The position numbers and the translations under genes are program-made. A DNA stretch of 64,000 bases. Origin: Caldimonas mangrovi (GTDB lineage: Bacteria > Pseudomonadota > Gammaproteobacteria > Burkholderiales > Burkholderiaceae_C). Positions within the stretch are counted from its first letter, which is position 1; every line of letters begins with the position of its first letter. The stretch is taken from NCBI RefSeq assembly GCF_023721835.1, contig NZ_JAMKFE010000014.1, forward strand, positions 62,001 to 126,000. The letters run 5' to 3'. The notes beneath the pieces were generated by a model, which saw only the letters and a list, made by a program, of their open reading frames with translations, did no database searches and was not told the DNA's origin. Shown piece after piece: positions 1 through 64,000 of the stretch.

Positions 1-844
1 AGCCGAGCGCATCGACCGGCTGGCGGACGAGCTGCATCCTTCTCGACACGCCATCGAGGCGAACCGTCTGCGTTTCGTCGCCGGCTTGCCGGCCTTCGCT
101 CAACGGCGCGAGAGCGTGGCCGCCATATCGCTTGGTCGCCGCAAGGGCCTGCCGCGCGGCTGCCGGCAGCGATTCGAGGGGACGGTACATCAGCGCCGGC
201 TCCGACGACAGGAAGATCACACCGAACTCGTCGGCCACCGCGATCGACTCGAGGCCGCCGCGTCGGGACACGAACAGCGTGCGCAAATCGACTTTCACGA
301 CCACCACGCCGAGGGTCTGGCCGGCGTCGGTGACTCGGCTGGCGAGGAAATAGCCGGGTTCGCCCGTGGTGCTGCCCACGGCGTAAAAGCGGCCGAAGCC
401 ACGCTGGAGTGCGCCGGTGAAGTAGGGTCTGAAAGCGTAGTTCTGCCCGACGAAGGACGAAGGCTGGTGCCAGTTGCTCGACGCCAGGGTGTGACCCGTC
501 GGGTCGATGACGTAGGTCGCCATGATTTCACCCCGCGCCGCGACCTCCTGGAGGAACAGGTTCGCTGCCGTCCGCGACGCCTGCTCGCCGGGCTCGCGCA
601 GCACCGCGACCACCCGAGGATCAAGGGCGAGGATGCGCGGCAGCGATTCATGCCGTGCCAGCAAGGACGTCAGCGTGGAGGTGAACGACCTGAGCCCGTG
701 CGACGCGCTCTCAGCCTGCGCCTGGGCCACGCGTTTCAGCGCGGCCTGGTAGGTGAGCGCACCGAACGCGATACACACGATCAAGGCGACGGCGCTGCTC
801 CAACGCTGCCTGGACTCGTTTCGCTCCTTTGCCGCAGGGTCCAT
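1..844 (-). CDS. DctB-like sensor histidine kinase, N-terminal part (cut by window start)
   Basis: The visible 281 residues are the sensor half of a membrane histidine kinase. There is one hydrophobic segment at about residues 15-36, then a periplasmic double-Cache/PAS-like domain. The blocks NYAFRPYF (135-142) and FYAVGSTTGEPGYF (153-166) are typical of DctB, the sensor for C4-dicarboxylates that normally pairs with the sigma-54 activator DctD. The kinase domains lie beyond base 1. The start is supported by a strong Shine-Dalgarno sequence (AAGGAGG) about 7 nt upstream of the ATG. The ligand is inferred from the family and could be another small carboxylate; the partner regulator is not visible. 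Confidence 0.8.
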   Translation of the reverse strand, partial: MDPAAKERNESRQRWSSAVALIVCIAFGALTYQAALKRVAQAQAESASHGLRSFTSTLTSLLARHESLPRILALDPRVVAVLREPGEQASRTAANLFLQEVAARGEIMATYVIDPTGHTLASSNWHQPSSFVGQNYAFRPYFTGALQRGFGRFYAVGSTTGEPGYFLASRVTDAGQTLGVVVVKVDLRTLFVSRRGGLESIAVADEFGVIFLSSEPALMYRPLESLPAAARQALAATKRYGGHALAPLSEGRQAGDETQTVRLDGVSRRMQLVRQPVDALG

Positions 845-985
845 GCCCAGCCTCCTTCGTTGCTGAAGCGTACCGCCAAGCGCTCCTCGCTGGGGATTCA
901 ATTCCCTCCTGAACAGCCGGCACCTCCTGCGAGAGCCGGGTTGCCGGCACCACGGAGGCGCTTCCCCGGCGGCGCCCGCCTCGCT

Positions 986-1846
986 CTACCGCGCCAGCGT
1001 GCGGGTGAACTGTTCCTCCATCGCATTCGCTGCCGTCGAGCGCGCCGAGGCCCGGCTGCGCACGACGGCCACCTCCAGCTCGGGCAGCGACGGCAGACCA
1101 TGCCGCGCGTCGAGTTGCACCAGGTGCGGCGGCACGCTGCAGCGCGTGAGCACGGCGACCGCCAGGCCGCTTTCCACCGCCGCGATCTGGCCCGCCAGGC
1201 TGGAGCTGTTGTAGACCAGCCGGTACGCCCGCCGTTGCATCGCGAGCGCGGCCAGTGCGTCCTTGCGCGCACGGCTGCCCGCCTCGTAGACGGCGACCGG
1301 CAACGGCTCGCGCCGCCAGGCTTCGTACGCGGCGGCACCCACCCACACCAGCGGCTCGCGAAACAGCAGCGTGCCGCGCCCGGGGCGGTCGCGCGAGACG
1401 AGCGCCAGGTCGATTTCGGCCCGATGCAGCCGCGGCAGCAGTGCAGTCGACTGCTCGCAGATCAGCGAGATCTCGACGCCCGGGTGCCGGGCCGCGAAGG
1501 TGCGCAGCACCGGCGCCAGGTAGGCCACCGCGTAGTCGTCTGGTACGCCGAGCGTGACGCGGCCGGTGACCGAGGGCCCGCGCAGCGCCTGTTGGGCCTC
1601 GGCGTGCGCTTCGAGGATGCGACGGGCGTGCGGCAGCAGTTGCCGGCCGGTGGCGGTGAGCGCTACATGGCGTGCGTCGCGCGTCAGCACCGGTGCGCCG
1701 ACGGCCTGCTCGAGCTTTTTCAACTGCATGCTGAGCGCCGACTGCGAGCGGTGCACCAGGGGCGCCGCGGCGGTCAGCGTCCCGGCGTCGACCACCGAGA
1801 CAAAGGCTCGCAGCCAGTCGAGCTGCAGATCGGAGGAGTCCATCAA
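986..1846 (-). CDS. LysR-family transcriptional regulator
   Basis: A 286-residue protein of normal LysR length. The N-terminal winged helix-turn-helix covers about residues 8-65 (TLTAAAPLVHRSQSALSMQL), followed by a periplasmic-binding-protein-like effector domain containing GRVTLGVPDDYAVAYLAP. It is transcribed divergently from the EamA permease at 1894, with only 47 bp between the genes, so it probably controls that transporter and itself. A perfect palindrome overlaps its start. Two consecutive ATG codons make the exact start ambiguous by one residue. The effector is unknown. Confidence 0.9.
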   Translation of the reverse strand: MMDSSDLQLDWLRAFVSVVDAGTLTAAAPLVHRSQSALSMQLKKLEQAVGAPVLTRDARHVALTATGRQLLPHARRILEAHAEAQQALRGPSVTGRVTLGVPDDYAVAYLAPVLRTFAARHPGVEISLICEQSTALLPRLHRAEIDLALVSRDRPGRGTLLFREPLVWVGAAAYEAWRREPLPVAVYEAGSRARKDALAALAMQRRAYRLVYNSSSLAGQIAAVESGLAVAVLTRCSVPPHLVQLDARHGLPSLPELEVAVVRSRASARSTAANAMEEQFTRTLAR

Positions 1847-1875
1847 TTCGATCGTCGAATGGAATTTCTTCGAAG
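1846..1875. promoter_or_regulatory. Candidate LysR operator between divergent genes
   Basis: ATTCGA-TCG-TCGAAT is a perfect 6+6 inverted repeat at 1846-1860, followed by the 8-bp palindrome CTTCGAAG at 1868-1875. Both lie in the 47-bp gap between the lysR gene and the EamA gene. A T-N11-A palindrome here fits LysR binding sites. The assignment is inferred from position and symmetry. Confidence 0.45.
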
Positions 1876-1893
1876 TATGCGCTTTTCATATGC

Positions 1894-2829
1894 ATGGACG
1901 AACGGCAAAGTGCCGGCATGGACTTCGCGAATGCACGGCGGCCGGGCCGCACCGAATGGAGCGACAGCACCCGCGGCACGGCGTTGATGGCTGCCGGCGG
2001 GGTGCTGCTCGGCACGCTGGGCGTCTTCATCGAAGAGGCCGGCCAGCACCCGTTGACCGCCGTATGGTTCCGCTGCGCATTCGGCGTGCTGGCGTTGCTG
2101 GCCTGGGGCGCATGGAGCGGCCAGTTGCAGGAACTGCGGCTGCGCGGACGCGCGCTGGCGGTCGCCCTTACCGTGGGCATGCTGGTGGTGTTCAACTGGG
2201 GCCTGTTCTTCGCGGCCATCCCGCGCACGTCGATCGCGGTCGCCACGGTGGCCTTCCACGTGCAGCCGGTCTGGGTGATGGTCTTCGGCATGCTGTGGCT
2301 CGGCGAGCCGGTCTCGCCGCGACGGTTGGCGGCGGTGGCGGTCGCGCTGGCCGGCCTGGTGCTGGCCACTGGGCTGGCGGGGGGCACCGGGCGCCCGCTG
2401 GACGCCGGCTTCCTCACTGGGCTGGCGTGCGCGCTCGGCGGCTCGTTGAGCTACGCCGCCGTGACGCTGCTGGCGAAGCTCGACCGCCGCATCGGTTCCT
2501 TCGCGCTCGCGAGCTGGCAGTGTCTGGTTGGCACGGTGCTGCTGGCTGGGTGGCCGTGGTGGCACGGCTGGCCCGCTGCATCCCCGGCATGGGCCTGGCT
2601 GGCCGGGTTGGGCGTCGTGCACACCGCCCTGGCCTATGTGGTGCTCTATGCCGGCATGCGGCGCCTGCAGGCCGCACAGGTGGCGCTGCTGCAGTTCGTC
2701 TACCCGATCAGCGCCATCGTCTTTGACGCTGCCGTGTATGGCAGGTGGCTGGCACCGGCGCAATGGATCGGCGTGCTGATGATGGGTTTGGCGCTGTGGG
2801 CCGCACACGAGGCGAAGCCGACGCAGTAG
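1894..2829 (+). CDS. EamA/DMT-superfamily permease
   Basis: A 311-residue inner-membrane protein with about ten hydrophobic segments in two EamA repeats, as in RhaT/YdcZ/RarD-type metabolite exporters of the drug/metabolite transporter superfamily. Motifs such as PLTAVWFRCAFG and the second-repeat stretch VHTALAYVVLYAGMRRL are typical. The substrate is unknown; amino acids or related metabolites are common for this family. It faces a LysR gene divergently, which is probably its regulator. No clear ribosome binding site precedes the first ATG, so the next Met at 1918 is an alternative start. Confidence 0.87.
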   Translation: MDERQSAGMDFANARRPGRTEWSDSTRGTALMAAGGVLLGTLGVFIEEAGQHPLTAVWFRCAFGVLALLAWGAWSGQLQELRLRGRALAVALTVGMLVVFNWGLFFAAIPRTSIAVATVAFHVQPVWVMVFGMLWLGEPVSPRRLAAVAVALAGLVLATGLAGGTGRPLDAGFLTGLACALGGSLSYAAVTLLAKLDRRIGSFALASWQCLVGTVLLAGWPWWHGWPAASPAWAWLAGLGVVHTALAYVVLYAGMRRLQAAQVALLQFVYPISAIVFDAAVYGRWLAPAQWIGVLMMGLALWAAHEAKPTQ

Positions 2830-2840
2830 CATCGCGTGCC

Positions 2841-3584
2841 ATGAGCACGACCCTGGACCTCGTCAACGCGCTGAAGGCCGAACTGAAGGCGGCCGGCATC
2901 ACCTACGCCGAACTGGCACCGCAGCTCGGCATGGCCGAGTCGAGCATCAAGCGCATCTTCGCCAAGGGCGACATGCCGCTGTCGCGCATCGACGAGATCT
3001 GCCGCGTGCTGAAGCTCGACTTCGCCGACCTGGCACGCAAGGTGGCCGACGCGCAGCCGCTGCGGCGCGAACTGACGCTGGAGCAGGAGAAGGCCGTCGT
3101 GGCCGACCGCCGCCTGATGCTGGTGGCGATCTGCTGCCTGAGCCAATGGACCTTCGAGCAGATCCTGTCGACATACACCTTCACTGAAGCCGAGGGCGTG
3201 AAATACCTGGCCCAGCTGGACCGCGTCGGCATCATCGAACTCAAGCCGATGAACCGCTACCGCCTGAAGGTCGCCAAGGGATTCCGCTGGCGTCCGCACG
3301 GACCGGTGATGCAGTACTTCCGCGAACAGGTGGTCGACGACTACTACAGCGGGGGCTTCGATGGAGAAGGCGAGATGCTGACGCTGGTGCACGGCCAGAT
3401 CGGCAAGAGCCTGGCCAACCTGTTCAACGAGCGGTTGCAGCGCGTGGCGCAGGACTTCGCGCACCAACACCTGGCCGACCAGAAACTGCCGGCGGCGCAG
3501 CGCGCGCCGTACACGCTGGTGATCGGCATGCGCTCCTGGCTGTTCGCGGCCTTCCGCGACCTGAAGCGCGACAACGCAGACTGA
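2841..3584 (+). CDS. XRE-type helix-turn-helix regulator with C-terminal ligand-like domain
   Basis: A 247-residue protein. Residues about 5-65 form a lambda-repressor-like HTH (TYAELAPQLGMAESSIKRIF, then MPLSRIDEICRVLKLDFADL). The C-terminal 170 residues show no family I can name; they contain a second winged-helix-like stretch (WTFEQILSTYTFTEAEGVKYLAQLDRVG) and a helical tail. The gene starts 11 bp after the EamA permease in the same direction and may be co-transcribed with it. The start chosen is the internal ATG at 2841, because upstream in-frame codons overlap the EamA gene. The target promoters are unknown. Confidence 0.75.
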   Translation: MSTTLDLVNALKAELKAAGITYAELAPQLGMAESSIKRIFAKGDMPLSRIDEICRVLKLDFADLARKVADAQPLRRELTLEQEKAVVADRRLMLVAICCLSQWTFEQILSTYTFTEAEGVKYLAQLDRVGIIELKPMNRYRLKVAKGFRWRPHGPVMQYFREQVVDDYYSGGFDGEGEMLTLVHGQIGKSLANLFNERLQRVAQDFAHQHLADQKLPAAQRAPYTLVIGMRSWLFAAFRDLKRDNAD

Positions 3585-3605
3585 ACGAACGCCGCGCCCG
3601 GTGCC

Positions 3606-5237
3606 TCAGCGGCTGCGGGCGGCCGACGCCATCGTGCGCGGGTCGTCGACACGGCTGAGGTGCACCTGCGTACCGTAGCTGCGGTATTGGCGGTGCAGTT
3701 CGTTCACTTCCATCGCCAGCATCTGCGCGTCGGCAATGGCGCGATGATGGCGCTCGAGCGTGTGGCTGGCCATGTCGATCAGCTTTGCGTTGAGCGTCTT
3801 CTTCGCATGCGCCAGCAGCGCCACGACCGCCTCGCGGGGCTTGCCTTCGATGCTGTAGCTGACCGCTTCTTCGGCCGCGCTCGACACATCGGCATAGGCT
3901 TGCCGCAGGATGTTCAGGAAGACCTCCCGCCCGCGCACCGCGCAGCCGAGCAGCTCGGTGGTGGTGCGCGACACCGCGAAGCGGCGCGCCAGCAGGTCGA
4001 CCTGGTGCTCGGCGTCCTCGAGCCGGACCTCGGTGACGTGCAGGCGCGACAGCAACATCAGCAGGTTGGTCGCAGCCTCGAATTCGAAGTTCGGCTCCCG
4101 GATCTCGTCCACCAGGCGCCGGACGCCGGCGACCGCTTCGCCCACCTCGCGACGCGACAGATGCAGCAGCGCCGACAGCACCGCCTCGAAGCGGCGCAGC
4201 CGCGGGCTTTGCGGTGCCTGCTGGCGCGCCACCACCATGCTGTCGAGCGAGCGCTTCAGGTTCAGCGTCTCGCCCGCGTCGAACTGCAGCGTGCCCAGCA
4301 GCACCAGCCCTTGCAGATCGAACACCTTGGAGTGCAGCCCGAGCCGGCTCGCCTTCTGCAGTGCGTCCGCCGCTTCCTTCGGGTCGCCGTAGTAGAACGC
4401 CAGCAGCCCCAGCTTCACGTGCCGGGCGACGCTGCCGGGCGTCAGCCCGCTGGCACGCCGCAGGCAGTCGATCGCCTTGTCGGACTCGCCTTCGTCGAGC
4501 AGCACCCGGCCCATGACGTCGTAGGCGTCGGCATACCCGGGCTGCTCGGTCAGCAGGCTCTCGAGCGTGCGGCGCGCCTGGAAGGCCCCGCCCGCCTCGT
4601 ACTGCGTGCGCGCCAGTCCCAGGCGCGCCCACGGCAAGGCACGCACCTGCAGGATCGCCGAGAACATCTTCTGCGCCGCATGCGGCTTGCCCAGGCGCAG
4701 CCACAGCTCGGCACCGATGCGTGCTGCATGCACCCAGTTGGGCCCGTGCGTGTCGAAGCGCACCTGGCACAGCTCGGCCGCCTCGAGGAACTGCTCGGCC
4801 TCGACGTGAGTCAGGATGTCGCGCAGCGACTGCTTGCGCTGGCGGGCCTGCACCAGCCGCTCGCGCAGCGCCTGCTCGGTGTGCGGCTTGATCAGGTACG
4901 CGTCGAGTGCCGCCTCGGCCGCTTCGGCCACATGCGCGTAGCCGGCCTCGCCGGAGATCATCACCACCACGCTCGACAGCGGCAGCAGGTTCGCCAGCCG
5001 CAGATCGTCGAGCAGGTCCTGGCCGGTCATCGGCTCGTTCTCGAACTCGTACTCGCACAGCACGATGTCGAAGTGGCGGTTCTCCAGCACTTTGCGCGCT
5101 TCAGTGGCGCGGCTCGTCTGCGTGATGTGGGAAATGCCGAACTCGCGCAGCATCGTCGTGAGAATGCTGCGGGACGTCGGGTTGGCGTCCACCACGAGGG
5201 CGGTGGCGCTTTGTATGGTGGGGTCCAGCAGCTTCAC
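3606..5237 (-). CDS. Receiver-domain protein with TPR repeats (degenerate receiver)
   Basis: A 543-residue cytoplasmic protein with an N-terminal CheY-like receiver (about 12-130) and tetratricopeptide-like helical repeats over most of the remainder. The receiver keeps one acidic-pocket Asp (D17), the Ser (S95) and the Lys (K117). The second acidic residue is Ala (A18), and the phosphoacceptor position, 45 residues after D17 as in CheY, is Glu (E62 in IVLCEYEF). It therefore probably works without phosphorylation, possibly in a constitutive state. The GTG start at 5237 has AAGGAG just upstream, which is better than the upstream ATG giving 22 extra residues. Its role is probably protein-protein scaffolding; no partner is visible. 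Confidence 0.75.
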   Translation of the reverse strand: MKLLDPTIQSATALVVDANPTSRSILTTMLREFGISHITQTSRATEARKVLENRHFDIVLCEYEFENEPMTGQDLLDDLRLANLLPLSSVVVMISGEAGYAHVAEAAEAALDAYLIKPHTEQALRERLVQARQRKQSLRDILTHVEAEQFLEAAELCQVRFDTHGPNWVHAARIGAELWLRLGKPHAAQKMFSAILQVRALPWARLGLARTQYEAGGAFQARRTLESLLTEQPGYADAYDVMGRVLLDEGESDKAIDCLRRASGLTPGSVARHVKLGLLAFYYGDPKEAADALQKASRLGLHSKVFDLQGLVLLGTLQFDAGETLNLKRSLDSMVVARQQAPQSPRLRRFEAVLSALLHLSRREVGEAVAGVRRLVDEIREPNFEFEAATNLLMLLSRLHVTEVRLEDAEHQVDLLARRFAVSRTTTELLGCAVRGREVFLNILRQAYADVSSAAEEAVSYSIEGKPREAVVALLAHAKKTLNAKLIDMASHTLERHHRAIADAQMLAMEVNELHRQYRSYGTQVHLSRVDDPRTMASAARSR

Positions 5238-5388
5238 GGTTCGCTCCTTGGGGGCGAGCGGCACAGGCCACGCCCGAACGATGCGGGCAGACGTCAAGCC
5301 CACTGGGCCGTCAACCGATCGGCATCAATGGCGTTCGGCCGCGAACGGCCTTGCGGCTTTGCAGGTGGCCGGCGCCTGCGTCATACGT

Positions 5389-6606
5389 TCAGACGATACC
5401 CCGGTCGCGCAACTGTTGTAGTTGCTCAGGTGTAACGCCGACCTGGTGCAGCACGGCCGCGGTGTCCTCGCCCAGCCGGGGCGCACGGCGAGCGATGCCG
5501 CCGGGTGTCTCGCTGAGGACCGGCACCACGCCCGGCACCTCGACGCTCAAGCCCTCTGCGCTGATGACCCGTTGCAACATGCCGCGGGCACGGTAGTGCG
5601 GGTCCTCGGCGATGTCCTTCGCGCTGTAGATGCGCCCGGCCGGCACATTGGCCGCGGTCAGCGCGTCCAGCACCTCGGCCACGGTACGGCTTGCGGTCCA
5701 GGCGCCGATGGCGCCGTCGATCTCCTGCACCCGTTGCACGCGACCGACGTTGCTGGACAGCGCCGGGTCGCGGCCGAGATCGTCCCGGCCGATCGCGCTC
5801 ATCAGGCGCTTGAAGATTGAGTCGCCGTTGCCGGCGACCAGCACCCAGCCGTCGGTGCATGCATAGGCATTGCTCGGTGCGATGCCGGGCAGCGCCGAGC
5901 CGGCCGGCTCGCGCACGGTGCCGAACGCGCTGTACTCGGGCAGCAGGCTTTCCATGCAGTTGAACACCGCTTCGTACAGCGCCACGTCGACCACCTGGCC
6001 GCGGCCGCTGCGATGGCGATGCTGCAACGCCATCAGCACGCCGATCACACCATGCAGCGACGCCAGCGTGTCACCGATGCTGACGCCCACGCGCACCGGC
6101 ACGCGGCCGGGCTCGGCGGTCAGGTAGCGCAGGCCGCCCATCGCCTCGGCCACCACCCCAAAACCGGGGCGGTCCTTGTAGGGCCCGGTCTGCCCGTAAC
6201 CGCTGATGCGCAGCATCACCAGCCCCGGGTTGCTGCGGCTCAACTCGTCATAGCCGAGGCCCCAGCCTTCCATCACGCCAGGCTTGAAGTTCTCAACCAG
6301 GATGTCCGCCTCGTCGATCAGGCGGCGCACGATCTCGCGCGCCTCGGGCTGCCGCAAGTCCAGCGTCACGCTCTTCTTGTTGCGCGACTGCACCTGCCAC
6401 CACACGCTGGTGCCCTCGTGCAGCAGGCGCCACTGGCGCAGCGGGTCGCCGCCGGACGCGGTCGAGCTCGCGGGCGGCTCGATCTTGATCACCTCGGCAC
6501 CGAAGTCGGCCAGCGTCTTGGCGGCGAAAGGCCCGGCAATCAGTTGCCCGAGTTCGAGCACCTTGAGGCCTTGCAGCGGGCCGGCGGGAGAGGCGGTATT
6601 CGTCAT
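5389..6606 (-). CDS. CaiB/BaiF family III CoA-transferase
   Basis: A 405-residue protein of normal family length. It carries the N-terminal LKVLELGQLIAGPFAAKTLADFGAEVIKIE signature region (shown here only as the block LGQLIAGPFAA), NKKSVTLDLR, DILVENFKPGVME and the GRGQVVDVALYEA block. Family III enzymes move CoA between organic acids. The residue aligned near the catalytic acid is Glu in LYEA, a variant also seen in sub-families close to hydroxymethylglutarate CoA-transferase. The start overlaps the stop of the upstream ChaN-like gene by 4 nt, suggesting translational coupling. The substrate cannot be decided from sequence. Confidence 0.87.
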   Translation of the reverse strand: MTNTASPAGPLQGLKVLELGQLIAGPFAAKTLADFGAEVIKIEPPASSTASGGDPLRQWRLLHEGTSVWWQVQSRNKKSVTLDLRQPEAREIVRRLIDEADILVENFKPGVMEGWGLGYDELSRSNPGLVMLRISGYGQTGPYKDRPGFGVVAEAMGGLRYLTAEPGRVPVRVGVSIGDTLASLHGVIGVLMALQHRHRSGRGQVVDVALYEAVFNCMESLLPEYSAFGTVREPAGSALPGIAPSNAYACTDGWVLVAGNGDSIFKRLMSAIGRDDLGRDPALSSNVGRVQRVQEIDGAIGAWTASRTVAEVLDALTAANVPAGRIYSAKDIAEDPHYRARGMLQRVISAEGLSVEVPGVVPVLSETPGGIARRAPRLGEDTAAVLHQVGVTPEQLQQLRDRGIV

Positions 6607-7418
6607 CGCGGTGTGGAAGCGGAAGCGGCGGGAACGGTGACGGCCGGCATGCCGCGCTCGCGCAGCGCGGCACAGTGGTCCTGCGGCGGCTCGGCCTGCG
6701 CCGGTCGCCACTCGTCGAAGCCCGGTTCAGCGCCCTCGGAATAGGACGACGCATAGCCGATGCTGCGGACCTGCAGCGGCACGGCCAGCGTGCCCAGATG
6801 CAGCGGCACGCCGGTCTCTTGCGAAGCATGCGCGGCACCGGCGAGCATCAGGACGATGGCCTCGGGCTGCGCGCCGGCGGCGGCACCGGCCAGGGCTTGT
6901 GCGAGGCTGAAGTCGCGCGCGATCTGCATGCGCACCATGGGCACGAGCTGCGCTTCGGGCAGCAGGTTGCAGTGGCCTTCGCGCACGGCCTCCAACAGCC
7001 GCGCATGTGCCTCGGGGGGGACCAGTTGGTCCCAGCGCGGTTGCTGCATGGCCTCGCGCAGCAGCGAACGCGGCAGGTTGCCACCGTACACCGGCACGCC
7101 GGCGCGCACCGCGTTCATCACGACGTCGCGATAACGCTGCCAGGGCCAGCCCGCCTCGTTCCAGGCCAGCGCGTCACGCACCGCGGTCTCGGCCGCGTCG
7201 GCGCCGAGGCCGCTGGTGCTGCGGCCGCGCTCGGCCATCTCGAGCACCAGCGCGTGCAGGCGGCCCTGCGCGGCGAGCCGCTGCACCGCGACAGCCGTCT
7301 GCCGCTGATGGTCGGCGTGATCGTGACGCTCGCCGAACAGCCACGCGCTCTGCGCGAGCGCGAGCGGCGGCATCAGCAGCACGGCAAGAAGGAACAGTGC
7401 GAGCAGGGGGCGACGCAT
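6603..7418 (-). CDS. ChaN-family iron-regulated (haem-binding type) protein
   Basis: A 271-residue exported protein: a short basic start, a hydrophobic segment (LLALFLLAVLLMPPLALAQ) and cleavage near residue 24. The mature part opens with GERHDHADHQ, the conserved His-rich motif of the ChaN/PhuW family, and has LVLEMAERG, typical of family members implicated in haem or iron handling. The last four bases overlap the CoA-transferase start. An alternative ATG lies 9 bases upstream. Iron or haem binding is inferred from family membership; no iron-responsive promoter was recognised. Confidence 0.72.
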   Translation of the reverse strand: MRRPLLALFLLAVLLMPPLALAQSAWLFGERHDHADHQRQTAVAVQRLAAQGRLHALVLEMAERGRSTSGLGADAAETAVRDALAWNEAGWPWQRYRDVVMNAVRAGVPVYGGNLPRSLLREAMQQPRWDQLVPPEAHARLLEAVREGHCNLLPEAQLVPMVRMQIARDFSLAQALAGAAAGAQPEAIVLMLAGAAHASQETGVPLHLGTLAVPLQVRSIGYASSYSEGAEPGFDEWRPAQAEPPQDHCAALRERGMPAVTVPAASASTPR

Positions 7419-7428
7419 GCCGGCCATC

Positions 7429-8355
7429 CTACGCGCTCCGCGGCGCCAGCCACAGCGAGCCGGCGCCATACCCGCTCAGGTAGTTCTGCAAGGCTGCAAT
7501 CGCATGCCGCACCTTTGCCGGCTGCGTATCGCGCCGGGGCGTGACGGCATACACGGGCAGCGAGGCCGGGCGCCATGACGGCAGCACGACCACGAGCGCC
7601 CCGCTGCGCAGCGACGCCTCGACATCCTGCACGCCGAGCACCGCCAGCCCCAGCCCGGCCTCGCACAGTTGCTGCAACGAGAGCTGGTTGTTGCTGGTCG
7701 CGCGCGACTGCACGCGCAGGCGCTCGACGGCCCCCCCGGGGCCGCTCAGTTCCAGATGCGGCCCCGAGCTGCGGTGCACCAGCCGCAGCCATTCGTGCTG
7801 CAGCAGCTCCTGTGGCGTGGTCGGCACGCCATGACGGGCGAGATAGGCCGGCGACGCGCACACCGCCAGATCCATCGCCGCCACCCGCTGCGCGACCCAG
7901 GTCGAATCGGGCAGCCGGCCGAAGCGGATCGCGAGGTCGATGCGGGCCTCGACGAGGTCGATCAGCGCGTCGTCGACCTCGAGGTGAACGGTCAGCCCCG
8001 GGTTGGCCGACAGCATCGGCGCCAGCGCCGGACCGAGGTGGCGTGCAAAACCCACCGGCGACGCTACCCGCAGTTCGCCGACCGGCGCGTCGCGCAACTG
8101 CGCCAGGTGCTGCTCGGCCCGGCGCGCAGCCGCCACCATGGCGGCGCAGCCTTCGTGAAAACGCTCGCCGGCCTCGGTCAGCCGCAGCTTGCGTGTCGAG
8201 CGGTGCAGCAGCGTGACGCCCATGTCGCGCTCCAGCACGCGCACCTGCTGGCTCACCGCCGACGGCGTGGTGCCCAGCGACCGGGCGGCCGCGTTCATCG
8301 AGCCGTGCTCGACCACGGTCGCGAACACTGCCATGCGCTTGAGCTGCTCGATCAT
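7429..8355 (-). CDS. LysR-family transcriptional regulator
   Basis: A 308-residue LysR protein with HTH MNAAARSLGTTPSAVSQQVR and an effector domain containing GELRVASPVGFARHLGPAL and DLAIRFGRLPDSTWVAQRV, typical of the LysR subgroup found beside quinone or NAD(P)-dependent oxidoreductases. It is divergent from the NAD(P)H-binding protein gene at 8473, a common arrangement in which the LysR protein controls the reductase. The short 10-bp gap to the ChaN-like gene downstream means those genes could be read through from it. Confidence 0.9.
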   Translation of the reverse strand: MIEQLKRMAVFATVVEHGSMNAAARSLGTTPSAVSQQVRVLERDMGVTLLHRSTRKLRLTEAGERFHEGCAAMVAAARRAEQHLAQLRDAPVGELRVASPVGFARHLGPALAPMLSANPGLTVHLEVDDALIDLVEARIDLAIRFGRLPDSTWVAQRVAAMDLAVCASPAYLARHGVPTTPQELLQHEWLRLVHRSSGPHLELSGPGGAVERLRVQSRATSNNQLSLQQLCEAGLGLAVLGVQDVEASLRSGALVVVLPSWRPASLPVYAVTPRRDTQPAKVRHAIAALQNYLSGYGAGSLWLAPRSA

Positions 8356-8362
8356 GCAGTTT

Positions 8363-8376
8363 TTCTAAATAAAGAA
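8363..8376. promoter_or_regulatory. Weak candidate operator in lysR/SDR intergenic region
   Basis: TTCT-N6-AGAA lies just upstream of the lysR start inside an A/T-rich patch of the 117-bp divergent region, where a LysR site or promoter would be expected. The symmetry is only 4+4, so support is weak. Confidence 0.25.
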
Positions 8377-8472
8377 TGTGATTTCACCAGTCTAGTTCAG
8401 CTCCGCTTGGATCTCTATCGTTCAGGTTCTCGCAGGCGCAGCGCCTGCCTTCACCCCCAGGAAAGGACTTTC

Positions 8473-9114
8473 ATGAAACTCGCCCTGATCGGCCCCACCG
8501 GATTCGTCGGCTCCGCGGTACTGGCCGAAGCATTGCAACGCGGCCACGCCGTCACCGCCCTGTCGCGCCAGCCGCAGAAGCTGGCGTCGCAGCCGGGACT
8601 CGCGGTCGTGCAGGCCGATGCGCTCGATGCGGCCCAGGTGGCCGACGCCGTGGCCGGCCACGACGCGGTGATCAGCGCCTACAACCCCGGCTGGAGCGAC
8701 CCGCAGATCCACGACAACTTCCTGCGCGGCACGCGTGCGATCTTCGATGGTGTCCAGCGTGCCGGCGTCAAGCGCCTGCTGGTGGTCGGCGGTGCCGGCA
8801 GCCTCTATGTGGCGCCCGGCGTGCAGCTGGTCGACACGCCGACCTTCCCCGAGCAGTGGAAGCAGGGCGCCCTGGCTGCCCGCGAGGCGCTGAACCTGAT
8901 TCGCCAGCAAAGCTCGCTGGACTGGACCTTCGTGTCCCCCGCGGTGTTCCTGGAACCCGGCGAACGCACCGGCCGCTTCCGCCTGGGCGGCGACGAAGTG
9001 CTGATGAACGGCGAGCAGCCGGCGCGCCTCTCGGTGGCCGACCTCGCCGTGGCGATCGTCGACGAGATCGAACAGCCACAGCACGTGCGGCAACGTTTCA
9101 CCGCCGGCTACTGA
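8473..9114 (+). CDS. NAD(P)H-binding atypical SDR protein
   Basis: A 213-residue protein starting with the Rossmann motif LIGPTGFVGSAVL, followed by ALSRQPQKL, the atypical short-chain dehydrogenase pattern (NmrA/NAD(P)-binding_10-like). The catalytic YxxxK of classical SDRs is not present; family members bind NAD(P)H and act as reductases or redox sensors. The mid-region VKRLLVVGGAGSLYV and WTFVSPAVFLEPGERTG match the sub-family well. The start is supported by an AGGA-rich ribosome site 8 nt upstream. It is divergent from a LysR gene that probably regulates it. Confidence 0.83.
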   Translation: MKLALIGPTGFVGSAVLAEALQRGHAVTALSRQPQKLASQPGLAVVQADALDAAQVADAVAGHDAVISAYNPGWSDPQIHDNFLRGTRAIFDGVQRAGVKRLLVVGGAGSLYVAPGVQLVDTPTFPEQWKQGALAAREALNLIRQQSSLDWTFVSPAVFLEPGERTGRFRLGGDEVLMNGEQPARLSVADLAVAIVDEIEQPQHVRQRFTAGY

Positions 9115-9384
9115 GTGCGGCCGGACGAGAAGGTCGCGTTGGCAGCCGGCCGCGCGGCAGCGGCTGGCCGGTCCGCACGGCATCGAGCCAGGCCTCGGTC
9201 GTGGCCACCGCGGCGAAGTTGCTGTGCATCACGACGCTGAACGCGCGGTGGATCTCCTCTGCGCTGGCGCCGCCCGCATCGTTGTGTGATACGGCAGCGC
9301 GCCGCTGGCGTCCGACAGGAACTCGACTGTCAGCCCGCGGTGCGCCGCCTCGAACACCGTGGACGCATCGCAGTTGTGGGTCAT
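9098..9384 (-). pseudogene. Remnant of an isochorismatase-family cysteine hydrolase (C-terminal part, frameshifted)
   Basis: On the minus strand, 9384 down to about 9288 reads THNCDASTVFEAAHRG and LTVEFLSDASGALPYH, containing the family Cys. After a frame change near 9288 the text continues NDAGGASAEEIHRAFSVVMH and ends near TGQPL. Together these match the last part of an isochorismatase-like cysteine hydrolase. The N-terminal half, including the catalytic Asp region, is missing, and the frameshift breaks what remains. The tail overlaps the end of the SDR gene. It is probably non-functional. Confidence 0.7.
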
Positions 9385-9391
9385 GTCGCAC

Positions 9392-9610
9392 CTTCACTCG
9401 CCGGTTCCGGGACGCCACCGGCACCAGTGTCGGCCAGTGGCTGCAGCACCAGCGGCTCGCGCTGGCGCAACGTCTGCTCGAATCGACCCTCCGGTCGAGA
9501 CCATCGGCGTCGAATGCGGCTACGGCTCGGCGGTATCGCCGCGTCAGCACTTCACCGCGGCGCTGCGCGTCTCACCGTCGGCCTACCGGCGCCAGTTCCA
9601 GGCCGGCTGA
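9392..9610 (+). pseudogene. Remnant of a GlxA-type AraC regulator (C-terminal HTH only, frameshifted)
   Basis: The plus strand reads TRRFRDATGTSVGQWLQHQR and LALAQRLLEST, then shifts frame near 9485 and continues VETIGVECGYGSAVSPRQHF and VSPSAYRRQFQ to a stop at 9608-9610. These are the two helix-turn-helix units of an AraC/GlxA-type regulator. The amidotransferase-like N-terminal domain is gone and there is no start codon in a sensible place. The remnant lies back-to-back with the hydrolase remnant, as expected for a former divergent regulator/enzyme pair. Confidence 0.72.
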
Positions 9611-9652
9611 GGCGGCCGGGCCGCTCGCATGCCGTTTGCTATGCGGTGACCG

Positions 9653-10624
9653 ATGTCACTTGAAGACTACAACCTCGTAGACGCGGGGCTGGTGCTGGTC
9701 GCGATGCTCGGCCTGTGGAGCGGCTGGCGGCGTGGCTTCGTCGTCTCGGCGTCCGGGCTGCTCGTGCTGGTGCTCGGCGTCGCCGCTGCGTTCTGGGGCT
9801 ACCGCTACCCGGCGAGCTGGCTGGAAGCAGCCGTGCCGTCGCTCGGCGTGTGGACGCAACCGGTGGCCTTCGTGCTGAGTTATGTGCTGGCCTGGGCACT
9901 GTTCGGCACGCTGGCGCACCAGGTGGTGCGTGCCACACCAAACGCAGCCCATCTGCACGGCGCCAATCGTGCGGCAGGCCTGGTGCCGGGCCTGGCGAAC
10001 GGGCTGATCAACGCCGCGATCGTGGCGGTGCTGCTGCTGTCGGTGCCCTTGTTCGACGGCTTGTCGGCCCAGGCACGCGACAGCGTCGTCGCCCAGCGGC
10101 TGGCGGCGCCGGCGGAATGGGCCGAATCGAAGCTCGCGGTCATCTTCGACGATGCGGTGCAGCGCACGCTGACACGGCTGACGGTCAGGCCCGGCTCGAC
10201 CGAAAGGATCCAGTTGCCTTTCCAGGTGCAAGCGCCTCGCGCACGCCCGGACCTGGAAGCGCGCATGCTGGAGATGCTCAACAAGGAGCGCGCCGAGGCC
10301 GGCCTGCCACCCTTGAAGCCCGACGCCGAGCTGACCGGCGTGGCGCGGGCGCATGCGCGCGACATGTTCGCCCGCGGCTTCTTCTCGCACGTCACGCCGG
10401 AGGGGCGCGACCCGTTCGACCGCATGCGCGCCGGCGGCGTGCGCTTCCTGATCGCCGGCGAGAACCTGGCGCTGGCGCGCACCTTGCCGATGGCGCACCA
10501 GGGGTTGATGAACTCGCCCGGCCACCGCGCCAACATCCTGCGGCCGGCCTTCGGCCGCGTCGGCATCGGCGTGCTGGACGGCGGCATGCACGGGCTGATG
10601 GTGACGCAGAAGTTCCGCAACTGA
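9653..10624 (+). CDS. CvpA-family membrane domain fused to a CAP (SCP/PR1-like) domain
   Basis: A 323-residue protein in two parts. Residues 1-175 are a CvpA/colicin V production-type membrane domain with about four transmembrane segments (VDAGLVLVAMLGLWSGWRRG opens it). Residues 200-323 are a CAP domain with the metal-site motifs HARDMFARGFFSHVTPEG (234-251), GENLA (269-273) and NSPGHRANIL (287-296). The CAP domain probably faces the periplasm. CAP proteins have varied roles in lipid, peptide or cell-wall binding, and CvpA proteins are linked to envelope homeostasis; the exact function is unknown. The gene stands alone between the pseudogene pair and the gene at 10692. Confidence 0.85.
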   Translation: MSLEDYNLVDAGLVLVAMLGLWSGWRRGFVVSASGLLVLVLGVAAAFWGYRYPASWLEAAVPSLGVWTQPVAFVLSYVLAWALFGTLAHQVVRATPNAAHLHGANRAAGLVPGLANGLINAAIVAVLLLSVPLFDGLSAQARDSVVAQRLAAPAEWAESKLAVIFDDAVQRTLTRLTVRPGSTERIQLPFQVQAPRARPDLEARMLEMLNKERAEAGLPPLKPDAELTGVARAHARDMFARGFFSHVTPEGRDPFDRMRAGGVRFLIAGENLALARTLPMAHQGLMNSPGHRANILRPAFGRVGIGVLDGGMHGLMVTQKFRN

Positions 10625-10691
10625 CGCTGCGCCCGGCGGCCCGCGCACGCTGCTTGCCGGTATGCGGGGTGACCCATCGCAAGGAGTAGCC

Positions 10692-11132
10692 ATGAAGACA
10701 ACCTGGGTAGTCGTCGCCGACGAGGCCATCGCACGCGTGCTGCAGTGGCCGGCCGACGGCGACGAACTGGAAAGCGTCGAGGAAATGACCGACCCCGAAG
10801 CACATGCCGCGGGCGCCGAGTTGCGCGACGACGCGCATGGCCGGCGGGCCGGCGGCGCCGGGCGGCGCGGGCCGTCTTCCGTCACCACCTCGTCCGGTGT
10901 CGACGAGCAGCACCTCGAAGCCGAAGAATTCGCCCGGCGCGTGGCGCAGAGACTGGAAGAAGCGCAGCAGCAGCACCGCTACGACGAGCTGCGCATCATC
11001 GCGGCGCCGCGCTTCCTGGGCCTACTGCGCAAGTCGCTCAGCGGCAACGTCGCGAAGTCGGTGACCGAGGAGATCGACAAGGACCTGGTCAAGGCCAGCA
11101 ACCGCGAACTCACCGAGCGGCTGTTTCATTGA
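10692..11132 (+). CDS. Host attachment protein family (PF10116-like)
   Basis: A 146-residue soluble protein. The opening MKTTWVVVADEAIARVLQ, the disordered basic-Gly middle (about 48-65), and the later EEFARRVAQRLEEA and YDELRIIAAPRFLGLLR blocks match the family named after an Agrobacterium protein needed for plant-cell attachment. The biochemical activity of the family is not established; its fold resembles the eRF1 domain 3/RNase-like group. The start is chosen at 10692 because AAGGAG lies 5 nt upstream. The 3' end overlaps the convergent EamA gene by 23 bp. Confidence 0.75.
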   Translation: MKTTWVVVADEAIARVLQWPADGDELESVEEMTDPEAHAAGAELRDDAHGRRAGGAGRRGPSSVTTSSGVDEQHLEAEEFARRVAQRLEEAQQQHRYDELRIIAAPRFLGLLRKSLSGNVAKSVTEEIDKDLVKASNRELTERLFH

Positions 11133-12030
11133 GTGCGGCGGCCGGCGCGGGCGTGCCGTCGCGCGAGGCCAGCCAGACCGCGGCGAGCACGCAGCCCAGC
11201 CCGACCCACTGCCACAGGCGCACCGGCTCGGCCAGCACCGCGGCCGACAGCAGCAGTGCAGACACCGGCAGCCACGCAGTGGCCAGCGACGCACGCGCGC
11301 CGCTGGTGCGTGCGCTGCCGGCATACCACAGCAGGAAGCCGCCGACCGTGGGCACCCAGGCGTAGTAGACGATGCCGGCCAGCGCCGGCACGCTGAGCAC
11401 CGAGGGTGACGAGCGCATCGCGAGCGCCGCCGGCAGCGCCGACAGCACGAGCCCGCCGGCACACATCAGCGTCGACAGCGCGAGCGGCGGCAGCGGCCGC
11501 GACAGCCGCTTGTTGGCCAGGATGAACACCGCCTCGCAACCGATCGCTGCCAGCACCATGACGATGCCGAGCAGCCGCGTGGGCGCATGCGCCGGGCCCG
11601 CCGGTGCCGCGGCGACCGCCATCACGCCGGCGGTGGCGAGTGCGATCGCGAACGCCAGCCGCAGCCCGGGCCGCTCGCCGAGGAACACGGCGGCGAACAG
11701 CGCCGACACCGCCGGCAGCGTGCCGGCGACGATGCCGGCGTCGGCCGCGCTCGACCAGGTCACCCCCTGGATCAGGAGCACCGTGTAGCCGACGCTGCCG
11801 GCCGCCGCCTGCAGCGTCAGCAGGGCCGCATCGCGCCAGCCGACGCGTTCGAAGCGCGCGCCGGTCCCGACCATCAGCAGCAGGAACACCGGCAGCGCGG
11901 CCGCGTGCCGCAGCGCCGTGGCGAGAAACGGCTCGACGTCCTGTCCGATCACCTTGCTGGCCACCACCGTGCTGCCGACCAGCACCATCGCTGCGCTGCA
12001 CAGCCACTGCCCTTGGGAAGACTCCGTCAT
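11110..12030 (-). CDS. EamA/DMT-superfamily permease
   Basis: A 306-residue inner-membrane protein with about ten transmembrane segments in two EamA halves (VVASKVIGQDVEPFLATALR early; PTVGGFLLWYAGSARTSGAR late). It is probably an exporter of amino acids or metabolites. It follows an AraC-type regulator (12092-12922) and a small DUF6463-like membrane protein on the same strand with a 61-bp gap, so it may be the last gene of that operon. The 3' end overlaps the convergent host-attachment gene. The substrate is unknown. Confidence 0.87.
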   Translation of the reverse strand: MTESSQGQWLCSAAMVLVGSTVVASKVIGQDVEPFLATALRHAAALPVFLLLMVGTGARFERVGWRDAALLTLQAAAGSVGYTVLLIQGVTWSSAADAGIVAGTLPAVSALFAAVFLGERPGLRLAFAIALATAGVMAVAAAPAGPAHAPTRLLGIVMVLAAIGCEAVFILANKRLSRPLPPLALSTLMCAGGLVLSALPAALAMRSSPSVLSVPALAGIVYYAWVPTVGGFLLWYAGSARTSGARASLATAWLPVSALLLSAAVLAEPVRLWQWVGLGCVLAAVWLASRDGTPAPAAALNETAAR

Positions 12031-12091
12031 GACGCACCTTCGAATCGACGAAGACGCAGTCTCGCGAAGGGCGGTCGCGGCGTCTTGAACG

Positions 12092-12922
12092 CTATTGCGG
12101 TGCGGCGACCCCGCGCTGCCATGCGCCGGGCGTGAAGCCGAACTGGCGCGTGAAGACCCGGGTCATGTGGCTCTGGTCGGCAAAGCCGGCCGCCGCAGCG
12201 GCATCGACGAGCGGCGCACCGCTGCCGATCAGGTGCCGGGCGCGTTCCGCGCGCTGCTGCAACAGCCAGGCATACGGCGTGAGGCCGTGCACCCTGGCGA
12301 AGCGCCGCAACAACTGGTACCGGCTGAGCCCGGCCATCGCCGCCAGTTCGGCCAGCGTCGGTGGGTCGAGCAGTTCGTCGGCCAGTCGATCGCGTACCGC
12401 CGACACGTCGGCGGCGGCGTCGTCGGGAAGCACCGCGGTGGCGTGCCGTGCAAGCAGCAGGCCGCAGGCGTGCACCAGCGCTTCCTCGCACGCCAGCGCA
12501 TCGGCAGGGCTGCGCGAGCCGCCGTTCCATGCAGCGACACGGTCGAGCAGGCGCACCAGCGCTGGCGTCAGCCGGGGGTCGCGGATGACCGGCCGGGTGA
12601 GTTCGAGGCCCTGCCCGGCGGCCCCGCCGCCAGCCATCGCTGCCAGCACCGGCGGCTCGAGGTAGACCATGCGCCAGCGGCGCGACGGGCCGCCGAGCGG
12701 CCGGCCGTCATGCACTTCGCCCGGGTTGGTGGCGATGAGATCGCCCGCGCGGGCCTCCACGATGCCCTGCCCGCTGGCCGATCGCTGCGCGCCGTCTTCG
12801 AGCACGCCGATGCCGTAGGTCGCGTGACTGTGGCGCCCGAAGTGCCGGCTGCTGTCGATGTGCGTGCCATACACGCCGGGCCACGGCGAGGCCAGCACCC
12901 GGCTGCGGTGCAGACCGTCCAT
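12092..12922 (-). CDS. AraC-family transcriptional regulator with cupin sensor domain
   Basis: A 276-residue regulator. The N-terminal AraC-type cupin has RHFGRHSHATYGIGVLEDG and NPGEVHDGRP; the C-terminal double HTH has LAELAAMAGLSRYQLLRRF and VDAAAAAGFADQSHMTRVF. Its start overlaps the stop of the DUF6463-like gene by one base (TGATG), so translation is probably coupled. It is clearly a paralogue of the AraC protein at 17619, which sits beside AzlCD. Here the neighbouring transporter is an EamA permease, the likely target. The ligand is unknown. Confidence 0.9.
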   Translation of the reverse strand: MDGLHRSRVLASPWPGVYGTHIDSSRHFGRHSHATYGIGVLEDGAQRSASGQGIVEARAGDLIATNPGEVHDGRPLGGPSRRWRMVYLEPPVLAAMAGGGAAGQGLELTRPVIRDPRLTPALVRLLDRVAAWNGGSRSPADALACEEALVHACGLLLARHATAVLPDDAAADVSAVRDRLADELLDPPTLAELAAMAGLSRYQLLRRFARVHGLTPYAWLLQQRAERARHLIGSGAPLVDAAAAAGFADQSHMTRVFTRQFGFTPGAWQRGVAAPQ

Positions 12923-13332
12923 CAGGAACCCTGGGCGCTGCGCGCCTGCCCCTGCAGGAGCAAATCCGCCCCTTCGGCCGGCCGGGACCGCGCCCTCGCC
13001 AGCAGCGCGATCGCCGGAGGGAAGGCCAGCCAGAAGCCGGAGGCCGGCATCAGCACCACGCCGAGCACGGTCAGCGCCAGCAGACACCCGCCCAGCGCGC
13101 GGGGCACCGGAGCACCGGCTTTTTCGAGCGAGGCCACCGCCAGGCCGCAGGCGAACATCAGCATGCCGAACAGCACGAACCACGCGACAGCGCCCGTCAG
13201 CGGGTCGTCGCCGACCGTGTTGAACACCCCGCGCTGCGCCATCGATCGCAACACGCCGCCGTACACCACCACCGCGAACCCGGTGTGCAACACCGCGACG
13301 CCCATCAACCAGTTGCCGATCCATCGCTTCAT
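12922..13332 (-). CDS. Small membrane protein, DUF6463-like
   Basis: A 136-residue protein with four hydrophobic segments, beginning MKRWIGNWLMGVAVLHTGFA and containing FNTVGDDPLTGAVAWFVLFG. The pattern matches the small four-helix DUF6463 family, whose function is unknown. It is the first gene of a minus-strand unit (this gene, AraC regulator, EamA permease) with stop/start overlap to the AraC gene. A ribosome site is weak but present (GGGAGAT) upstream of the start. Confidence 0.7.
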   Translation of the reverse strand: MKRWIGNWLMGVAVLHTGFAVVVYGGVLRSMAQRGVFNTVGDDPLTGAVAWFVLFGMLMFACGLAVASLEKAGAPVPRALGGCLLALTVLGVVLMPASGFWLAFPPAIALLARARSRPAEGADLLLQGQARSAQGS

Positions 13333-13374
13333 CTTGTCGATCTCCCGTTGTCGACCAGGGGTGGAAATTGTTCC

Positions 13375-14793
13375 TCACGCATGGACGCGAGGACAGCTTG
13401 CCATACCGGCAAGTCCGGTCGCCTGCGACCGGACGGCAGAACGGGGCCTCAGCACCAGTCGCAGGCCGCCTTCGGGCTTGAGCGTGACGTGCAGGCGCGG
13501 GTGCGGCTCGGGCGCATGTGCCGGCCGCACGAGCTCGAAGCGTTGCAGCAGCATCGCGGCAACCTGCGCCATTTCCATCAGGGCGAAGTTGTTGCCGATG
13601 CACACGCGCGGCCCCACCCCGAACGGGAGGTAGGCGCCGCGCGGTATCGAGTCGGCACGCTCGGGGGCGAAACGGTCGGGGTCGAAGCGTTCGGCAGACG
13701 GGAACCAGCGCTCGTCGTGGTGCACGACAAAGGGCGTGATCATCACCAGAGACCCCCTGGGCAGCAACCAGGATCCGATCTGCACGTCTTCGACCGCTTC
13801 GCGCGTGAACAGCGCGGCGGCCGGAGGTCGCAGGCGGAGGGTTTCTTTGAGGGTCTGCATCAGATAGGGCAGGCGCGGCAGGTCGCCGTGCACGGGGATG
13901 CGGCCGCCCAACGCGGCGTCGACCTCGGCAGCCGCACGGCGCGCGATCTCGGGATGCGAAGCCATCGCCCAGCCCCACCATGCCAGGCCGGTGGCGGTGG
14001 TTTCATGGCCGGCCAGGAACATCGTCATGCACTGGTCGCGCACCTCCTGGTCCGACAGCCGGGCATCGCCGTCCTCTTCGTCGGCCGCGGACATGAGCAT
14101 CGCCAGCAGGTCCTGGTGCGCGCCCGGGTGGGCACGCCGCTCGCGCAGCAGCCGCCACACCAGCGCATCGAGGGTCTGCAGCGCCCGCCGGGTGGCCGGC
14201 CGCCAGGGCAGCGGTACCCACTGGGGCAGCTCGAAAGGCAGGAACATCTCGTTGAGGGCCGCGCGGCTGAGCACCTGCACCGCGGCGCCGGCCGCTGCCG
14301 CGTCCTCGGGCGCCTCGCTGCTGAACAGCGTGCGCATGATCACGTCCATCGTCAGCGCCGTCATCGTCTGCTCGAAGTCGATCGGCGTGCGGCCGTCGGT
14401 CTGCACGGCATCGAGTGCACGCGCCGAGGCGTCTCCGATCTGGCGGGCATAGGCATCGAAGCGCCGCGGCGCGAAGCCGGGCTGCAGCATGCGGCGCTGG
14501 CGTTGCCACACTCCGCCTTCGGTGATCAGCACGCTTTGGCCATGCGCCAGTGCAAACACCCGCATGCTGCGCTGCCAGCGCACGAAGGACCGTGCCTTGG
14601 TCATCAGCACTTCACGGATCAGCTCCGGGTCGCTGAACACATAGTCGCGGTACCGTCCCAGCCGAAAATAGGCCGCATCGCCGTGATCGCGCTGCAGTTG
14701 CCGGTGGAATTCCGGGTAGTCCCTGAACATGCGGGAGGCAAGGCGCAACCCGAACAGGCCGGCGCGAGGGCCGGGGGGGCGAGTGGGATTCAT
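13375..14793 (-). CDS. Cytochrome P450
   Basis: A 472-residue soluble-type P450. Visible motifs are the I-helix oxygen-activation motif AGHETT (261-266), the K-helix ExxR (E317-R320 in ETLRLRPP), the PERF-like stretch ERFDPDRFAPER, and the haem-binding loop FGVGPRVCIG with Cys398 as the iron ligand. There is no membrane anchor, so it needs separate redox partners; a ferredoxin-NADP reductase is at 51009 but is not linked. Two further ATG codons (14802, 14805) are possible starts. It is divergent from the AraC gene at 14927, its likely regulator. The substrate is unknown. Confidence 0.92.
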   Translation of the reverse strand: MNPTRPPGPRAGLFGLRLASRMFRDYPEFHRQLQRDHGDAAYFRLGRYRDYVFSDPELIREVLMTKARSFVRWQRSMRVFALAHGQSVLITEGGVWQRQRRMLQPGFAPRRFDAYARQIGDASARALDAVQTDGRTPIDFEQTMTALTMDVIMRTLFSSEAPEDAAAAGAAVQVLSRAALNEMFLPFELPQWVPLPWRPATRRALQTLDALVWRLLRERRAHPGAHQDLLAMLMSAADEEDGDARLSDQEVRDQCMTMFLAGHETTATGLAWWGWAMASHPEIARRAAAEVDAALGGRIPVHGDLPRLPYLMQTLKETLRLRPPAAALFTREAVEDVQIGSWLLPRGSLVMITPFVVHHDERWFPSAERFDPDRFAPERADSIPRGAYLPFGVGPRVCIGNNFALMEMAQVAAMLLQRFELVRPAHAPEPHPRLHVTLKPEGGLRLVLRPRSAVRSQATGLAGMASCPRVHA

Positions 14794-14926
14794 GGGACGC
14801 ATCATGGGGCCATGCAGCGTCGCCCGTATTGAACGATTCCGCCACGCCCGGCCGGTTGCCGGCCGACACCGCCCATCCGGGTGGCAGCCCCTTGTCAATG
14901 CACCCCTGCGCTACATTCGCAGGCGC

Positions 14927-15790
14927 ATGCCGGCGCTGCCCCTGCCCCTCACCGCTCGCCTGATCGCACCGAGCCGTGCGCTGGCCCCGTGCGTGCGCGC
15001 CTACATCGCACGCGACACCACCGTGCTGCCGCCGCTGCCGCACGAGCAGCGCTTCAATCACTTCCCGGCCACCACGTTCTGCAGCATCACCTGGTTCATC
15101 GAGGGCGAGGCGCTGTGTCTGACCCAGGGCCGGGTGACAGAGCCTGACGGTCGCATCGCGCGCGTGGTGTTCGGCGGCCCACAGAACCAGCCTCGCGTCA
15201 GCTACAACCCCGGGCCGGTGCGCGCCTTCATGGTGATGCTGCTGTCGCCCGCCACGCACGCACTCACCGGGCTCGACCTGGCTTCGCACGCCGACCGGCT
15301 CACGCCGGTGGAGCAGGTGTTCGACGATGCCTGGCTGGACATGACACAGGCGGTGCTTCACGCCCCCGACGACGAGGCCCGGGTGCGCCTGCTCGAGGCA
15401 TTCCTCGAACCGAGGCTGCGCCAGGCCCGCGAACAATCTCGCGCGCCGGGCACGGCGCTGGGCGATGGGCTGCAGGCGCTGATCATGTACCTGGCAACCA
15501 GCGGCTGGGGGCGCAGCATGCGCAACCTCGAACGCCGCATCAAGGCCTGGGCCGGGCAGCCGATGCGCACCCTGCGTCGGCTACAGCGCGCCGAGCAGAC
15601 CTTCACGCTGAACCGCGACCCGATGATCGCCGGCGACACCAGCTGGGCCGAGGTGGCGCTCGGCGCAGGCTATGCCGACCAGGCCCACTTCTGCCGCGAG
15701 ACGCGCGACGTGACCGGCCACAGCCCGTCCGAGCTGCTGCGCCAGATCCAGTGCAACGAGGGGTACTGGCTCTACCGGATCTGGCGTTGA
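14927..15790 (+). CDS. AraC-family transcriptional regulator
   Basis: A 287-residue protein. The N-terminal half (DUF6597-like) opens LIAPSRALAPCVRAYIARDT and contains FNHFPATTFCSITWFIEGEA; the C-terminal AraC HTH includes RRIKAWAGQPMRTLRRLQRA and WAEVALGAGYADQAHFCRE. It is divergent from the P450 gene across a 133-bp gap, so control of the P450 is the simplest reading. The start at 14927 fits the domain border; longer in-frame starts would run into the P450 gene. Confidence 0.85.
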   Translation: MPALPLPLTARLIAPSRALAPCVRAYIARDTTVLPPLPHEQRFNHFPATTFCSITWFIEGEALCLTQGRVTEPDGRIARVVFGGPQNQPRVSYNPGPVRAFMVMLLSPATHALTGLDLASHADRLTPVEQVFDDAWLDMTQAVLHAPDDEARVRLLEAFLEPRLRQAREQSRAPGTALGDGLQALIMYLATSGWGRSMRNLERRIKAWAGQPMRTLRRLQRAEQTFTLNRDPMIAGDTSWAEVALGAGYADQAHFCRETRDVTGHSPSELLRQIQCNEGYWLYRIWR

Positions 15791-15872
15791 ACCGCGCGGC
15801 GTCGGCTCAGCACGTTCGTGCGACATGGCCCGGCTATCCTTGCGCCTTCCAAAAAACAGGAGAGGACCCTTC

Positions 15873-16505
15873 ATGCGCTACCTGCTTGCGCTGGCAGCCG
15901 CCGCTGCATCGCTCGTCACCGGATGCTCGGACCCCAAGGCCGCGAGCGAGAAGAACTTCGAAGCCGCGATCCAGAGCTATCTCGACACGGCCTACCCCAA
16001 GTGCTACTTCAACCGCCAGTTCCCGACGACGAACGAGTTCGACATCGGCGGTAGCACTGCGGTCCTCCAGGCCATGGCCCGGGCGGGCCTGCTGGTCGAG
16101 AAGGAAGCGTCGCGCAAAGAAGTCCCCCAGTGGGGCGGCGGCAAGAAGGTGGTCGTCAAGAGTTCGTTCGACCTGACCGACGAAGGCCGCAAGTTCTACA
16201 AGCCCGACGCCGTGAAGACGCTGCGTGGAGAGGACATCGGCGGTTTCTGCTTCGGCCGCGCCACCGTCACGGCCATCACGCAGTTCTCGGAGCCGGCGGA
16301 CATGTTCGGCCACCGCATCTCGCGCGTCAGCTACACCTACACGGTGAGCGGCCTGCCGGACTGGGCAAAGGCGCCTGAAATGACGTCGGTGCTGAAGGCG
16401 TTGCAGGCCGATGCCGCTTCGGCTGCCGAACCCGTGAAGGCGCTGGACGCGCTGGTGCTGACCAACACCGGGTGGGTGCACGAGAAGCTGTTCAAGAAGC
16501 CCTGA
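15873..16505 (+). CDS. Predicted lipoprotein of unknown function
   Basis: A 210-residue protein with a lipoprotein signal: MRYLLALAAAAASLVTGC, with lipobox LVTGC and Cys18 as the lipidated residue. The mature part is acidic-basic mixed and has no family I recognise; FDIGGSTAVLQAMARAGLLV and WGGGKKVVVKSSFDLTDEGR could be a small sensor-like fold. The start has GGAGAGGA 7 nt upstream. It is transcribed alone between the AraC gene and azlC. Function is unknown. Confidence 0.75.
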   Translation: MRYLLALAAAAASLVTGCSDPKAASEKNFEAAIQSYLDTAYPKCYFNRQFPTTNEFDIGGSTAVLQAMARAGLLVEKEASRKEVPQWGGGKKVVVKSSFDLTDEGRKFYKPDAVKTLRGEDIGGFCFGRATVTAITQFSEPADMFGHRISRVSYTYTVSGLPDWAKAPEMTSVLKALQADAASAAEPVKALDALVLTNTGWVHEKLFKKP

Positions 16506-16600
16506 GCCGCCGCCGGGGCTGCCTGAGGTCCTGGTCCGGCAGCCGCCTGCGCCGCACGAATTTACAAGCCATCGCGCACGCGTCGCGGAATCATCCGCGC

Positions 16601-17353
16601 ATGCGTCAGCTGTCCGCCTTTCGACCGCCTCTGGTGCCGCCCGGCTTCGGCCTCGGCATGCAACGCAGCGCACCGCTGGCGCTGGGTGTGGCCGCCTATG
16701 GGCTGGTGTGGGGGGCGCTGGCGGGCCAGGCAGGGCTGGCGCCGTTGGAAACCGGCCTGATGAGCGCCGCGGTGTTCGCGGGCGCGGCGCAGTTCGTTGC
16801 GCTCGGGTTCTGGCAAGGCGGCGGCGCTCATGCACTGCCGCTGTGGCCCATCGTCGTCACGACCCTGATCGTCAACCTGCGCTTCGTGCTGATGAGCGCC
16901 TCGCTGTACCCGATGTTCGAACGCGAAGCCGCACGGCGGCGCTGGTTGACGGCGTTCTGGATCAGCGACGAGAACTGGGCGCTGACCTCGGCCGAGCTGG
17001 CGCAGGGCCGAGGCAGCGTCGGCTTTCTGCTGGGCGGCGGTTTGCTCGTCTACGGCGCGTGGCTGCTGTCCTCGGTGGCCGGGCGTCTGGCCGGCACATG
17101 GCTGGGCGACCCGGCGCGCTTCGGGCTCGATTTCGCGTTCACGGCCAGCTTTCTGGCGCTGCTGCTCGGCTTGTGGCGCGGCCGCCCGACGCTGCTGCCA
17201 TGGGCGGTGGCGGCCATCACCGCGGTGCTGGCGCATGCGTGGCTGCCGGGCAAGTGGTACATCGTCGTGGGCGGCCTGTGTGGCAGCATTGCGGGAGCCT
17301 GGGCGCCTGTGCGTCGGGTCGAAAAGACACCTCCATGCGCACCGACACCCTGA
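16601..17353 (+). CDS. azlC: AzlC-family branched-chain amino acid permease, large subunit
   Basis: A 250-residue inner-membrane protein with about seven or eight transmembrane segments, containing GLMSAAVFAGAAQFVALGFW, VTTLIVNLRFVLMSASLYP and WISDENWALTS, characteristic AzlC blocks. AzlC with AzlD forms an exporter, known for leucine analogues and other branched-chain amino acids. The last 19 bases overlap the azlD start, which indicates translational coupling. The AraC gene downstream overlaps azlD in turn, making a three-gene unit. The specific substrate is inferred from the family. Confidence 0.92.
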   Translation: MRQLSAFRPPLVPPGFGLGMQRSAPLALGVAAYGLVWGALAGQAGLAPLETGLMSAAVFAGAAQFVALGFWQGGGAHALPLWPIVVTTLIVNLRFVLMSASLYPMFEREAARRRWLTAFWISDENWALTSAELAQGRGSVGFLLGGGLLVYGAWLLSSVAGRLAGTWLGDPARFGLDFAFTASFLALLLGLWRGRPTLLPWAVAAITAVLAHAWLPGKWYIVVGGLCGSIAGAWAPVRRVEKTPPCAPTP

Positions 17354-17634
17354 TCGCCGTCCTCGCGATGGCCGCCGTCACCTGGGGCTGCCGCGCCGGC
17401 GGCCTGCTGCTCGCCGGCCGGCTGCCGCAGCAGGGCCGCGTGGCGCAGGCGCTGCAGCACATGCCCGGCTGCGTGATGGCGTCGCTGGTGGCGCCGGCCG
17501 TGCTGAGCGGCGGCCCGCCAGAGTGGGTGGCCGCGGCGGCAACGGCCGCGACCATGCTGGCCAGCCGCAGCCTGCCGCTGGCGATGGCCGCCGGCATCGC
17601 GGTGGTGGCGCTGGGGCGATGGGGCGCCCTGTGA
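17335..17634 (+). CDS. azlD: AzlD-family branched-chain amino acid permease, small subunit
   Basis: A 99-residue membrane protein with about three or four hydrophobic helices; CRAGGLLLAGRL, MPGCVMASLVAPAVL and the final ASRSLPLAMAAGIAV block match AzlD. It pairs with AzlC to form the export channel. The start lies inside the end of azlC and the end overlaps the start of the AraC gene, so all three are probably translated from one message. Confidence 0.9.
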   Translation: MRTDTLIAVLAMAAVTWGCRAGGLLLAGRLPQQGRVAQALQHMPGCVMASLVAPAVLSGGPPEWVAAAATAATMLASRSLPLAMAAGIAVVALGRWGAL

Positions 17635-18458
17635 ACACGGAAGCCAGCCGCTACTGGCGTGTCGAGGGCCTGGCCGGCGTCAGCTGCTTCAGCGCGCGCT
17701 TCGAGCGCCACAGCTACAGCCGCCACACGCACGACGAATACGCGGTGGGCACGATCGAATCGGGCGTGCAGACGTTTCATTGCCGCGGCGGCCAACGGCT
17801 GTCGCTGCCCGGCTCGGTGATCCTGGTGAACCCGGACGACTTGCACGACGGCCGCTCGGCCGACGGCGCTTATCGTTATCGCATGATCTATCTCGACCCT
17901 GCGGTGGTGTCCGAAGCCCTGCGTGACGCTGGCGAGTCGCACGACAGCTTGCCGCTGTTCCGTACCCCGGTGGTGCGCGACGAGGAACTGGCCGCCTGGC
18001 TGTGCGCCTTCAACCGCCGCACCGAAACGCCGGAGGGGCCGGACACGCTGGAGCTCGAAAGCCGGTTGCTGCATGGGCTGCGCGCGCTGCTGTCCAGGCA
18101 CGCGGCCGGCACGCTGCGCCGCTCGCCGCACGACGGCAACGGCTGCACCGCGGTGCGCTATGCACGGCAGGTGCTGGACGAGCAATTCGCGGCCGACCTC
18201 TCGCTGGGCCAGCTGGCCGCCCACTGCGGCATGAGCCGCTTCGCGCTGCTGCGGCTGTTCACGCGCGAGGTCGGCATGCCGCCGCATGCCTACATGACCC
18301 GCGCCCGGCTGCGTGAAGCGCGCCGCCTGCTGCTGGCCGGCGAGGCGCCGGCCTCGGTGGCCGCGGCCGTGGGCTATGTCGACCAGAGCCACCTGACCAA
18401 GCGCTTCCGGGCCGCCTTCGGCATCACGCCGGGGCAGTTCACCGCAGGCCGGCCCTGA
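17619..18458 (+). CDS. AraC-family regulator coupled to azlCD
   Basis: A 279-residue protein with an N-terminal cupin (YSRHTHDEYAVGTIESGVQT, NPDDLHDGRS) and C-terminal AraC HTH (LGQLAAHCGMSRFALLRLF; VAAAVGYVDQSHLTKRF). The start overlaps azlD by 16 bases; a GTG at 17631 is an alternative. Coupling to azlCD suggests it controls this exporter in response to an amino acid. It is paralogous to the AraC protein at 12092, which neighbours another exporter. Confidence 0.88.
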   Translation: MGRPVNTEASRYWRVEGLAGVSCFSARFERHSYSRHTHDEYAVGTIESGVQTFHCRGGQRLSLPGSVILVNPDDLHDGRSADGAYRYRMIYLDPAVVSEALRDAGESHDSLPLFRTPVVRDEELAAWLCAFNRRTETPEGPDTLELESRLLHGLRALLSRHAAGTLRRSPHDGNGCTAVRYARQVLDEQFAADLSLGQLAAHCGMSRFALLRLFTREVGMPPHAYMTRARLREARRLLLAGEAPASVAAAVGYVDQSHLTKRFRAAFGITPGQFTAGRP

Positions 18459-18614
18459 TCCTGCAGCCGCCCCGGCTGCCAGAGTGGCCAGGACCCTGCA
18501 GCCCGCCGCGCACTTCGCCCCACCGGCGGCAAGGCCACCGGCCGCCCCGGCGCGCGCGGCAAGGGCCTGCCGCAACAATGCCCAGCCACTGCCTCTTCCC
18601 CGAGAAAGCCTGCC

Positions 18615-19325
18615 ATGACCGACCTGTCCCGCTTTGCCATCACCCAGAAGTGGCCCGCGCAGCACCCCGACAGGCTGCAGCTGTATTCGCTGCCGACGCC
18701 CAACGGCGTGAAGGTGTCGATCATGCTGGAAGAGACCGGCCTGCCGTACGAGCCGCATCTGGTGCGCTTCGATGCGAACGAGCAGATGTCGGCCGAGTTC
18801 CTGTCGCTGAACCCGAACAACAAGATCCCGGCCATCCTGGACCCGAACGGCCCCGGGGGCGAGCCGCTGCCGCTGTTCGAGTCGGGCGCGATCCTGCTGT
18901 ACCTGGCCGACAAGACCGGTCAGCTGATGCCGGCCGACCCGGCGCGCCGCTATGAATCGATCCAGTGGCTGATGTTCCAGATGGGTGGCATCGGGCCGAT
19001 GTTCGGGCAGGTGGGCTTCTTCCACAAGTTCGCCGGCCGCGACTACGAGGACAAGCGCCCACGCGACCGCTACATCGCCGAGGCGAAGCGGCTGCTGGGT
19101 GTGCTGGAGCAGCGGCTCAACGGGCGTCAGTGGTTGATGGGCGACGACTACACCATTGCCGACATCGCGACCTGGCCGTGGGTCAACAACCTGGTCGGCT
19201 TCTACGAGGCGGGCGAGCTGGTCGGGATCGACGGTTTCCCCAACGTGCGCCGCGTGCTGGCCGCCTTCGTGGCCCGGCCGGCGGTCGCACGCGGCTTGCG
19301 CATCCCGCAACGGCCGGCCGCCTGA
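18615..19325 (+). CDS. Glutathione S-transferase family protein (YghU/YfcG, Nu-class-like)
   Basis: A 236-residue cytosolic protein with thioredoxin-like N-terminal domain and helical C-terminal domain. Blocks LYSLPTPNGVKVSIMLEETG, NPNNKIPAILDPNG, FESGAILLYLADK and the C-terminal YTIADIATWPWV N-capping motif match the Nu-class enzymes such as YghU/YfcG, which have disulfide-bond reductase or organic-peroxidase activity with glutathione. The residue TPNGVK fits this class, which uses Thr/Asn rather than Cys or Ser. It has its own 5' region of about 155 bp, where I see no strong promoter. Confidence 0.9.
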   Translation: MTDLSRFAITQKWPAQHPDRLQLYSLPTPNGVKVSIMLEETGLPYEPHLVRFDANEQMSAEFLSLNPNNKIPAILDPNGPGGEPLPLFESGAILLYLADKTGQLMPADPARRYESIQWLMFQMGGIGPMFGQVGFFHKFAGRDYEDKRPRDRYIAEAKRLLGVLEQRLNGRQWLMGDDYTIADIATWPWVNNLVGFYEAGELVGIDGFPNVRRVLAAFVARPAVARGLRIPQRPAA

Positions 19326-19416
19326 CCGCTCATCGTCGTCGCGGCGGGTGCGCCCCCGATGTGCGCCGGCGGCGGCACTGGTATTGTCGGCACACACGGT
19401 CAACGGGCAGTACACG

Positions 19417-20073
19417 ATGCGGGCCGACTTGCAGCTACTCGAACGGCGCTGGGGCTTGGCGGTCCAGAGCGCGGCCTTCGGCGTCTGGGACCTGGACATA
19501 CGCAACGAAACGGTCCACTACCCGCCGCAATGGAAGGCGATGCTCGGCTATGGCGACTCGGACGCGTCGGACGCCACTGCCACCTGGCGCGCCCGGGTGC
19601 ATCCCGACGACCTGGCGGCGATGCTGGACGCCTTGCACGGGCACATCGACGGCCGCACACCTGTCTACGAGACCGAGTTCCGGCTGCGCGCCGCTGATGG
19701 CAGCTACCGCTGGGTGCTGTCGCGCGGACGGGTCGTCGAACGCGACGCGCACGGGGGCGCCACCCGCGCGGTCGGCACGCTGACCGACCTCACCGACCGC
19801 CGCGAAGCCGAACGCCTGAAGCTGGAGCGCGACCGCGCCGAAGCCGCCGTCCAGGCCAAGCTGGCCTTCCTGTCGCAGGTGAGCCGCGAGCTGCGCACGC
19901 CGCTCAATGTCGTGCTGGGCTTCGCCCAACTGCTGGCCGAGCGACTCGAGGACAGCGATCTCGACGCCAAGCGCATGTACGTCGAGCAGATCGAAACGGC
20001 CGGCTGGCACCTGGTTCGCTTGGTCGACAACATGCTGGAACTGTCGCGCCTGGAGGGCCACGGCTCGCGATAG
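19417..20073 (+). CDS. PAS domain plus DHp-like domain without catalytic His (truncated kinase)
   Basis: A 218-residue protein. Residues 12-130 are a PAS_3-type domain (FGVWDLDIRNETVHY; WRARVHPDDLAAML; FRLRAADGSYRWVLSRGR). A helical linker leads to a histidine-kinase dimerization region at 148-212 (FLSQVSRELRTPLNVVLGF). The phosphoacceptor His of the SHELRTPLN motif is Arg157, and the protein stops just after the second DHp helix with no ATPase domain. A CAC to CGC change would explain the Arg. No kinase domain follows: the stop is 12 bp from the convergent TyrR-like gene. It may be a decayed kinase or a dimerizing sensor that lacks catalysis. Confidence 0.75.
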   Translation: MRADLQLLERRWGLAVQSAAFGVWDLDIRNETVHYPPQWKAMLGYGDSDASDATATWRARVHPDDLAAMLDALHGHIDGRTPVYETEFRLRAADGSYRWVLSRGRVVERDAHGGATRAVGTLTDLTDRREAERLKLERDRAEAAVQAKLAFLSQVSRELRTPLNVVLGFAQLLAERLEDSDLDAKRMYVEQIETAGWHLVRLVDNMLELSRLEGHGSR

Positions 20074-20084
20074 AGGGCTCCCGC

Positions 20085-21620
<1,536 letters not shown>

Positions 21621-21640
21621 GGTGTACCGAAAGCCTTACG

Positions 21641-21660
21641 CTGTCATGTTTTCGTGACAG
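21641..21660. promoter_or_regulatory. Candidate activator-binding palindrome
   Basis: CTGTCATG-TTTT-CGTGACAG is an inverted repeat with one mismatch in eight, 20 bp upstream of the TyrR-like gene start and 145-164 bp upstream of the sigma-54 promoter. That position suits an enhancer site for the TyrR-like protein and autoregulation. It does not match the E. coli TyrR box closely, so assignment rests on position and symmetry. Confidence 0.55.
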
Positions 21661-21804
21661 CAGTCTAGCGGGCAGCAGGCCGTGACTTTGACGGGGTTTG
21701 CGAGCGATTTCACGCTGATTCTTCGGCGCCGTCTGGATTGAAATCGACACAGCGCGCGGCGGGCGTTGCACGCAAGTGCCTGATTCGCCTGGGGCGCGCC
21801 CGGC

Positions 21805-21820
21805 TGGCACCCGTCTTGCA
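21805..21820 (+). promoter_or_regulatory. Sigma-54 (-24/-12) promoter of dadA operon
   Basis: TGGCAC-N5-TTGCA matches the RpoN consensus, with the invariant GG and GC at the required 10-bp spacing. It lies 45 bp upstream of the dadA start, and the divergent neighbour encodes an activator with GAFTGA, which supports it strongly. Confidence 0.85.
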
Positions 21821-21865
21821 ACCGCCATCGCACCCGGCCGGTCCGGGCCTCACAGGAGCATCGAC

Positions 21866-23119
21866 ATGCAGGTTCTGGTTCTGGGCAGCGGCGTCATCGG
21901 CGTCTCGGTGGCCTACTACCTGGCGCGCGCAGGGCACCAGGTGACGGTGGTCGACCGCCAACGCGCGCCGGCCATGGAAACCAGCTACGCCAACGCGGGC
22001 GAGGTCTCGCCCGGCTATTCGGCGCCGTGGGCGGGCCCCGGCGTGCCGCTGAAGGCCATCAAGTGGCTGCTGATGCACCACAGCCCGCTGGTCATCAAGC
22101 CGGCGCTCGACCTGGCGATGTGGCGCTGGGGGCTGCAGATGCTGCGCAACTGCACCGAGGCGTGCTACCGCGTCAACAAGGCCCGCATGGTGCGTTTGGC
22201 CGAATACAGCCGCGATTGCCTGCGGGAGCTGCGCGACGAAACCGGCATCCGCTACGACGAACGCACGCAGGGCACGCTGCAGCTGTTTCGCACCCAGAAG
22301 CAGCTCGACGGCGTGGGCAAGGACGTCGAGATCCTGCAGCAGTACGGCGTGCCCTACCAGGTGCTCGATCGGGCCGGCTACCTGCTCTACGAGCCGGCGC
22401 TGGCCGAGGTGAAGGACAAGTTCGTGGGCGCCTTGCGTCTGCCCGGCGACGAGACCGGCGACTGCTTCCTGTACACGCAGCGGCTGGCCGAGATGGCCCA
22501 GGCACTGGGCGTGAAGTTCGAGTTCGGCGTCGACATCCGCCGCATCGAGGCCGCGGGCGGCGCGGTGAGCGCGGTGCACACCGACCGCGGGCCGCTGACG
22601 GCCGACCGCTACGTGCTGGCGCTCGGCAGCTACTCGCCGCTGCTGGCCAGGCCGCTCGGCCTCGAGCTGCCGGTCTACCCGGTCAAGGGCTACTCGATCA
22701 CGCTGCCCATCACCGACGCGAAGCACGCACCGGAGTCGACCCTGATGGACGAGACGCACAAGGTGGCCGTGACGCGCCTGGGCGACCGCATCCGCGTCGG
22801 CGGAACGGCGCAGTTGTCCGGCTACAACCTCGACCTGGAACGCGGCCGCCGCGAGACGCTGGAGTTCGTCGTCACCGACCTGTTCCCGCGGGGCGGCGAC
22901 GTGACGCGTGCCGAATTCTGGACCGGGCTGCGCCCGATGACGCCCGACGGCACGCCCATCGTCGGCCCCTGCCGGCTGCCCAACCTGCTGCTGGCCACCG
23001 GCCACGGCACGCTGGGCTGGACCATGGCCGCAGGCACCGGCCGCGTGATCGCCGACCTCGTCAGCGGCAAGACGCCGCAGATCGACATGGAAGGCCTGGG
23101 CGTCGACCGCTACGCCTAG
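21866..23119 (+). CDS. dadA: D-amino acid dehydrogenase, DadA-type
   Basis: A 417-residue FAD enzyme of usual DadA length. The N-terminal dinucleotide motif is [19 protein letters not shown], then [20 protein letters not shown], and late [12 protein letters not shown] and [13 protein letters not shown], all DadA blocks. It oxidizes D-alanine and other D-amino acids to 2-oxoacids and ammonia, feeding electrons to the respiratory chain at the inner membrane. It is the first gene of a dadA, symporter, racemase operon. Start support is AGGAG 8 nt upstream. The -24/-12 promoter and divergent TyrR-like activator suggest induction by amino acids. Confidence 0.93.
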
Positions 23120-23186
23120 TCACGCCCGTTTTCCGAGAACCACCGCAGACTGAACAACCACCAACACCGAGACAGGAGACCTCTGC

Positions 23187-24650
23187 ATGTCACTCAATGA
23201 AATCGTCAGCGCCGTCAACGGCATCATCTGGAGCCCGGCGCTGGTCTATCTGTGCCTCGGTGTGGGCCTGTACTTCTCGCTGCGCACGCGCTTCATGCAG
23301 GTGCGCGGCTTCGGGCACATGTTCCGCCTGATGTTCAAGGGCAAGTCGTCGGCCGCCGGCGTGTCGTCGTTCCAGGCGCTGGCGATGTCGCTGTCGGGCC
23401 GCGTGGGCACCGGCAACATCGCCGGCGTCGCCACCGCGATCAGCTTCGGCGGCCCGGGCGCGGTGTTCTGGATGTGGATGGTGGCCTTCCTCGGCGCATC
23501 GACCGCCTACGTCGAGTCGACGCTGGCGCAGATCTACAAGGAAAAGGACGACCAGGGCCTGTACCGGGGCGGGCCGGCCTACTACATCGAGAAGTGCATG
23601 GGCCAGAAGTGGTACGCGTGGATCTTCGCGGTGGCCACCATCATTGCCACCGGGCTGCTGCTGCCCGGCGTGCAGGCCAACAGCATCGCCTCGGGCCTGG
23701 CCAACGCCTGGGGCGTCAACACGGCGGTGAGCGCCGCGGTGATCGTGATCCTGCTCGGCTTCATCATCTTCGGCGGCGTCAAGCGCATCGCGCTGTTCGC
23801 CGAGGTGGTCGTGCCCTTCATGGCACTGGCCTACGTGCTGGTGGCGCTGGTGATCGTGCTGCTCAACATCGCCCAGGTGCCAGGCATGATCGCGCTGATC
23901 TTCAAGAGCGCCTTCGGGCTCGAGGCCGGCTTCGGTGCGGTGCTCGGCATGGCGGTGCAGTGGGGCGTCAAGCGCGGCGTGTACTCGAACGAAGCGGGCC
24001 AGGGCACGGGGCCGCACCCCGCTGCTGCGGCCGAAGTGGAGCACCCGGCGCAGCAGGGCTATGTGCAGGCCTTCTCGGTCTATGTCGACACGCTGCTGGT
24101 CTGCTCGGCCACCGCCTTCATGCTGCTGTCGACCGGCATGTACAACGTGCAGGCTCCCGACGGCGCCATGCTGTTCAACGGCCTGCCCGGCGTGGAGGCC
24201 GGCGCCGGCTACACGCAGGCTGCGGTCGAGTCGGTGCTGCCGGGCTTCGGCGCCACCTTCGTCGCGCTGGCGCTGTTCTTCTTCGCGTTCACAACCATCG
24301 TTGCCTACTACTACATGGCCGAGACCAACATCGCCTACATCAACCGCAAGGTACACCGCCCGTGGCTCAGCTTCGTGCTGAAGCTGGGCATCATGGCCGC
24401 CGTGACCTACGGCGCCGTGCGCAGCGCCTCCGTGGCCTGGGACCTGGGCGACGTCGGTGTGGGCCTGATGGCGTGGCTGAACATCATCGCGATCCTGATC
24501 ATCCAGAAGCCCGCGCTGCTGGCCCTGAAGGACTACGAGCAGCAGAAGAAGGCCCGCGTGACGCCGACCTTCGACCCCGAGAAGCTGGGCATCCGCAACG
24601 CGCAGTTCTGGGTCGACCGGCGCAAGGAAGCAGCGCGCAAGACGCAATGA
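23187..24650 (+). CDS. Alanine/glycine:cation symporter, AGCS family
   Basis: A 487-residue inner-membrane protein with about ten to eleven transmembrane segments. GRVGTGNIAGVATAISFGGP and GVKRGVYSNEAGQGTGPHP are AGCS family signatures. It imports alanine or glycine with Na+ (or H+). Position between dadA and the racemase gene indicates uptake of L- and D-alanine for catabolism. The start has GGAGAC 8 nt upstream. The last four bases overlap the racemase start. Confidence 0.93.
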   Translation: MSLNEIVSAVNGIIWSPALVYLCLGVGLYFSLRTRFMQVRGFGHMFRLMFKGKSSAAGVSSFQALAMSLSGRVGTGNIAGVATAISFGGPGAVFWMWMVAFLGASTAYVESTLAQIYKEKDDQGLYRGGPAYYIEKCMGQKWYAWIFAVATIIATGLLLPGVQANSIASGLANAWGVNTAVSAAVIVILLGFIIFGGVKRIALFAEVVVPFMALAYVLVALVIVLLNIAQVPGMIALIFKSAFGLEAGFGAVLGMAVQWGVKRGVYSNEAGQGTGPHPAAAAEVEHPAQQGYVQAFSVYVDTLLVCSATAFMLLSTGMYNVQAPDGAMLFNGLPGVEAGAGYTQAAVESVLPGFGATFVALALFFFAFTTIVAYYYMAETNIAYINRKVHRPWLSFVLKLGIMAAVTYGAVRSASVAWDLGDVGVGLMAWLNIIAILIIQKPALLALKDYEQQKKARVTPTFDPEKLGIRNAQFWVDRRKEAARKTQ

Positions 24651-25759
24651 GTTCGGCCCGCGCCCACACCAATGCCGGCGCGTGGCTGGAGATCCGGCTC
24701 GACGCCGTGTGCGCCAACTGGCGGCTGCTGCGCCAGCAGGCGGAAGGAGCCGTCTGCGGCGCGGTCGTCAAGGCCGACGCCTACGGCCTCGGTGCGGCAC
24801 GGGTGGCACCGGCGCTGTACCGTGCCGGCTGCCGCCACTTTTTCGTCGCGCATCTCGATGAAGGCATCGCGCTACGCCCGCTGCTGGACACCGACGCCAT
24901 CCTTTACGTGATGCACGGCCCGCCCCCGGGGTCCGAGCCGGAGTTCGTCGCGCACGGGCTGGTGCCGGTGCTCAACAGCCTGCCGCAGCTGGACGCCTGG
25001 CAGCGCCTGGCGCACGCGCTGGGGCGCGAACTGCCCGCCGTGCTGCAGGTGGACACCGGCATGGCGCGCATGGGGCTGCCGGCCGACGAACTCGAGGCCG
25101 TGGCGAACGACGAAGGCCGGCTGCGCGGCCTGGCGCTGCAAGTCGTGATGAGCCACCTGGTCAGCGCCGAAGACCCGGCCGCGCCCATCAACGCCCGGCA
25201 GCTCGAACGCTTTCGCAGTGCGCTGGCGCGGCTGCCGCGCGCACGTGCCAGCCTGGCGAACTCGTCCGGCATCTTTCTCGGGCCCGAATACCGCTTCGAC
25301 CTGGTGCGACCGGGTGCCGCGCTCTACGGCGTGGCACCGGTGGCCGGCGCCGCCAACCCGATGCGGCCGGTGGTGCGGCTGCGCAGCAAGGTGATCCAGC
25401 TGCGCCGCATCGAGACCGGCACCGGCGTCGGCTACGGCCACGCCTGGGTCGCGTCGCGGCCCTCGCGCATCGCCACGCTGGCCACCGGCTATGCCGACGG
25501 CTGGTTGCGCAGCTTCGGCAACCGCGGCGAGGTCGAGTTCGAGGGCCGTCGCCTGCCCGTCGTCGGGCGGGTGTCGATGGACGCGATCACCGTCGACGCC
25601 ACCGACGTGCCCGAAGGGCAGCTGGCCGAAGGCGCGCTGGTCGACCTGCTCGGCGACAGCATCGGCGTCGACGATGCGGCACGCGCCGCGGGCACCATCG
25701 GCTACGAGATCCTCACCAGCCTGGGCGGCCGCTACGCCCGCAGCTATCTGGGCGCCTGA
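24647..25759 (+). CDS. dadX: Catabolic alanine racemase
   Basis: A 370-residue PLP enzyme, normal length. The N-terminal barrel has AVVKADAYGLG with Lys42 as the PLP lysine, then VLQVDTGMARMGL and VMSHLVSAED; the C-terminal domain has GTGVGYGHAW with the second catalytic Tyr, and GRVSMDAITVD. It converts L- to D-alanine so that DadA can oxidize it. The ATGA overlap with the symporter gene indicates coupling. Linkage to dadA argues for the catabolic isozyme (DadX) rather than a cell-wall Alr, though it could serve both. Confidence 0.92.
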   Translation: MSSARAHTNAGAWLEIRLDAVCANWRLLRQQAEGAVCGAVVKADAYGLGAARVAPALYRAGCRHFFVAHLDEGIALRPLLDTDAILYVMHGPPPGSEPEFVAHGLVPVLNSLPQLDAWQRLAHALGRELPAVLQVDTGMARMGLPADELEAVANDEGRLRGLALQVVMSHLVSAEDPAAPINARQLERFRSALARLPRARASLANSSGIFLGPEYRFDLVRPGAALYGVAPVAGAANPMRPVVRLRSKVIQLRRIETGTGVGYGHAWVASRPSRIATLATGYADGWLRSFGNRGEVEFEGRRLPVVGRVSMDAITVDATDVPEGQLAEGALVDLLGDSIGVDDAARAAGTIGYEILTSLGGRYARSYLGA

Positions 25760-25857
25760 GCGCCGTCGACGCGGCTCTGCTCCCCGCCGGGCAGGCCCCC
25801 GTCTGCCGCGGCTGCGCCGGACGGCCCCTCACCTGACGGACGCCAGCCGCTGCCAAC

Positions 25858-26742
25858 TCAACCCGCCTGAACCAGGGCGGTCAGCATCGCAGCCGTGCGC
25901 TGCATCAATGGCGTCGATTTCTTGTGCGCCGGCAGCACCAGGCACAAGGTGCTGGTGATCTCGGCACCGGCAAAGGGCGTGATCGCAAGGCGCGGCTGCT
26001 GCTTGGCGGAGCGCACCGCGTCCTCGCCGAGCGCCGCGTGGCCGACACCGGCCTCGACCAGCTCGAGTATGGCGGGCACGCTGGACACCTCCCACTCGAC
26101 GCGCAACTGCACGCCGGCCATCGCGGCCGCCGACTCCACCAGCGTGCGAAAGATCTGCCCACGCTGCGGCATGATCAGGGGCAGGTCGGCCAGCCGCTGC
26201 AGCGTCAGCGGCCCGGCGGGCGCCTGCCCGGCTGCGCTGATCAGCCGCAACGACTCGGTGCGCAGCGGCGTGATTTCCAGCGCCGGCAGCGGCTCGGGGT
26301 TGTAGATCAGCGCCAGGTCGATGCGGCCGGTCAGCAGCCATTCGGTCAGGTGCACCGAGAAGCCTTCGGCGATCGCCAGCCGGGCCTTCGGCAGGTCGCG
26401 CCGGAACGCGCTGACGAGCGGCAGCGTGTGCTGGCGCGCCAGCGTCGGCGGCATCGCGATGGCCACCTGGCCGATCGGCTCGTTGCGATGGGCCAGCAGG
26501 TCTGCCCGCGCCAGAGAGACGAGGTGCAGGATCTCCTGGCAATGCTCCAGCAGGCGCCTGCCGGCATCGGTGAGTTGCACGCCGCGGCCGTGGCGCAGCA
26601 GCAGCGCCTCGCGCAGTTCGGTCTCGAGCGCCCGCACTTGCCGGCTCAGGGCCGGCTGCGCCACGCCGAGCACCAGCGCGGCCTTGCTGAAACTGCCGTG
26701 CTCCGCGACATGCACGAAGGCTTCGAGCTGGTTGAGGTTCAC
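25858..26742 (-). CDS. LysR-family regulator of the adjacent LigJ/LigK/LigI cluster
   Basis: A 294-residue LysR protein with HTH FSKAALVLGVAQPALSRQVR and effector domain beginning IGQVAIAMPPTLARQHTLPL. The GTG start at 26742 is preferred because it begins NLNQLEAFVHVAEHG, the usual LysR opening; an ATG at 26775 would add 11 residues. It is divergent from the ModA-like/LigJ operon. A palindrome ATAGC-A-GCTAT in the shared region, repeated before the next operon at 31289, is its probable binding site. A pathway intermediate or substrate is the likely inducer. Confidence 0.87.
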   Translation of the reverse strand: MNLNQLEAFVHVAEHGSFSKAALVLGVAQPALSRQVRALETELREALLLRHGRGVQLTDAGRRLLEHCQEILHLVSLARADLLAHRNEPIGQVAIAMPPTLARQHTLPLVSAFRRDLPKARLAIAEGFSVHLTEWLLTGRIDLALIYNPEPLPALEITPLRTESLRLISAAGQAPAGPLTLQRLADLPLIMPQRGQIFRTLVESAAAMAGVQLRVEWEVSSVPAILELVEAGVGHAALGEDAVRSAKQQPRLAITPFAGAEITSTLCLVLPAHKKSTPLMQRTAAMLTALVQAG

Positions 26743-26786
26743 GGCGGGATTTTCGCACCCGGACCGGCGAGCCATGCCGGCGCCGT

Positions 26787-26839
26787 ATAGCAGCTATCCC
26801 GCCGTGCGGCTTGTTCGGCCCGGGGCCCCTGCTCAGAAT
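26787..26839 (+). promoter_or_regulatory. LysR operator and promoter of the ligJ operon
   Basis: The perfect palindrome ATAGC-A-GCTAT is at 26787-26797, followed by CCCG. A -35-like TTGTTC (26811-26816) and a -10-like CAGAAT (26834-26839) are 17 bp apart. The palindrome and CAGAATCC recur upstream of the Bug-receptor operon at 31289-31343 with identical 47-bp spacing, which is good evidence for a shared regulator. Confidence 0.7.
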
Positions 26840-26867
26840 CCGCCCACCGTCATCCTTCCCTTGCACC

Positions 26868-27551
26868 GTGGGCTCACCTCTGACCGGCATGTCGTCGATG
26901 GCCACTCGCCAGCTGCTGGCCGCGCTCGGCGCGGCGTTCGCAAGCGCCACCGGCCAGGCCGTGCACTTCGAGTCGGTGGGCGGTGTCGACGCGGCGCGGC
27001 GGGTGCGTGACGGCGAGGCGTTCGACATCGTCGTGCTCGCCTCGGACGCGCTCGACGGACTGGCCGCCGAAGGCCATGTGCTGCCCGGCAGCATTGCGCC
27101 GATGGCCCGGTCGCCGATGGCCGTCGCCGTGCGGGCCGGCGCCGGCCGCCCCGACATCGGCAGCGAGCAGGCGCTCAAGCAGGCCGTGCTCGCCGCCGGC
27201 CGCATCGGCTATTCGACCGGCCCGAGCGGTGCAGCGCTGCTGGGATTGCTCGAGCGCTGGGGCCTCGCCGCCGCACTGCAAGACCGCCTGCTGCAGGCGC
27301 GCCCCGGCATTCCCGTCGCGCAACTGATCGCCGCCGGCGAGGTGGAGCTGGGCTTTCAGCAGTTGAGCGAGTTGATGCACGTCGACCAGGTCGACGTGCT
27401 CGGCACGCTGCCCGCGGGCGCCGGCATCACCACGGTATTCAGCGCCGCGGTGTGCGCGCGCACCGAGCGCGCCGCCGAGGCGCGCGCGCTGCTGGACTTC
27501 ATGCGCTCGCCCGAGACAGCCGGGCTCCGGCAGCGCTGCGGCATGAGGTGA
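26868..27551 (+). CDS. ModA-like substrate-binding-domain protein without signal peptide
   Basis: A 227-residue protein resembling the type 2 periplasmic binding proteins of the ModA group: LTGMSSMATRQLLAALGAAF, FDIVVLASDALDGLAAEGHV, IGYSTGPSGAALLGLLERWG and ELGFQQLSELM. Unlike true ModA there is no signal peptide from the GTG start at 26868, so it may be cytoplasmic. No permease or ATPase gene is nearby. It is the first gene of the ligJ-ligK-ligI operon; the domain could bind a tricarboxylic pathway intermediate, or have an enzymatic role, but that is unproven. Confidence 0.7.
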   Translation: MGSPLTGMSSMATRQLLAALGAAFASATGQAVHFESVGGVDAARRVRDGEAFDIVVLASDALDGLAAEGHVLPGSIAPMARSPMAVAVRAGAGRPDIGSEQALKQAVLAAGRIGYSTGPSGAALLGLLERWGLAAALQDRLLQARPGIPVAQLIAAGEVELGFQQLSELMHVDQVDVLGTLPAGAGITTVFSAAVCARTERAAEARALLDFMRSPETAGLRQRCGMR

Positions 27552-27602
27552 GGGCCGCGCCCCGCTTTCTCACCGACGACCCCTCCATCGACGAACCCGT
27601 TC

Positions 27603-28631
27603 ATGATCATCGACGTACACGGCCACTACACCACCGCCCCGGCGGCCCTGGGCGCCTGGCGCGAGCTGCAGATCGCCGCGCTCAAGGACCCCGCCCGCAA
27701 GCCCAGCCCGTCCGCGCTGCACATCAGCGACGACGAGCTGTGCGAGTCGATCGAGGCCAACCAGCTGAAGCTGATGAAGCAGCGCGGCAGCGACCTGACG
27801 ATCTTCAGCCCGCGCGCCAGCTTCATGGCGCACCACATCGGCGACTTCGAGACTTCGGCCACCTGGGCGGCGATCTGCAACGAACTCTGCCACCGCGTCA
27901 GCCGGCTGTTTCCCGACCACTTCATCGGCGCCGCGATGCTGCCGCAGTCGCCGGGCGTCGACCCGAGGACCTGCATCCCCGAGCTGGAGAAGTGCGTCAG
28001 GGAGTATGGCTTCGTCGGCATCAACCTCAACCCGGACCCGTCCGGCGGCCACTGGACCAGCCCGCCGCTGACCGACCGCCACTGGTATCCGCTCTACGAG
28101 AAGATGGTCGAGCACGACATCCCGGCGATGGTCCATGTCAGCACCAGCTGCAACGCGTGCTTCCACACCACCGGGGCGCACTACCTCAACGCCGACACGA
28201 CGGCTTTCATGCAGTGCCTCAGCGGCGAGCTGTTCAAGGACTTCCCGACGCTGAAGTTCCTGATCCCGCACGGCGGCGGCGCAGTGCCCTACCACTGGGG
28301 CCGCTTTCGTGGCCTTGCGCAGGAGATGAAGAAGCCGCTGCTCGAGGAGCATCTGCTCGACAACATCTACTTCGACACCTGCGTGTACCACCAGCCGGGT
28401 ATCGACCTGCTTACCCGGGTGATCCCGGTGAAGAACGTGCTTTTTGCCAGCGAGATGATCGGCGCGGTGCGTGGCGTGGACCCGACCACGGGCCACCACT
28501 ACGACGACACCCGCCGCTACGTCGAGGCCACGGCCAACCTCTCGGACGACGACCGCTACTGGGTCTACGAAGGCAATGCACGCCGCGTGTTCCCGCGGCT
28601 CGACGCCGCACTGAAGGCCCAGGGCCGTTGA
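27603..28631 (+). CDS. ligJ: 4-oxalomesaconate hydratase
   Basis: A 342-residue amidohydrolase-superfamily protein, the same length as LigJ/PmdE. It has DVHGHY (4-9), MVHVSTSCNACFHTTGAHYL, PHGGGAVPYHWGRFRG and ASEMIGAVRG. LigJ adds water to 4-oxalomesaconate, giving 4-carboxy-4-hydroxy-2-oxoadipate in the protocatechuate 4,5-cleavage and gallate pathways. The next gene encodes the LigK aldolase that takes this product, so assignment by context is strong. It follows the ModA-like gene after 51 bp. Ring-cleavage genes are not in the window. Confidence 0.88.
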   Translation: MIIDVHGHYTTAPAALGAWRELQIAALKDPARKPSPSALHISDDELCESIEANQLKLMKQRGSDLTIFSPRASFMAHHIGDFETSATWAAICNELCHRVSRLFPDHFIGAAMLPQSPGVDPRTCIPELEKCVREYGFVGINLNPDPSGGHWTSPPLTDRHWYPLYEKMVEHDIPAMVHVSTSCNACFHTTGAHYLNADTTAFMQCLSGELFKDFPTLKFLIPHGGGAVPYHWGRFRGLAQEMKKPLLEEHLLDNIYFDTCVYHQPGIDLLTRVIPVKNVLFASEMIGAVRGVDPTTGHHYDDTRRYVEATANLSDDDRYWVYEGNARRVFPRLDAALKAQGR

Positions 28632-28667
28632 GCCCGTCGCCCGAAGCACCCAAGGAGACTGTCCACC

Positions 28668-29351
28668 ATGTACGAACTCGGGGTCGTCCACACCCAGATC
28701 CACCGTGCCGATCCGCACGCCGTGCAGCGGCTGGCATCGTTCGGGTCGGCCACCGTGCACGAGGCCATGGGCCGCGTCGGCCTGATGAAACCCTACCTGC
28801 GCCCGATCTATGCCGGCGCGCACGTCTCCGGCCCCGCGGTGACGGTGCTGCTGCAGCCGGGCGACAACTGGATGATGCATGTGGTGGCCGAGCAGATCCG
28901 GTCCGGTGACATCGTCGTGGCGGCAGTCACCGCCGATTGCAGCGACGGCTACTTCGGCGACCTGCTCGCCACGTCCTTCCAGGCGCGCGGCGCGAAGGCG
29001 CTGATCATCGACGCCGGCGTGCGCGACGTGAAGACGCTGACCGAGATGCGCTTTCCGGTGTGGAGCAAGGCCATCTCCGCCAAGGGGACCATCAAGGCCA
29101 CGCTGGGCTCGGTGAACATTCCCGTGGTGTGCGCCGGCATGTGGGTCACCCCGGGCGATGTGATCGTGGCCGACGACGACGGGGTGGTATGCGTGCCGGC
29201 GGCGCGCGCCGCCGCTGCCGCCGAAGCGGCGGCGGCACGCGAAGCCAACGAAGGCGCCAAGCGGGCCAGGCTCGCGTCCGGGGTGCTGGGTCTGGACATG
29301 TACCGGATGCGCGAGCCGCTGGCCCAGGCCGGCCTGCGCTACATCGACTGA
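28668..29351 (+). CDS. ligK: 4-carboxy-4-hydroxy-2-oxoadipate aldolase/oxaloacetate decarboxylase
   Basis: A 227-residue class II pyruvate aldolase of the RraA fold, matching LigK/PmdF/GalC. Key blocks are [48 protein letters not shown] and [12 protein letters not shown]; the last two carry the metal- and pyruvate-binding residues. It splits the LigJ product into pyruvate and oxaloacetate and may decarboxylate the latter. AGGAGA precedes the ATG. Pairing directly downstream of ligJ supports the call. Confidence 0.9.
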
Positions 29352-29361
29352 GGGCGAGGCC

Positions 29362-30309
29362 GTGATCGATCCGCGACAGTGGCAGGTGGGCCTGCTCGGC
29401 TATGGCGAAGTGGGGCGCATCCTCGCCGAGGACCTGCGAGCGCAGGGCGTGCGCGTCAGCTGCCACGACGTGAAGCTGGAGCACGCCGGCCATGCGGCCG
29501 GCCTGCACGGGCACGCGGCGCTGCACGGCGTGCAGCTGTGCGCGACGCCGGGCGGCCTGGCCGCGGCCAGCGATGTCCTCATCAGCGCCGTCACCGCGAG
29601 CCAGGCAGTGCCCGCCGCCGCGGCCTGTGCCGCGCAGATCCGGCCCGGCGCGTTCTACCTCGACCTCAACTCCGCATCGCCCGGCGCCAAGCAGCGCGCA
29701 GCGCACCTCGTCGACGCCGCCGGCGGCCGCTACGTCGAGGGCGCGGTGATGACCAGCGTGCCGCCCTACCGCAGCCGGGTGCCGCTGCTGCTCGGCGGCC
29801 TGCACGCGGCCGAGCTGCTCGAGCCGCTGAACGCGCTGGGCTTTGCCGCGCGCGTCGCCAGCGAGCGGCTCGGCGTCGCATCGGCCACCAAGATGTGCCG
29901 CAGCGTGATGATCAAGGGCCTGGAGGCAATGGTCATCGAAAGCTTCACGGCGGCCCGGCACCACGGCGTCGAGGACGCGGTGATCGCATCGCTGGCCGAG
30001 ACCTTTCCGGGCATCGACTGGGAGCGTCAGGCCGCGTACTTCTTCCAGCGTGTGATCGAGCACGGCCGGCGCCGCAGCGAGGAGATGCTCGAGGCCGCGG
30101 AGACGGTGCGGGAAGCGGGCCTGGAAGCGTGGAGCGCGTCCGGCACCGCCGAGCGCCAGGCCTGGGTGGCCGCAGTCGCGGACGCCGGCCTGTTCGGCGC
30201 CCGGGACGCCCCCGGCCACGCGCGCAGCAGCGACTGGCGCGTGGAAGCAGACCGTTTGCTCGACCACCTGCGCCGCCTTCACGACACTCACGGGAGCCCG
30301 CACCGATGA
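29362..30309 (+). CDS. NAD(P)-binding dehydrogenase with DUF1932 C-terminal domain
   Basis: A 315-residue protein similar to 6-phosphogluconate/3-hydroxyisobutyrate dehydrogenases. The N-terminal Rossmann motif is LLGYGEVGRILAEDL, then VLISAVTASQAVPAA and YLDLNSASPGAKQRAA; the C-terminal helical part has ATKMCRSVMIKGLEAMVIES, with a conserved catalytic-type Lys, in the DUF1932 style. It starts with GTG 10 bp after ligK and ends overlapping ligI by 4 bp, so it is in the operon. Its reaction is unknown; oxidation or reduction of a hydroxy/oxo acid in the aromatic pathway is plausible. Confidence 0.78.
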   Translation: MIDPRQWQVGLLGYGEVGRILAEDLRAQGVRVSCHDVKLEHAGHAAGLHGHAALHGVQLCATPGGLAAASDVLISAVTASQAVPAAAACAAQIRPGAFYLDLNSASPGAKQRAAHLVDAAGGRYVEGAVMTSVPPYRSRVPLLLGGLHAAELLEPLNALGFAARVASERLGVASATKMCRSVMIKGLEAMVIESFTAARHHGVEDAVIASLAETFPGIDWERQAAYFFQRVIEHGRRRSEEMLEAAETVREAGLEAWSASGTAERQAWVAAVADAGLFGARDAPGHARSSDWRVEADRLLDHLRRLHDTHGSPHR

Positions 30310-31262
30310 CCCCCACCCGTCCCGTCACGGGCGACTTCACCAAGACCCCCGGCTGGCTCGACTGGTACGACGGCCCGTCCGCGCCGCGCTTCCGGCTACC
30401 GGCAGGTGCCGTCGACGCCCATTGCCATGTGTTCGGCCCCGGCGAGTGCTACCCCTATGCGCCCGAGCGCAAGTACACGCCCTGCGACGCGTCGGCGCCG
30501 CAGCTGTTCGCGCTGCGCGACCACCTCGGTTTCGCGCGCAACGTGATCGTGCAGGCCACCTGCCATGGCGACGACAACCGGGCCATGGCCGACGCCTGCC
30601 GCGCGTCGGGCGGCAAGGCCCGCGGCGTGGCCACCGTGCGCCGCAGCATCACCGACGAAGAGCTGTGCGAACTCCACGAGGCCGGCGTGCGCGGCGTACG
30701 CTTCAACTTCGTCAAGCGTCTGGTCGACTTCACGCCCAGGGAAGAGCTGCTCGAAATCGCCGGTCGCATCGCCCGCCTTGGCTGGCACGTGGTGGTCTAC
30801 TTCGAGGCGCCCGACCTGCCCGAGCTGTGGGACTTCTTCAGTGCGCTGCCGACGCCCGTGGTGGTCGACCACATGGGCCGCCCCGAGGTCTCCAAGCCGG
30901 TGGACGGACCGGAGTTCGGGCTGTTCCTGCAGTTCATGCGCGAGCACCCGAACGTCTGGAGCAAGGTGTCCTGCCCGGAGCGCCTGTCCATCAGCGGCCC
31001 GCACGCACGCAACGGCGAAACGCGGCCGTACCGCGACGTGGTGCCCTATGCGCGCCGCATCGTCGAGACCTTTCCCGACCGCGTGCTGTGGGGCACCGAC
31101 TGGCCGCACCCCAACCTGAAGGACCACATGCCCGACGACGGCCTGCTGGTGGACTTCATCCCGCAGATCGCCGTGACCCCCGCGCTGCAGCACCGCCTGC
31201 TGGTGGCCAACCCGATGCGGCTGTACTGGCCCGAGCTGCCGGTCCCTGCGCCGCCGGCATGA
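30306..31262 (+). CDS. ligI: 2-pyrone-4,6-dicarboxylate lactonase
   Basis: A 318-residue amidohydrolase-superfamily protein. It has DAHCHVFGP with the barrel-start His pair, RKYTPCDA, GVRFNFVKRLVD, VVDHMGRPEVSKP and LWGTDWPHPN, matching LigI/PmdD. LigI hydrolyses 2-pyrone-4,6-dicarboxylate to 4-oxalomesaconate/4-carboxy-2-hydroxymuconate, the compound that LigJ uses after tautomerization. The ATG overlaps the preceding stop (ATGA). LigI members are metal-independent, unlike most of the superfamily. It is the last gene of the operon; the next promoter begins at 31289. Confidence 0.88.
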   Translation: MTPTRPVTGDFTKTPGWLDWYDGPSAPRFRLPAGAVDAHCHVFGPGECYPYAPERKYTPCDASAPQLFALRDHLGFARNVIVQATCHGDDNRAMADACRASGGKARGVATVRRSITDEELCELHEAGVRGVRFNFVKRLVDFTPREELLEIAGRIARLGWHVVVYFEAPDLPELWDFFSALPTPVVVDHMGRPEVSKPVDGPEFGLFLQFMREHPNVWSKVSCPERLSISGPHARNGETRPYRDVVPYARRIVETFPDRVLWGTDWPHPNLKDHMPDDGLLVDFIPQIAVTPALQHRLLVANPMRLYWPELPVPAPPA

Positions 31263-31288
31263 GCCGCCCGCTTCCATTCCGCCCCGGC

Positions 31289-31343
31289 ATAGCTGCTATC
31301 CCGAAACGAATCTAGGCGGGCCGGCCCGTAATTCCCAGAATCC
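31289..31343 (+). promoter_or_regulatory. LysR operator and promoter of the Bug/porin operon
   Basis: ATAGC-T-GCTAT at 31289-31299 followed by CCCG, with CAGAATCC at 31336-31343. Both elements and their 47-bp offset repeat the arrangement before the ligJ operon (26787-26841). The -35 region here (TAGGCG) is poor, which fits a promoter that depends on an activator. Confidence 0.65.
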
Positions 31344-31389
31344 ACCCGACCCGCCCGAAGCGGCCGGGACCACCACGGAGACCACCCAC

Positions 31390-32373
31390 ATGAGCAAGAT
31401 TTCGAGGCGGGCCGCTGCGGCCCTGCTGCTGGTGCTGGCCGCAGGCGTGCAGAACCGCGCCGTGGCCCAGGCTGCGGCCTACCCGTCCAGGCCGGTGCGC
31501 ATCCTCGTCGGCTACAGCGCCGGCGGCGCGGTCGACATCATCGCCCGTGCGGTCGCGCAGCAGATGACCGCTCGCCTCGGGCAGCAGGTGATCGTCGAGA
31601 ACAAGCCCGGCGGCGGCACCAACATCGCGCTGCGCGCGCTGATCGACAGCCCGGCCGACGGCTACACGCTGATGCTGGCCGCCAACGCCCTGGCCGCGAA
31701 TGTGACGCTGTACCAGCCGGCTCCCTACCGGATCGAGCGTGACATCACGCCGATCGCGCAGGTGGGGCAGGTGCCGGTGGTGCTGGCGGCCAACGCCGAC
31801 TCGAAGCTGCCCGACTTCGCCAGCCTGGTGACGCAGGCGAAAAAACAGCCCGACGCGATCGGCTTCGGCTCGCCGGGCAACGGGTCGACCCCGCATCTCG
31901 CCGTCGAGATGCTCGAGCGCGCGGCCGGTATCCAGCTGATGCACGTGCCGTACAAGGGCGGCGCGCAGGCCATGAATGACGTCGTTGCCGGCCACATTCC
32001 CACGGTGGCGGTCAACGCGCTGGAGGCACTGCCCCACGTGCGCAGCGGCAAGTTGCGCGTGCTGGCGGTGCTGAGCGCACAGCGCTCGCCGCTGTTCCCC
32101 GAGGTGCCGACCATCGCCGAGTCCGGCTTCGCGGGTTTCGAGGCGTCGGTGTGGTACGGGCTGATCGGCCCGGCCGGCCTGTCGGCCGACATCGTGAAGC
32201 TGCTGCATGCCGAGGTGCAGCGGGCGCTCGCCTCGAACGAGGTGCGCGAGCGCCTGTCCGGCGCGGGCGGGCAGGTGCGTCCCGGGCCGACCTCGGCCTT
32301 CGTCACGCTGCTCGACAAGGAGCAGCAGCGCTATGCGCGGCTGATCACCGACGCGCACATCAAGCCGGATTGA
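31390..32373 (+). CDS. Bug-family (TctC-like) tripartite tricarboxylate receptor
   Basis: A 327-residue periplasmic binding protein with an N-terminal signal peptide (LLLVLAAGVQNRAVAQA). The first strands carry YPSRPVRILVGYSAGGAVDI, then VIVENKPGGGTNIALRAL, and HVPYKGGAQAMNDVVAGHIP and EVPTIAESGFAGFEA are the usual Bug blocks. Bug receptors bind carboxylates and deliver them to TctAB permeases, or signal, but no TctA/TctB is in the window. It is the first gene of a unit with two further Bug genes and a porin, preceded by the shared LysR operator, so an aromatic carboxylate or pathway intermediate is a likely ligand. Confidence 0.9.
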   Translation: MSKISRRAAAALLLVLAAGVQNRAVAQAAAYPSRPVRILVGYSAGGAVDIIARAVAQQMTARLGQQVIVENKPGGGTNIALRALIDSPADGYTLMLAANALAANVTLYQPAPYRIERDITPIAQVGQVPVVLAANADSKLPDFASLVTQAKKQPDAIGFGSPGNGSTPHLAVEMLERAAGIQLMHVPYKGGAQAMNDVVAGHIPTVAVNALEALPHVRSGKLRVLAVLSAQRSPLFPEVPTIAESGFAGFEASVWYGLIGPAGLSADIVKLLHAEVQRALASNEVRERLSGAGGQVRPGPTSAFVTLLDKEQQRYARLITDAHIKPD

Positions 32374-32407
32374 CGCCCCGCCGTCCATGCACCACAGGAG
32401 ACCCTCG

Positions 32408-33394
32408 ATGATGAACATCAAGCCCCGACCCATGCACCGGCGTCGCCGCATGCTGCTGGCTGCACTGGCCCTGGCGACCTGCCCGATCGCCCATGCGCAG
32501 GCCGGCAAGACGCTGCGCGTGGTGGTGCCCTTCCCGCCCGGCGGCAGCACCGACATCCTGGCACGGGCCGTCGGCGCGCGGCTGGGCCAGCAGCTGGGCC
32601 AGACGCTGCTGGTCGACAACCGCCCCGGGGCCGGCGGCGCCCTGGGGGCCGGCGAAGTGGCGAAGGCCGAGCCGGACGGCAACACCTTGCTGATGGGTCA
32701 CATCGGCACGCTGGCCGTCAACCCGGCGCTGTATCCCAAGCTGCCCTACGACGCGCAGAAGAGCTTCGTGCCGGTGGCCTGGGTGGCGCGCGTGCCCAAT
32801 GTGCTGGTGGTCAACGCCCACTCGCCGATCAAGAGCCTGAAGCAGCTGATCGAGCACGCGCAGGCGCAGCCGGGCAAGCTGTCGTATTCGTCCGGTGGCA
32901 ACGGCAGCGCGGCCCACATCACCTTCGAGTACCTCAAACTGAAGGCGCGGGCCGACCTGCTGCACGTGCCCTACCGCGGCACCGCTCCGTCGATCAACGA
33001 CCTGCTCGGCGGCCAGGTCGACGCCACCTTCACCGGCGTGCCGACCGTGCTGCCGCACATCCGCTCCGGCAAGCTGCGCGCGCTGGCGGTGTCCAGCACG
33101 CAGCGCCTCGCGGCACTGCCCGACGTACCGACGGTGGCGGAAAGCGGGTATGCCGGCTTCGAGGCCGACCAGTGGTACGGCTTCGTCGCGCCCGCCGGCA
33201 CGCCGGCGGCCAAGGTCAGGCAGCTCAACGCCGAGATCAACAAGGCCCTGCGCGACCCGGCCGTCGCACGGCAGCTCGCCGCCGAAGGCGCCGTGCCGAC
33301 ACCCGACACGCCGCAGGCCTTCGCCGAGCTGATCGCCAGGGAGCTACCACGCTGGGCCGACGTCGTACGCACCGCCAAGGTGACGGCCGACTGA
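32408..33394 (+). CDS. Bug-family (TctC-like) receptor
   Basis: A 328-residue periplasmic binding protein with a signal peptide ending near CPIAHAQA. VVVPFPPGGSTDILARAVGA, LVDNRPGAGGALGAGEVAKA and HVPYRGTAPSINDLLGGQVD are typical. It starts at tandem ATG codons with CAGGAG 8 nt upstream; a longer start is unlikely because of that site. It lies 34 bp after the previous Bug gene. The two receptors differ well outside the core motifs and so may bind different ligands. No cognate permease is visible. Confidence 0.9.
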   Translation: MMNIKPRPMHRRRRMLLAALALATCPIAHAQAGKTLRVVVPFPPGGSTDILARAVGARLGQQLGQTLLVDNRPGAGGALGAGEVAKAEPDGNTLLMGHIGTLAVNPALYPKLPYDAQKSFVPVAWVARVPNVLVVNAHSPIKSLKQLIEHAQAQPGKLSYSSGGNGSAAHITFEYLKLKARADLLHVPYRGTAPSINDLLGGQVDATFTGVPTVLPHIRSGKLRALAVSSTQRLAALPDVPTVAESGYAGFEADQWYGFVAPAGTPAAKVRQLNAEINKALRDPAVARQLAAEGAVPTPDTPQAFAELIARELPRWADVVRTAKVTAD

Positions 33395-33502
33395 CGCTCT
33401 CGCGGCTTCACCGCCAGCCCGGACGCTTTCCCACTGCCTTGCCACGGCCGGTTGTCGGCCGCGGCCGGGCCTCGCTCTGCCTCATCACAACAAGGAGACT
33501 TC

Positions 33503-34573
33503 ATGCGCCACCCGAAACCCCTCGCGGCCGTTGCACTCGGCTGCCTTGCCGCGGCCCTCTCGACCCAGGCCCCGGCACAGGACACCCCGGGCCTGCCCGG
33601 CGGCGTGACGATGTACGGATTGATCGACGCTGCCGTGCGGCATGCCGACAACGTGACCGCCGCCGGCGGATCGATGACCACAATGGGCGACGGCATCATC
33701 ACCGGCACGCGACTCGGGTTCCGGGGACGCGAGCCGCTTTCGCGCGACCTGGCGGTGGTGTTCACGATGGAGTCGGGCTTCGACCCGAGCAGCGGCAATT
33801 CGCTGCAGGGCACCGCGACAGCCGACTATGGCCAGGTGCAGGCCAACCCGCGTTTCTGGGGCCGCGACCTGAACGTCGGCTTGCGCGGCAGCGCGTGGGG
33901 CCTGACGCTGGGCCGGCAGTACACGCTGGCGCACACGCTGGCCGCACGCTTCCAGCCGCTGGGCAACCCGAACAGCCTGGCGCATTCGCTCTTCAGCAGC
34001 CATCACATCGCGCGGCAGGACAACATGCTGCGTGTCGACACGAAGGTGGTCGGCATCGACCTCAGCGCCACCCACACCTTCGGCGAAGTGTCCGGCAGCA
34101 GCGCCAACGACGCCTGGGCCGTGGGTGCGGGATACTCCGGCGGCCCGGTGGCCCTGGGCGCCTACTTCCAGCAGATGAAGAACCTGGCCGGCACTGAAAC
34201 ACGCAAGGTGCTCGGCCTGGGCGGCAACTACCGCTTCAATGCCACGGTGCAGCTGTTCGCCGGTGTGATGCGGCGCACCGCGGAAGTGAGCCCGCAGACC
34301 AACAAGGCCTGGACCGTCGGCACCAACCTGCAGGTGGCTCCCAACGTCACGCTGAGCCTGGCGCACTACCAGGACCACCAGTCCGGCAGCGCGGTGCTGT
34401 CCGGCAAGCGGCAGGTGAGCTGGGTGCATGCCGACTACCAGCTGTCCAAGCGCAGCAGCCTGTATGCCGTGCTCGACCGCAACAAGGTCGGCGACGGCTA
34501 CGCGCTGCCTTCCTTCATGGGCAGCAAGGGCACGCAAACCGGCCTGGCTGCCGGGCTGCGCCATCGGTTCTGA
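33503..34573 (+). CDS. Outer-membrane porin (Gram-negative Porin_4 type)
   Basis: A 356-residue porin with signal peptide (LGCLAAALSTQAPAQ). The mature N-terminus VTMYGLIDAAVRHADN, then GRDLNVGLRGSAWGLTLGRQ, and the C-terminal GLAAGLRHRF ending in Phe are marks of betaproteobacterial 16-stranded trimeric porins. AAGGAGA lies 7 nt upstream of the ATG. Lying between Bug receptor genes, it probably admits the same carboxylate across the outer membrane. Confidence 0.92.
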   Translation: MRHPKPLAAVALGCLAAALSTQAPAQDTPGLPGGVTMYGLIDAAVRHADNVTAAGGSMTTMGDGIITGTRLGFRGREPLSRDLAVVFTMESGFDPSSGNSLQGTATADYGQVQANPRFWGRDLNVGLRGSAWGLTLGRQYTLAHTLAARFQPLGNPNSLAHSLFSSHHIARQDNMLRVDTKVVGIDLSATHTFGEVSGSSANDAWAVGAGYSGGPVALGAYFQQMKNLAGTETRKVLGLGGNYRFNATVQLFAGVMRRTAEVSPQTNKAWTVGTNLQVAPNVTLSLAHYQDHQSGSAVLSGKRQVSWVHADYQLSKRSSLYAVLDRNKVGDGYALPSFMGSKGTQTGLAAGLRHRF

Positions 34574-34590
34574 CATTGCGGAGGCCTCGC

Positions 34591-35592
34591 ATGCACGACA
34601 CACACTGCGTTTTTCATCTGGGTGCCTGGACACGCCGCGTCGCCGCGGTCGCTCTGACGCTGGCAGCGGCCTGCAGCCAGGCACTGGCGCAGGGCAGCTA
34701 CCCGGACCGCACCGTCACGCTGCTGGTGCCGTTCGGCGTCGGCGGCATTGCCGACGTCACCGCACGGGCCGTCACCGAGTCGATGAGCAAGACGCTCGGC
34801 CAGACGGTCATCGTCGACAACAAGCCGAGTGCCGGCAGCATCGTCGCCTCTCAGGCGGTCGCGAAGGCCAGGCCCGATGGCTACACCCTGCTGCTGATGA
34901 GCAACGGCAACGCGGTCAGCGTCAACCTGTTCAAGAAGCTGCCCTACGACACGGTCGAGGACTTCCAGCTCGTCTCGACGCTGGGCTTCTTCGACCTGGG
35001 GGTCTTCGCGTCCGCCAAGTCGAAGTACGGCAGCCTGAAGCAGGCGCTGGCCGCGGCCAGGGCCGAACCCGGGAAGCTGACGATCGGCACCATCGCGGTC
35101 GGCAGCACGCAGCACCTCGCTGCCAAGCTGTTCCAGACCCAGGCGGGCATCGACGTGCTGCTGGTGCCCTACAAGACCTCGCCGGCGCTGCAGACCGCGC
35201 TGATCGGCGGCGAAGTCGACCTTGCGATCGAGATCGTCGGCCCGATGCTGCCGCAGGTGCGCGGCGGCACGGTCAAGGCGCTGGCGGTCACCGGCGACGA
35301 GAGGAACCCGACGCTGCCGAACGTGCCCACCGTGCAGGAGTCGGGGCTGGCGCAGTACAGCGTCGCGTCGTGGAACGCCATCGCCGTGCCCAAGGGCACG
35401 CCGGCACCGGTGGTGGAACGGCTGAACCAGGCCATCCGCGAGGCACTCGCCTCACCGCCGGTGCAGGCCACGCTCGGCGCGGCCGGCATGCGCTACCGGG
35501 CCGGCACGCCGGAGCAGGCGCGTGAGCTGCTGGTCAACGACATCAAGCGCTGGGGCGAGGTGATCCGCCAGGGCAACATCAAGCTGGAATGA
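34591..35592 (+). CDS. Bug-family (TctC-like) receptor
   Basis: A 333-residue periplasmic binding protein, third Bug gene of this unit, 17 bp after the porin gene. It has a signal peptide ending at SQALAQ, TVTLLVPFGVGGIADVTARA, VIVDNKPSAGSIVASQAVAK and LVPYKTSPALQTALIGGEVD. GGAGG lies 6-7 nt upstream of the chosen ATG at 34591. Its VPFGVGGIADV loop differs from the PPGG/SAGG loops of the other Bug proteins, suggesting a different ligand. It ends 12 bp from the convergent MocR gene. Confidence 0.9.
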   Translation: MHDTHCVFHLGAWTRRVAAVALTLAAACSQALAQGSYPDRTVTLLVPFGVGGIADVTARAVTESMSKTLGQTVIVDNKPSAGSIVASQAVAKARPDGYTLLLMSNGNAVSVNLFKKLPYDTVEDFQLVSTLGFFDLGVFASAKSKYGSLKQALAAARAEPGKLTIGTIAVGSTQHLAAKLFQTQAGIDVLLVPYKTSPALQTALIGGEVDLAIEIVGPMLPQVRGGTVKALAVTGDERNPTLPNVPTVQESGLAQYSVASWNAIAVPKGTPAPVVERLNQAIREALASPPVQATLGAAGMRYRAGTPEQARELLVNDIKRWGEVIRQGNIKLE

Positions 35593-35604
35593 AGCCGCGG
35601 CCGG

Positions 35605-37011
35605 CTACCCGCCGCGCCGTTTCAGCGCGGCCCGCAGCGCCTTGGCGAAACGCGGGTCGCCCACCGCGCCGACGTTGAAGCGCGACCAGCGGCAGGTGGC
35701 CGACGCATCGACGCAGAAGATGCGCCCCGGCGCCAGCACGATGTTCTGCGGCAGCACCTCCTTGGCGAATTCCAGCGTGTCCGGCACGCCAGGCAGCGCG
35801 GCCCACAGGTACAGCGACTGCGGCGTGCGCGCGAAGATCTCGGCGCCCACCGCGTCGAACAGGCGTTGCGCCTGTTGCGTCGCCTCGCCGAGTCGGTCGC
35901 GCAGGCGCTTCAGGTGCCGCTGGTAGTGCCCTTCGCTGAGGATCACGTCGACCGTGCGCTCGCAGTACTCGGAGCTGCCCACGTGGATCAGCGCCTTCAG
36001 GTCGGCCAGGTCGCTGGCGAGGTCGGCGCTCGACGCGATGAAGCCCACCCGCAGCGCGGCCGAGAACGACTTCGAGAAGCTGCCGATGTAGATGGTGCGT
36101 TCCAGCTGGTCGAGCGCCGCGAGCCGCGGCGTCGAGGTCGGCACGAAGTCGGCCAGCGCGTCGTTCTCGACGATCAGCAGGTCGTGCTTCTGCGCCAGCT
36201 GCAGCACCTTGAACGCCTTGGCGGCCGACAGCGCCGAGCCGGTCGGGTTGTGCGCGATCGACTGCGTGAAGAACAGGCGGGGCTTGTGCGCGAGCAGGCA
36301 CTGCTCCAGCGCCGCCAGGTCGGGACCGTCCGGTTGCCGCGGCACGCCCACGATGCGCGCGCCGGCCAGCTTGAGCTTGCCGAACAGCGGGTAGTAGCCC
36401 GGGTCGTCGACCAGCACCGTGCCGCCCGGCGGCACGAAGTAGCGCACCACCATGTCCATCGCTTCGTTGGCGCCGTGCGTCAGCACGATCTGGCGCGGCT
36501 CGGCGCCGATGCCGAAGTCGGCCAGCTTGCGCACCAGGCGCTCGCGCAGCGGGCGGTAGCCGAAGCGGCTGCCATAGCGAAACAGCGCGCCCAGCCCGGT
36601 GCGCACCACCTTGTGGTGGTAACGGTCCAGGCGCGCCTCCGACAGCCATTCCACCGGCGGAAAGCCGTCGCCCACCGCAAACGCGCCGGCTTCGGTCTTG
36701 AGCTGCTCGCGCATCATCCAGACGATGTCCATCGCGCGGCCCAGCGAGCCGGCTTCGTCTTCTTCCGGCGCCTTCCTCGCCGCCAGCTCGCGCACGAAAT
36801 AGCCGGCGCCGCGCCTCGGTTCGACCAAGCCCTGCGCCACCAGCCATTCGAAGGACGCCACCACGGTGTTCTTCGCATAGCCGTGCAGCTGGGCCAGTTC
36901 GCGCAGCGAAGGCAGCTTGTCGCCGGGCTTGAAGGCCCCCTCGCGGATCTGCCGCTCGATGGACCGCGCGAGCGTGGAAGCGATCGAGGGGCGGGGGTGT
37001 TTCGCGCTCAT
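35605..37011 (-). CDS. MocR-type regulator (GntR HTH plus aminotransferase-like PLP domain)
   Basis: A 468-residue protein. Residues 10-75 are a GntR winged helix (DKLPSLRELAQLHGYAKNTV). The rest is a fold-type I aminotransferase domain with VLTHGANEAMDMVVRYFVPP, HNPTGSALSAAKAF and IYIGSFSKSFSAALRVGF, where the SFSK lysine would hold PLP. MocR proteins sense amino acids or PLP-linked metabolites. It is divergent from the TRAP/HMG-CoA reductase operon, with a nested set of ACTGT/TACAG half-sites between, so it probably controls that operon. Confidence 0.88.
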   Translation of the reverse strand: MSAKHPRPSIASTLARSIERQIREGAFKPGDKLPSLRELAQLHGYAKNTVVASFEWLVAQGLVEPRRGAGYFVRELAARKAPEEDEAGSLGRAMDIVWMMREQLKTEAGAFAVGDGFPPVEWLSEARLDRYHHKVVRTGLGALFRYGSRFGYRPLRERLVRKLADFGIGAEPRQIVLTHGANEAMDMVVRYFVPPGGTVLVDDPGYYPLFGKLKLAGARIVGVPRQPDGPDLAALEQCLLAHKPRLFFTQSIAHNPTGSALSAAKAFKVLQLAQKHDLLIVENDALADFVPTSTPRLAALDQLERTIYIGSFSKSFSAALRVGFIASSADLASDLADLKALIHVGSSEYCERTVDVILSEGHYQRHLKRLRDRLGEATQQAQRLFDAVGAEIFARTPQSLYLWAALPGVPDTLEFAKEVLPQNIVLAPGRIFCVDASATCRWSRFNVGAVGDPRFAKALRAALKRRGG

Positions 37012-37085
37012 GCGGGGCTTGGCGTCAGCGGGTGGAAGGCGTCCGGACTATGACACGCACCGGCTGTCGCAGGGCCCGGTACGCG

Positions 37086-37135
37086 ACTGTCCCGGCAAAC
37101 TGTAACCATATCGATTGGTACAGCTCACCTACAGT
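37086..37135. promoter_or_regulatory. Nested half-site array, candidate MocR operator
   Basis: ACTGT (37086-37090), ACTGTA (37099-37104), TACAG (37119-37123) and TACAGT (37130-37135) form nested inverted repeats in the gap between the MocR-type gene and the TRAP operon. Repeated half-sites on both sides of a centre fit the direct and inverted repeats used by MocR dimers. Assigned by position and pattern only. Confidence 0.5.
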
Positions 37136-37180
37136 GAGTGCGCAGCGGTGCATCCACTGCCACAACACAGGAGACAGACC

Positions 37181-38230
37181 ATGAGCGACAGAACGATCCG
37201 GCGTCGCAGCCTCATCAAGACGGCCCTGGCCGGCGCGGCCGTGGCGGGTGTCGCCGCCCCGCGCATCGCCGCCGCCCAGGCGGCCAGCGTGACCTGGCGC
37301 ATGCAGGCGCTGTGGGACGGCGGCACCACGCCGCAGAAGTTCGAGGAGGCCTTCGTCAAGCGGGTCAGCGAACTGACCGGCGGACGCTTCAAGATCAACC
37401 TGTTCGCCGCCGGCCAGATCGTGCCCGCCGCGCAGGCGTTCGACGCGGTGCGCGGCGGCGCCTTCGAGATGATGAAGACCTTCGACGGCTACGAAGCCGG
37501 CAAGATCCCTGCGTTCGCGTTCACCAGCACCATCCCGTTCGGCTTCGGCGAGAGCGACGAGTTCGAGGCCTGGTTCTACGAAAAGGGCGGGCTCGAGCTG
37601 GCTCGCCAGGCGTACGCGCCGGCCGGCCTTCACTACGTGGCACCCACCGTCTACGGCCAGGAGCCGCTGCACTCCAAGGTGCCGATCCGCAAGCTGAGCG
37701 ACCTCGCCGGCAAGAAGGGCCGCTTCGTCGGCCTGGCGTCGTCGGTGATGGGCGCGTTCGGCGTCGCGGTGACCCCCCTGCCGACCGGCGAGGTGTATTC
37801 GGCGCTGGACAAGGGCGTGATCGACATGGCCGACCGCGGCGACCTGACGGCCAACTTCGAGGCCGGCCTGGCCGAGGTCGCGAAGTACGTGATCCTGCCC
37901 GGCTTCCACCAGCCGACCACTGCCACGGCCTACGTCGCCAACCGCGCCGCGCACGACAAGCTGCCCGCCGAGTTCAAGGCGGCGCTGACCATCGCCGCGC
38001 GCGAAACGTCAGCGGCGCTGCGCCAGCGCATCCTGGTCAACGACGCGAGCGTGCTCGCCAAGTACCAGGCCAAGGGTTGCGAGATCATCCGCTTCAGCGC
38101 CGCCGACCTGGCCGCCGCGCGCCCAAAGGCGATGGAAGCCTGGCGCGCCGCGACCAAGAACGATGCGCTCGCCGGCAAGGTGCTCGACAGCCAGGTCGCC
38201 TTCATGAAAGAGCTGGGCCTGCTGGCCTGA
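37181..38230 (+). CDS. dctP: TRAP transporter substrate-binding protein, DctP family
   Basis: A 349-residue periplasmic binding protein. The N-terminus RRRSLIKTALAGAAVAG resembles a twin-arginine signal. Mature blocks are WRMQALWDGGTTPQKFEEAF, GGRFKINLFAAGQIVPAAQA and DKGVIDMADRGDL, and the late GFHQPTTATAYVANRA; DctP Arg-contact regions are recognisable. It binds the solute for the DctQM permease that follows. Linkage to HMG-CoA reductase suggests the ligand is mevalonate or a similar branched hydroxy acid. GGAGACAGACC precedes the ATG. Confidence 0.9.
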   Translation: MSDRTIRRRSLIKTALAGAAVAGVAAPRIAAAQAASVTWRMQALWDGGTTPQKFEEAFVKRVSELTGGRFKINLFAAGQIVPAAQAFDAVRGGAFEMMKTFDGYEAGKIPAFAFTSTIPFGFGESDEFEAWFYEKGGLELARQAYAPAGLHYVAPTVYGQEPLHSKVPIRKLSDLAGKKGRFVGLASSVMGAFGVAVTPLPTGEVYSALDKGVIDMADRGDLTANFEAGLAEVAKYVILPGFHQPTTATAYVANRAAHDKLPAEFKAALTIAARETSAALRQRILVNDASVLAKYQAKGCEIIRFSAADLAAARPKAMEAWRAATKNDALAGKVLDSQVAFMKELGLLA

Positions 38231-38294
38231 CGTCCCGCCGGCCGCGTCACGCCTTTCGGCGCCGCACGGCCGGCTCTTGCCGGAGCCCATCGTC

Positions 38295-38828
38295 GTGCCC
38301 GCCTGGCTGCACCTGCCCTCTCGCGCGATCACCCGCTTCAACCACGGCCTGTTCCGGCTCACCGTGTGGCTCATGGCCATCGTGGTGCCGGTGATGCTGT
38401 ACGAGGTGGTGTGCCGCTACCTGTTCAACGCGCCGACGGTGTGGGCGATGGAGCTGGCGGTGCTGCTGTTCGGCCCCTACTTCCTGCTCGGCGGGCCCTA
38501 CCTGCTGCACCTGCGCGGCCACGTGGCGCTCGACCTGGCGCATGCGCGCATGAGCCCCGCATGGCGCCGCCGCATGGACCTGCTCAACTACCCCGTCATC
38601 ATCGTGTTCTGCGCCATCTTGCTGTACTTCAGCCTGCCGTCGGCGCTGAACGCGTGGGCCTATCGCGAGACCAGCTTCTCGGCCTGGAACCCACCCATCT
38701 GGCCGGTGAAGGCCGCCGTGCCGCTGGCGCTGCTGTTGATGCTGCTGCAGGCGCTGGTCGAGTGGCTGACGGTGTGGTTCGGCTCCACGGCGCGCCATGA
38801 CGAGAGCGCCCAGGGAGCGCCGCAATGA
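38295..38828 (+). CDS. dctQ: TRAP transporter small permease subunit, DctQ family
   Basis: A 177-residue membrane protein with four transmembrane segments (WLMAIVVPVMLYEVVCRYLF; ELAVLLFGPYFLLGGPYLLH; two more to about residue 165), the usual DctQ layout, including the family's CRYLFNAPTVWAMEL region. It joins DctM to form the permease. The GTG start at 38295 has a GGAG at about 10 nt; a TTG 18 bases upstream is possible. It overlaps dctM by 4 bases. Confidence 0.87.
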   Translation: MPAWLHLPSRAITRFNHGLFRLTVWLMAIVVPVMLYEVVCRYLFNAPTVWAMELAVLLFGPYFLLGGPYLLHLRGHVALDLAHARMSPAWRRRMDLLNYPVIIVFCAILLYFSLPSALNAWAYRETSFSAWNPPIWPVKAAVPLALLLMLLQALVEWLTVWFGSTARHDESAQGAPQ

Positions 38829-40141
38829 GCCCCAACGCCATCCTGCTGCTGATGTTCGGCAGCCTCACCGTCTTCATGCTGACCGGCCTGCCGATCGCCT
38901 TCGTGCTCGGCGGTCTGTCGCTGCTGTTCACGGTGACGCTGTGGGAGCCGAACGCCGTCATCGTGCTGGTGCTGCAAATCTTCGACACCATGAAGTCAGA
39001 GGCACTGCTGGCCATCCCGCTGTTCATCCTGATGGCCTGCATCCTGCAGCGCTCGGGTGTCATCGAGGCGCTGTACCGCGCGATGGAGCTGTGGTTCGGC
39101 CGGCTCAAGGGCGGGCTCGCGATCGGCACGGTGGTGATCTGCGTCGTGATGGCGGCGATGACCGGCGTGGTCGGTGCCGCGGTCACCGCGATGGGCATCC
39201 TGGCGCTGCCCGAGATGCTGCGCCGCGGCTACGAGCCTCGGCTGGCCCTGGGCACCATCTGCGCTTCGGGCACGCTGGGCATCCTGATCCCGCCGTCGGT
39301 GCTGACCATCGTCTACGCCGTCACCGCGCAGATCTCGATCGGCCAGATGCTGATCGCCGGGCTGGCGCCCGGGCTGCTGCTCGCGACGCTGTACATCGGC
39401 TACATCCTCGTGGTCGGCTGGCTGCGCCCCGACTGGGTGCCGCTGGACCAGGACACCCGCCGCGTGCCGTGGCGCGAGAAGCTGCTGGCACTGAAGGCAC
39501 TGGCCGTGCCCGCGCTGCTGATCGTGCTGATCCTGGGCTCCATCTTCTTCGGTGTCGCAACGCCTACCGAGTCGGCCGCGATCGGTGTGGTGGGTGCGCT
39601 GCTGCCGGCGCTGAGCAGCCGCAAGCTGCGCCTGTCCATGCTGCGCGAGGCCGGCACCGACGCGCTCAAGGCCACGTCGATGATCCTGTGGATCACGCTC
39701 GGTGCGAAGGCCTATGTGGCCATCTTCACCGGCCTGGGCGGCGCCGACACGCTGCTGGAAATCATCAAGAGCCTGGACGTCAACCGCTGGCTGATCCTGG
39801 GCGCGATGATGCTGCTGCTGGTGTTCCTCGGCACCGTGCTCGACGAGCTCGGCATCATCTTGCTCACCGTGCCGGTGTTCCTGCCCATCGTGCGGCTGCT
39901 CGGCTTCGACGAGCTGTGGTTCGGCGTGCTGTATGCGCTGACGATCCAGATGGGCTACATCAGCCCGCCGTTCGGCTACACGCTGTTCTACGTGAAGGCC
40001 ACGCTGCCCAAGCACATCGGCATGGGTGCGGTCTATCGCGGCATCGTGCCCTTCTTCCTGCTGCAGATCGTCGGCCTGCTGATCTGCGCCGCTTTCCCCG
40101 ACCTGGTCACTTTTCTGCCGCGAATGATGACCAGCCGCTGA
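38825..40141 (+). CDS. dctM: TRAP transporter large permease subunit, DctM family
   Basis: A 438-residue protein with about twelve hydrophobic segments: LTGLPIAFVLGGLSLLFTVT, EALLAIPLFILMACILQRSG, GTLGILIPPSVLTIVYAV and a C-terminal QMGYISPPFGYTLFYVK block, all typical of DctM. It is the ion-coupled translocation subunit. The ATG overlaps the dctQ stop (ATGA). It leads directly into the HMG-CoA reductase gene after 17 bp. Confidence 0.93.
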   Translation: MSPNAILLLMFGSLTVFMLTGLPIAFVLGGLSLLFTVTLWEPNAVIVLVLQIFDTMKSEALLAIPLFILMACILQRSGVIEALYRAMELWFGRLKGGLAIGTVVICVVMAAMTGVVGAAVTAMGILALPEMLRRGYEPRLALGTICASGTLGILIPPSVLTIVYAVTAQISIGQMLIAGLAPGLLLATLYIGYILVVGWLRPDWVPLDQDTRRVPWREKLLALKALAVPALLIVLILGSIFFGVATPTESAAIGVVGALLPALSSRKLRLSMLREAGTDALKATSMILWITLGAKAYVAIFTGLGGADTLLEIIKSLDVNRWLILGAMMLLLVFLGTVLDELGIILLTVPVFLPIVRLLGFDELWFGVLYALTIQMGYISPPFGYTLFYVKATLPKHIGMGAVYRGIVPFFLLQIVGLLICAAFPDLVTFLPRMMTSR

Positions 40142-40158
40142 CATCGACGAGACCCTCC

Positions 40159-41451
40159 ATGGACGCCACACCGAAGAGCAGCCGGATCGCCGGCTTTCAC
40201 AAACTCGACATCGCCGGGCGCATCGACAGCGTGGCGCGTTTCGCGCAGCTGGACGCCGCCGAAAAGGCGCACCTGGCCGACACCGGCAACCTGCCGCCCG
40301 AGCTGGCCGACCACATGATCGAGAACGTGGTCGGCACGCTGAACATCCCCGTCGGCATCGCCACCAACCTGCGCATCGACGGCTGCGACCGCCTGGTGCC
40401 GATGGCCACCGAAGAATCGTCGGTGGTGGCCGCGGTGTGCAATGCGGCCCGGCAGTGCTACGACAGCGGCGGCTTCACCACGTCGATGTCGGGCATGCTG
40501 ATGATCGCGCAGGTGCAACTGACCGGCGTGAGCGACCCGCAGCACGCGCGGCTGCGCATCCTCGAGCGCGAAGCCGAGATCCGCGAGCTGTGCAACGCCT
40601 GCGACCCGGTGCTGGTGCGCCTGGGCGGGGGCTTTCGTGAACTGGAGGTGCGGGTGATCGACACGATCGCCGGCCCCATGGTGATCGTGCACCTGATCGT
40701 CGACACGCGCGACGCGATGGGAGCCAATGCCGTCAACACGATGGCCGAGCGGCTGGCCCCTCATCTGGCGCAGTGGACCGGCGCCACCAGCCGGCTGCGC
40801 ATCCTGTCCAACCTGGCCGACCGGCGCGTGGCGCGTGCGCGCTGCACCTGGAAGCTGGCCGACATCGGCGGCGAGAGCGTGCGCGACGGCATGCTCGCCG
40901 CCTACCACTTCGCCGAAGCCGACCCCTACCGCGCGGCCACCCACAACAAGGGCATCATGAACGGCATCAGCGCGGTGGTGCTGGCCACCGGCAACGACAC
41001 CCGGGCCGTGGAAGCCGGCGCCCACGCCTATGCGGCGCGCAAGGGCCGCTACGGCAGCCTCAGCACCTGGGAAGCGTCGGCCGACGGCGACCTGGTGGGT
41101 GTGCTCGAGATGCCGATGGCCGTGGGCCTGATCGGGGGCGCCACACGCGTGCACCCCACCGCGCGCCTGGCGCTGAAGATCCTCGGCGTCGACACCGCCG
41201 AGCAACTGGCCCGCGTCATCGTCGCCGTGGGCCTGGCGCAGAACTTCTCGGCGATGAAGGCACTCGCGACCTCCGGCATCCAGAAGGGCCACATGGCCCT
41301 GCATGCGCAGAACATCGCGATGATGGCCGGCGCGACCGGGCCCGAGGTCGACCTGCTGGCCCGCGTGCTGGTGGCCAAGGGCAGCGTGCGCATGGACACG
41401 GCCGAAGCAGAACTGGCCGCGCTGCGGGCCGCCACAGCCGGTGGCACATGA
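40159..41451 (+). CDS. mvaA: Class II (degradative) hydroxymethylglutaryl-CoA reductase
   Basis: A 430-residue enzyme, the length of the Pseudomonas mevalonii enzyme. It has IENVVGTLNIPVGIATNLRI, MATEESSVVAA with catalytic Glu85, DTRDAMGANAVN for cofactor binding, HNKGIMNG with catalytic Lys264, ATGNDTRAVEAG with Asp280, LVGVLEMPMAVGLIGGATRV and GHMALHAQN with catalytic His378 or His382. In bacteria of this type it runs in the oxidative direction, mevalonate + CoA to HMG-CoA. Linkage to a TRAP transporter fits growth on imported mevalonate. No HMG-CoA lyase gene is in the window. Confidence 0.9.
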   Translation: MDATPKSSRIAGFHKLDIAGRIDSVARFAQLDAAEKAHLADTGNLPPELADHMIENVVGTLNIPVGIATNLRIDGCDRLVPMATEESSVVAAVCNAARQCYDSGGFTTSMSGMLMIAQVQLTGVSDPQHARLRILEREAEIRELCNACDPVLVRLGGGFRELEVRVIDTIAGPMVIVHLIVDTRDAMGANAVNTMAERLAPHLAQWTGATSRLRILSNLADRRVARARCTWKLADIGGESVRDGMLAAYHFAEADPYRAATHNKGIMNGISAVVLATGNDTRAVEAGAHAYAARKGRYGSLSTWEASADGDLVGVLEMPMAVGLIGGATRVHPTARLALKILGVDTAEQLARVIVAVGLAQNFSAMKALATSGIQKGHMALHAQNIAMMAGATGPEVDLLARVLVAKGSVRMDTAEAELAALRAATAGGT

Positions 41452-41469
41452 CAGCGCGCAGCGGGCGCG

Positions 41470-42003
41470 TCACTCGGCCCTGGTGCTCGGCATGAAGGTC
41501 TGCCGCATCCCTTCGAAGCTGCCGTAGCTGTCCGATGGCGTCGAGGACCACCACGGTGTGATGCCGCGCTGCGGCGCCTCGGCGGCGGCCACCTGCACCT
41601 GCAGCGTGTCGGCCAGCACCTGGCACATGCGCCAGCCGCCCGCGTGTTCGAGGATGCGGCAGGCATGGATCTCGACGCCGCGCGCGCCGCCCCCGTGCGT
41701 GAAGTAAGGCTGCAACGGCCGGAACCGCGGTGCCGTCAGGTCGGACAGGTCGGCCAGGTCGCTCAGCGACACGATGCCGATGCCGCGCGGCGTGGGGCGG
41801 GTCGCCTCCCACCCATGCGCATTGACGAGCATCGTGTAGATGGTGCGCTCCGTCTGCACCGCCGAGATGATGCGCTCGACGATCATCGAGATCGAGTCGT
41901 CTCGCCCCAGCAGCACGTGGCGGACGTCGGTGGCATGGGCGTGGCGGTCCCAGGTCATGCCCCGGTCGTGGCCGATGTCGTAAGCGTGCACGTAGACGAT
42001 CAC
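41470..42003 (-). CDS. DUF4347-like protein
   Basis: A 177-residue soluble protein. The first half has VYVHAYDIGHDRGMTWDRHA and TDVRHVLLGRDDSISMIVER; the second has FTHGGGARGVEIHACRILEH and CQVLADTLQVQVAAAEAPQ. The pattern resembles the DUF4347 caspase-like domain found at the N-terminus of large calcium-binding adhesins, with the typical H-G and H-A-C (HACR) positions where protease-like His/Cys would be. Here it stands alone and has no signal peptide. The GTG start at 42003 has GAGAGGA upstream. The resemblance is from memory and moderate. Confidence 0.5.
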   Translation of the reverse strand: MIVYVHAYDIGHDRGMTWDRHAHATDVRHVLLGRDDSISMIVERIISAVQTERTIYTMLVNAHGWEATRPTPRGIGIVSLSDLADLSDLTAPRFRPLQPYFTHGGGARGVEIHACRILEHAGGWRMCQVLADTLQVQVAAAEAPQRGITPWWSSTPSDSYGSFEGMRQTFMPSTRAE

Positions 42004-42065
42004 GGTCCTCTCCCGTTCGGAATGGCCCAGGGTAGGCTCATGCCCGGCCGATGCACATCCTTCAT

Positions 42066-42281
42066 CTAGGGGAACCAGATGCGCCACAACCCGACGATCA
42101 CGTGCCCCCAGACCAGCACGTTGAATCCCAGCAGCGCGAACGAGCGGGCGAAGCCCCACAGGCTGCTCGCCCGCCGCGCATGCAGGTCGCTGCCCGTCAG
42201 CGCATAGAGCAGCATGAAGAGCGCCGACGGAACGAGGGTCCCGACGATGAGCAGACCCATCACCCAGTAGAAATATGTCAT
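42066..42281 (-). CDS. Small two-helix membrane protein, unknown
   Basis: A 71-residue hydrophobic protein. Residues 4-27 (FYWVMGLLIVGTLVPSALFM) and 45-65 (GFARSFALLGFNVLVWGHVI) are membrane helices joined by a short polar loop with ARRASSLWG. It has no family I recognise. It sits between the DUF4347-like gene and the LysR gene, on the same strand, 7 bp from the end of lysR, and could be co-transcribed with it. Confidence that it is a gene is moderate. Confidence 0.5.
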   Translation of the reverse strand: MTYFYWVMGLLIVGTLVPSALFMLLYALTGSDLHARRASSLWGFARSFALLGFNVLVWGHVIVGLWRIWFP

Positions 42282-42288
42282 GCCGCGA

Positions 42289-43227
42289 TTATTGGGGTGA
42301 TGGGGCTTGCTTGACCAGCGGTGGCTCGCCTTCGACGGCGGCCTGCATCAGCCAGCGCCTGAAGGCCAGCAGCGGCTCGATCGACGAGCGGTTCTCGGGG
42401 TAGCACAGGTAGTAGCCTGCTTCGGCCTCGTAAACCCCCGCGGCGCCGCGCAACGGCATCACCACTTCGGCACGGGCCAGTTCGTCCTCGACCAGGCATC
42501 GCGGCACCAGGCCGAGGCCCATCCCCGCTGCCACCGCGCGCACGATCGCGGCGTACTGGTCCAGCTGGATGCCGCCGTGCGGGTTGATGCCGCCGACCCC
42601 TTGCCGTTCGCACCAGTGGGACCACGCCGAGGGCACCGTCACGTGGTGCAGCAGCCGGTGGTTCACCACGTCGGCCGGCCGCTTCAGCGCGGGCCGGCCC
42701 CGGCCGGCCGGCGGCGCGATCAGCACCATGCGCCGGCCGATCACGTATTCGCAGACGGCGCCTTCCCACGGCCCTTCGCCGTAGCGGACAGCACAGTCCA
42801 GGTCGGCGCGATGGAAGTCGTAGCCCTGCACATACGGCACGAACTGCAGCATCACCTTGGGGTGCGCCGCCTGGAAGGCCGGCAGCCGCGGGATCAGCCA
42901 CTTGGCGGCGAAGGTCGGCAGCGCCGACAGGTGCAGCACGCCGCCATCATGCGGGCTGCTCATGAGATCGAGCGTCGCCGCTTCGAGCTGCAACAGCAGC
43001 GGCTGCACCGCCAGCAAGTAACGCTGCCCGGCCGGCGTCAGCTGCAGCCGGCGGCGCACGCGGGCGAACAGCGTCACGCCAAGCCAATCCTCGAGCTCCA
43101 GCACCTGTCGGCTGACCGCCCCTTGCGTCAGATGCAGGGCGTCCGCCGCTGCGGAAACCGTCTTCAGCTGGGCCGTCGTGACAAACGCACGCAACAGGTG
43201 CATCGGGGGCAGGAGTCTGCGGTTCAT
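42289..43227 (-). CDS. LysR-family regulator (GcvA-like subgroup)
   Basis: A 312-residue LysR protein. HTH TVSAAADALHLTQGAVSRQV; the effector domain has LHLSALPTFAAKWLIPRLPA and FHRADLDCAVRYGEGPWEGA, both marking the GcvA-like subgroup. It is divergent from the Bug-receptor operon at 43321, which also encodes a LivK-like receptor and N-formylglutamate amidohydrolase, and probably controls it. No palindrome stands out in the 93-bp gap. Confidence 0.9.
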   Translation of the reverse strand: MNRRLLPPMHLLRAFVTTAQLKTVSAAADALHLTQGAVSRQVLELEDWLGVTLFARVRRRLQLTPAGQRYLLAVQPLLLQLEAATLDLMSSPHDGGVLHLSALPTFAAKWLIPRLPAFQAAHPKVMLQFVPYVQGYDFHRADLDCAVRYGEGPWEGAVCEYVIGRRMVLIAPPAGRGRPALKRPADVVNHRLLHHVTVPSAWSHWCERQGVGGINPHGGIQLDQYAAIVRAVAAGMGLGLVPRCLVEDELARAEVVMPLRGAAGVYEAEAGYYLCYPENRSSIEPLLAFRRWLMQAAVEGEPPLVKQAPSPQ

Positions 43228-43320
43228 TCCAAATGCAAATGATCTCTTGCTGAAGTTTCGATTGTCGCCGCACCGGGTGCCCCGCCAAGATGCGCCTGAC
43301 CAACGGATGAGGAGAGCTTC

Positions 43321-44292
43321 ATGATGAACCGCAGACAATTCACCACCGCGCTGTCGTCCACGCTGATCGCGCCGGCATGGGCCGCCAGCAGCACCGACGG
43401 CAAGCCGCTGCGCCTGGTCGTGCCGTTCGCGCCGGGCGGGGCCACCGACATCACCGCGCGTGCGGTCGGCGACCAGCTCTCGAAAGAGCTGAGCCAGCCG
43501 GTGATCGTCGAGAACAAGGCCGGCGCCGGCGGTTCGATCGGCATGCAGGAAGTGGCGCGCTCCGAGCCCGACGGCCTGACACTGGGCGTGGCCACGCTGT
43601 CGACGCACGGTGTCAACCCGGCGGTCTACAAGAAGCTGGGCTACGACCCGGTCGCAAGCTTCGCCCCGGTGGCCGAACTGGTGAAGGCGCCCGGTGTGCT
43701 GATCGTCAACGCGGGCCTCGGCGTGCGCGACATGGCCGCCTTCCTGAAGCTGCTGAAGTCGCAGCCGGGCAAGCTGATGTACGCGTCGCCCGGCAACGGC
43801 ACGATCGGCCACATGTGGGCCGAGCTGTTCAAGCGCTCGACGCAGACCTTCATGCTGCACGTGCCCTACCGCGGCGCGGCGCCGGCCCTCAACGACGTGC
43901 TGGCCGGCCAGGTGCACGCCTATTTCGACCAGGTGGCCTCGGCGCTGCCGCACATCCAATCCGGCAAGGTGAAGGCGCTGGCGGTGTCCTGGCCCACGCG
44001 GCTGGAGGTGCTGCCCGACGTGCCGACCTTCGCCGAGGTCGGCCTGCCCAACAACAACCTGCCGTCGTGGTTCGGTCTGGTCGCACCGGCCGGCACACCG
44101 GCCGCTGAGGTGAAGCGCCTGCATCAGGCCGTCGGCAGCGCCCTGAAGGCGCCCGGCATAAGCGAACGCCTGGCGAAGCTGGGGCTGTACCCATCGCCGC
44201 TGCGCTCGCCTGCCGAGTTCGGCACGCAGATCCGCCAGGAGATCGAGCGCATGCAGCAGGTGGCCCAGTTCGCCAAGATCCAGCTCGACTGA
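43321..44292 (+). CDS. Bug-family (TctC-like) receptor
   Basis: A 323-residue periplasmic binding protein. The N-terminus NRRQFTTALSSTLIAPAWA looks like a Tat-style signal. LVVPFAPGGATDITARAVGD, VIVENKAGAGGSIGMQEVAR and HVPYRGAAPALNDVLAGQVH identify the family. AGGAGAG lies 4 nt upstream of the ATG. It is the fourth Bug gene in the window and again lacks TctAB. It precedes a LivK-like receptor gene and an amidohydrolase of N-formylglutamate, so the ligand may be a histidine-derived or dicarboxylic compound, which is inference. Confidence 0.9.
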   Translation: MMNRRQFTTALSSTLIAPAWAASSTDGKPLRLVVPFAPGGATDITARAVGDQLSKELSQPVIVENKAGAGGSIGMQEVARSEPDGLTLGVATLSTHGVNPAVYKKLGYDPVASFAPVAELVKAPGVLIVNAGLGVRDMAAFLKLLKSQPGKLMYASPGNGTIGHMWAELFKRSTQTFMLHVPYRGAAPALNDVLAGQVHAYFDQVASALPHIQSGKVKALAVSWPTRLEVLPDVPTFAEVGLPNNNLPSWFGLVAPAGTPAAEVKRLHQAVGSALKAPGISERLAKLGLYPSPLRSPAEFGTQIRQEIERMQQVAQFAKIQLD

Positions 44293-44325
44293 GCCCCCCT
44301 AAGCACTGCAAGAGGAGACACGAGC

Positions 44326-45480
44326 ATGAAGTCTGTGCTCTGGTTCCATCGCGTCGCCTGCGCGCTCGGCGTCGCGGCACTGTCGTCGGCGGCCGCGCAG
44401 CCCAGCCCCGGCGTGACGCCCCACGAGGTCCTGCTCGGCCAGTCGGCCTCGTTTTCGGGCAGCTTCGCGTCGCAGGCCGCCTCGTACCGCGACGGCGCGC
44501 TCGCTTACTTCGCAGCCGTCAACGCGCGCGGCGGCGTGCACGGCCGGCGCATCCGGCTGATCTCGCTGGACGACGGCTACGTCGCCGAGCGCGCAGTCGA
44601 GAACACGCGCCGGTTGATCGAGCGCGACCGGGTGTTCGCGCTGTTCAACCCGACCTGGACCAACACCGTGAAGGCCAGCCTGCCGCTCGCCGAAGCAGCC
44701 GGCGTGCCGCTGTTCGCCCCGTACACCGGCTACGAGGAGCTCTATGCACGCTCTTCGCCGCAGGTCTTCACGACGCGCGCGAGCTTCGCCGACGAACTGG
44801 CCCAGATCGTCCGGCACCTGCACACGATCGGGCTCACGCGCATGGGCCTGGTGCACTACGACAGCCCGCCCGGTCGGGAGCTGCTGGACGACACGCGGCA
44901 ACGTGCCGAAGCGCTGCAGATGAAGCTGGTCGCGACCGGCACGATGAAGGCCGGCTCGCGCGATGCCGCGGCCGCCGTCGACGCACTGAAACGCACCGAC
45001 GACCTGCAGGCACTGATCATCGGCGTCTCGGGCAGCGACGCCGTCGCCTTCATCCGCGCGTTCGACCGCGTCCGCAAGGGCCGCACCGCGTACTACGCGC
45101 GCAGCCTGATCGGCATCCAGCACCTGGTGAGCGAGCTCGGAGCGCAGGCCCAGGGGCTGTCGGTCAGCCAGACGGCACCGAACCCGCACAAGAACCGCAC
45201 GCCGGTGGCCGTGGAGTACCGCGCGCTGCTGCAGCACTACAACCCGGCGCTCCAGCCCGACTACATCGGCCTCGAAGGCCTGGTCTCGGCGAAGGTGTTC
45301 GTCGAAGCACTGCGCCGCACCGGCCCGCGACCCACTCGGGAGGCGCTGCGGCACAGCCTGGAGCGCATGAACGCCTACGACGCGGGCGGCTACACCGTCG
45401 GCTTCTCGCCGCAACAGCATCACGGCTCCCGCTACGTCGACATCGTGATGATCGGCGCGGGCGGCCGCATCGTCGACTGA
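44326..45480 (+). CDS. ABC-type branched-chain amino acid-like receptor (Peripla_BP_6)
   Basis: A 384-residue periplasmic binding protein with signal peptide ending near SAAAQ. LLGQSASFSGSFASQAASYR, NARGGVHGRRIRLISLDDGY and GLEGLVSAKVFVEALRRTG are the LivK/HisJ-type class I fold blocks. It would feed an ABC permease, none of which is in the window. It is 33 bp after the Bug gene and 31 bp before the N-formylglutamate amidohydrolase gene. The ligand is unknown. Confidence 0.87.
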   Translation: MKSVLWFHRVACALGVAALSSAAAQPSPGVTPHEVLLGQSASFSGSFASQAASYRDGALAYFAAVNARGGVHGRRIRLISLDDGYVAERAVENTRRLIERDRVFALFNPTWTNTVKASLPLAEAAGVPLFAPYTGYEELYARSSPQVFTTRASFADELAQIVRHLHTIGLTRMGLVHYDSPPGRELLDDTRQRAEALQMKLVATGTMKAGSRDAAAAVDALKRTDDLQALIIGVSGSDAVAFIRAFDRVRKGRTAYYARSLIGIQHLVSELGAQAQGLSVSQTAPNPHKNRTPVAVEYRALLQHYNPALQPDYIGLEGLVSAKVFVEALRRTGPRPTREALRHSLERMNAYDAGGYTVGFSPQQHHGSRYVDIVMIGAGGRIVD

Positions 45481-45511
45481 TGCCGCCGGGCATCGCTTTC
45501 CTCCCCTGCAC

Positions 45512-46378
45512 ATGACCCTCTCCGATATCGCTTCCTTCTGGGACCGCCATCCCGCCTGCACGCTGCACCCGGGGCGGACCGCCCTGGTGCTCGACTCGCC
45601 GCACAGCGGCACGCTCTATCCGGCCGATTTCCGCTTCGCCTGCCCGGCGCAGGCGCTGCGCATGGCCGAAGACACCGACGTCGACACCCTCTGGGGCTTC
45701 GCGCCCTCGATGGGCGCGGCGCTGTTGCTGGCCCATTTCCCGCGCAGCTACATCGACGTCAACCGCGCGCTGGACGAGCTCGACGCGTCCATGCTGACCG
45801 GCACGTGGCCCCTGCCGCTGGCCCGCAGCACCAAGGTGCGCCTCGGCAAGGGCCTGATCTGGCGACAACTGGACGACGGCACGCCGATCTACGACCGGGG
45901 GCTGTCGGTGGCCGAAGCGCAGATGCGCATCGACCGCTGCTGGCAGCCCTACCATCGTCTGCTGGACGAGGCGATTGCCGAGGCCCGCAGCCGGCATCCA
46001 ATGGTCATCCACATCGACTGCCACTCGATGCCTTCGGTCGCACAGGCCTATTCCACGGAGCACCCCTATGAGGCCCACCCGGACTTCGTCCTCGGTGACC
46101 GCGACGGCACCACCGCCGCTCCGCAGCTGACCCGGTGGATCGAGCGCTTCCTGAACAGCCGTGGCTACACCGTCGGCGTGAACCATCCTTACAAGGGTGT
46201 CGAAATCGTGCGACGTCACGGCCGCCCGAGCGAGGGCTGCCATTCCATCCAGCTCGAGATCAACAAGAGGCTCTACATGAACGAAACCACACTCGAGCGG
46301 CGCGCCGAGTTCGACCGTGTGCAGGCCGCGTTGCGTGAATTGCTCGAGCAGCTGACGGCGACGAAGCACAACTTTTGA
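45512..46378 (+). CDS. N-formylglutamate amidohydrolase
   Basis: A 288-residue cytoplasmic metal enzyme of the HutG/FGase family. It has VLDSPHSGTLYPADF, FPRSYIDVNRALDELD, IHIDCHSMPS with metal-binding His/Asp, and VEIVRRHGRPSEGCHSIQLE, the family's C-terminal block. It hydrolyses N-formyl-L-glutamate to formate and glutamate, the last step of one histidine-degradation branch. No other hut gene is in the window, so it may instead act on an imported N-acyl amino acid. It ends the operon begun at 43321. Confidence 0.87.
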   Translation: MTLSDIASFWDRHPACTLHPGRTALVLDSPHSGTLYPADFRFACPAQALRMAEDTDVDTLWGFAPSMGAALLLAHFPRSYIDVNRALDELDASMLTGTWPLPLARSTKVRLGKGLIWRQLDDGTPIYDRGLSVAEAQMRIDRCWQPYHRLLDEAIAEARSRHPMVIHIDCHSMPSVAQAYSTEHPYEAHPDFVLGDRDGTTAAPQLTRWIERFLNSRGYTVGVNHPYKGVEIVRRHGRPSEGCHSIQLEINKRLYMNETTLERRAEFDRVQAALRELLEQLTATKHNF

Positions 46379-46388
46379 AGCAGCCTTC

Positions 46389-46460
46389 GCGGAACGCCGC
46401 GGGCGCGGCTGCCGCCCGCATGACCGTGGTTGGGCAGAGGCCGGCGTTCCGCCCTTTTCT
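46389..46460 (+). terminator. Branched hairpin with T-rich tail, candidate terminator
   Basis: GCGGAACGCCG (46389-46399) and CGGCGTTCCGC (46442-46452) are perfect 11-bp inverted repeats. Between them lies a second stem, GCGGGCG/CGCCCGC. CCTTTTCTT follows. It begins 11 bp after the N-formylglutamate amidohydrolase stop, so it is a plausible though unusual terminator. Confidence 0.5.
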
Positions 46461-46574
46461 TCTGGGCAGCTGTCGAATCGGGGCACACCCGATCGTCGTG
46501 GTGAATGACCGCCTGGTCTTTCCTTCATCATCCCGGCCTGCGGCTTCGTCCGAGGCCCCCTGCAGGAGCATCCC

Positions 46575-47225
46575 ATGTCCAGACTGCGCATCGCCTGTTT
46601 CGCCATTTCCGTCGACGGCTACGGCGCCGGCCCCCGCCAAAGCCTCGAGCAGCCGCTCGGCGAGAACGGCGAAGAACTGCACCCGTGGGCCATCGCGACC
46701 CGCCACTTCCAGCAGATGCACGGCAGCGGCACCGGCGGCAGCACCGGCGTCGACAACCGTTACGTGGAACGCGGCTTCGACAACGTCGGCGCCTGGATCC
46801 TCGGTCGCAACATGTTCGGGCCCGTGCGCGGCCCGTGGCCCGACGACCACTGGCGCGGCTGGTGGGGCGACGAGCCGCCCTATCACACCCCGGTGTTCGT
46901 GCTGACGCACCATGCGCGGCCGCCGCTGGAAATGAAGGGTGGCACGGTCTTCCACTTCGTGACCGACGGCATCGAGGCCGCACTGGCCCGCGCGAAACAG
47001 GCGGCCGGCAGCCGCGATGTGCGCCTCGGCGGCGGCGTCGCGACGCTGCGGCAATACCTGGCAGCCCGGCTGGTCGACGAGGCCCACCTGGCGATCGCGC
47101 CGGTGCTGCTCGGCACCGGCGAGCCGCTGTTCGCCGGGCTGGACCTGCGCACGCTGGGCTACGCCTGCACCGAGCACGTCGCCGGCGAGAAGGCAACCCA
47201 CGTGGTCTTCACGCGGCAGCCGTGA
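46575..47225 (+). CDS. Dihydrofolate reductase-like protein (RibD C-terminal domain family)
   Basis: A 216-residue protein of the RibD_C fold used by deaminase-reductases. It opens LRIACFAISVDGYGAGPRQS and has GAWILGRNMFGPVRGPWPDD, VFVLTHHARPPLEMKGGTVF, and DVRLGGGVATLRQYLAARLV, where the Gly-rich loop binds NADPH. It is not a folate enzyme by clear motif; NADPH-dependent reductase of unknown substrate is the safe reading. AGGAGCATCCC is upstream of the ATG. It converges with the LysE gene. Confidence 0.82.
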   Translation: MSRLRIACFAISVDGYGAGPRQSLEQPLGENGEELHPWAIATRHFQQMHGSGTGGSTGVDNRYVERGFDNVGAWILGRNMFGPVRGPWPDDHWRGWWGDEPPYHTPVFVLTHHARPPLEMKGGTVFHFVTDGIEAALARAKQAAGSRDVRLGGGVATLRQYLAARLVDEAHLAIAPVLLGTGEPLFAGLDLRTLGYACTEHVAGEKATHVVFTRQP

Positions 47226-47235
47226 CGCCGGTTCG

Positions 47236-47865
47236 TCAGCGCACCGACGACACCAGCTTCAGCCCCAGCCCGACCATCACGCCGCCGGCAATGCGGTCGG
47301 CCCAGCGTTTGCAGCGCAGGTAGGCGCGCCGCGGGCCTTCGGCCGACAGGCCGAGCGCGACCAGGGCATACCAACCGGTTTCGATCAGCAGCACCAGCGC
47401 CAGCACGGCAGCGCCGAACTGCAGCGTGACGGCCGGCGGCAGGAAGGCGGCAAACACGCTGGCGTAGACGATCGCCGTCTTCGGGTTGCTGACCTGCGTG
47501 GCAAGGCCGAGTGCGAAGGCACGCAGGCGGCCTGCGGCGGCTCGGCCGGCACCGGCTGCATCGACCGCAAGGGGCTGCGCCGCGCCGCGCCAGATGCGCA
47601 CGCCCAGGTAGGCGAGGTACAGGCCACCGGCCACCTTCAACACGACGTACAGCGACGGCACGGCGAGCAACACGCCCTGCAGCCCGACCAGTGCGGCAAT
47701 GGCGAACAGGAAGCCGCCGACGCCCATGCCGACGGCGGCGGCCAGAGCCTGCGCGCGGGATGCCGCCACCGCGGTGCGCGCGATCATCACGAAGCTGGGC
47801 CCAGGGCTGACCACACCGACCGCGAGGGCGCCGGCGATGCCCAGCAGGGCGAGCAGGTCGTTCAT
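47236..47865 (-). CDS. LysE/RhtB-family amino acid exporter
   Basis: A 209-residue inner-membrane protein with about six hydrophobic segments. GALAVGVVSPGPSFVMIART is the family's first-helix signature; GGLYLAYLGVRIWRGAA and NPKTAIVYASVFAAFLPP follow. It exports amino acids such as lysine, threonine or homoserine lactone; the substrate is not determined. AGGAGA lies upstream of the start. Convergent with the RibD-like gene, and 33 bp downstream of the AhpD-like gene on the same strand. Confidence 0.92.
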   Translation of the reverse strand: MNDLLALLGIAGALAVGVVSPGPSFVMIARTAVAASRAQALAAAVGMGVGGFLFAIAALVGLQGVLLAVPSLYVVLKVAGGLYLAYLGVRIWRGAAQPLAVDAAGAGRAAAGRLRAFALGLATQVSNPKTAIVYASVFAAFLPPAVTLQFGAAVLALVLLIETGWYALVALGLSAEGPRRAYLRCKRWADRIAGGVMVGLGLKLVSSVR

Positions 47866-47898
47866 CTCATCATCTCCTGTAGGGGGTGGCAGTAGGTG

Positions 47899-48489
47899 TC
47901 ATGCCGGCTTCTTCTCGCGCGGCAGGCGCCCCATCAGATAGAACTCGTCGTTGGGTCGCAGGTTGATCAGGTTGGCCATGCGGTTGCTGAGACCGAACAA
48001 CGCGGTGATGGCGCCGATGTCCCAGATGTCCTCGTCGCCGAAGCCGTGCGCACGCAGCACGTCGAGGTCAGCGTCGTTCACCTGCGCCGAATCCTTGCAG
48101 ACCTTGAGCGCGAAGTCGAGCATCGCCTTCTGGCGCGGCGTGATGTCGGCCTTCAGGGGGTTGGTCGCCAGCTGGTCGGCCAACTGCGGGCGCTTCTCGT
48201 AGACGCGCAGGATGGCGCCGTGCGCGACCACGCAGTACAGGCAGCGGTTGGCTCCGGACGTGGCGACGATGATCATTTCCCGCTCGCCCTTGCTCAGGCC
48301 GCCTTCCTTCAGCAGCAGGGCATCGTGATAGGCGAAGAAGGCTCGCGCCTCGTCGGGCCGGTGCGCCAGTGCGAGGAAGACGTTGGGCACGAAGCCGGCT
48401 TTCTCCTGCACCTCGAGGATGCGCCGGCGGATGTCGTCGGGCAGGTCGGTGAGTGCGGGGACGGGATAGCGGCTGATCGGCGGGTTCAT
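47899..48489 (-). CDS. AhpD-like/carboxymuconolactone decarboxylase-family peroxidase-related protein
   Basis: A 196-residue all-helical protein. GFVPNVFLALAHRPDEARAF and the CxxC motif CLYCVVAHG (with the downstream His) are the AhpD-family active site, and NPLKADITPRQKAMLDFAL and GFGDEDIWDIGAITALFGLS match the 'uncharacterized peroxidase-related' subgroup. It probably reduces peroxides or disulfides. It is upstream of the LysE gene and possibly co-transcribed with it. Confidence 0.88.
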   Translation of the reverse strand: MNPPISRYPVPALTDLPDDIRRRILEVQEKAGFVPNVFLALAHRPDEARAFFAYHDALLLKEGGLSKGEREMIIVATSGANRCLYCVVAHGAILRVYEKRPQLADQLATNPLKADITPRQKAMLDFALKVCKDSAQVNDADLDVLRAHGFGDEDIWDIGAITALFGLSNRMANLINLRPNDEFYLMGRLPREKKPA

Positions 48490-48538
48490 GGCGGCTCGGG
48501 CAAACGGCGTTGCCGTCCAGCATAGCGGCAAGCGGACG

Positions 48539-49378
48539 CTACCAGAAGAACCCGGCGCGGCGCGCCACCACGACAAGGCCGTCGACCGGCAGCTTCGGCG
48601 TCCCGCCCGAGATCAGGAACTGCCGCCGCCCCGAGACGGTCGCGGAGGTTTCTCTCAGCAGCACGCGCTCGTTGCATTGAGGCCCGCCACTGGAACTCTG
48701 GCAGACGTCGATCTGCACGGTCTTGGCATCCACCATGCTCCAGATCCAGTCGACCATCGCGATATGGCCGTTCCATACCAGGAAGTCGAGCGCCTTCACC
48801 TCGCTGGCCTTGTTCACTTTCCCCTGGCAGTGCCACATCGGCCACTGCGCGGGCTCGGCGCCCTTGTACTCGTCCCACTCGTGGTTGTAGAGCAGGTAGT
48901 TGGCGACGTAGCCGACGCAGTCGATACCGAAGAAGCGGTCGGCGATCATCTGCTGGATCGCGGCGCTGTCGCTGCGGCCCTTGAAGTACAGGTCGTAGAC
49001 GTTGCCGGTCTTCAGCACCACCTTCTCGGCCGGTTTCTTCTTGTCGCGCCGCCCGCAGACTTCGACGTCCAGCTTCTTGAGCTGCTCCTTGTTGCGGCAC
49101 ATGAAGTTCCAGATCGCGACGAAGGCGTCGCCCGAGCCCTGACCCTTGAGCGCCAGGTCGACCGCCTTGCCGCCGACCAGCGAGTTCATCGTGGGGCCGG
49201 TGCCGCCGTCCTTCATCCAGCGCAGCTTGCCGAACAGGCTGGTGGCGCTGTCGTTGCCGCCGTTGCTGGCGGTCTTGCTGAGGTAGGCGTTGAGCGGTAT
49301 GCGGCCGGCGGCGGCGTTCAGCCCCGGGTGGCAGAGGTGGTCGACAAAGTGGAAAGGCAGCGCAAACGCTTCAGCCAT
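48539..49378 (-). CDS. Putative papain-like cysteine peptidase/amidase, unclassified
   Basis: A 279-residue protein with no signal peptide. A Cys-His-Asp set in papain/NlpC order is visible: Cys154 in FFGIDCVGYVANYLL, His205 in VWNGHIAMVDWIW and Asp224 in VQIDVC. The 100-residue N-terminal part (HFVDHLCHPGLNAAAGRIPL; LVGGKAVDLALKGQGSGDAF) is unlike any family I know. The ribosome site GGGGGAG is strong. It stands alone between the AhpD-like and thiolase genes. It could be a peptidoglycan amidase-like effector or a housekeeping peptidase; no secretion or immunity gene is next to it. Confidence 0.5.
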   Translation of the reverse strand: MAEAFALPFHFVDHLCHPGLNAAAGRIPLNAYLSKTASNGGNDSATSLFGKLRWMKDGGTGPTMNSLVGGKAVDLALKGQGSGDAFVAIWNFMCRNKEQLKKLDVEVCGRRDKKKPAEKVVLKTGNVYDLYFKGRSDSAAIQQMIADRFFGIDCVGYVANYLLYNHEWDEYKGAEPAQWPMWHCQGKVNKASEVKALDFLVWNGHIAMVDWIWSMVDAKTVQIDVCQSSSGGPQCNERVLLRETSATVSGRRQFLISGGTPKLPVDGLVVVARRAGFFW

Positions 49379-49467
49379 GATCGTCTCCCCCAACCGCAGC
49401 AGCGGCACAGCCCGGTTGTGCGATTTTCGGGCCGCTGGGTCAATGGCTCGAAGGGGGGAATAACCCG

Positions 49468-50646
49468 CTATCCCAGCCGTTCGATCACCGTCGCGGTGGC
49501 CATGCCATGGCCGATACACATGACCTGCAGGCCCAGCGTGCCGCCGGTCGCCTTCAGTCCGCTGAGCATCTTCGCCATCAGAGCGCCGCCGGTGGCGCCG
49601 AGCGGGTGGCCATGCGCGATGGCGCCGCCCCACGGGTTGAGCTTGGCCGGGTCGGGCGCGAACTCGCGGGCCCAGGCCAGCGCGACGCTCGCGAAGGCTT
49701 CGTTGACCTCGATCCAGTCGAGGTCGCGCACCGAAATGCCGGCACGCTTGAGCGCCTCGTGTGTCGCCGGGATCACCCCGGTGAGCTGCATCACCGGGTC
49801 GGAGCCGCAGGCGACGCGCGCCCGGAAGCGCGCCTGGGGACGCAGGCCGTCGGCCACCGCCGCGTCGCGATCCGCCACCAGCACCGCCGAGGCGCCATCG
49901 GAGATCTGACTGGCATTGGCGGCCGTCACGACACCTTCACCCGGCGCACGGAACACCGGGTTCATGCTCGCCATGCGAGCTTCGTCGACGACCGCACGGA
50001 TGCCTTCGTCGCGCGTCACCCGGACCGGCTGGCCCTCGGCGTCGACCCCAGGCGTCACGACGATCTCGCGGTGGATGTCCGCCTGGGCCGCCTGCTGCGC
50101 GCGCCGGTGGCTTTCCTTCGCGAACGCGTCGCACTCGGCACGCGACAGCTTCCAGTGCTCGGCGACGCGCTCGGCGCTCTCAACCTGATGTACCAGCGGA
50201 TAGCGCTGCAGCAGGTCGGGGTTGAGCGCCTCGAAGCCGCGGAATTCGGCCTGTCCCAGCGTCACGTCGAGGAACATCGGCACCCGGCTCATGCTCTCGA
50301 CGCCACCGGCAATGACGTACTTCGCATCGCCCGCCGCCACCGCCTGGGCCGCGAAGTGCACTGCCTGCTGGCTGGAGCCGCACATGCGGTTCAGCGAGAC
50401 CCCGGCCACCCGCGTCGGCAACCCCGACAGCAGCACCGCCAGCCGCCCGACATTGGCACCCTGCTCGCCCGCCTGGCTGACGCAACCCGCAATCAAGTCG
50501 TCCAGCTGCTCCTCGGCAACGCCGGTGCGCTCGACCAGCGCACGCACGGCAAAGGCCAGCAGGCAGTCGGGACGGGAGTTCCGCAATACGCCATTGCGCT
50601 TGCCGAACGGCGTGCGGATGGCATCGATGATGACGGCTTCAGACAT
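49468..50646 (-). CDS. Acetyl-CoA C-acyltransferase (thiolase)
   Basis: A 392-residue thiolase. The nucleophile Cys is in [19 protein letters not shown]; the second half has [33 protein letters not shown] with catalytic His, and [13 protein letters not shown] with catalytic Cys. Thiolases cleave or form 3-oxoacyl-CoA in fatty acid, aromatic and other degradative routes. It stands alone here, so the substrate is open. The start is 65 bp downstream of a tandem repeat region in the minus-strand sense. Confidence 0.93.
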
Positions 50647-50718
50647 GACAACGGGCTCCTTCAGAGCCCGATCATCTTAGTTCGTCGCCACGACGCTGCG
50701 CCACCGGCCCCACCCGCG

Positions 50719-50965
50719 CTGCATTCGTCGAGTGCCACCATGGATCCGGCTCCGCCGTCCACCGGTAGGCCTTGGCAGCCCACGCTGCATTCGTCGAGTG
50801 CTGCCGTGGATCCGGCTCCGCCGTCCACCGGTAGGCCTTGGCAGCCCACGCTGCATTCGTCGAGTGCTCCCGTGGATCCAGCTCCGCCGTCCACCGGTAG
50901 GCCTTGGCAGCCCACGCTGCATTCGTCGAGTGCTGCCGTGGATCCGGCTCCGCCGGTCCACCGGC
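50719..50965. repeat. 66-bp tandem repeat, four copies (last partial)
   Basis: Units begin CTGCATTCGTCGAGTGC at 50719, 50785, 50851 and 50917, exactly 66 bp apart, and each holds TGGATCCGGCTCCGCCG and ACCGGTAGGCCTTGGCAG. Copies differ by a few bases (ACCATGG, GCCGTGG, CCCGTGG). The unit is a multiple of three, so it keeps open frames, but none has gene-like features. It separates fpr from the thiolase gene. Confidence 0.85.
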
Positions 50966-51008
50966 AGCGCCCCCTTGAGGGGGCCGGCGCAGCCGGTAGG
51001 GGGTGGAC
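50966..51008. repeat. GC-rich intergenic repeat with CCCCC-TTGA-GGGGG hairpin
   Basis: Perfect stem CCCCC (50970-50974), loop TTGA, GGGGG (50979-50983), followed by GCCGGCGCAGCCGGTAGGG. I recall this motif as a widespread intergenic element in Comamonadaceae-type genomes. Immediately after the fpr stop it could act as a terminator, although no T-run is present. Confidence 0.5.
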
Positions 51009-51782
51009 CTATTGATCTGCGAAAGCGCGTTCGATGACGTAATCGCCCGGCTTCGACGTGTTGCCCTCATGGAAGCCGCGCGCGTCGAGCAGGTGCTTCA
51101 GGTCCTTCAGCATGTGCGGGCTGCCGCAGATCATCACGCGGTCGTGCTCGCGGTCCAGCTGCGGCAGGTGCAGGTCGCTGCACAGCTTGCCGGACTCGAT
51201 CAGCGTCGTGATGCGGCCGCGGTTGACGTACGGCTCGCGCGTGACGGTCGGGTAGTACATCAACTTGCCGGCGGCCAGCTCACCGAGGAACTCGTGCTCG
51301 GGCAGGTCCTTGGTGATCAGGTCCTGGTACGCCAGCTCGGAGACTTCGCGCGTGCCGTGCACCAGCACCACCTTCTCGTAGCGCTCATACGTTTCCGGGT
51401 CGCGGATGATGCTGAGGAAGGGAGCCAGCCCGGTGCCGGTGGACAGCAGGTACAGGCGCTTGCCGGGCAACAGGTAGTCGAGCAGCAGCGTGCCGGTGGG
51501 CTTGCGGCCGACCAGGAGGGTGTCGCCCTCCTTCAGGTGCTGCAGCCGCGAAGTCAGCGGGCCGTCGGGCACCTTGATGCTGAAGAACTCGAGGTGCTCT
51601 TCATAGTTGGGACTGGCGACGCTGTAGGCCCGCAGCAGCGGCTTGCCGTCGACCTTCAGGCCGATCATTGTGAAGTGCCCGTTCTGGAAACGGAAAGCCT
51701 GGTCACGGGTGGTGGTGAAGCTGAACAGGCGGTCGGTCCAGTGACGCACGCTCAGCACGCGTTCTTCGTTGAAGGCACTCAT
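51009..51782 (-). CDS. fpr: Ferredoxin-NADP+ reductase
   Basis: A 257-residue flavoprotein, normal Fpr length. FAD domain with LLRAYSVASPNYEEHLEFFS; NADPH domain with YLLSTGTGLAPFLSIIRDPE, LVHGTREVSELAY and VMICGSPHMLKDL. It moves electrons between NADPH and ferredoxin or flavodoxin and serves oxidative stress defence and iron-sulfur systems; it could also feed the P450. The ATG at 51782 is preferred because MSAFNEERVL is the usual Fpr start. A hairpin lies about 60 bp upstream. Confidence 0.92.
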   Translation of the reverse strand: MSAFNEERVLSVRHWTDRLFSFTTTRDQAFRFQNGHFTMIGLKVDGKPLLRAYSVASPNYEEHLEFFSIKVPDGPLTSRLQHLKEGDTLLVGRKPTGTLLLDYLLPGKRLYLLSTGTGLAPFLSIIRDPETYERYEKVVLVHGTREVSELAYQDLITKDLPEHEFLGELAAGKLMYYPTVTREPYVNRGRITTLIESGKLCSDLHLPQLDREHDRVMICGSPHMLKDLKHLLDARGFHEGNTSKPGDYVIERAFADQ

Positions 51783-51840
51783 GGCAGATGACGACAGGGT
51801 GGAAGTGGCAGCGAAGGCCGGAGCCCCGTGCTCCGGCAGA

Positions 51841-51863
51841 TGCACCGGGGTTAACCCGGTGCA
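51841..51863. promoter_or_regulatory. Perfect inverted repeat upstream of fpr
   Basis: TGCACCGGG-GTTAA-CCCGGTGCA, 9-bp stems around a 5-bp loop, 59-81 bp upstream of the fpr start. It may be an operator for a dimeric regulator or a leader hairpin of the fpr message. No consensus known to me fits it. Confidence 0.45.
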
Positions 51864-52001
51864 CAGCCGCGATGATACAGACACAATGGGAATGAATCAC
51901 CCCTATCGAAATAGCCCAAAAGCATAAAGAGCCTCTCCTTTGACGTCGGCAGACGCCCGGCGCGACGCCAGCGGGCCCTGCGGCGACCCTCTGTTGCCGG
52001 C

Positions 52002-54254
52002 TCAGCCGGCCAGACGCAGGTTGCGCGTCGTGGTGCCGCGCGAGGGATCGCGCGCCAGCGGGGTCAGGGCCTGGGCCAGCCGCTCCAGCCGCACCGGCTT
52101 TTCCAGCACCTGCAGCCCCTTGTCGCGGGCATCGGCCAGACGCTTGTCGGCGGCATCACCGGTCAGCACCAGTGTCAGCGCCTGCGGTTGGCTCTGCCGA
52201 ACGCGCTCCAGCACGTCGAGCCCGCTGTGCGTGGGCAGGCGGTAGTCGGCCAGCACGGCATTCCATGTCTGCAGCGTGTCGTCGATCAGCTGGAAGGCTT
52301 CTTCTGCGCTACCGACCACCGAGACGTGCAGGCCCCACGAACGCAGCAGGTCGGCGGTGCTCTCGGCCACCAGCAGGTCGTCTTCGACCAGCAGTGCGCG
52401 GCCTTCGAAGTGCAGGCTGTCCAGATCGGGAGCGCGGCGCTCGAGCCGGTGTGCGCGCGGCACCGACATGCTGACGGTGGTGCCGACGCCCGGCTCCGAG
52501 TAGAGCTGCACCGGGTGCTGCAGCAACATGCTCATGCGCTTGACGATCGCGAGCCCCAGACCCAGCCCCAGGGACGGGTTGCGCTGCGGATTGCCGAGCT
52601 GGCGGAATTCCTCGAATACCTCTTCCTGCTTGTCGGCGGGAATGCCGGCCCCGGAATCGGCCACCACGATGTCGATGTGATCGACGCAGTCCCGGCAGCT
52701 GACCTTCACCCAGCCGCCGGCCTCGGTGTACTTGACGGCATTGCTGACCAGGTTGCGCGCCATGCGACCGAGCAGCACCGGGTCGCTACGGACCGCGGCG
52801 TGGAAGGGCTCCACGCTCAGGTGCACGCCCTTCTGGCGCGCGGCCGCCGAGAATTCGTCGGCAATGGATTGCAACAGCGATTCGAGCCCGAAGTCCGAGA
52901 CGTTGGGCTTGATCAGCCCGGCATCGAGCTGCGAGACGTCGAGCAGCGCGTTCAGCAGCTCGGCCAGGCTGCCGACCGAGCGCCGCAGGCGCTCGATGGT
53001 GGTGGCGTCGGGGCCCTGGCCGTGGCGCGCGGCGAGCAGCGCGATGTTGAGGTTCATCGCCTGCAGCGGCTGGCGCAGGTCATGGCTGGCGGCCGCCAGG
53101 AAGTGGGTTTTCGACAGGCTGGCCTTGAGCGCCTCGTCGCGCGAGCGGCGCATCTCTTCGTTCGCGGCCGCCAGTTCCTGCTGCCGCGTGTGCAGGTTCT
53201 CGGCCATGCTGTCGAGCGTGGTGCCAAGCAGGCTGAATTCGACGTCCTCGACCTTTGCCAGGCCGGTCCGGGCGGTCAGATCGCCTTCGCTCCAGCGGCC
53301 GGCAGTGGCGGTCAGCATCGACAGCGGGCGGTACAGCTTGCTGCGTGCGACGAACCAGGCGAGGAACAGCCCGAGCCCGACCGCGGCCAGCAGCGTGACA
53401 GCGTCGCGCAGCGCGGCCCGACGCAGCGGCGCCATCACCGCATCGCGAGGCATGGACAACGCGACCGACAACCCGCGGGGGCCGGCGTCGAGCGGCACAT
53501 AGCCCACGATGCGCTCTTCTCCACTGCTGTCGACCCACGAAGCCGCGCCGGGCTGGTGGCGTTCGAGCAGCAGGCTGCGCAGCTGCGGATTGACCGGCTT
53601 GCTGACGCCGTCGCGCTCGGGCAATTCGATGAGCGCGGTCCCCCTGCGGTCGGTCACTGTCAGGCGAGCCCCAGCAGGCAGCGGATTCTCGGCGAGGATG
53701 TCAGCGACCCTTCGCAGCAGAAGCGAAACGATCAGCACGCCCTCGGGCTGCTGCGTATCAGGATCGAGCATGGGGTAGGCGTAGTGCAGCACCGCATCTC
53801 CGGGCACGCGCGCAAACGCGTGCTCGCCGACGACGAAATCACCCGTCTCCAGCGCCTGCTTGAAGTAGGTTCGGTCGGCGATGTTGATGGGTCGGCCACG
53901 CAAGAAGGGCTGCCCGACGCAGTAGACGTTCCCCTTCAGGTCGGCTGCCCCCAGCATGAAAGTGGGCACGCCGCCAAACTGCTGCGCCAGATCGTCGATG
54001 TATGCGTTGCAGCGCTCAACGTCGCTGGGCTGTACAGCCCCGGACGCGTTGACCGCCATCAGCAGCTCGCGGTAGCCCGACGTCAGCTGCTCCAGCTGGC
54101 CGGCCACCAGGGAAGCCCGGCTCTGCACCTCGCGCAGCGCGGCGTCCTCCTGCTGGGAGATCCGCTCGATGCGGTCGACGACCTGGATGCCCACGGCGGG
54201 CGCCAGTGTCACCACGATGAGAACCACCAGGCGGGTGCGCAGTTTCATGTGCAT
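52002..54254 (-). CDS. Hybrid sensor histidine kinase with periplasmic Cache domain and C-terminal receiver
   Basis: A 750-residue membrane protein. TM1 about 8-24, a dCache_1-type periplasmic sensor to about 280 (NIADRTYFKQALETGDFVVG), TM2 about 284-302, HAMP to about 360, HisKA with SHDLRQPLQ (His391), an ATPase domain with N-box NLVSNAVKYT (502-511), DSGAGIP and GLGLGLAI, then a receiver at 617-735 with acidic pair ED and phosphoacceptor Asp670 (LADYRLP). It senses an unknown small molecule. No response regulator gene is adjacent, so the output path is not local. The start may be either of two ATG codons six bases apart. Confidence 0.92.
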   Translation of the reverse strand: MHMKLRTRLVVLIVVTLAPAVGIQVVDRIERISQQEDAALREVQSRASLVAGQLEQLTSGYRELLMAVNASGAVQPSDVERCNAYIDDLAQQFGGVPTFMLGAADLKGNVYCVGQPFLRGRPINIADRTYFKQALETGDFVVGEHAFARVPGDAVLHYAYPMLDPDTQQPEGVLIVSLLLRRVADILAENPLPAGARLTVTDRRGTALIELPERDGVSKPVNPQLRSLLLERHQPGAASWVDSSGEERIVGYVPLDAGPRGLSVALSMPRDAVMAPLRRAALRDAVTLLAAVGLGLFLAWFVARSKLYRPLSMLTATAGRWSEGDLTARTGLAKVEDVEFSLLGTTLDSMAENLHTRQQELAAANEEMRRSRDEALKASLSKTHFLAAASHDLRQPLQAMNLNIALLAARHGQGPDATTIERLRRSVGSLAELLNALLDVSQLDAGLIKPNVSDFGLESLLQSIADEFSAAARQKGVHLSVEPFHAAVRSDPVLLGRMARNLVSNAVKYTEAGGWVKVSCRDCVDHIDIVVADSGAGIPADKQEEVFEEFRQLGNPQRNPSLGLGLGLAIVKRMSMLLQHPVQLYSEPGVGTTVSMSVPRAHRLERRAPDLDSLHFEGRALLVEDDLLVAESTADLLRSWGLHVSVVGSAEEAFQLIDDTLQTWNAVLADYRLPTHSGLDVLERVRQSQPQALTLVLTGDAADKRLADARDKGLQVLEKPVRLERLAQALTPLARDPSRGTTTRNLRLAG

Positions 54255-54395
54255 GTGCAGAAATGCTCATCGCACATGATGAAGCACAAGGCCTCGGAAA
54301 TGAAGGCTGCAGTTTCCGGCAGTTGCGGCGAGCCGCCAGATGGGCTCAGCGACGCTTGCGAATCGCGCCACGCTCGGCTCGCCGGACTGTCACGC

Positions 54396-54857
54396 TCAGT
54401 AGCAGTAGCCCGTCTTGACGGCAGGTGCCGCGCCCGCCTCGCCGCTGGCCGCCGCTTCGAGCGGCTCACCGAACTCGCGCTCGTAGAGCTCGCGCATTAC
54501 CCATTCCGCGGTGTCGTGCTGCTCTTCGGTATAGCCGGCATCGCCGAGCGTCGGGTTGTGGTGCATGAAGCCACCGAACACCGCCTGGCAATCCTCGGCG
54601 TACTTGCGGGTGTCGAGGATGTGGGCGTGCCAGAAGACGTCGACGTCTTCGGTCGGCGACATCTGCACGCCGGGGTACTTCGCCCGCAGCGTCAGGTAGC
54701 GGCGATACCCCAGCTCGGCGCGCTCGGCACGCTCGGCGGACCAGCGGTAGTCGCCCTTCTCGTGCATGAGGCGGCGCTTGATCGAATCCAGGTCGAGTGT
54801 GTCGATGGCATCGAACACCCGGCTCAGGGAGGACTTCTTCTGAAGTTGCAGTTCCAT
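54396..54857 (-). CDS. GRDP-like (glycine-rich domain-containing protein-like) protein
   Basis: A 153-residue soluble protein. The block TEDVDVFWHAHILDTRKYAE (70-89) followed by DC is the hallmark of the PF07173 family best known from plant glycine-rich-domain proteins; bacterial members are small and uncharacterized. The N-terminus has LDLDSIKRRLMHEKG and the C-terminus ends AVKTGYCY. GGAG lies about 9 nt before the ATG. It stands alone between the hybrid kinase gene and a gene-free stretch. Function is unknown. Confidence 0.72.
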   Translation of the reverse strand: MELQLQKKSSLSRVFDAIDTLDLDSIKRRLMHEKGDYRWSAERAERAELGYRRYLTLRAKYPGVQMSPTEDVDVFWHAHILDTRKYAEDCQAVFGGFMHHNPTLGDAGYTEEQHDTAEWVMRELYEREFGEPLEAAASGEAGAAPAVKTGYCY

Positions 54858-55206
54858 GATGTTTGGCTCCTGAGAGGGTAGGGATCGCGGGGCCCGGAGT
54901 GGGACCAGTCGAGAGAGGACCCGCACTCAAACTTTGTTCCAGTCGCAAGCCGCTGTCGGTAACAGAGGGTGTCCTGCCTCACGGGAAATGGGCCGATGTC
55001 CGGCATGCGTCCAGTTTTCACAGCAAACTCCGGGCCCGCCAGCCCCTGGAAACGGGTGCTGCAGGCTCATGGCATGCGGCCCAGACCGGAAGTGATCCCA
55101 CGCATCCTGCGATCCGGCGCGAAAGCCGACTGACAGTCGCCGCTGCTAGCATCGGTCCGCGCCTCTTGAAAACCCGGGGTACCGACCCCGTATTGCCCTG
55201 CCCGTC
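54858..55206. other. Gene-free stretch between divergent genes
   Basis: 349 bp between the GRDP-like gene and the AbrB-family gene. It should hold promoters for both divergent genes. I see no convincing ORF, RNA gene or strong palindrome; composition is less GC-rich around 54920-55020 (AAACTTTGTTCC, TTTTCACAGCAAACTC), which is a likely promoter zone. Confidence 0.4.
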
Positions 55207-56280
55207 GTGTTGTTTTCCTCCTCCCGGTTGCGCCTGACGCGCGTCGCCGCGACGCTGGCCCTCGCCACGGCCGCCGCCTGGTTGTTCCAGGTCCTGGGTA
55301 CCCCGCTGCCGTGGATGATCGGCCCGCTGCTCGCCACCGCCGCCGGCATGATGGCCGGTGCTCCACTGGCCGCCGCCGCACCGCTGCGCAACGCAGGTCA
55401 ATGGGCCATCGGTACCGCGCTGGGCCTGTACTTCACGCCGCAGGTGGTCGGCACGGTCGCCAGCCACTGGGTCGCCATCGCCGTCGGCATCGCGTGGGCG
55501 CTGGCCATCGGCAGCGCCTTCGGCCTCTTCCTCGCGCGCAGCAACCGGCACATTCCCGGGCTGGACCGGGCGACCACCTATTTCGCCAGCGCTGTCGGTG
55601 GAGCTTCCGAGATGGCGGTGCTGGCGGAGCGGCATGGGGGCCGCATCGACCTCGTCGCGTCGGCCCATAGCGTGCGCATCCTGCTGGTCGTGTTGATCAT
55701 TCCATTCGGCTTCCAGTTCACCGGCATTCATGGACTGGACCCCTTCGTGCCGGGTCCCCGCCACGTCGACACGGGCGGCCTGCTGGTGCTGGTCGCGCTG
55801 ACGGCGGCAGCTTCGCTGCTGCTGCAGCGTCTGGACAAGCCCAACCCGTGGGTGCTGGGCTCGCTCGCGGCGGCTGCGACGCTGACGGCCAGCGGCATCG
55901 AGCTGTCGGCACTGCCGCAGTGGATGACCAACCTCGGGCAGCTGTTCATCGGCGTCGCGCTCGGCTCGCGTTTCACGCCAGCCTTCCTGCACACCGCGCC
56001 GCGCTGGTTGTTCACGGTGGCGGCCGGAACAGTGGCGATGATCGCTGCCAGCGGCGCATTCGCGCTGCTGCTCGCCCAGTGGACCGACGTGCACCCGGCG
56101 ACCTTGATGCTCGGCACCTCGCCCGGCGGCATCGCGGAAATGTGCATCACGGCCAAGGCCCTGCAGCTGGGCGTGCCCATCGTCACCGCCTTCCACGTCA
56201 CGCGCATGGCGGCGGTGGTGCTGCTGGCGGGGCCTCTGTTTCGCTGGTCGCAGCGGCGAGCCGGCGCGGCGACGTCCTGA
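55207..56280 (+). CDS. AbrB-family (PF05145) membrane protein
   Basis: A 357-residue inner-membrane protein with about ten transmembrane segments in two repeats. LGTPLPWMIGPLLATAAGMM, YFASAVGGASEMAVLAERHG and the second-repeat LMLGTSPGGIAEMCITAKAL are diagnostic. The family is often called AbrB or ammonia monooxygenase-like; it is a membrane transporter-like protein, not the DNA-binding AbrB. Substrate is unknown. The GTG start is used because no ATG lies near. Confidence 0.88.
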   Translation: MLFSSSRLRLTRVAATLALATAAAWLFQVLGTPLPWMIGPLLATAAGMMAGAPLAAAAPLRNAGQWAIGTALGLYFTPQVVGTVASHWVAIAVGIAWALAIGSAFGLFLARSNRHIPGLDRATTYFASAVGGASEMAVLAERHGGRIDLVASAHSVRILLVVLIIPFGFQFTGIHGLDPFVPGPRHVDTGGLLVLVALTAAASLLLQRLDKPNPWVLGSLAAAATLTASGIELSALPQWMTNLGQLFIGVALGSRFTPAFLHTAPRWLFTVAAGTVAMIAASGAFALLLAQWTDVHPATLMLGTSPGGIAEMCITAKALQLGVPIVTAFHVTRMAAVVLLAGPLFRWSQRRAGAATS

Positions 56281-56285
56281 GCCGA

Positions 56286-56885
56286 CTACCGGCGTATGCG
56301 CGCCTGGAACAGCTCGCGGATGGACACCTCTCGCGGCCCCGGGATCAGCTCGCAGGCTTCGCCCGCCTCGATGCGGCCCGGCTCGCGCACCGCCAGGTAG
56401 AAGCCGCAGTAGCCCGACTGGACCATCAGCTTGCTGGCGTGCCTGAAACCCATGGCGGCATCGAACTTGAAACACGGCTGACGCGGCGCACTGACGGCCA
56501 GCGCGCAGTGCGCAAAGCGCAGCACGTCGCCGACCCACACCTGCGACTCCAGCAGGCCCAGCAGCGTCAGGTTCTCGCCGAAACTGCCCGGCGGCAGCGA
56601 CGCGGCCGGGTCGGCCGCCCAGGGCTGGGCCTTGGCCTGGGCCCGCACGGTGGCCCAGAACGCATAGTGCTCGTGGGGGTAGCCGTAGACCGCCTTCTCG
56701 AGCCCGCCGTGGACGCTCAGGTCGGCCTGCTCGTCGCCCGCCAGCCCCAACGCGCGCACCTGAACCGGCCCGGCGACCGGCTGCTTGCCGTAGCCGGTCG
56801 CCACCTGGCGCCCGTGGATCTCGACCTCGCGCACCCGGCCGGCATTGACGGCCACCACACGCGGTGTCACGCCGGTACCGCTCAT
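56286..56885 (-). CDS. MOSC-domain protein (YiiM-like)
   Basis: A 199-residue protein with the MOSC fold: LGLAGDEQADLSVHGGLEKA, YPHEHYAFW, GSFGENLTL and PRQPCFKF with the conserved Cys. MOSC proteins bind or transfer sulfur and molybdenum cofactor; YiiM reduces N-hydroxylated bases in a Moco-dependent way. Its ATG overlaps the stop of the tungstate/molybdate receptor gene upstream (4 nt), which supports a molybdenum or tungsten link. Confidence 0.87.
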   Translation of the reverse strand: MSGTGVTPRVVAVNAGRVREVEIHGRQVATGYGKQPVAGPVQVRALGLAGDEQADLSVHGGLEKAVYGYPHEHYAFWATVRAQAKAQPWAADPAASLPPGSFGENLTLLGLLESQVWVGDVLRFAHCALAVSAPRQPCFKFDAAMGFRHASKLMVQSGYCGFYLAVREPGRIEAGEACELIPGPREVSIRELFQARIRR

Positions 56886-57706
56886 GCGGCGCGCGACCGG
56901 AACCCGCCCGGAGCGCGGTTGACCGCGCGGCGCCCGGTCGGGCCGGTCAGCCAGTTGAGGAACAGCTTGGCCGCCGGGTGGTTGCTGCGGAACGACCGCA
57001 TTGCGTGATAGGAGTCCGCCAGGCGCGGGTCGCCTTGCACCAGCACGCCCAGCGGTCCGCGCTGGCGCGAGGCCGACCAGGTGCCACGATCGACCAGCAC
57101 GTAGGCCCCCTGCGCAGCCGCCTGCGCCAGCGCTTCTCCCATGCCGCCGCCCGACTTCAGGAACCACCCACCCTGCGGCACGACCCCGGCCGCCTTGAAC
57201 AGCGCCGCCTCTTTCAGCTGTGCGCCGGAACGGTCGACCGAAGAGACGTAGCGGGCCCGACCCTGCGCACCGGCCGACGCGATGAGCGCCAATGCGGCGG
57301 CGGCGTCGGCAGAGCCGGCAAGGCCCAGCGCATCCTTGCCCCGGTCCTTGCCCTGGGACACCACCGGGCCGGCGAGGACGAAGTCGTTGGCCGCGACCAA
57401 CCGCCTGTCGTGCAGCAACCCCTGCTGCACGAGCCCCGCTTCGATCTCGGGCGCGTGCGTGAGGGCGACGTCCAGCTCGCCCCGCTCCAGCAGATCGAGC
57501 AGCTTGCCGCTCGCCCCGGGGACGACCTCGATCGCCAAGCCGGTGTCGCGGGCCAACGCTCGCTGGATGTGGCGCGCAAAGCCGCTGTCGAACAAGGCCG
57601 TCGCCACGCCGACGAGCAGCAGCTCCTTCTGGGGGCGCCGTTGTTGAGCCGCCGACGGCGCGGTGCCGGCGGCGAGAAGCGAGGCGAGGAAAAAACGGCG
57701 AAGCAC
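56882..57706 (-). CDS. Tungstate/molybdate receptor-like protein (TupA family)
   Basis: A 274-residue exported protein with signal peptide (LLAAGTAPSAAQ). LLLVGVATALFDSGFARHIQ, GLAIEVVPGASGKLLDLLER and ELDVALTHAPEIEAGLVQQG are TupA-like, as is the late AYVLVDRGTWSASRQRG. It would bind tungstate or molybdate for an ABC importer; TupB and TupC genes are not next to it. The overlap with a MOSC gene supports a metal-oxyanion role. It is divergent from the DUF1772-like gene. Confidence 0.82.
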   Translation of the reverse strand: MLRRFFLASLLAAGTAPSAAQQRRPQKELLLVGVATALFDSGFARHIQRALARDTGLAIEVVPGASGKLLDLLERGELDVALTHAPEIEAGLVQQGLLHDRRLVAANDFVLAGPVVSQGKDRGKDALGLAGSADAAAALALIASAGAQGRARYVSSVDRSGAQLKEAALFKAAGVVPQGGWFLKSGGGMGEALAQAAAQGAYVLVDRGTWSASRQRGPLGVLVQGDPRLADSYHAMRSFRSNHPAAKLFLNWLTGPTGRRAVNRAPGGFRSRAA

Positions 57707-57828
57707 GGCTTGAAGGTCGGCAGGCAGGCCAAGACGGCGTCGCCATCTTACCGACGACGCCGCCGACCGCTGGACCGGTACGCGTCTTGCCGCACGAACC
57801 GCAGCGCAACCGAGAAATAGGCCGCAAG

Positions 57829-58302
57829 ATGCTGCTGATCTGGCTCCGCATGGCCGCGATGCTGCTGACGGTCCTGGGCCTCGGCGCCTCGTTGGCGCAC
57901 TTGTACGAACTGCCAGCCAAACTGTCGATCGACGGCGCGCTGTGGCTCACCCTGCTGCAGCAGTTGTACCCGCCGCTGTTCGGCCCGTTGGCCGGCACGG
58001 CGGAAGGCGCGTCGGTCGCCGCTGCGCTGCTGCTGTGCCTGCTGCTGCGCCGCCGGCCAGCCGCACTGCGCTGGACCGCCGCGGCGGCGCTGTGTCTGGT
58101 GGCCGCCCACGCGGTGTTCTGGCTGCTGGTGGCGCCGGTGAACACCGCCTTGCTGCCGCTCACTCCACCCACCCTGCCGCCCGACTGGGAGGCCCTGCGC
58201 ATGCAATGGGAGCTGTCCCACGCTGCGCGAGCGGCGTTGCAGCTCGCCGGCCTGCTGCTGCTCTGGTGGTCGGTGCTGCGCGAAACCCTGGCGCAATCCT
58301 GA
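57829..58302 (+). CDS. DUF1772-like membrane protein
   Basis: A 157-residue membrane protein with four hydrophobic segments. The block VFWLLVAPVNTALLPL followed by LPPDWEALRMQWELSHAARA is the DUF1772/anthrone-oxygenase-like signature, with the WExxHAxR end. Activity is unknown. The ATG at 57829 is preferred over a TTG 42 bases upstream, as it places the first helix at the N-terminus, but the ribosome site is weak. Confidence 0.7.
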   Translation: MLLIWLRMAAMLLTVLGLGASLAHLYELPAKLSIDGALWLTLLQQLYPPLFGPLAGTAEGASVAAALLLCLLLRRRPAALRWTAAAALCLVAAHAVFWLLVAPVNTALLPLTPPTLPPDWEALRMQWELSHAARAALQLAGLLLLWWSVLRETLAQS

Positions 58303-58638
58303 GGCGACGTGCGGCCGGGAGGCCGGCTGTCGGCGCATGCAGTCATTCCCGATACGCATAACCCGCAGGACCACGGAGGTTACCTCGCGATTACACTGAC
58401 CGGTGGCTGTCCCTTCCGGCGCCCGGCTCCTGCCCATCCGGCTCCGGAGCCCCGCCCCGCCTGCGCACGACGCTTGCTTATCCGGGTCCATGGCAGCCCG
58501 GCACCCCCAGTCGCTGGGGTAACCCGCCGTAACTCGCTCACTGGCGCGGCATCCGGAAAGCCGCGTGCTGCTCGGTGCGCCCACGACCCCTGCAGTCGGC
58601 TTTCCGAATTCCGTGTTTTCAATGTTTGGAGAGTTCTG
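58303..58638. other. Long leader region of the PEP carboxykinase gene
   Basis: 336 bp with no convincing ORF. It contains a hairpin CCCCAG-TCG-CTGGGG (58505-58519) and distant inverted repeats CGGAAAGCC (58554-58562) and GGCTTTCCG (58598-58606). An A/T-rich patch (TTTTCAATGTTTGGAGAG) directly precedes the start and holds the ribosome site. It may be a structured 5' leader and promoter region; no known riboswitch was recognised. Confidence 0.4.
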
Positions 58639-60498
58639 ATGAACCAGCCTGTCATGCAGGGGCTGCAGCTGAATGCGCCCATCTACGTGAAAAACGCCAA
58701 GTTGCTGGCCTGGGTCGCCGAGATCGCGGCCTTGACGCAACCCGAACGCATCCACTGGTGCGACGGCAGCCAGGAAGAATACGACCGGCTGTGCCAGCAG
58801 CTCGTCGAAGCCGGCACCTTCCGCAGGCTCAACGAAGCCAAGCGTCCGAACAGCTACCTCGCCTGGAGCGACCCGAGCGATGTCGCCCGCGTGGAGGACC
58901 GCACCTTCATCTGCACCGAGCACAAGGAAGACGCCGGCCCGACCAACAACTGGATGGCGCCCGCCGAGATGCGCGCGACGCTGCAAACGGGCGAAAACGC
59001 ACTGTTCAAGGGCGCGATGCGTGGGCGCACGATGTATGTGGTGCCGTTCTCGATGGGCCCGCTGGGTTCGCCGATCGCGCACGTCGGCGTCGAGTTGTCC
59101 GACAGCCCCTACGTCGCCGTCAACATGCGCATCATGACCCGCATGGGGCGCGCCGTGTACGACGTGCTGGGCGTCGAGGGTGAATTCGTGCCCTGCGTGC
59201 ACACGGTCGGCGCACCGCTGCAACCGGGCGAAAACGATGTCGCCTGGCCCTGCAACAAGACCAAGTACATCGTCCATTACCCCTCGACCCGCGAGATCTG
59301 GAGCTACGGCTCCGGCTACGGCGGCAACGCGCTGCTGGGCAAGAAGTGCTTCGCGCTGCGCATCGCCTCGACCATGGGCCGCGACCAGGGCTGGCTGGCC
59401 GAGCACATGCTGATCCTCGGCGTCAGCTCGCCCGAGGGCAAGAAGTACCACGTCGCCGCGGCTTTCCCCAGCGCCTGCGGCAAGACCAACTTCGCGATGC
59501 TGATCCCGCCGGCCGGCTTCGAAGGCTGGAAGGTCACCACCATCGGCGACGACATCGCCTGGATCAAGCCCGGCCGCGACGGTCGCCTGTATGCGATCAA
59601 CCCCGAAGCGGGCTATTTCGGCGTCGCCCCGGGCACCAACACGCTGACCAACCCGAACTGCATGGCCTCGCTGGACCGTGATGTCATCTTCACGAACGTC
59701 GCACTGACCGACGACGGCGACGTCTGGTGGGAAGGCCTGAGCGAGGCGCCGGCCCATTGCATCGACTGGCAGGGCCAGGACTGGACGCCCGCGACCGCGA
59801 AGGAAACCGGCCGCAAGGCCGCCCACCCGAACGCCCGCTTCACGGTGGCCGCCGCCAACAACCCGGCACTCGACGATGCCTGGGACGATCCCAAGGGCGT
59901 CGCGATCGACGCTTTCATCTTCGGTGGCCGCCGTTCCACCACGGTACCGCTCGTGACCGAGGCCCGCAACTGGACCGAAGGCGTCTACATGGCCGCCACG
60001 ATGGGCTCGGAAACCACCGCCGCCGCCGCTGGTCAGCAGGGCGTGGTGCGCCGCGACCCGTTCGCGATGCTGCCCTTCATGGGCTACCACATGGCCGACT
60101 ACTTCCAGCACTGGCTCGAGCTCGGCAAGAAGCTCGACGCCAGCGGCGCGAAGCTGCCCAAGATCTATTGCGTCAACTGGTTCCGCAAGGGCGACGACGG
60201 CAAGTTCGTCTGGCCCGGCTACGGCGAGAACATGCGTGTGCTGAAGTGGATGCTCGACCGGGTGGAAGGCCGCGGCGCAGGCAGCGAGCACATCTTCGGC
60301 GTCTCGCCGCGCTACGAAGACCTCGAGTGGAGCGGCCTCGACTTCAGCCAGCACAAGTACCAGGCCGTCACCAGCGTCGACCCCGCCGCTTGGCAGCAGG
60401 AGCTGCGTCTGCACGACGACCTGTTCCGCCAGCTCGGCACGCGAGTGCCGCAAGCGCTGCAGGAGGTCAAGCGCCTGTTCGAAGCCCGCGTGGGCTGA
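58639..60498 (+). CDS. pckG: Phosphoenolpyruvate carboxykinase (GTP)
   Basis: A 619-residue enzyme of the GTP-type family. [54 protein letters not shown], the P-loop FPSACGKTN (276-284) and the metal/GTP region TIGDDIAWI are all present. It converts oxaloacetate and GTP to PEP, CO2 and GDP, the first committed gluconeogenic step during growth on acids and amino acids, matching the acid-catabolic genes nearby. GGAGAG lies 7 nt upstream. A good terminator follows 17 bp after the stop. Confidence 0.95.
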
Positions 60499-60514
60499 AC
60501 ACCGGCCGCACCGG

Positions 60515-60539
60515 AAAAGGCACCTTCGGGTGCCTTTTT
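60515..60539 (+). terminator. Rho-independent terminator of pckG
   Basis: GGCACC-TTCG-GGTGCC stem-loop (60519-60534) with AAAA before and TTTTT after (60535-60539). The stable TTCG tetraloop and the T-run directly after the pckG stop make this a strong call; it can work in both directions. Confidence 0.9.
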
Positions 60540-60682
60540 CACGCCCGCGGCAGGCGTGCCGTGGAAGGACTTCACTTGTCAGCAGCTGTGTCCGCCCGTT
60601 GTGAGCATTTACTCCACCCGATAGCATCCCTGCACCCAGGAGCCGACTCAACGCTCCGGGACACTCCGTGGAGGGACGCCCG

Positions 60683-62491
60683 ATGTCTGCAGGCTTTTAC
60701 CCCGGCGCGCTGTTGCGCGCGGCCGCCCTGACCCTGGCCGTGACCGGCGGCGCCACCCAAGCCGGCGGCGACCCGGCCCCTCTGCCGCCCGGCAGGAGCA
60801 CCGCGGTGCCACCCGCCGGTGCTGAAGGACGGCCGACCGACCAACTGATTGTCAAATACCGCGACGACACCGCGGCCCTGCCCAGCCGCGCGCTGTCCGC
60901 AACGCTGCCTCGCACCGCGGCGACCCTGGCACGGCTGGCGGTGCAGGTGCAGGACCGCCGGCCGCTGGGCACGCGAGCGCAGGTACTGAAACTCAGCCGT
61001 GCGCTCCCGCTCGCCGAAGCGGCACGGCTGGCCCGCGACCTGGCCGCCGACGACGCCAGCATCGACTACGCCGAACCCGACCGTCTGCTGACCCGCCAGG
61101 CGGTGCCGACCGATCCGCGCTACGGCGAGCAGTGGCATTACTTCGAGCCGACCGGGGGCATCAATGCGCCGGCCGCGTGGGATCGCGCCACCGGCGCCGG
61201 TGTGGTCGTCGCGGTGCTCGACACCGGCGTGCGGCCGCACGCGGATTTGCTGCCCAACTTGTTGCCCGGGTACGACTTCATCGCGACCGGCTTCGTCGCC
61301 AACGACGGTGACGGGCGTGACGCCGATGCGAGCGACCCTGGCGACGCAGTCCAGGCAGGCGAGTGCGGCGGCGGCCAGCCGGTGGTCGATGAACCGAGCA
61401 GCTGGCATGGCACCCACGTTGCCGGCACCGTGGCCGCCGCCGCAGACGGCCGGGGTGTCGTCGGCGTGGCTCATGGCGCGAAGCTGTTGCCGGTGCGCGT
61501 GCTCGGCCGCTGCGGGGGCTACACCTCGGACATCGCCGAAGCGATCGTCTGGGCGGCGGGCGGCAGTGTGGCCGGGGTGCCGGCCAACCCGCGTCCGGCG
61601 CGCGTCATCAACCTCTCGCTGGGCGGGCCGGGCGGCTGCGCCCAGACCACGCAAGCAGCGATCGACCAGGCACGCAGCCGGGGGGCTGTCGTCGTCGTCG
61701 CCGCGGGCAATTCCGCACAGGACGCCGCGCAGTTCTCGCCGGCCAGCTGCCGAGGGGTTGTCACCGTCGCCGCCACGACGCGCGAGGGCGGCCGCGCGTA
61801 CTACTCCAACCACGGCGCCACGGTGGAACTGTCGGCTCCGGGTGGGGAGGCCTATGCCATCGAGGCAGACGGCGTGCTGTCCACGCTGAACACCGGCCAC
61901 GACGCGCCGGCCGCCGACGGCTACGCTTACTACCAGGGCACGTCGATGGCCGCGCCGCATGTCTCCGGCGTCGCGGCACTGGTGCTCGAACGCGCGCCCG
62001 GGCTTGCGCCGGACGCGGTCGGCGAGCTGCTGGCCGGTACGGCGCGTGCTTTTCCGGCTGCCTGCGACGGCTGCGGCCGCGGCATCGTCGATGCGGCGGC
62101 CGCGGTGACGGCCGCCGCAGGTGGCGGCGACACCGGACTCGCCGAGATAGAGCCGAACGACCGGCGCATCGAGGCGCAAGTGGTCGCCGCGTCCGGCACA
62201 ACCGTCGACGGCAGCATGAGCCGCCGGCGTGACCGCGACGTCTATGCGGTGTCGGTCGCTGCCGGACGCACGCTGGCCGTCGCGCTCACACCCACCGCCG
62301 ACGCCGACTACGATCTGTTCGTGTACGGCAGCGACGGGCGCCTGATCGGGCGCAGCCTGCGTGCCGCCGGCGAGGTCGACACCGTCACGCTGCCTCAGCT
62401 GAAGCCGGGCAGCTACTACGCCGAGGTGCGTTATTACAGCGGCGGCACCGGCGCGCAGGCCGGGCGTTACACGCTGCAGCTCATGTTCTAA
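60683..62491 (+). CDS. Secreted subtilisin-family (S8) serine protease with PPC domain
   Basis: A 602-residue exported protease. Signal peptide about 1-27, an inhibitor-like propeptide to about 140 (TDQLIVKYRDD), then the catalytic domain with Asp180 (AVLDTGVRPH), His242 (WHGTHVAGT), oxyanion Asn343 (AAGNS) and Ser421 (GTSMAAPHVSG). The last about 105 residues (EIEPNDRRIEAQVV to the end) are a bacterial pre-peptidase C-terminal domain that aids secretion. GGAGG lies 8 nt before the ATG. The family is often secreted for protein degradation. A terminator follows. Confidence 0.93.
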   Translation: MSAGFYPGALLRAAALTLAVTGGATQAGGDPAPLPPGRSTAVPPAGAEGRPTDQLIVKYRDDTAALPSRALSATLPRTAATLARLAVQVQDRRPLGTRAQVLKLSRALPLAEAARLARDLAADDASIDYAEPDRLLTRQAVPTDPRYGEQWHYFEPTGGINAPAAWDRATGAGVVVAVLDTGVRPHADLLPNLLPGYDFIATGFVANDGDGRDADASDPGDAVQAGECGGGQPVVDEPSSWHGTHVAGTVAAAADGRGVVGVAHGAKLLPVRVLGRCGGYTSDIAEAIVWAAGGSVAGVPANPRPARVINLSLGGPGGCAQTTQAAIDQARSRGAVVVVAAGNSAQDAAQFSPASCRGVVTVAATTREGGRAYYSNHGATVELSAPGGEAYAIEADGVLSTLNTGHDAPAADGYAYYQGTSMAAPHVSGVAALVLERAPGLAPDAVGELLAGTARAFPAACDGCGRGIVDAAAAVTAAAGGGDTGLAEIEPNDRRIEAQVVAASGTTVDGSMSRRRDRDVYAVSVAAGRTLAVALTPTADADYDLFVYGSDGRLIGRSLRAAGEVDTVTLPQLKPGSYYAEVRYYSGGTGAQAGRYTLQLMF

Positions 62492-62496
62492 AACAA

Positions 62497-62523
62497 AAAA
62501 CCCGCCGGATCACGGCGGGTTTT
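62497..62523. terminator. Bidirectional terminator after the protease gene
   Basis: AAAAA-CCCGCCG-GATCA-CGGCGGG-TTTT: 7-bp GC stems (62501-62507 and 62513-62519) with A-run before and T-run after. It serves both the protease gene and the convergent small gene at 62541. Confidence 0.9.
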
Positions 62524-62540
62524 CTGACCTGGTGCGGGTT

Positions 62541-62807
62541 TCAGCGCTCGTCGGCATCGAACCGGCAGGCCGCGGCGCGCAGGTCGGCGGCGAAGCTCGG
62601 CTGCGTGTGTTCGTACTGGCGCGCCATGTTCAACACGGCTTCGATCGACTCGTAGCGGGTCGGCTCCCGGTCGAACACGCGGGCGATGCGCTCGCCCAGG
62701 CTGCGCGCGCCGATGTAGGCTTGGGCGGCCAGTTGGCCCAGGGGCCGGGCACCGCGCGGAGCGATCTCGCGAGCGGCGACGTGCAGTTCCACAGTGGTAG
62801 CAGTCAT
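62541..62807 (-). CDS. Small conserved-type protein, paralogue 1
   Basis: An 88-residue soluble protein starting MTATTVELHVAAREIAPRG. It shares an N-terminal pattern (M-x-ATTVE-x-VA-x-R-x-APRGA-x-LG) and a C-terminal pattern (Y-x-TQP-AA-LR-AA) with its upstream neighbour at 62832, so the two are tandem paralogues. I know no named family. The core between is different, with ARSLGERIARVFDREPTRYE. The pair is transcribed from a region that also holds the LysR palindrome. Confidence 0.65.
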   Translation of the reverse strand: MTATTVELHVAAREIAPRGARPLGQLAAQAYIGARSLGERIARVFDREPTRYESIEAVLNMARQYEHTQPSFAADLRAAACRFDADER

Positions 62808-62831
62808 GTCTATCTCCTAGGCGAGGTCGGT

Positions 62832-63086
62832 TCAGCGGGCAAAAGCGGCCGCAAGGTAGGCCCGCGCAGCGCGGCGAAGCTCAGCCGCCTCGCGCGGCTG
62901 AGTGGCCTGATAACGATTGGCGAGGCTGTTCAGCTCATGCGCGACACGCGTGGCGTGCGGACGGCCGGTGTAGAACAGCGCCGAGACGAATTTGATGGCG
63001 CCTGCAAACACGGCGCCGAGGAAAGCGGCGCCACGCGGGGCAACGTCGCGGGTGGCGACTTGCACTTCAACGGTGGTGGCGTTCAT
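62832..63086 (-). CDS. Small conserved-type protein, paralogue 2
   Basis: An 84-residue protein starting MNATTVEVQVATRDVAPRGA, with a more hydrophobic middle (FLGAVFAGAIKFVSALFY) that may touch the membrane and a helical tail (LNSLANRYQATQPREAAELR). It is 24 bp upstream of its paralogue and divergent from the LysR gene at 63196. An AAGGACCCACC ribosome site precedes the ATG. Function is unknown; the pairing and divergent regulator suggest LysR control. Confidence 0.65.
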   Translation of the reverse strand: MNATTVEVQVATRDVAPRGAAFLGAVFAGAIKFVSALFYTGRPHATRVAHELNSLANRYQATQPREAAELRRAARAYLAAAFAR

Positions 63087-63155
63087 GGTGGGTCCTTGTG
63101 GGTCTACGATGGAACGAAGTATGGGGTAAACCCTAGATATGTCGCCAATGAATTG

Positions 63156-63176
63156 TGTGAATCATTGACATTCACA
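63156..63176. promoter_or_regulatory. Candidate LysR operator, TGTGAAT-N7-ATTCACA
   Basis: A perfect 7+7 inverted repeat centred 30 bp before the lysR start and 80 bp from the divergent small gene. The T-N11-A core fits a LysR box. The A/T-rich surroundings (ATATCGTATAACG) are a likely promoter zone. Confidence 0.6.
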
Positions 63177-63195
63177 TATCGTATAACGTCTCGCC

Positions 63196-64000
63196 ATGAG
63201 CTTTCGTACCCTGGACCTGAACCTGCTGCGCGTCTTCGACCAGGTGATGGCCGAGCAGAACCTGACCCGCGCCGCGGAGCGGCTGGCGATGACGCAGCCC
63301 GCCGTGAGCAACGCGCTGAAGCGATTGCGCGAGGCACTGGGCGACGATCTGGTGGTGCGCACCGCGTTCGGCGTCAAGCCGACTCCGCGCGCCGAAGCGT
63401 TGTGGCCCGACGTCCGTTCCGCACTGGCACGGTTGCGCGAGGCGATCGACCCGACCGTCTTCGACCCCGAGACCAGCGAGGCGAGTTTCCGTCTCGCGAT
63501 GGCCGACGCCACGGCCGCAACGCTGATGCCGCCGCTGGTCGCGGACATCGAGCAGCAGCGGGCACTGGTCAATGTGCGCGTGCTGCCGCTCACCACACGC
63601 GACCCGCGCATGCTGCTGGAACACGGCGAAGTCGACTTCGCGATCGGCTACTTTCCCGACGCGGTGGCCGCGTTGTCGTCGCAGGGGGTCAACGCCACAC
63701 TGCATCACGAGCGGCTGTGGGACGACGAATACGTCTGCGTCATGCGCAAGGGCCATCCGCTGGCCGAGGGCGAGCTGACGCTCGACGCGTTCTGCACCGC
63801 GCACCACCTGCTCGTCAGCTTTTCGGGCCGCGCGCACGGCTTCGTCGACCAGGCGCTCGCGGCCCTGAACCGCACGCGCCGCATCGTGCTGACCGTCAAC
63901 CAGTTTTTCACCGCCGGACGGGTGGTCACCCATTCCGACCTGCTGACCGTGCTGCCGCGCCAGTTCGTGCCGGCCACCGGCATGGCGCGGGAGCTGGCGA
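63196..64000 (+). CDS. LysR-family regulator, partial at window end
   Basis: The first 268 residues of a LysR protein. HTH LTRAAERLAMTQPAVSNALK; effector domain with SFRLAMADATAATLMPPLVA, VDFAIGYFPDAVAALSSQG and DEYVCVMRKGHPLAEGELT. This pattern matches the NodD/LeuO/SyrM-like LysR branch (RLREALGDDLVVRT). It is divergent from the two small paralogues across a 109-bp region with a perfect inverted repeat. The C-terminus lies outside the window. Confidence 0.9.
   Translation, partial: MSFRTLDLNLLRVFDQVMAEQNLTRAAERLAMTQPAVSNALKRLREALGDDLVVRTAFGVKPTPRAEALWPDVRSALARLREAIDPTVFDPETSEASFRLAMADATAATLMPPLVADIEQQRALVNVRVLPLTTRDPRMLLEHGEVDFAIGYFPDAVAALSSQGVNATLHHERLWDDEYVCVMRKGHPLAEGELTLDAFCTAHHLLVSFSGRAHGFVDQALAALNRTRRIVLTVNQFFTAGRVVTHSDLLTVLPRQFVPATGMARELA

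What the first reader, a model, noticed from the sequence alone, without database searches (positions are those of the whole stretch)
26787..31343. Two operons share an identical LysR-style promoter layout
The palindrome ATAGC-W-GCTAT-CCCG followed exactly 47 bp later by CAGAATCC occurs at 26787/26834 (before the ModA-like-LigJ-LigK-LigI operon, 45 bp from the divergent lysR) and at 31289/31336 (before three Bug receptors and a porin). The intervening DNA is unrelated, so this is unlikely to be a simple duplication. It defines a local regulon joining uptake and breakdown, and gives a concrete operator to search for elsewhere.
Basis: partly seen in the sequence, partly recalled or inferred. Interest (0 to 1): 0.75.

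Follow-up and report, generated by a model that had tools for sequence, protein, structure and literature searches.

The report
Shared LysR switch for two operons
Two neighbouring gene groups, one that breaks down lignin-type acids and one that probably imports them, carry the same promoter switch for a LysR-type regulator, and the same switch sits in front of matching genes in many related bacteria, so it looks like a real and testable control circuit of an ordinary type.

Summary
ATAGCWGCTAT lies at 26787 and 31289, each with CAGAATCC starting 47 bp further on. In the 5.52-Mb genome this palindrome occurs three times. The third copy, on another contig, lies between a paralogous lysR and a LigI-like hydrolase and also has CAGAAT at +47. 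A longer pattern, up to 3 mismatches allowed, finds only these three, all perfect. A matrix trained on 51 sites of other genomes ranks the two window sites first and second (40.5, 38.1; next 7.3; random maximum 13.0).

The full element is CAT-N11-ATAGCWGCTAK-N13-T-N23-ASAAT: I read a LysR T-N11-A box near -65, a palindrome near -54, a weak -35 and a -10 (CAGAAT). Of 43 strict matches in 35 other genomes, 37 have ModA/LigJ/LigK/TctC as first reference gene downstream, one precedes a DctA beside lysR, one a TRAP transporter, four look like background. The reading is supported: a LysR regulon joining uptake and breakdown, analogous to sphingomonad LigR. Corrections: the -35 position is conserved in the "unrelated" DNA, and two relatives keep the cluster behind one site. 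Binding and activation are untested.

The parts
25858..26742 (-). lysR, divergent LysR-type regulator; GTG start at 26742 proposed (frame is open to an ATG at 26775)
   Evidence: Pfam HTH_1 and LysR_substrate; orthologues begin at the MNL.. position
26773..26788 (+). Site 1 LysR box: CATGCC half plus N5 and degenerate right half (T-N11-A from 26775 to 26787)
   Evidence: T(-12)-N11-A(0) in 26 of 27 lysR-divergent sites and 23 of 24 other sites of other genomes
26787..26797 (+). Site 1 palindrome ATAGCAGCTAT
26810..26816 (+). Site 1 conserved CTTG / predicted -35 (TTGTTC), 17 bp from the -10
   Evidence: offset 23-26 conserved across sites; -35 role inferred
26834..26841 (+). Site 1 CAGAATCC, predicted -10 (CAGAAT); start of transcription about 26846 (inferred)
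   Evidence: A[ACG]AAT at offset 47 +/-1 in 27 of 27 lysR-divergent sites selected on the palindrome alone
26868..27551 (+). ModA-like (SBP_bac_11) protein, apparently without signal peptide; start uncertain
   Evidence: Pfam PF13531; phmmer ModA 9e-9
27603..28631 (+). LigJ, 4-oxalomesaconate hydratase
   Evidence: phmmer to 2gwg 1.3e-198 and 6dxq 1.6e-152
28668..29351 (+). [quoted passage not shown]
   Evidence: NCBIfam TIGR02798 409 bits, over the cut-off of 304.5
29362..30309 (+). DUF1932 / 6PGDH-like NAD-binding protein
   Evidence: Pfam PF09130, PF03446
30306..31262 (+). LigI, 2-pyrone-4,6-dicarboxylate hydrolase (start by eye)
   Evidence: phmmer to 4d8l 9e-107
31275..31290 (+). Site 2 LysR box ATTCC-N5-GGCAT preceded by C (T-N11-A from 31277 to 31289)
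31289..31299 (+). Site 2 palindrome ATAGCTGCTAT
31312..31318 (+). Site 2 conserved CTAGG / predicted -35 (TAGGCG), 17 bp from the -10
31336..31343 (+). Site 2 CAGAATCC, predicted -10; start of transcription about 31348 (inferred)
31390..32373 (+). TctC/Bug receptor 1
   Evidence: Pfam PF03401
32387..33394 (+). TctC/Bug receptor 2
   Evidence: Pfam PF03401
33452..34573 (+). Outer-membrane porin (open frame; likely start about 33503)
   Evidence: Pfam PF13609
34576..35592 (+). TctC/Bug receptor 3
   Evidence: Pfam PF03401

Best explanation
Both elements are binding-site-plus-promoter modules for the LysR-type regulator encoded at 25858-26742. Inferred mechanism: a tetramer of this regulator sits on a T-N11-A box centred near -65 and on the adjoining ATAGCWGCTAT palindrome near -54. 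[quoted passage not shown] Site 1 drives ModA-like-LigJ-LigK-DUF1932-LigI and, being divergent, probably also tunes lysR. Site 2 gives the downstream TctC-TctC-porin-TctC uptake genes their own promoter under the same control. Shown here: the architecture, its conservation, its rarity and its gene linkage. Inferred: regulator identity at site 2, activation, effector, transcription starts.
For: Exact layout at both places; 3 perfect palindromes in 5.52 Mb and 0 for the control; 20-letter composite with up to 3 mismatches gives 3 hits, each with 0 mismatches, control 0. Matrix from 51 unique non-own sites: 40.5 and 38.1, next best in the window 7.3, best in 11 Mb of random sequence (one strand) 13.0. 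Of 46 lysR loci examined, 29 (own included) have the palindrome at 8 or more of 10 positions in the divergent region; the 27 unique non-own ones, chosen on the palindrome alone, all have A[ACG]AAT at offset 47 +/-1 and 26 of 27 have T-N11-A. 43 strict non-own matches: 37 with ModA/LigJ/LigK/TctC as first of 15 reference genes downstream. Named Comamonas aquatica, C. sp. NoAH 10 and C. kerstersii each have two sites, one before a TctC gene divergent from lysR and one about 3 kb away before ModA-LigJ-LigK-LigI (L018, L026, L028); unnamed G003, G128, G219 and G289 have the same split with the lig site 16 kb or more away or on another contig. Strict sites associate with LigK-bearing genomes: 33 of 36 against 139 of 263 (Fisher 3e-6, relatedness not corrected). 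In this genome the one strong LysR paralogue is the one beside the third copy (39% identity, E 1.7e-53; next 1.2e-20).
Against: No binding, footprint or expression data. A generic sigma-70 scan finds no promoter in 26600-31500: by eye the hexamers are weak (-10 4 of 6, -35 3 of 6). 17 of 46 lysR loci show no such palindrome in the 300 bp upstream of lysR; G133, G296 and G011 carry it on the other side of a co-oriented lysR, G056 apparently too, G243 has a weaker version (matrix 32.5), the rest are unexplained. Only 17 of 38 genomes with a close lysR have a strict match, and 19 of 36 genomes with a strict match have no lysR at E 1e-85, though many of those sites lie beside a more distant LysR. 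In Roseateles toxinivorans (L114) and L103 the TctC genes follow LigI without a site of their own, so site 2 itself is not conserved in those two.
Confidence: 0.86

Rival explanations
1. Cross-talk: site 2 (or both sites) is read mainly by the paralogue LysR2 (contig C9), whose own promoter carries the same ATAGCTGCTAT and CAGAAT at +47; two regulators share one operator alphabet.
For: LysR2 is the nearest paralogue; 18 of 18 LysR2-type loci (own included) carry the palindrome at 8 or more of 10 positions, 10 of 18 with CASAAT at 46-48; the last base T (GCTAT) of the window sites is the LysR2 form, whereas sites elsewhere mostly have GCTAG (G 82% of the matrix).
Against: The left half is LysR-like: CATGCC and CATTCC in the window, CATAGC at the LysR2 promoter; the matrix, mostly from LysR sites, gives 40.5 and 38.1 for the window sites and 25.5 for the LysR2 site.
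Confidence: 0.12
2. One operon with a redundant internal promoter: transcription from site 1 runs through the TctC genes and site 2 is a decayed or accessory promoter with little effect.
For: Gene order is largely conserved with a 4-bp overlap of LigI and TctC1 in L114 and a 44-bp gap in L103, without a second site; the window gap is 127 bp and the scan finds no terminator in 26600-31500.
Against: The conserved blocks are intact at site 2, including a better right half (GGCAT) and CTAGG, the one departure being CATTCC for CATGCC; a decaying site should have lost more.
Confidence: 0.15
3. Copy of a promoter segment: site 2 arose by duplication of site 1 and similarity reflects recent descent, not selection.
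For: Both share CCCG after the palindrome and CAGAATCC-N-CCC.
Against: Spacer identity 15 of 36, the same as between sites of different genomes (46% of random pairs reach it), whereas functional blocks are nearly identical.
Confidence: 0.08
4. Chance or an interspersed repeat: some genomes of the family hold AT-rich elements containing TAGCTGCTAGCGC.
For: Many loose matches in some genomes (for example G085, G262, G283) are of that type; 4 of 43 strict matches look so (L155-L158).
Against: Only three copies in this genome, each with the full element; none has the repeat's flanks; score far above random.
Confidence: 0.01

Closest known systems
LigR of Novosphingobium aromaticivorans / Sphingobium SYK-6 (PMC12710314; passages and section 12 read)
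   Same: [quoted passage not shown] two target promoters flanking its gene, sites upstream of -35 (-51 to -85) overlapping a T-N11-A element; divergent from ligK.
   Different: LigR motif is TT-N-GC-N6-TTAT, not found near either site at up to 1 mismatch; here ATGCC-N5-GNYAT followed by ATAGCWGCTAK. Here a transporter operon is a likely direct target. Orthology with LigR was not tested (no LigR sequence in hand).
LysR gene labelled 'ligR' in Delftia PS-11 (PMC13141888; passages read)
   Same: The paper lists pobA, iclR-like and ligR in one cluster; L029, from the record of the same strain, has the orthologue of the window LysR next to a PcaR/PobR-type IclR gene and a 4-hydroxybenzoate hydroxylase gene, so it is very probably that gene. 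Its divergent site precedes a TctC gene.
   Different: A label by annotation; the words motif and operator do not occur in the main text. No lig genes from my reference set lie within the 19-kb L029.
Comamonas pmd (4,5-meta) operon (PMC10154247; passages read)
   Same: Same enzymes (PmdE/F/D = LigJ/K/I by recalled naming); named Comamonas loci here carry the same element before TctC next to lysR (7 of 10 Comamonas records) and, in three of these, also before the lig genes.
   Different: The passages read name no LysR regulator or operator (the word LysR does not occur).
Classical LysR promoters (BenM/CatM type; recalled)
   Same: Divergent lysR, T-N11-A recognition site near -65, second contact near -35.
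   Different: Extra overlapping ATAGC-W-GCTAK palindrome with near-fixed 46-48 bp to the -10.

Membership tests
LysR-type regulator (LTTR) and its target promoter | HTH_1 plus LysR_substrate protein encoded beside the site | tested here: met
LysR-type regulator (LTTR) and its target promoter | T-N11-A recognition site about 65 bp upstream of the start | tested here: met
   T at -12 and A at 0 in both window sites and 49 of 51 other sites; the -65 distance rests on a predicted start
LysR-type regulator (LTTR) and its target promoter | Protein binds the site and changes transcription with an effector | not testable with these tools
   needs EMSA/footprint and expression data
LigR (sphingomonad regulator of lig genes) | Linked to lig genes of the 4,5-cleavage pathway | tested here: met
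LigR (sphingomonad regulator of lig genes) | Binding motif TT-N-GC-N6-TTAT | tested here: not met
   No match within 1 mismatch near either site (3 in the window, 6.2 expected); aligned on T-N11-A both sites lack the first T, the G of GC and at least one T of TTAT
LigR (sphingomonad regulator of lig genes) | Orthologous protein | not tested
   no LigR sequence compared
Interspersed repeat | Many copies in the genome irrespective of genes | tested here: not met
   3 copies, all in promoters beside or 4.5 kb from the two lysR genes
Sigma-70 promoter | -35 and -10 hexamers 16-18 bp apart | tested here: inconclusive
   17-bp spacing and conserved CAGAAT/CACAAT, but no hit in a generic scan

The most novel reading that the evidence does not exclude
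This LysR clade runs a 'catabolic core plus exchangeable importer' regulon across the family: the same operator sits before lig genes and before whichever transporter the lineage uses (TctC, DctA, PcaK-type MFS, TRAP). In this genome, where I found no LigB-type ring-cleaving enzyme apart from a DOPA-dioxygenase relative and no recognised OMA tautomerase, it has been turned into a scavenging system for ready-made pyrone or tricarboxylic acids, with the ModA-like protein replacing the OMA tautomerase.
Probability: 0.25. Interest if true: 0.62.

Novelty: new member of a known kind. Interest (0 to 1): 0.45.

Why it matters
[quoted passage not shown] no published motif for it turned up in my searches of open papers, though one genome paper labels the Delftia gene ligR. 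It links otherwise unassigned Bug receptors and a porin to a defined catabolic pathway, which suggests their ligands. The element could be used to find pathway targets and transporters in lignin- and plastic-degrading relatives such as Comamonas.

Tried and rejected
Rejected: chance; simple duplication; interspersed repeat. My first idea, that the upstream CATGCC is the -10 of lysR, was dropped because ATGCC is also present at 8 of the 11 training sites that have no divergent lysR beside them (rows read; 38 of all 51 sites). One-mismatch palindromes in the genome carry no signal. A generic promoter and terminator scan was uninformative. Searches for a named Burkholderiales regulator of these genes and for aromatic or Bug regulons led to LigR, the Delftia label and unrelated systems. 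PMC6449761 (outline, abstract and passages seen) does not hold the words LigR, gallate or 4-oxalomesaconate in its main text. I did not obtain a LigR sequence, so orthology is open. Selection to declare: the 46 lysR loci are 16 of the 18 (two distant ones, L032 and L033, dropped) and the 30 that one search returned as loci out of 38 matching genomes; at least one genome is in both. The 27 lysR-divergent training sites were chosen on the palindrome, the 24 others on palindrome plus A[CG]AAT, so only the former test the -10; some of the 24 also lie beside a divergent, more distant lysR. Loci were picked by eye; the complete set of 45 strict matches (43 non-own, 2 own) is the basis of the counts. 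That call names genes only from 15 reference proteins, so PcaK or tautomerase genes in between are not counted as first. One of the 37 (L109, a TctC gene without lysR beside it) is weak evidence.
Full report
Observation. The octamer alone is unremarkable; the palindrome is not (0 of 100 shuffles had two). In the whole genome (5,519,315 bases, 53 contigs) ATAGCWGCTAT occurs three times and its reversed control never. The third copy, G000:C9:52951-52961, lies between a lysR paralogue (39% identical) and a LigI-like amidohydrolase (45% to LigI), and it too has CAGAAT exactly 47 bp on. One-mismatch palindromes are no more common than the control (35 places, perfect ones included, against 45).

Anatomy. 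I looked at 46 lysR loci: 16 of the 18 named loci, and the 30 loci that one search returned out of 38 matching genomes in a draw of 299 of the family (own included). 29 of 46 have the palindrome at 8 or more of 10 positions in the 300 bp upstream of lysR. With 24 further sites, 51 unique non-own sites show: CAT or TAT at -14..-12, mostly with GCC after it, A0 T1 A2 G3 C4 W5 G6 C7 T8 A9 G/T10, C23 T24 A/T25 G26, and CACAAT or CAGAAT starting at 46-48 (34 sites at 47, 13 at 46, 2 at 48, 2 not found under this narrower test). T at -12 and A at 0 make the LysR-type T-N11-A box (26 of 27 and 23 of 24). The left half ATGCC pairs with G-N-Y-A-T on the right, perfect ATGCC-N5-GGCAT at some sites (for example L094, L113, L131). 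From a start predicted 7 bp after CAGAAT, the box centre falls near -65 and the palindrome near -54. Site 1 reads CATGCC-N8-ATAGCAGCTAT-N12-CTTGT; site 2 reads CATTCC-N8-ATAGCTGCTAT-N12-CTAGG. The predicted -35 hexamers (TTGTTC, TAGGCG) stand 17 bp from CAGAAT. These are weak hexamers and a generic scan reports no promoter, as expected for an activator-dependent promoter, but this is inference.

Out-of-sample test. A matrix built only from other genomes gives 40.5 at 26787 and 38.1 at 31289; the next best place in the 64-kb window, both strands, scores 7.3, and the best in 11 Mb of first-order random sequence (one strand) 13.0. The third copy scores 25.5; its orthologue L102 was among the training sites. 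A 20-letter version of the element searched in the whole genome with up to 3 mismatches returns exactly the three known places, each with 0 mismatches, control 0.

What the element governs elsewhere. A strict pattern (TAGCWGCTA-N13-CTNG-N19..21-AVAAT) matches 45 places in 36 of 299 family genomes; the reversed control shows none in the rows printed. I read all 43 non-own places. In 37 the first gene downstream among 15 reference proteins is ModA-like (20), LigJ (11), LigK (2) or TctC (4). One more (L122) is next to lysR and precedes a DctA-type symporter. One (L148) precedes a TRAP transporter and scores 45.5 without having been used in training. Four (L155-L158) look like AT-rich background elements. 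Genome-level association with LigK: 33 of 36 against 139 of 263 (Fisher 3.2e-6); with close lysR: 17 of 36 against 21 of 263 (2.8e-8); neither is corrected for relatedness.

Uptake joined to breakdown. In 11 of the 16 named loci a looser form of the element lies divergent from lysR; in 10 of these (seven Comamonas records, and records titled Pantoea sp. 18069, Acidovorax sp. and Delftia sp.) the next reference gene is a TctC gene, in one (Roseateles sp.) ModA-like. Comamonas aquatica, Comamonas sp. NoAH 10 and C. kerstersii carry a second site about 3 kb away, in front of ModA-LigJ-LigK-LigI (L018, L026, L028). In G289 the lysR promoter is seen through the matrix only, and it was itself a training site. 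G181 has one site before ModA-LigJ and another before LigK-LigI. The same element thus serves importer and enzyme genes in more than one arrangement.

Two operons or one? In Roseateles toxinivorans (L114; the same genome as L016 and L035) and in L103 the cluster has nearly the same order (L114 has an extra SBP_bac_3 gene after TctC1; L103 lacks the ModA-like gene), LigI and TctC1 overlap by 4 bp or lie 44 bp apart, and there is a single site in front. In the window the gap is 127 bp and holds site 2. So site 2 looks like an added internal promoter; the same-genus genomes in the draw (G129, G220, G290) have no such lysR at E 1e-85 and could not date it. The spacers of sites 1 and 2 are no more alike than those of sites of different genomes (15 of 36 against 14.2 +/- 2.9), so a recent copy is unlikely.

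Which regulator. Against its own genome the window LysR has one strong paralogue, LysR2 beside the third copy (E 1.7e-53); the next scores 1.2e-20. The three operator copies therefore go with exactly this pair. LysR2-type loci in 17 genomes (18 loci, own included) all have the palindrome at 8 or more of 10 positions, and 10 of 18 have CASAAT at 46-48. The left half distinguishes them in this genome (CATGCC and CATTCC against CATAGC), which favours LysR over LysR2 at site 2, but cross-talk is open. Within a 398-genome draw of the phylum, hits to LysR at E 1e-65 or better came only from the window's family (7 genomes, own included).

Genes and pathway. LigJ, LigK and LigI are firm: together they take 2-pyrone-4,6-dicarboxylate via oxalomesaconate to pyruvate and oxaloacetate (pathway knowledge). 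[quoted passage not shown] In the window's genome, 99.99% complete, the only LigB-domain gene is most like 4,5-DOPA dioxygenase, below that model's cut-off (168.6 bits against 233), and the only PrpF-family gene is PrpF itself. The ring-cleaving step and the usual tautomerase were not found, so the inducer and substrate may be imported acids. LigC was not searched.

Comparison with the known. The nearest described system is LigR of sphingomonads (PMC12710314; passages and section 12 read): a LysR activator, two promoters, sites at -51 to -85 overlapping T-N11-A, motif TT-N-GC-N6-TTAT. It works alike; that motif is not at these sites; orthology was not tested. One genome paper (PMC13141888; passages read) labels a LysR gene of Delftia PS-11 'ligR' in a cluster with pobA and an IclR gene. 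L029, from the record of that strain, shows the orthologue of the window LysR followed by a PcaR/PobR-type IclR gene and a 4-hydroxybenzoate hydroxylase gene, so the label very probably refers to this orthologue. I saw no operator given there. My searches of open papers found no operator for a Burkholderiales counterpart; most subscription papers are outside that library. A new regulon of a familiar kind is the fair label.

Verdict. Observation confirmed; interpretation supported with the amendments above. Interest moderate: not surprising in kind, but well supported by conservation and directly testable.

Noticed in passing
window 26868-27551; operon loci: The ModA-like protein at the head of the lig operon seems to lack a signal peptide (the domain begins about 5 residues after the likely start) and did not co-occur with the PrpF-type OMA tautomerase: of 42 loci with LigJ (at least one genome counted twice, L023 cut at its edge), ModA-like only 29, tautomerase only 5, both 0, neither 8. 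It may be a non-homologous replacement of that enzyme.
   Followed up: partly
whole genome (G000); L144, L160: No LigB-domain dioxygenase other than a DOPA-dioxygenase relative, and no recognised OMA tautomerase, found in a genome 99.99% complete, although LigI, LigJ and LigK are present.
   Followed up: partly
G000:C9:52909-52975 (L003, L134): Paralogous module: LysR2, a LigI-like amidohydrolase and a TctC gene with the same promoter element; -10 CAGAAT lies 6 bp before the likely ATG, suggesting a leaderless transcript.
   Followed up: partly
L029:10013-13070 (Delftia sp. PS-11): The orthologue of this LysR lies beside an IclR-family PcaR/PobR-type regulator and a 4-hydroxybenzoate hydroxylase gene, so the regulon may reach further up the aromatic pathway there.
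   Followed up: no
genomes G085, G120, G213, G262, G283: AT-rich interspersed elements of the form TAGCTGCTAGCGCTTG...AAGCGCTAG that mimic the palindrome and could confound genome-wide motif scans in this family.
   Followed up: no
window 37115-41451: TRAP transporter genes (DctP-, DctQ- and DctM-like) followed by a frame that looks like a class II HMG-CoA reductase, perhaps mevalonate catabolism (recognised by eye, not searched).
   Followed up: no
window 29362-30309: DUF1932/6PGDH-like protein of unknown role sits inside many of the lig operons.
   Followed up: no
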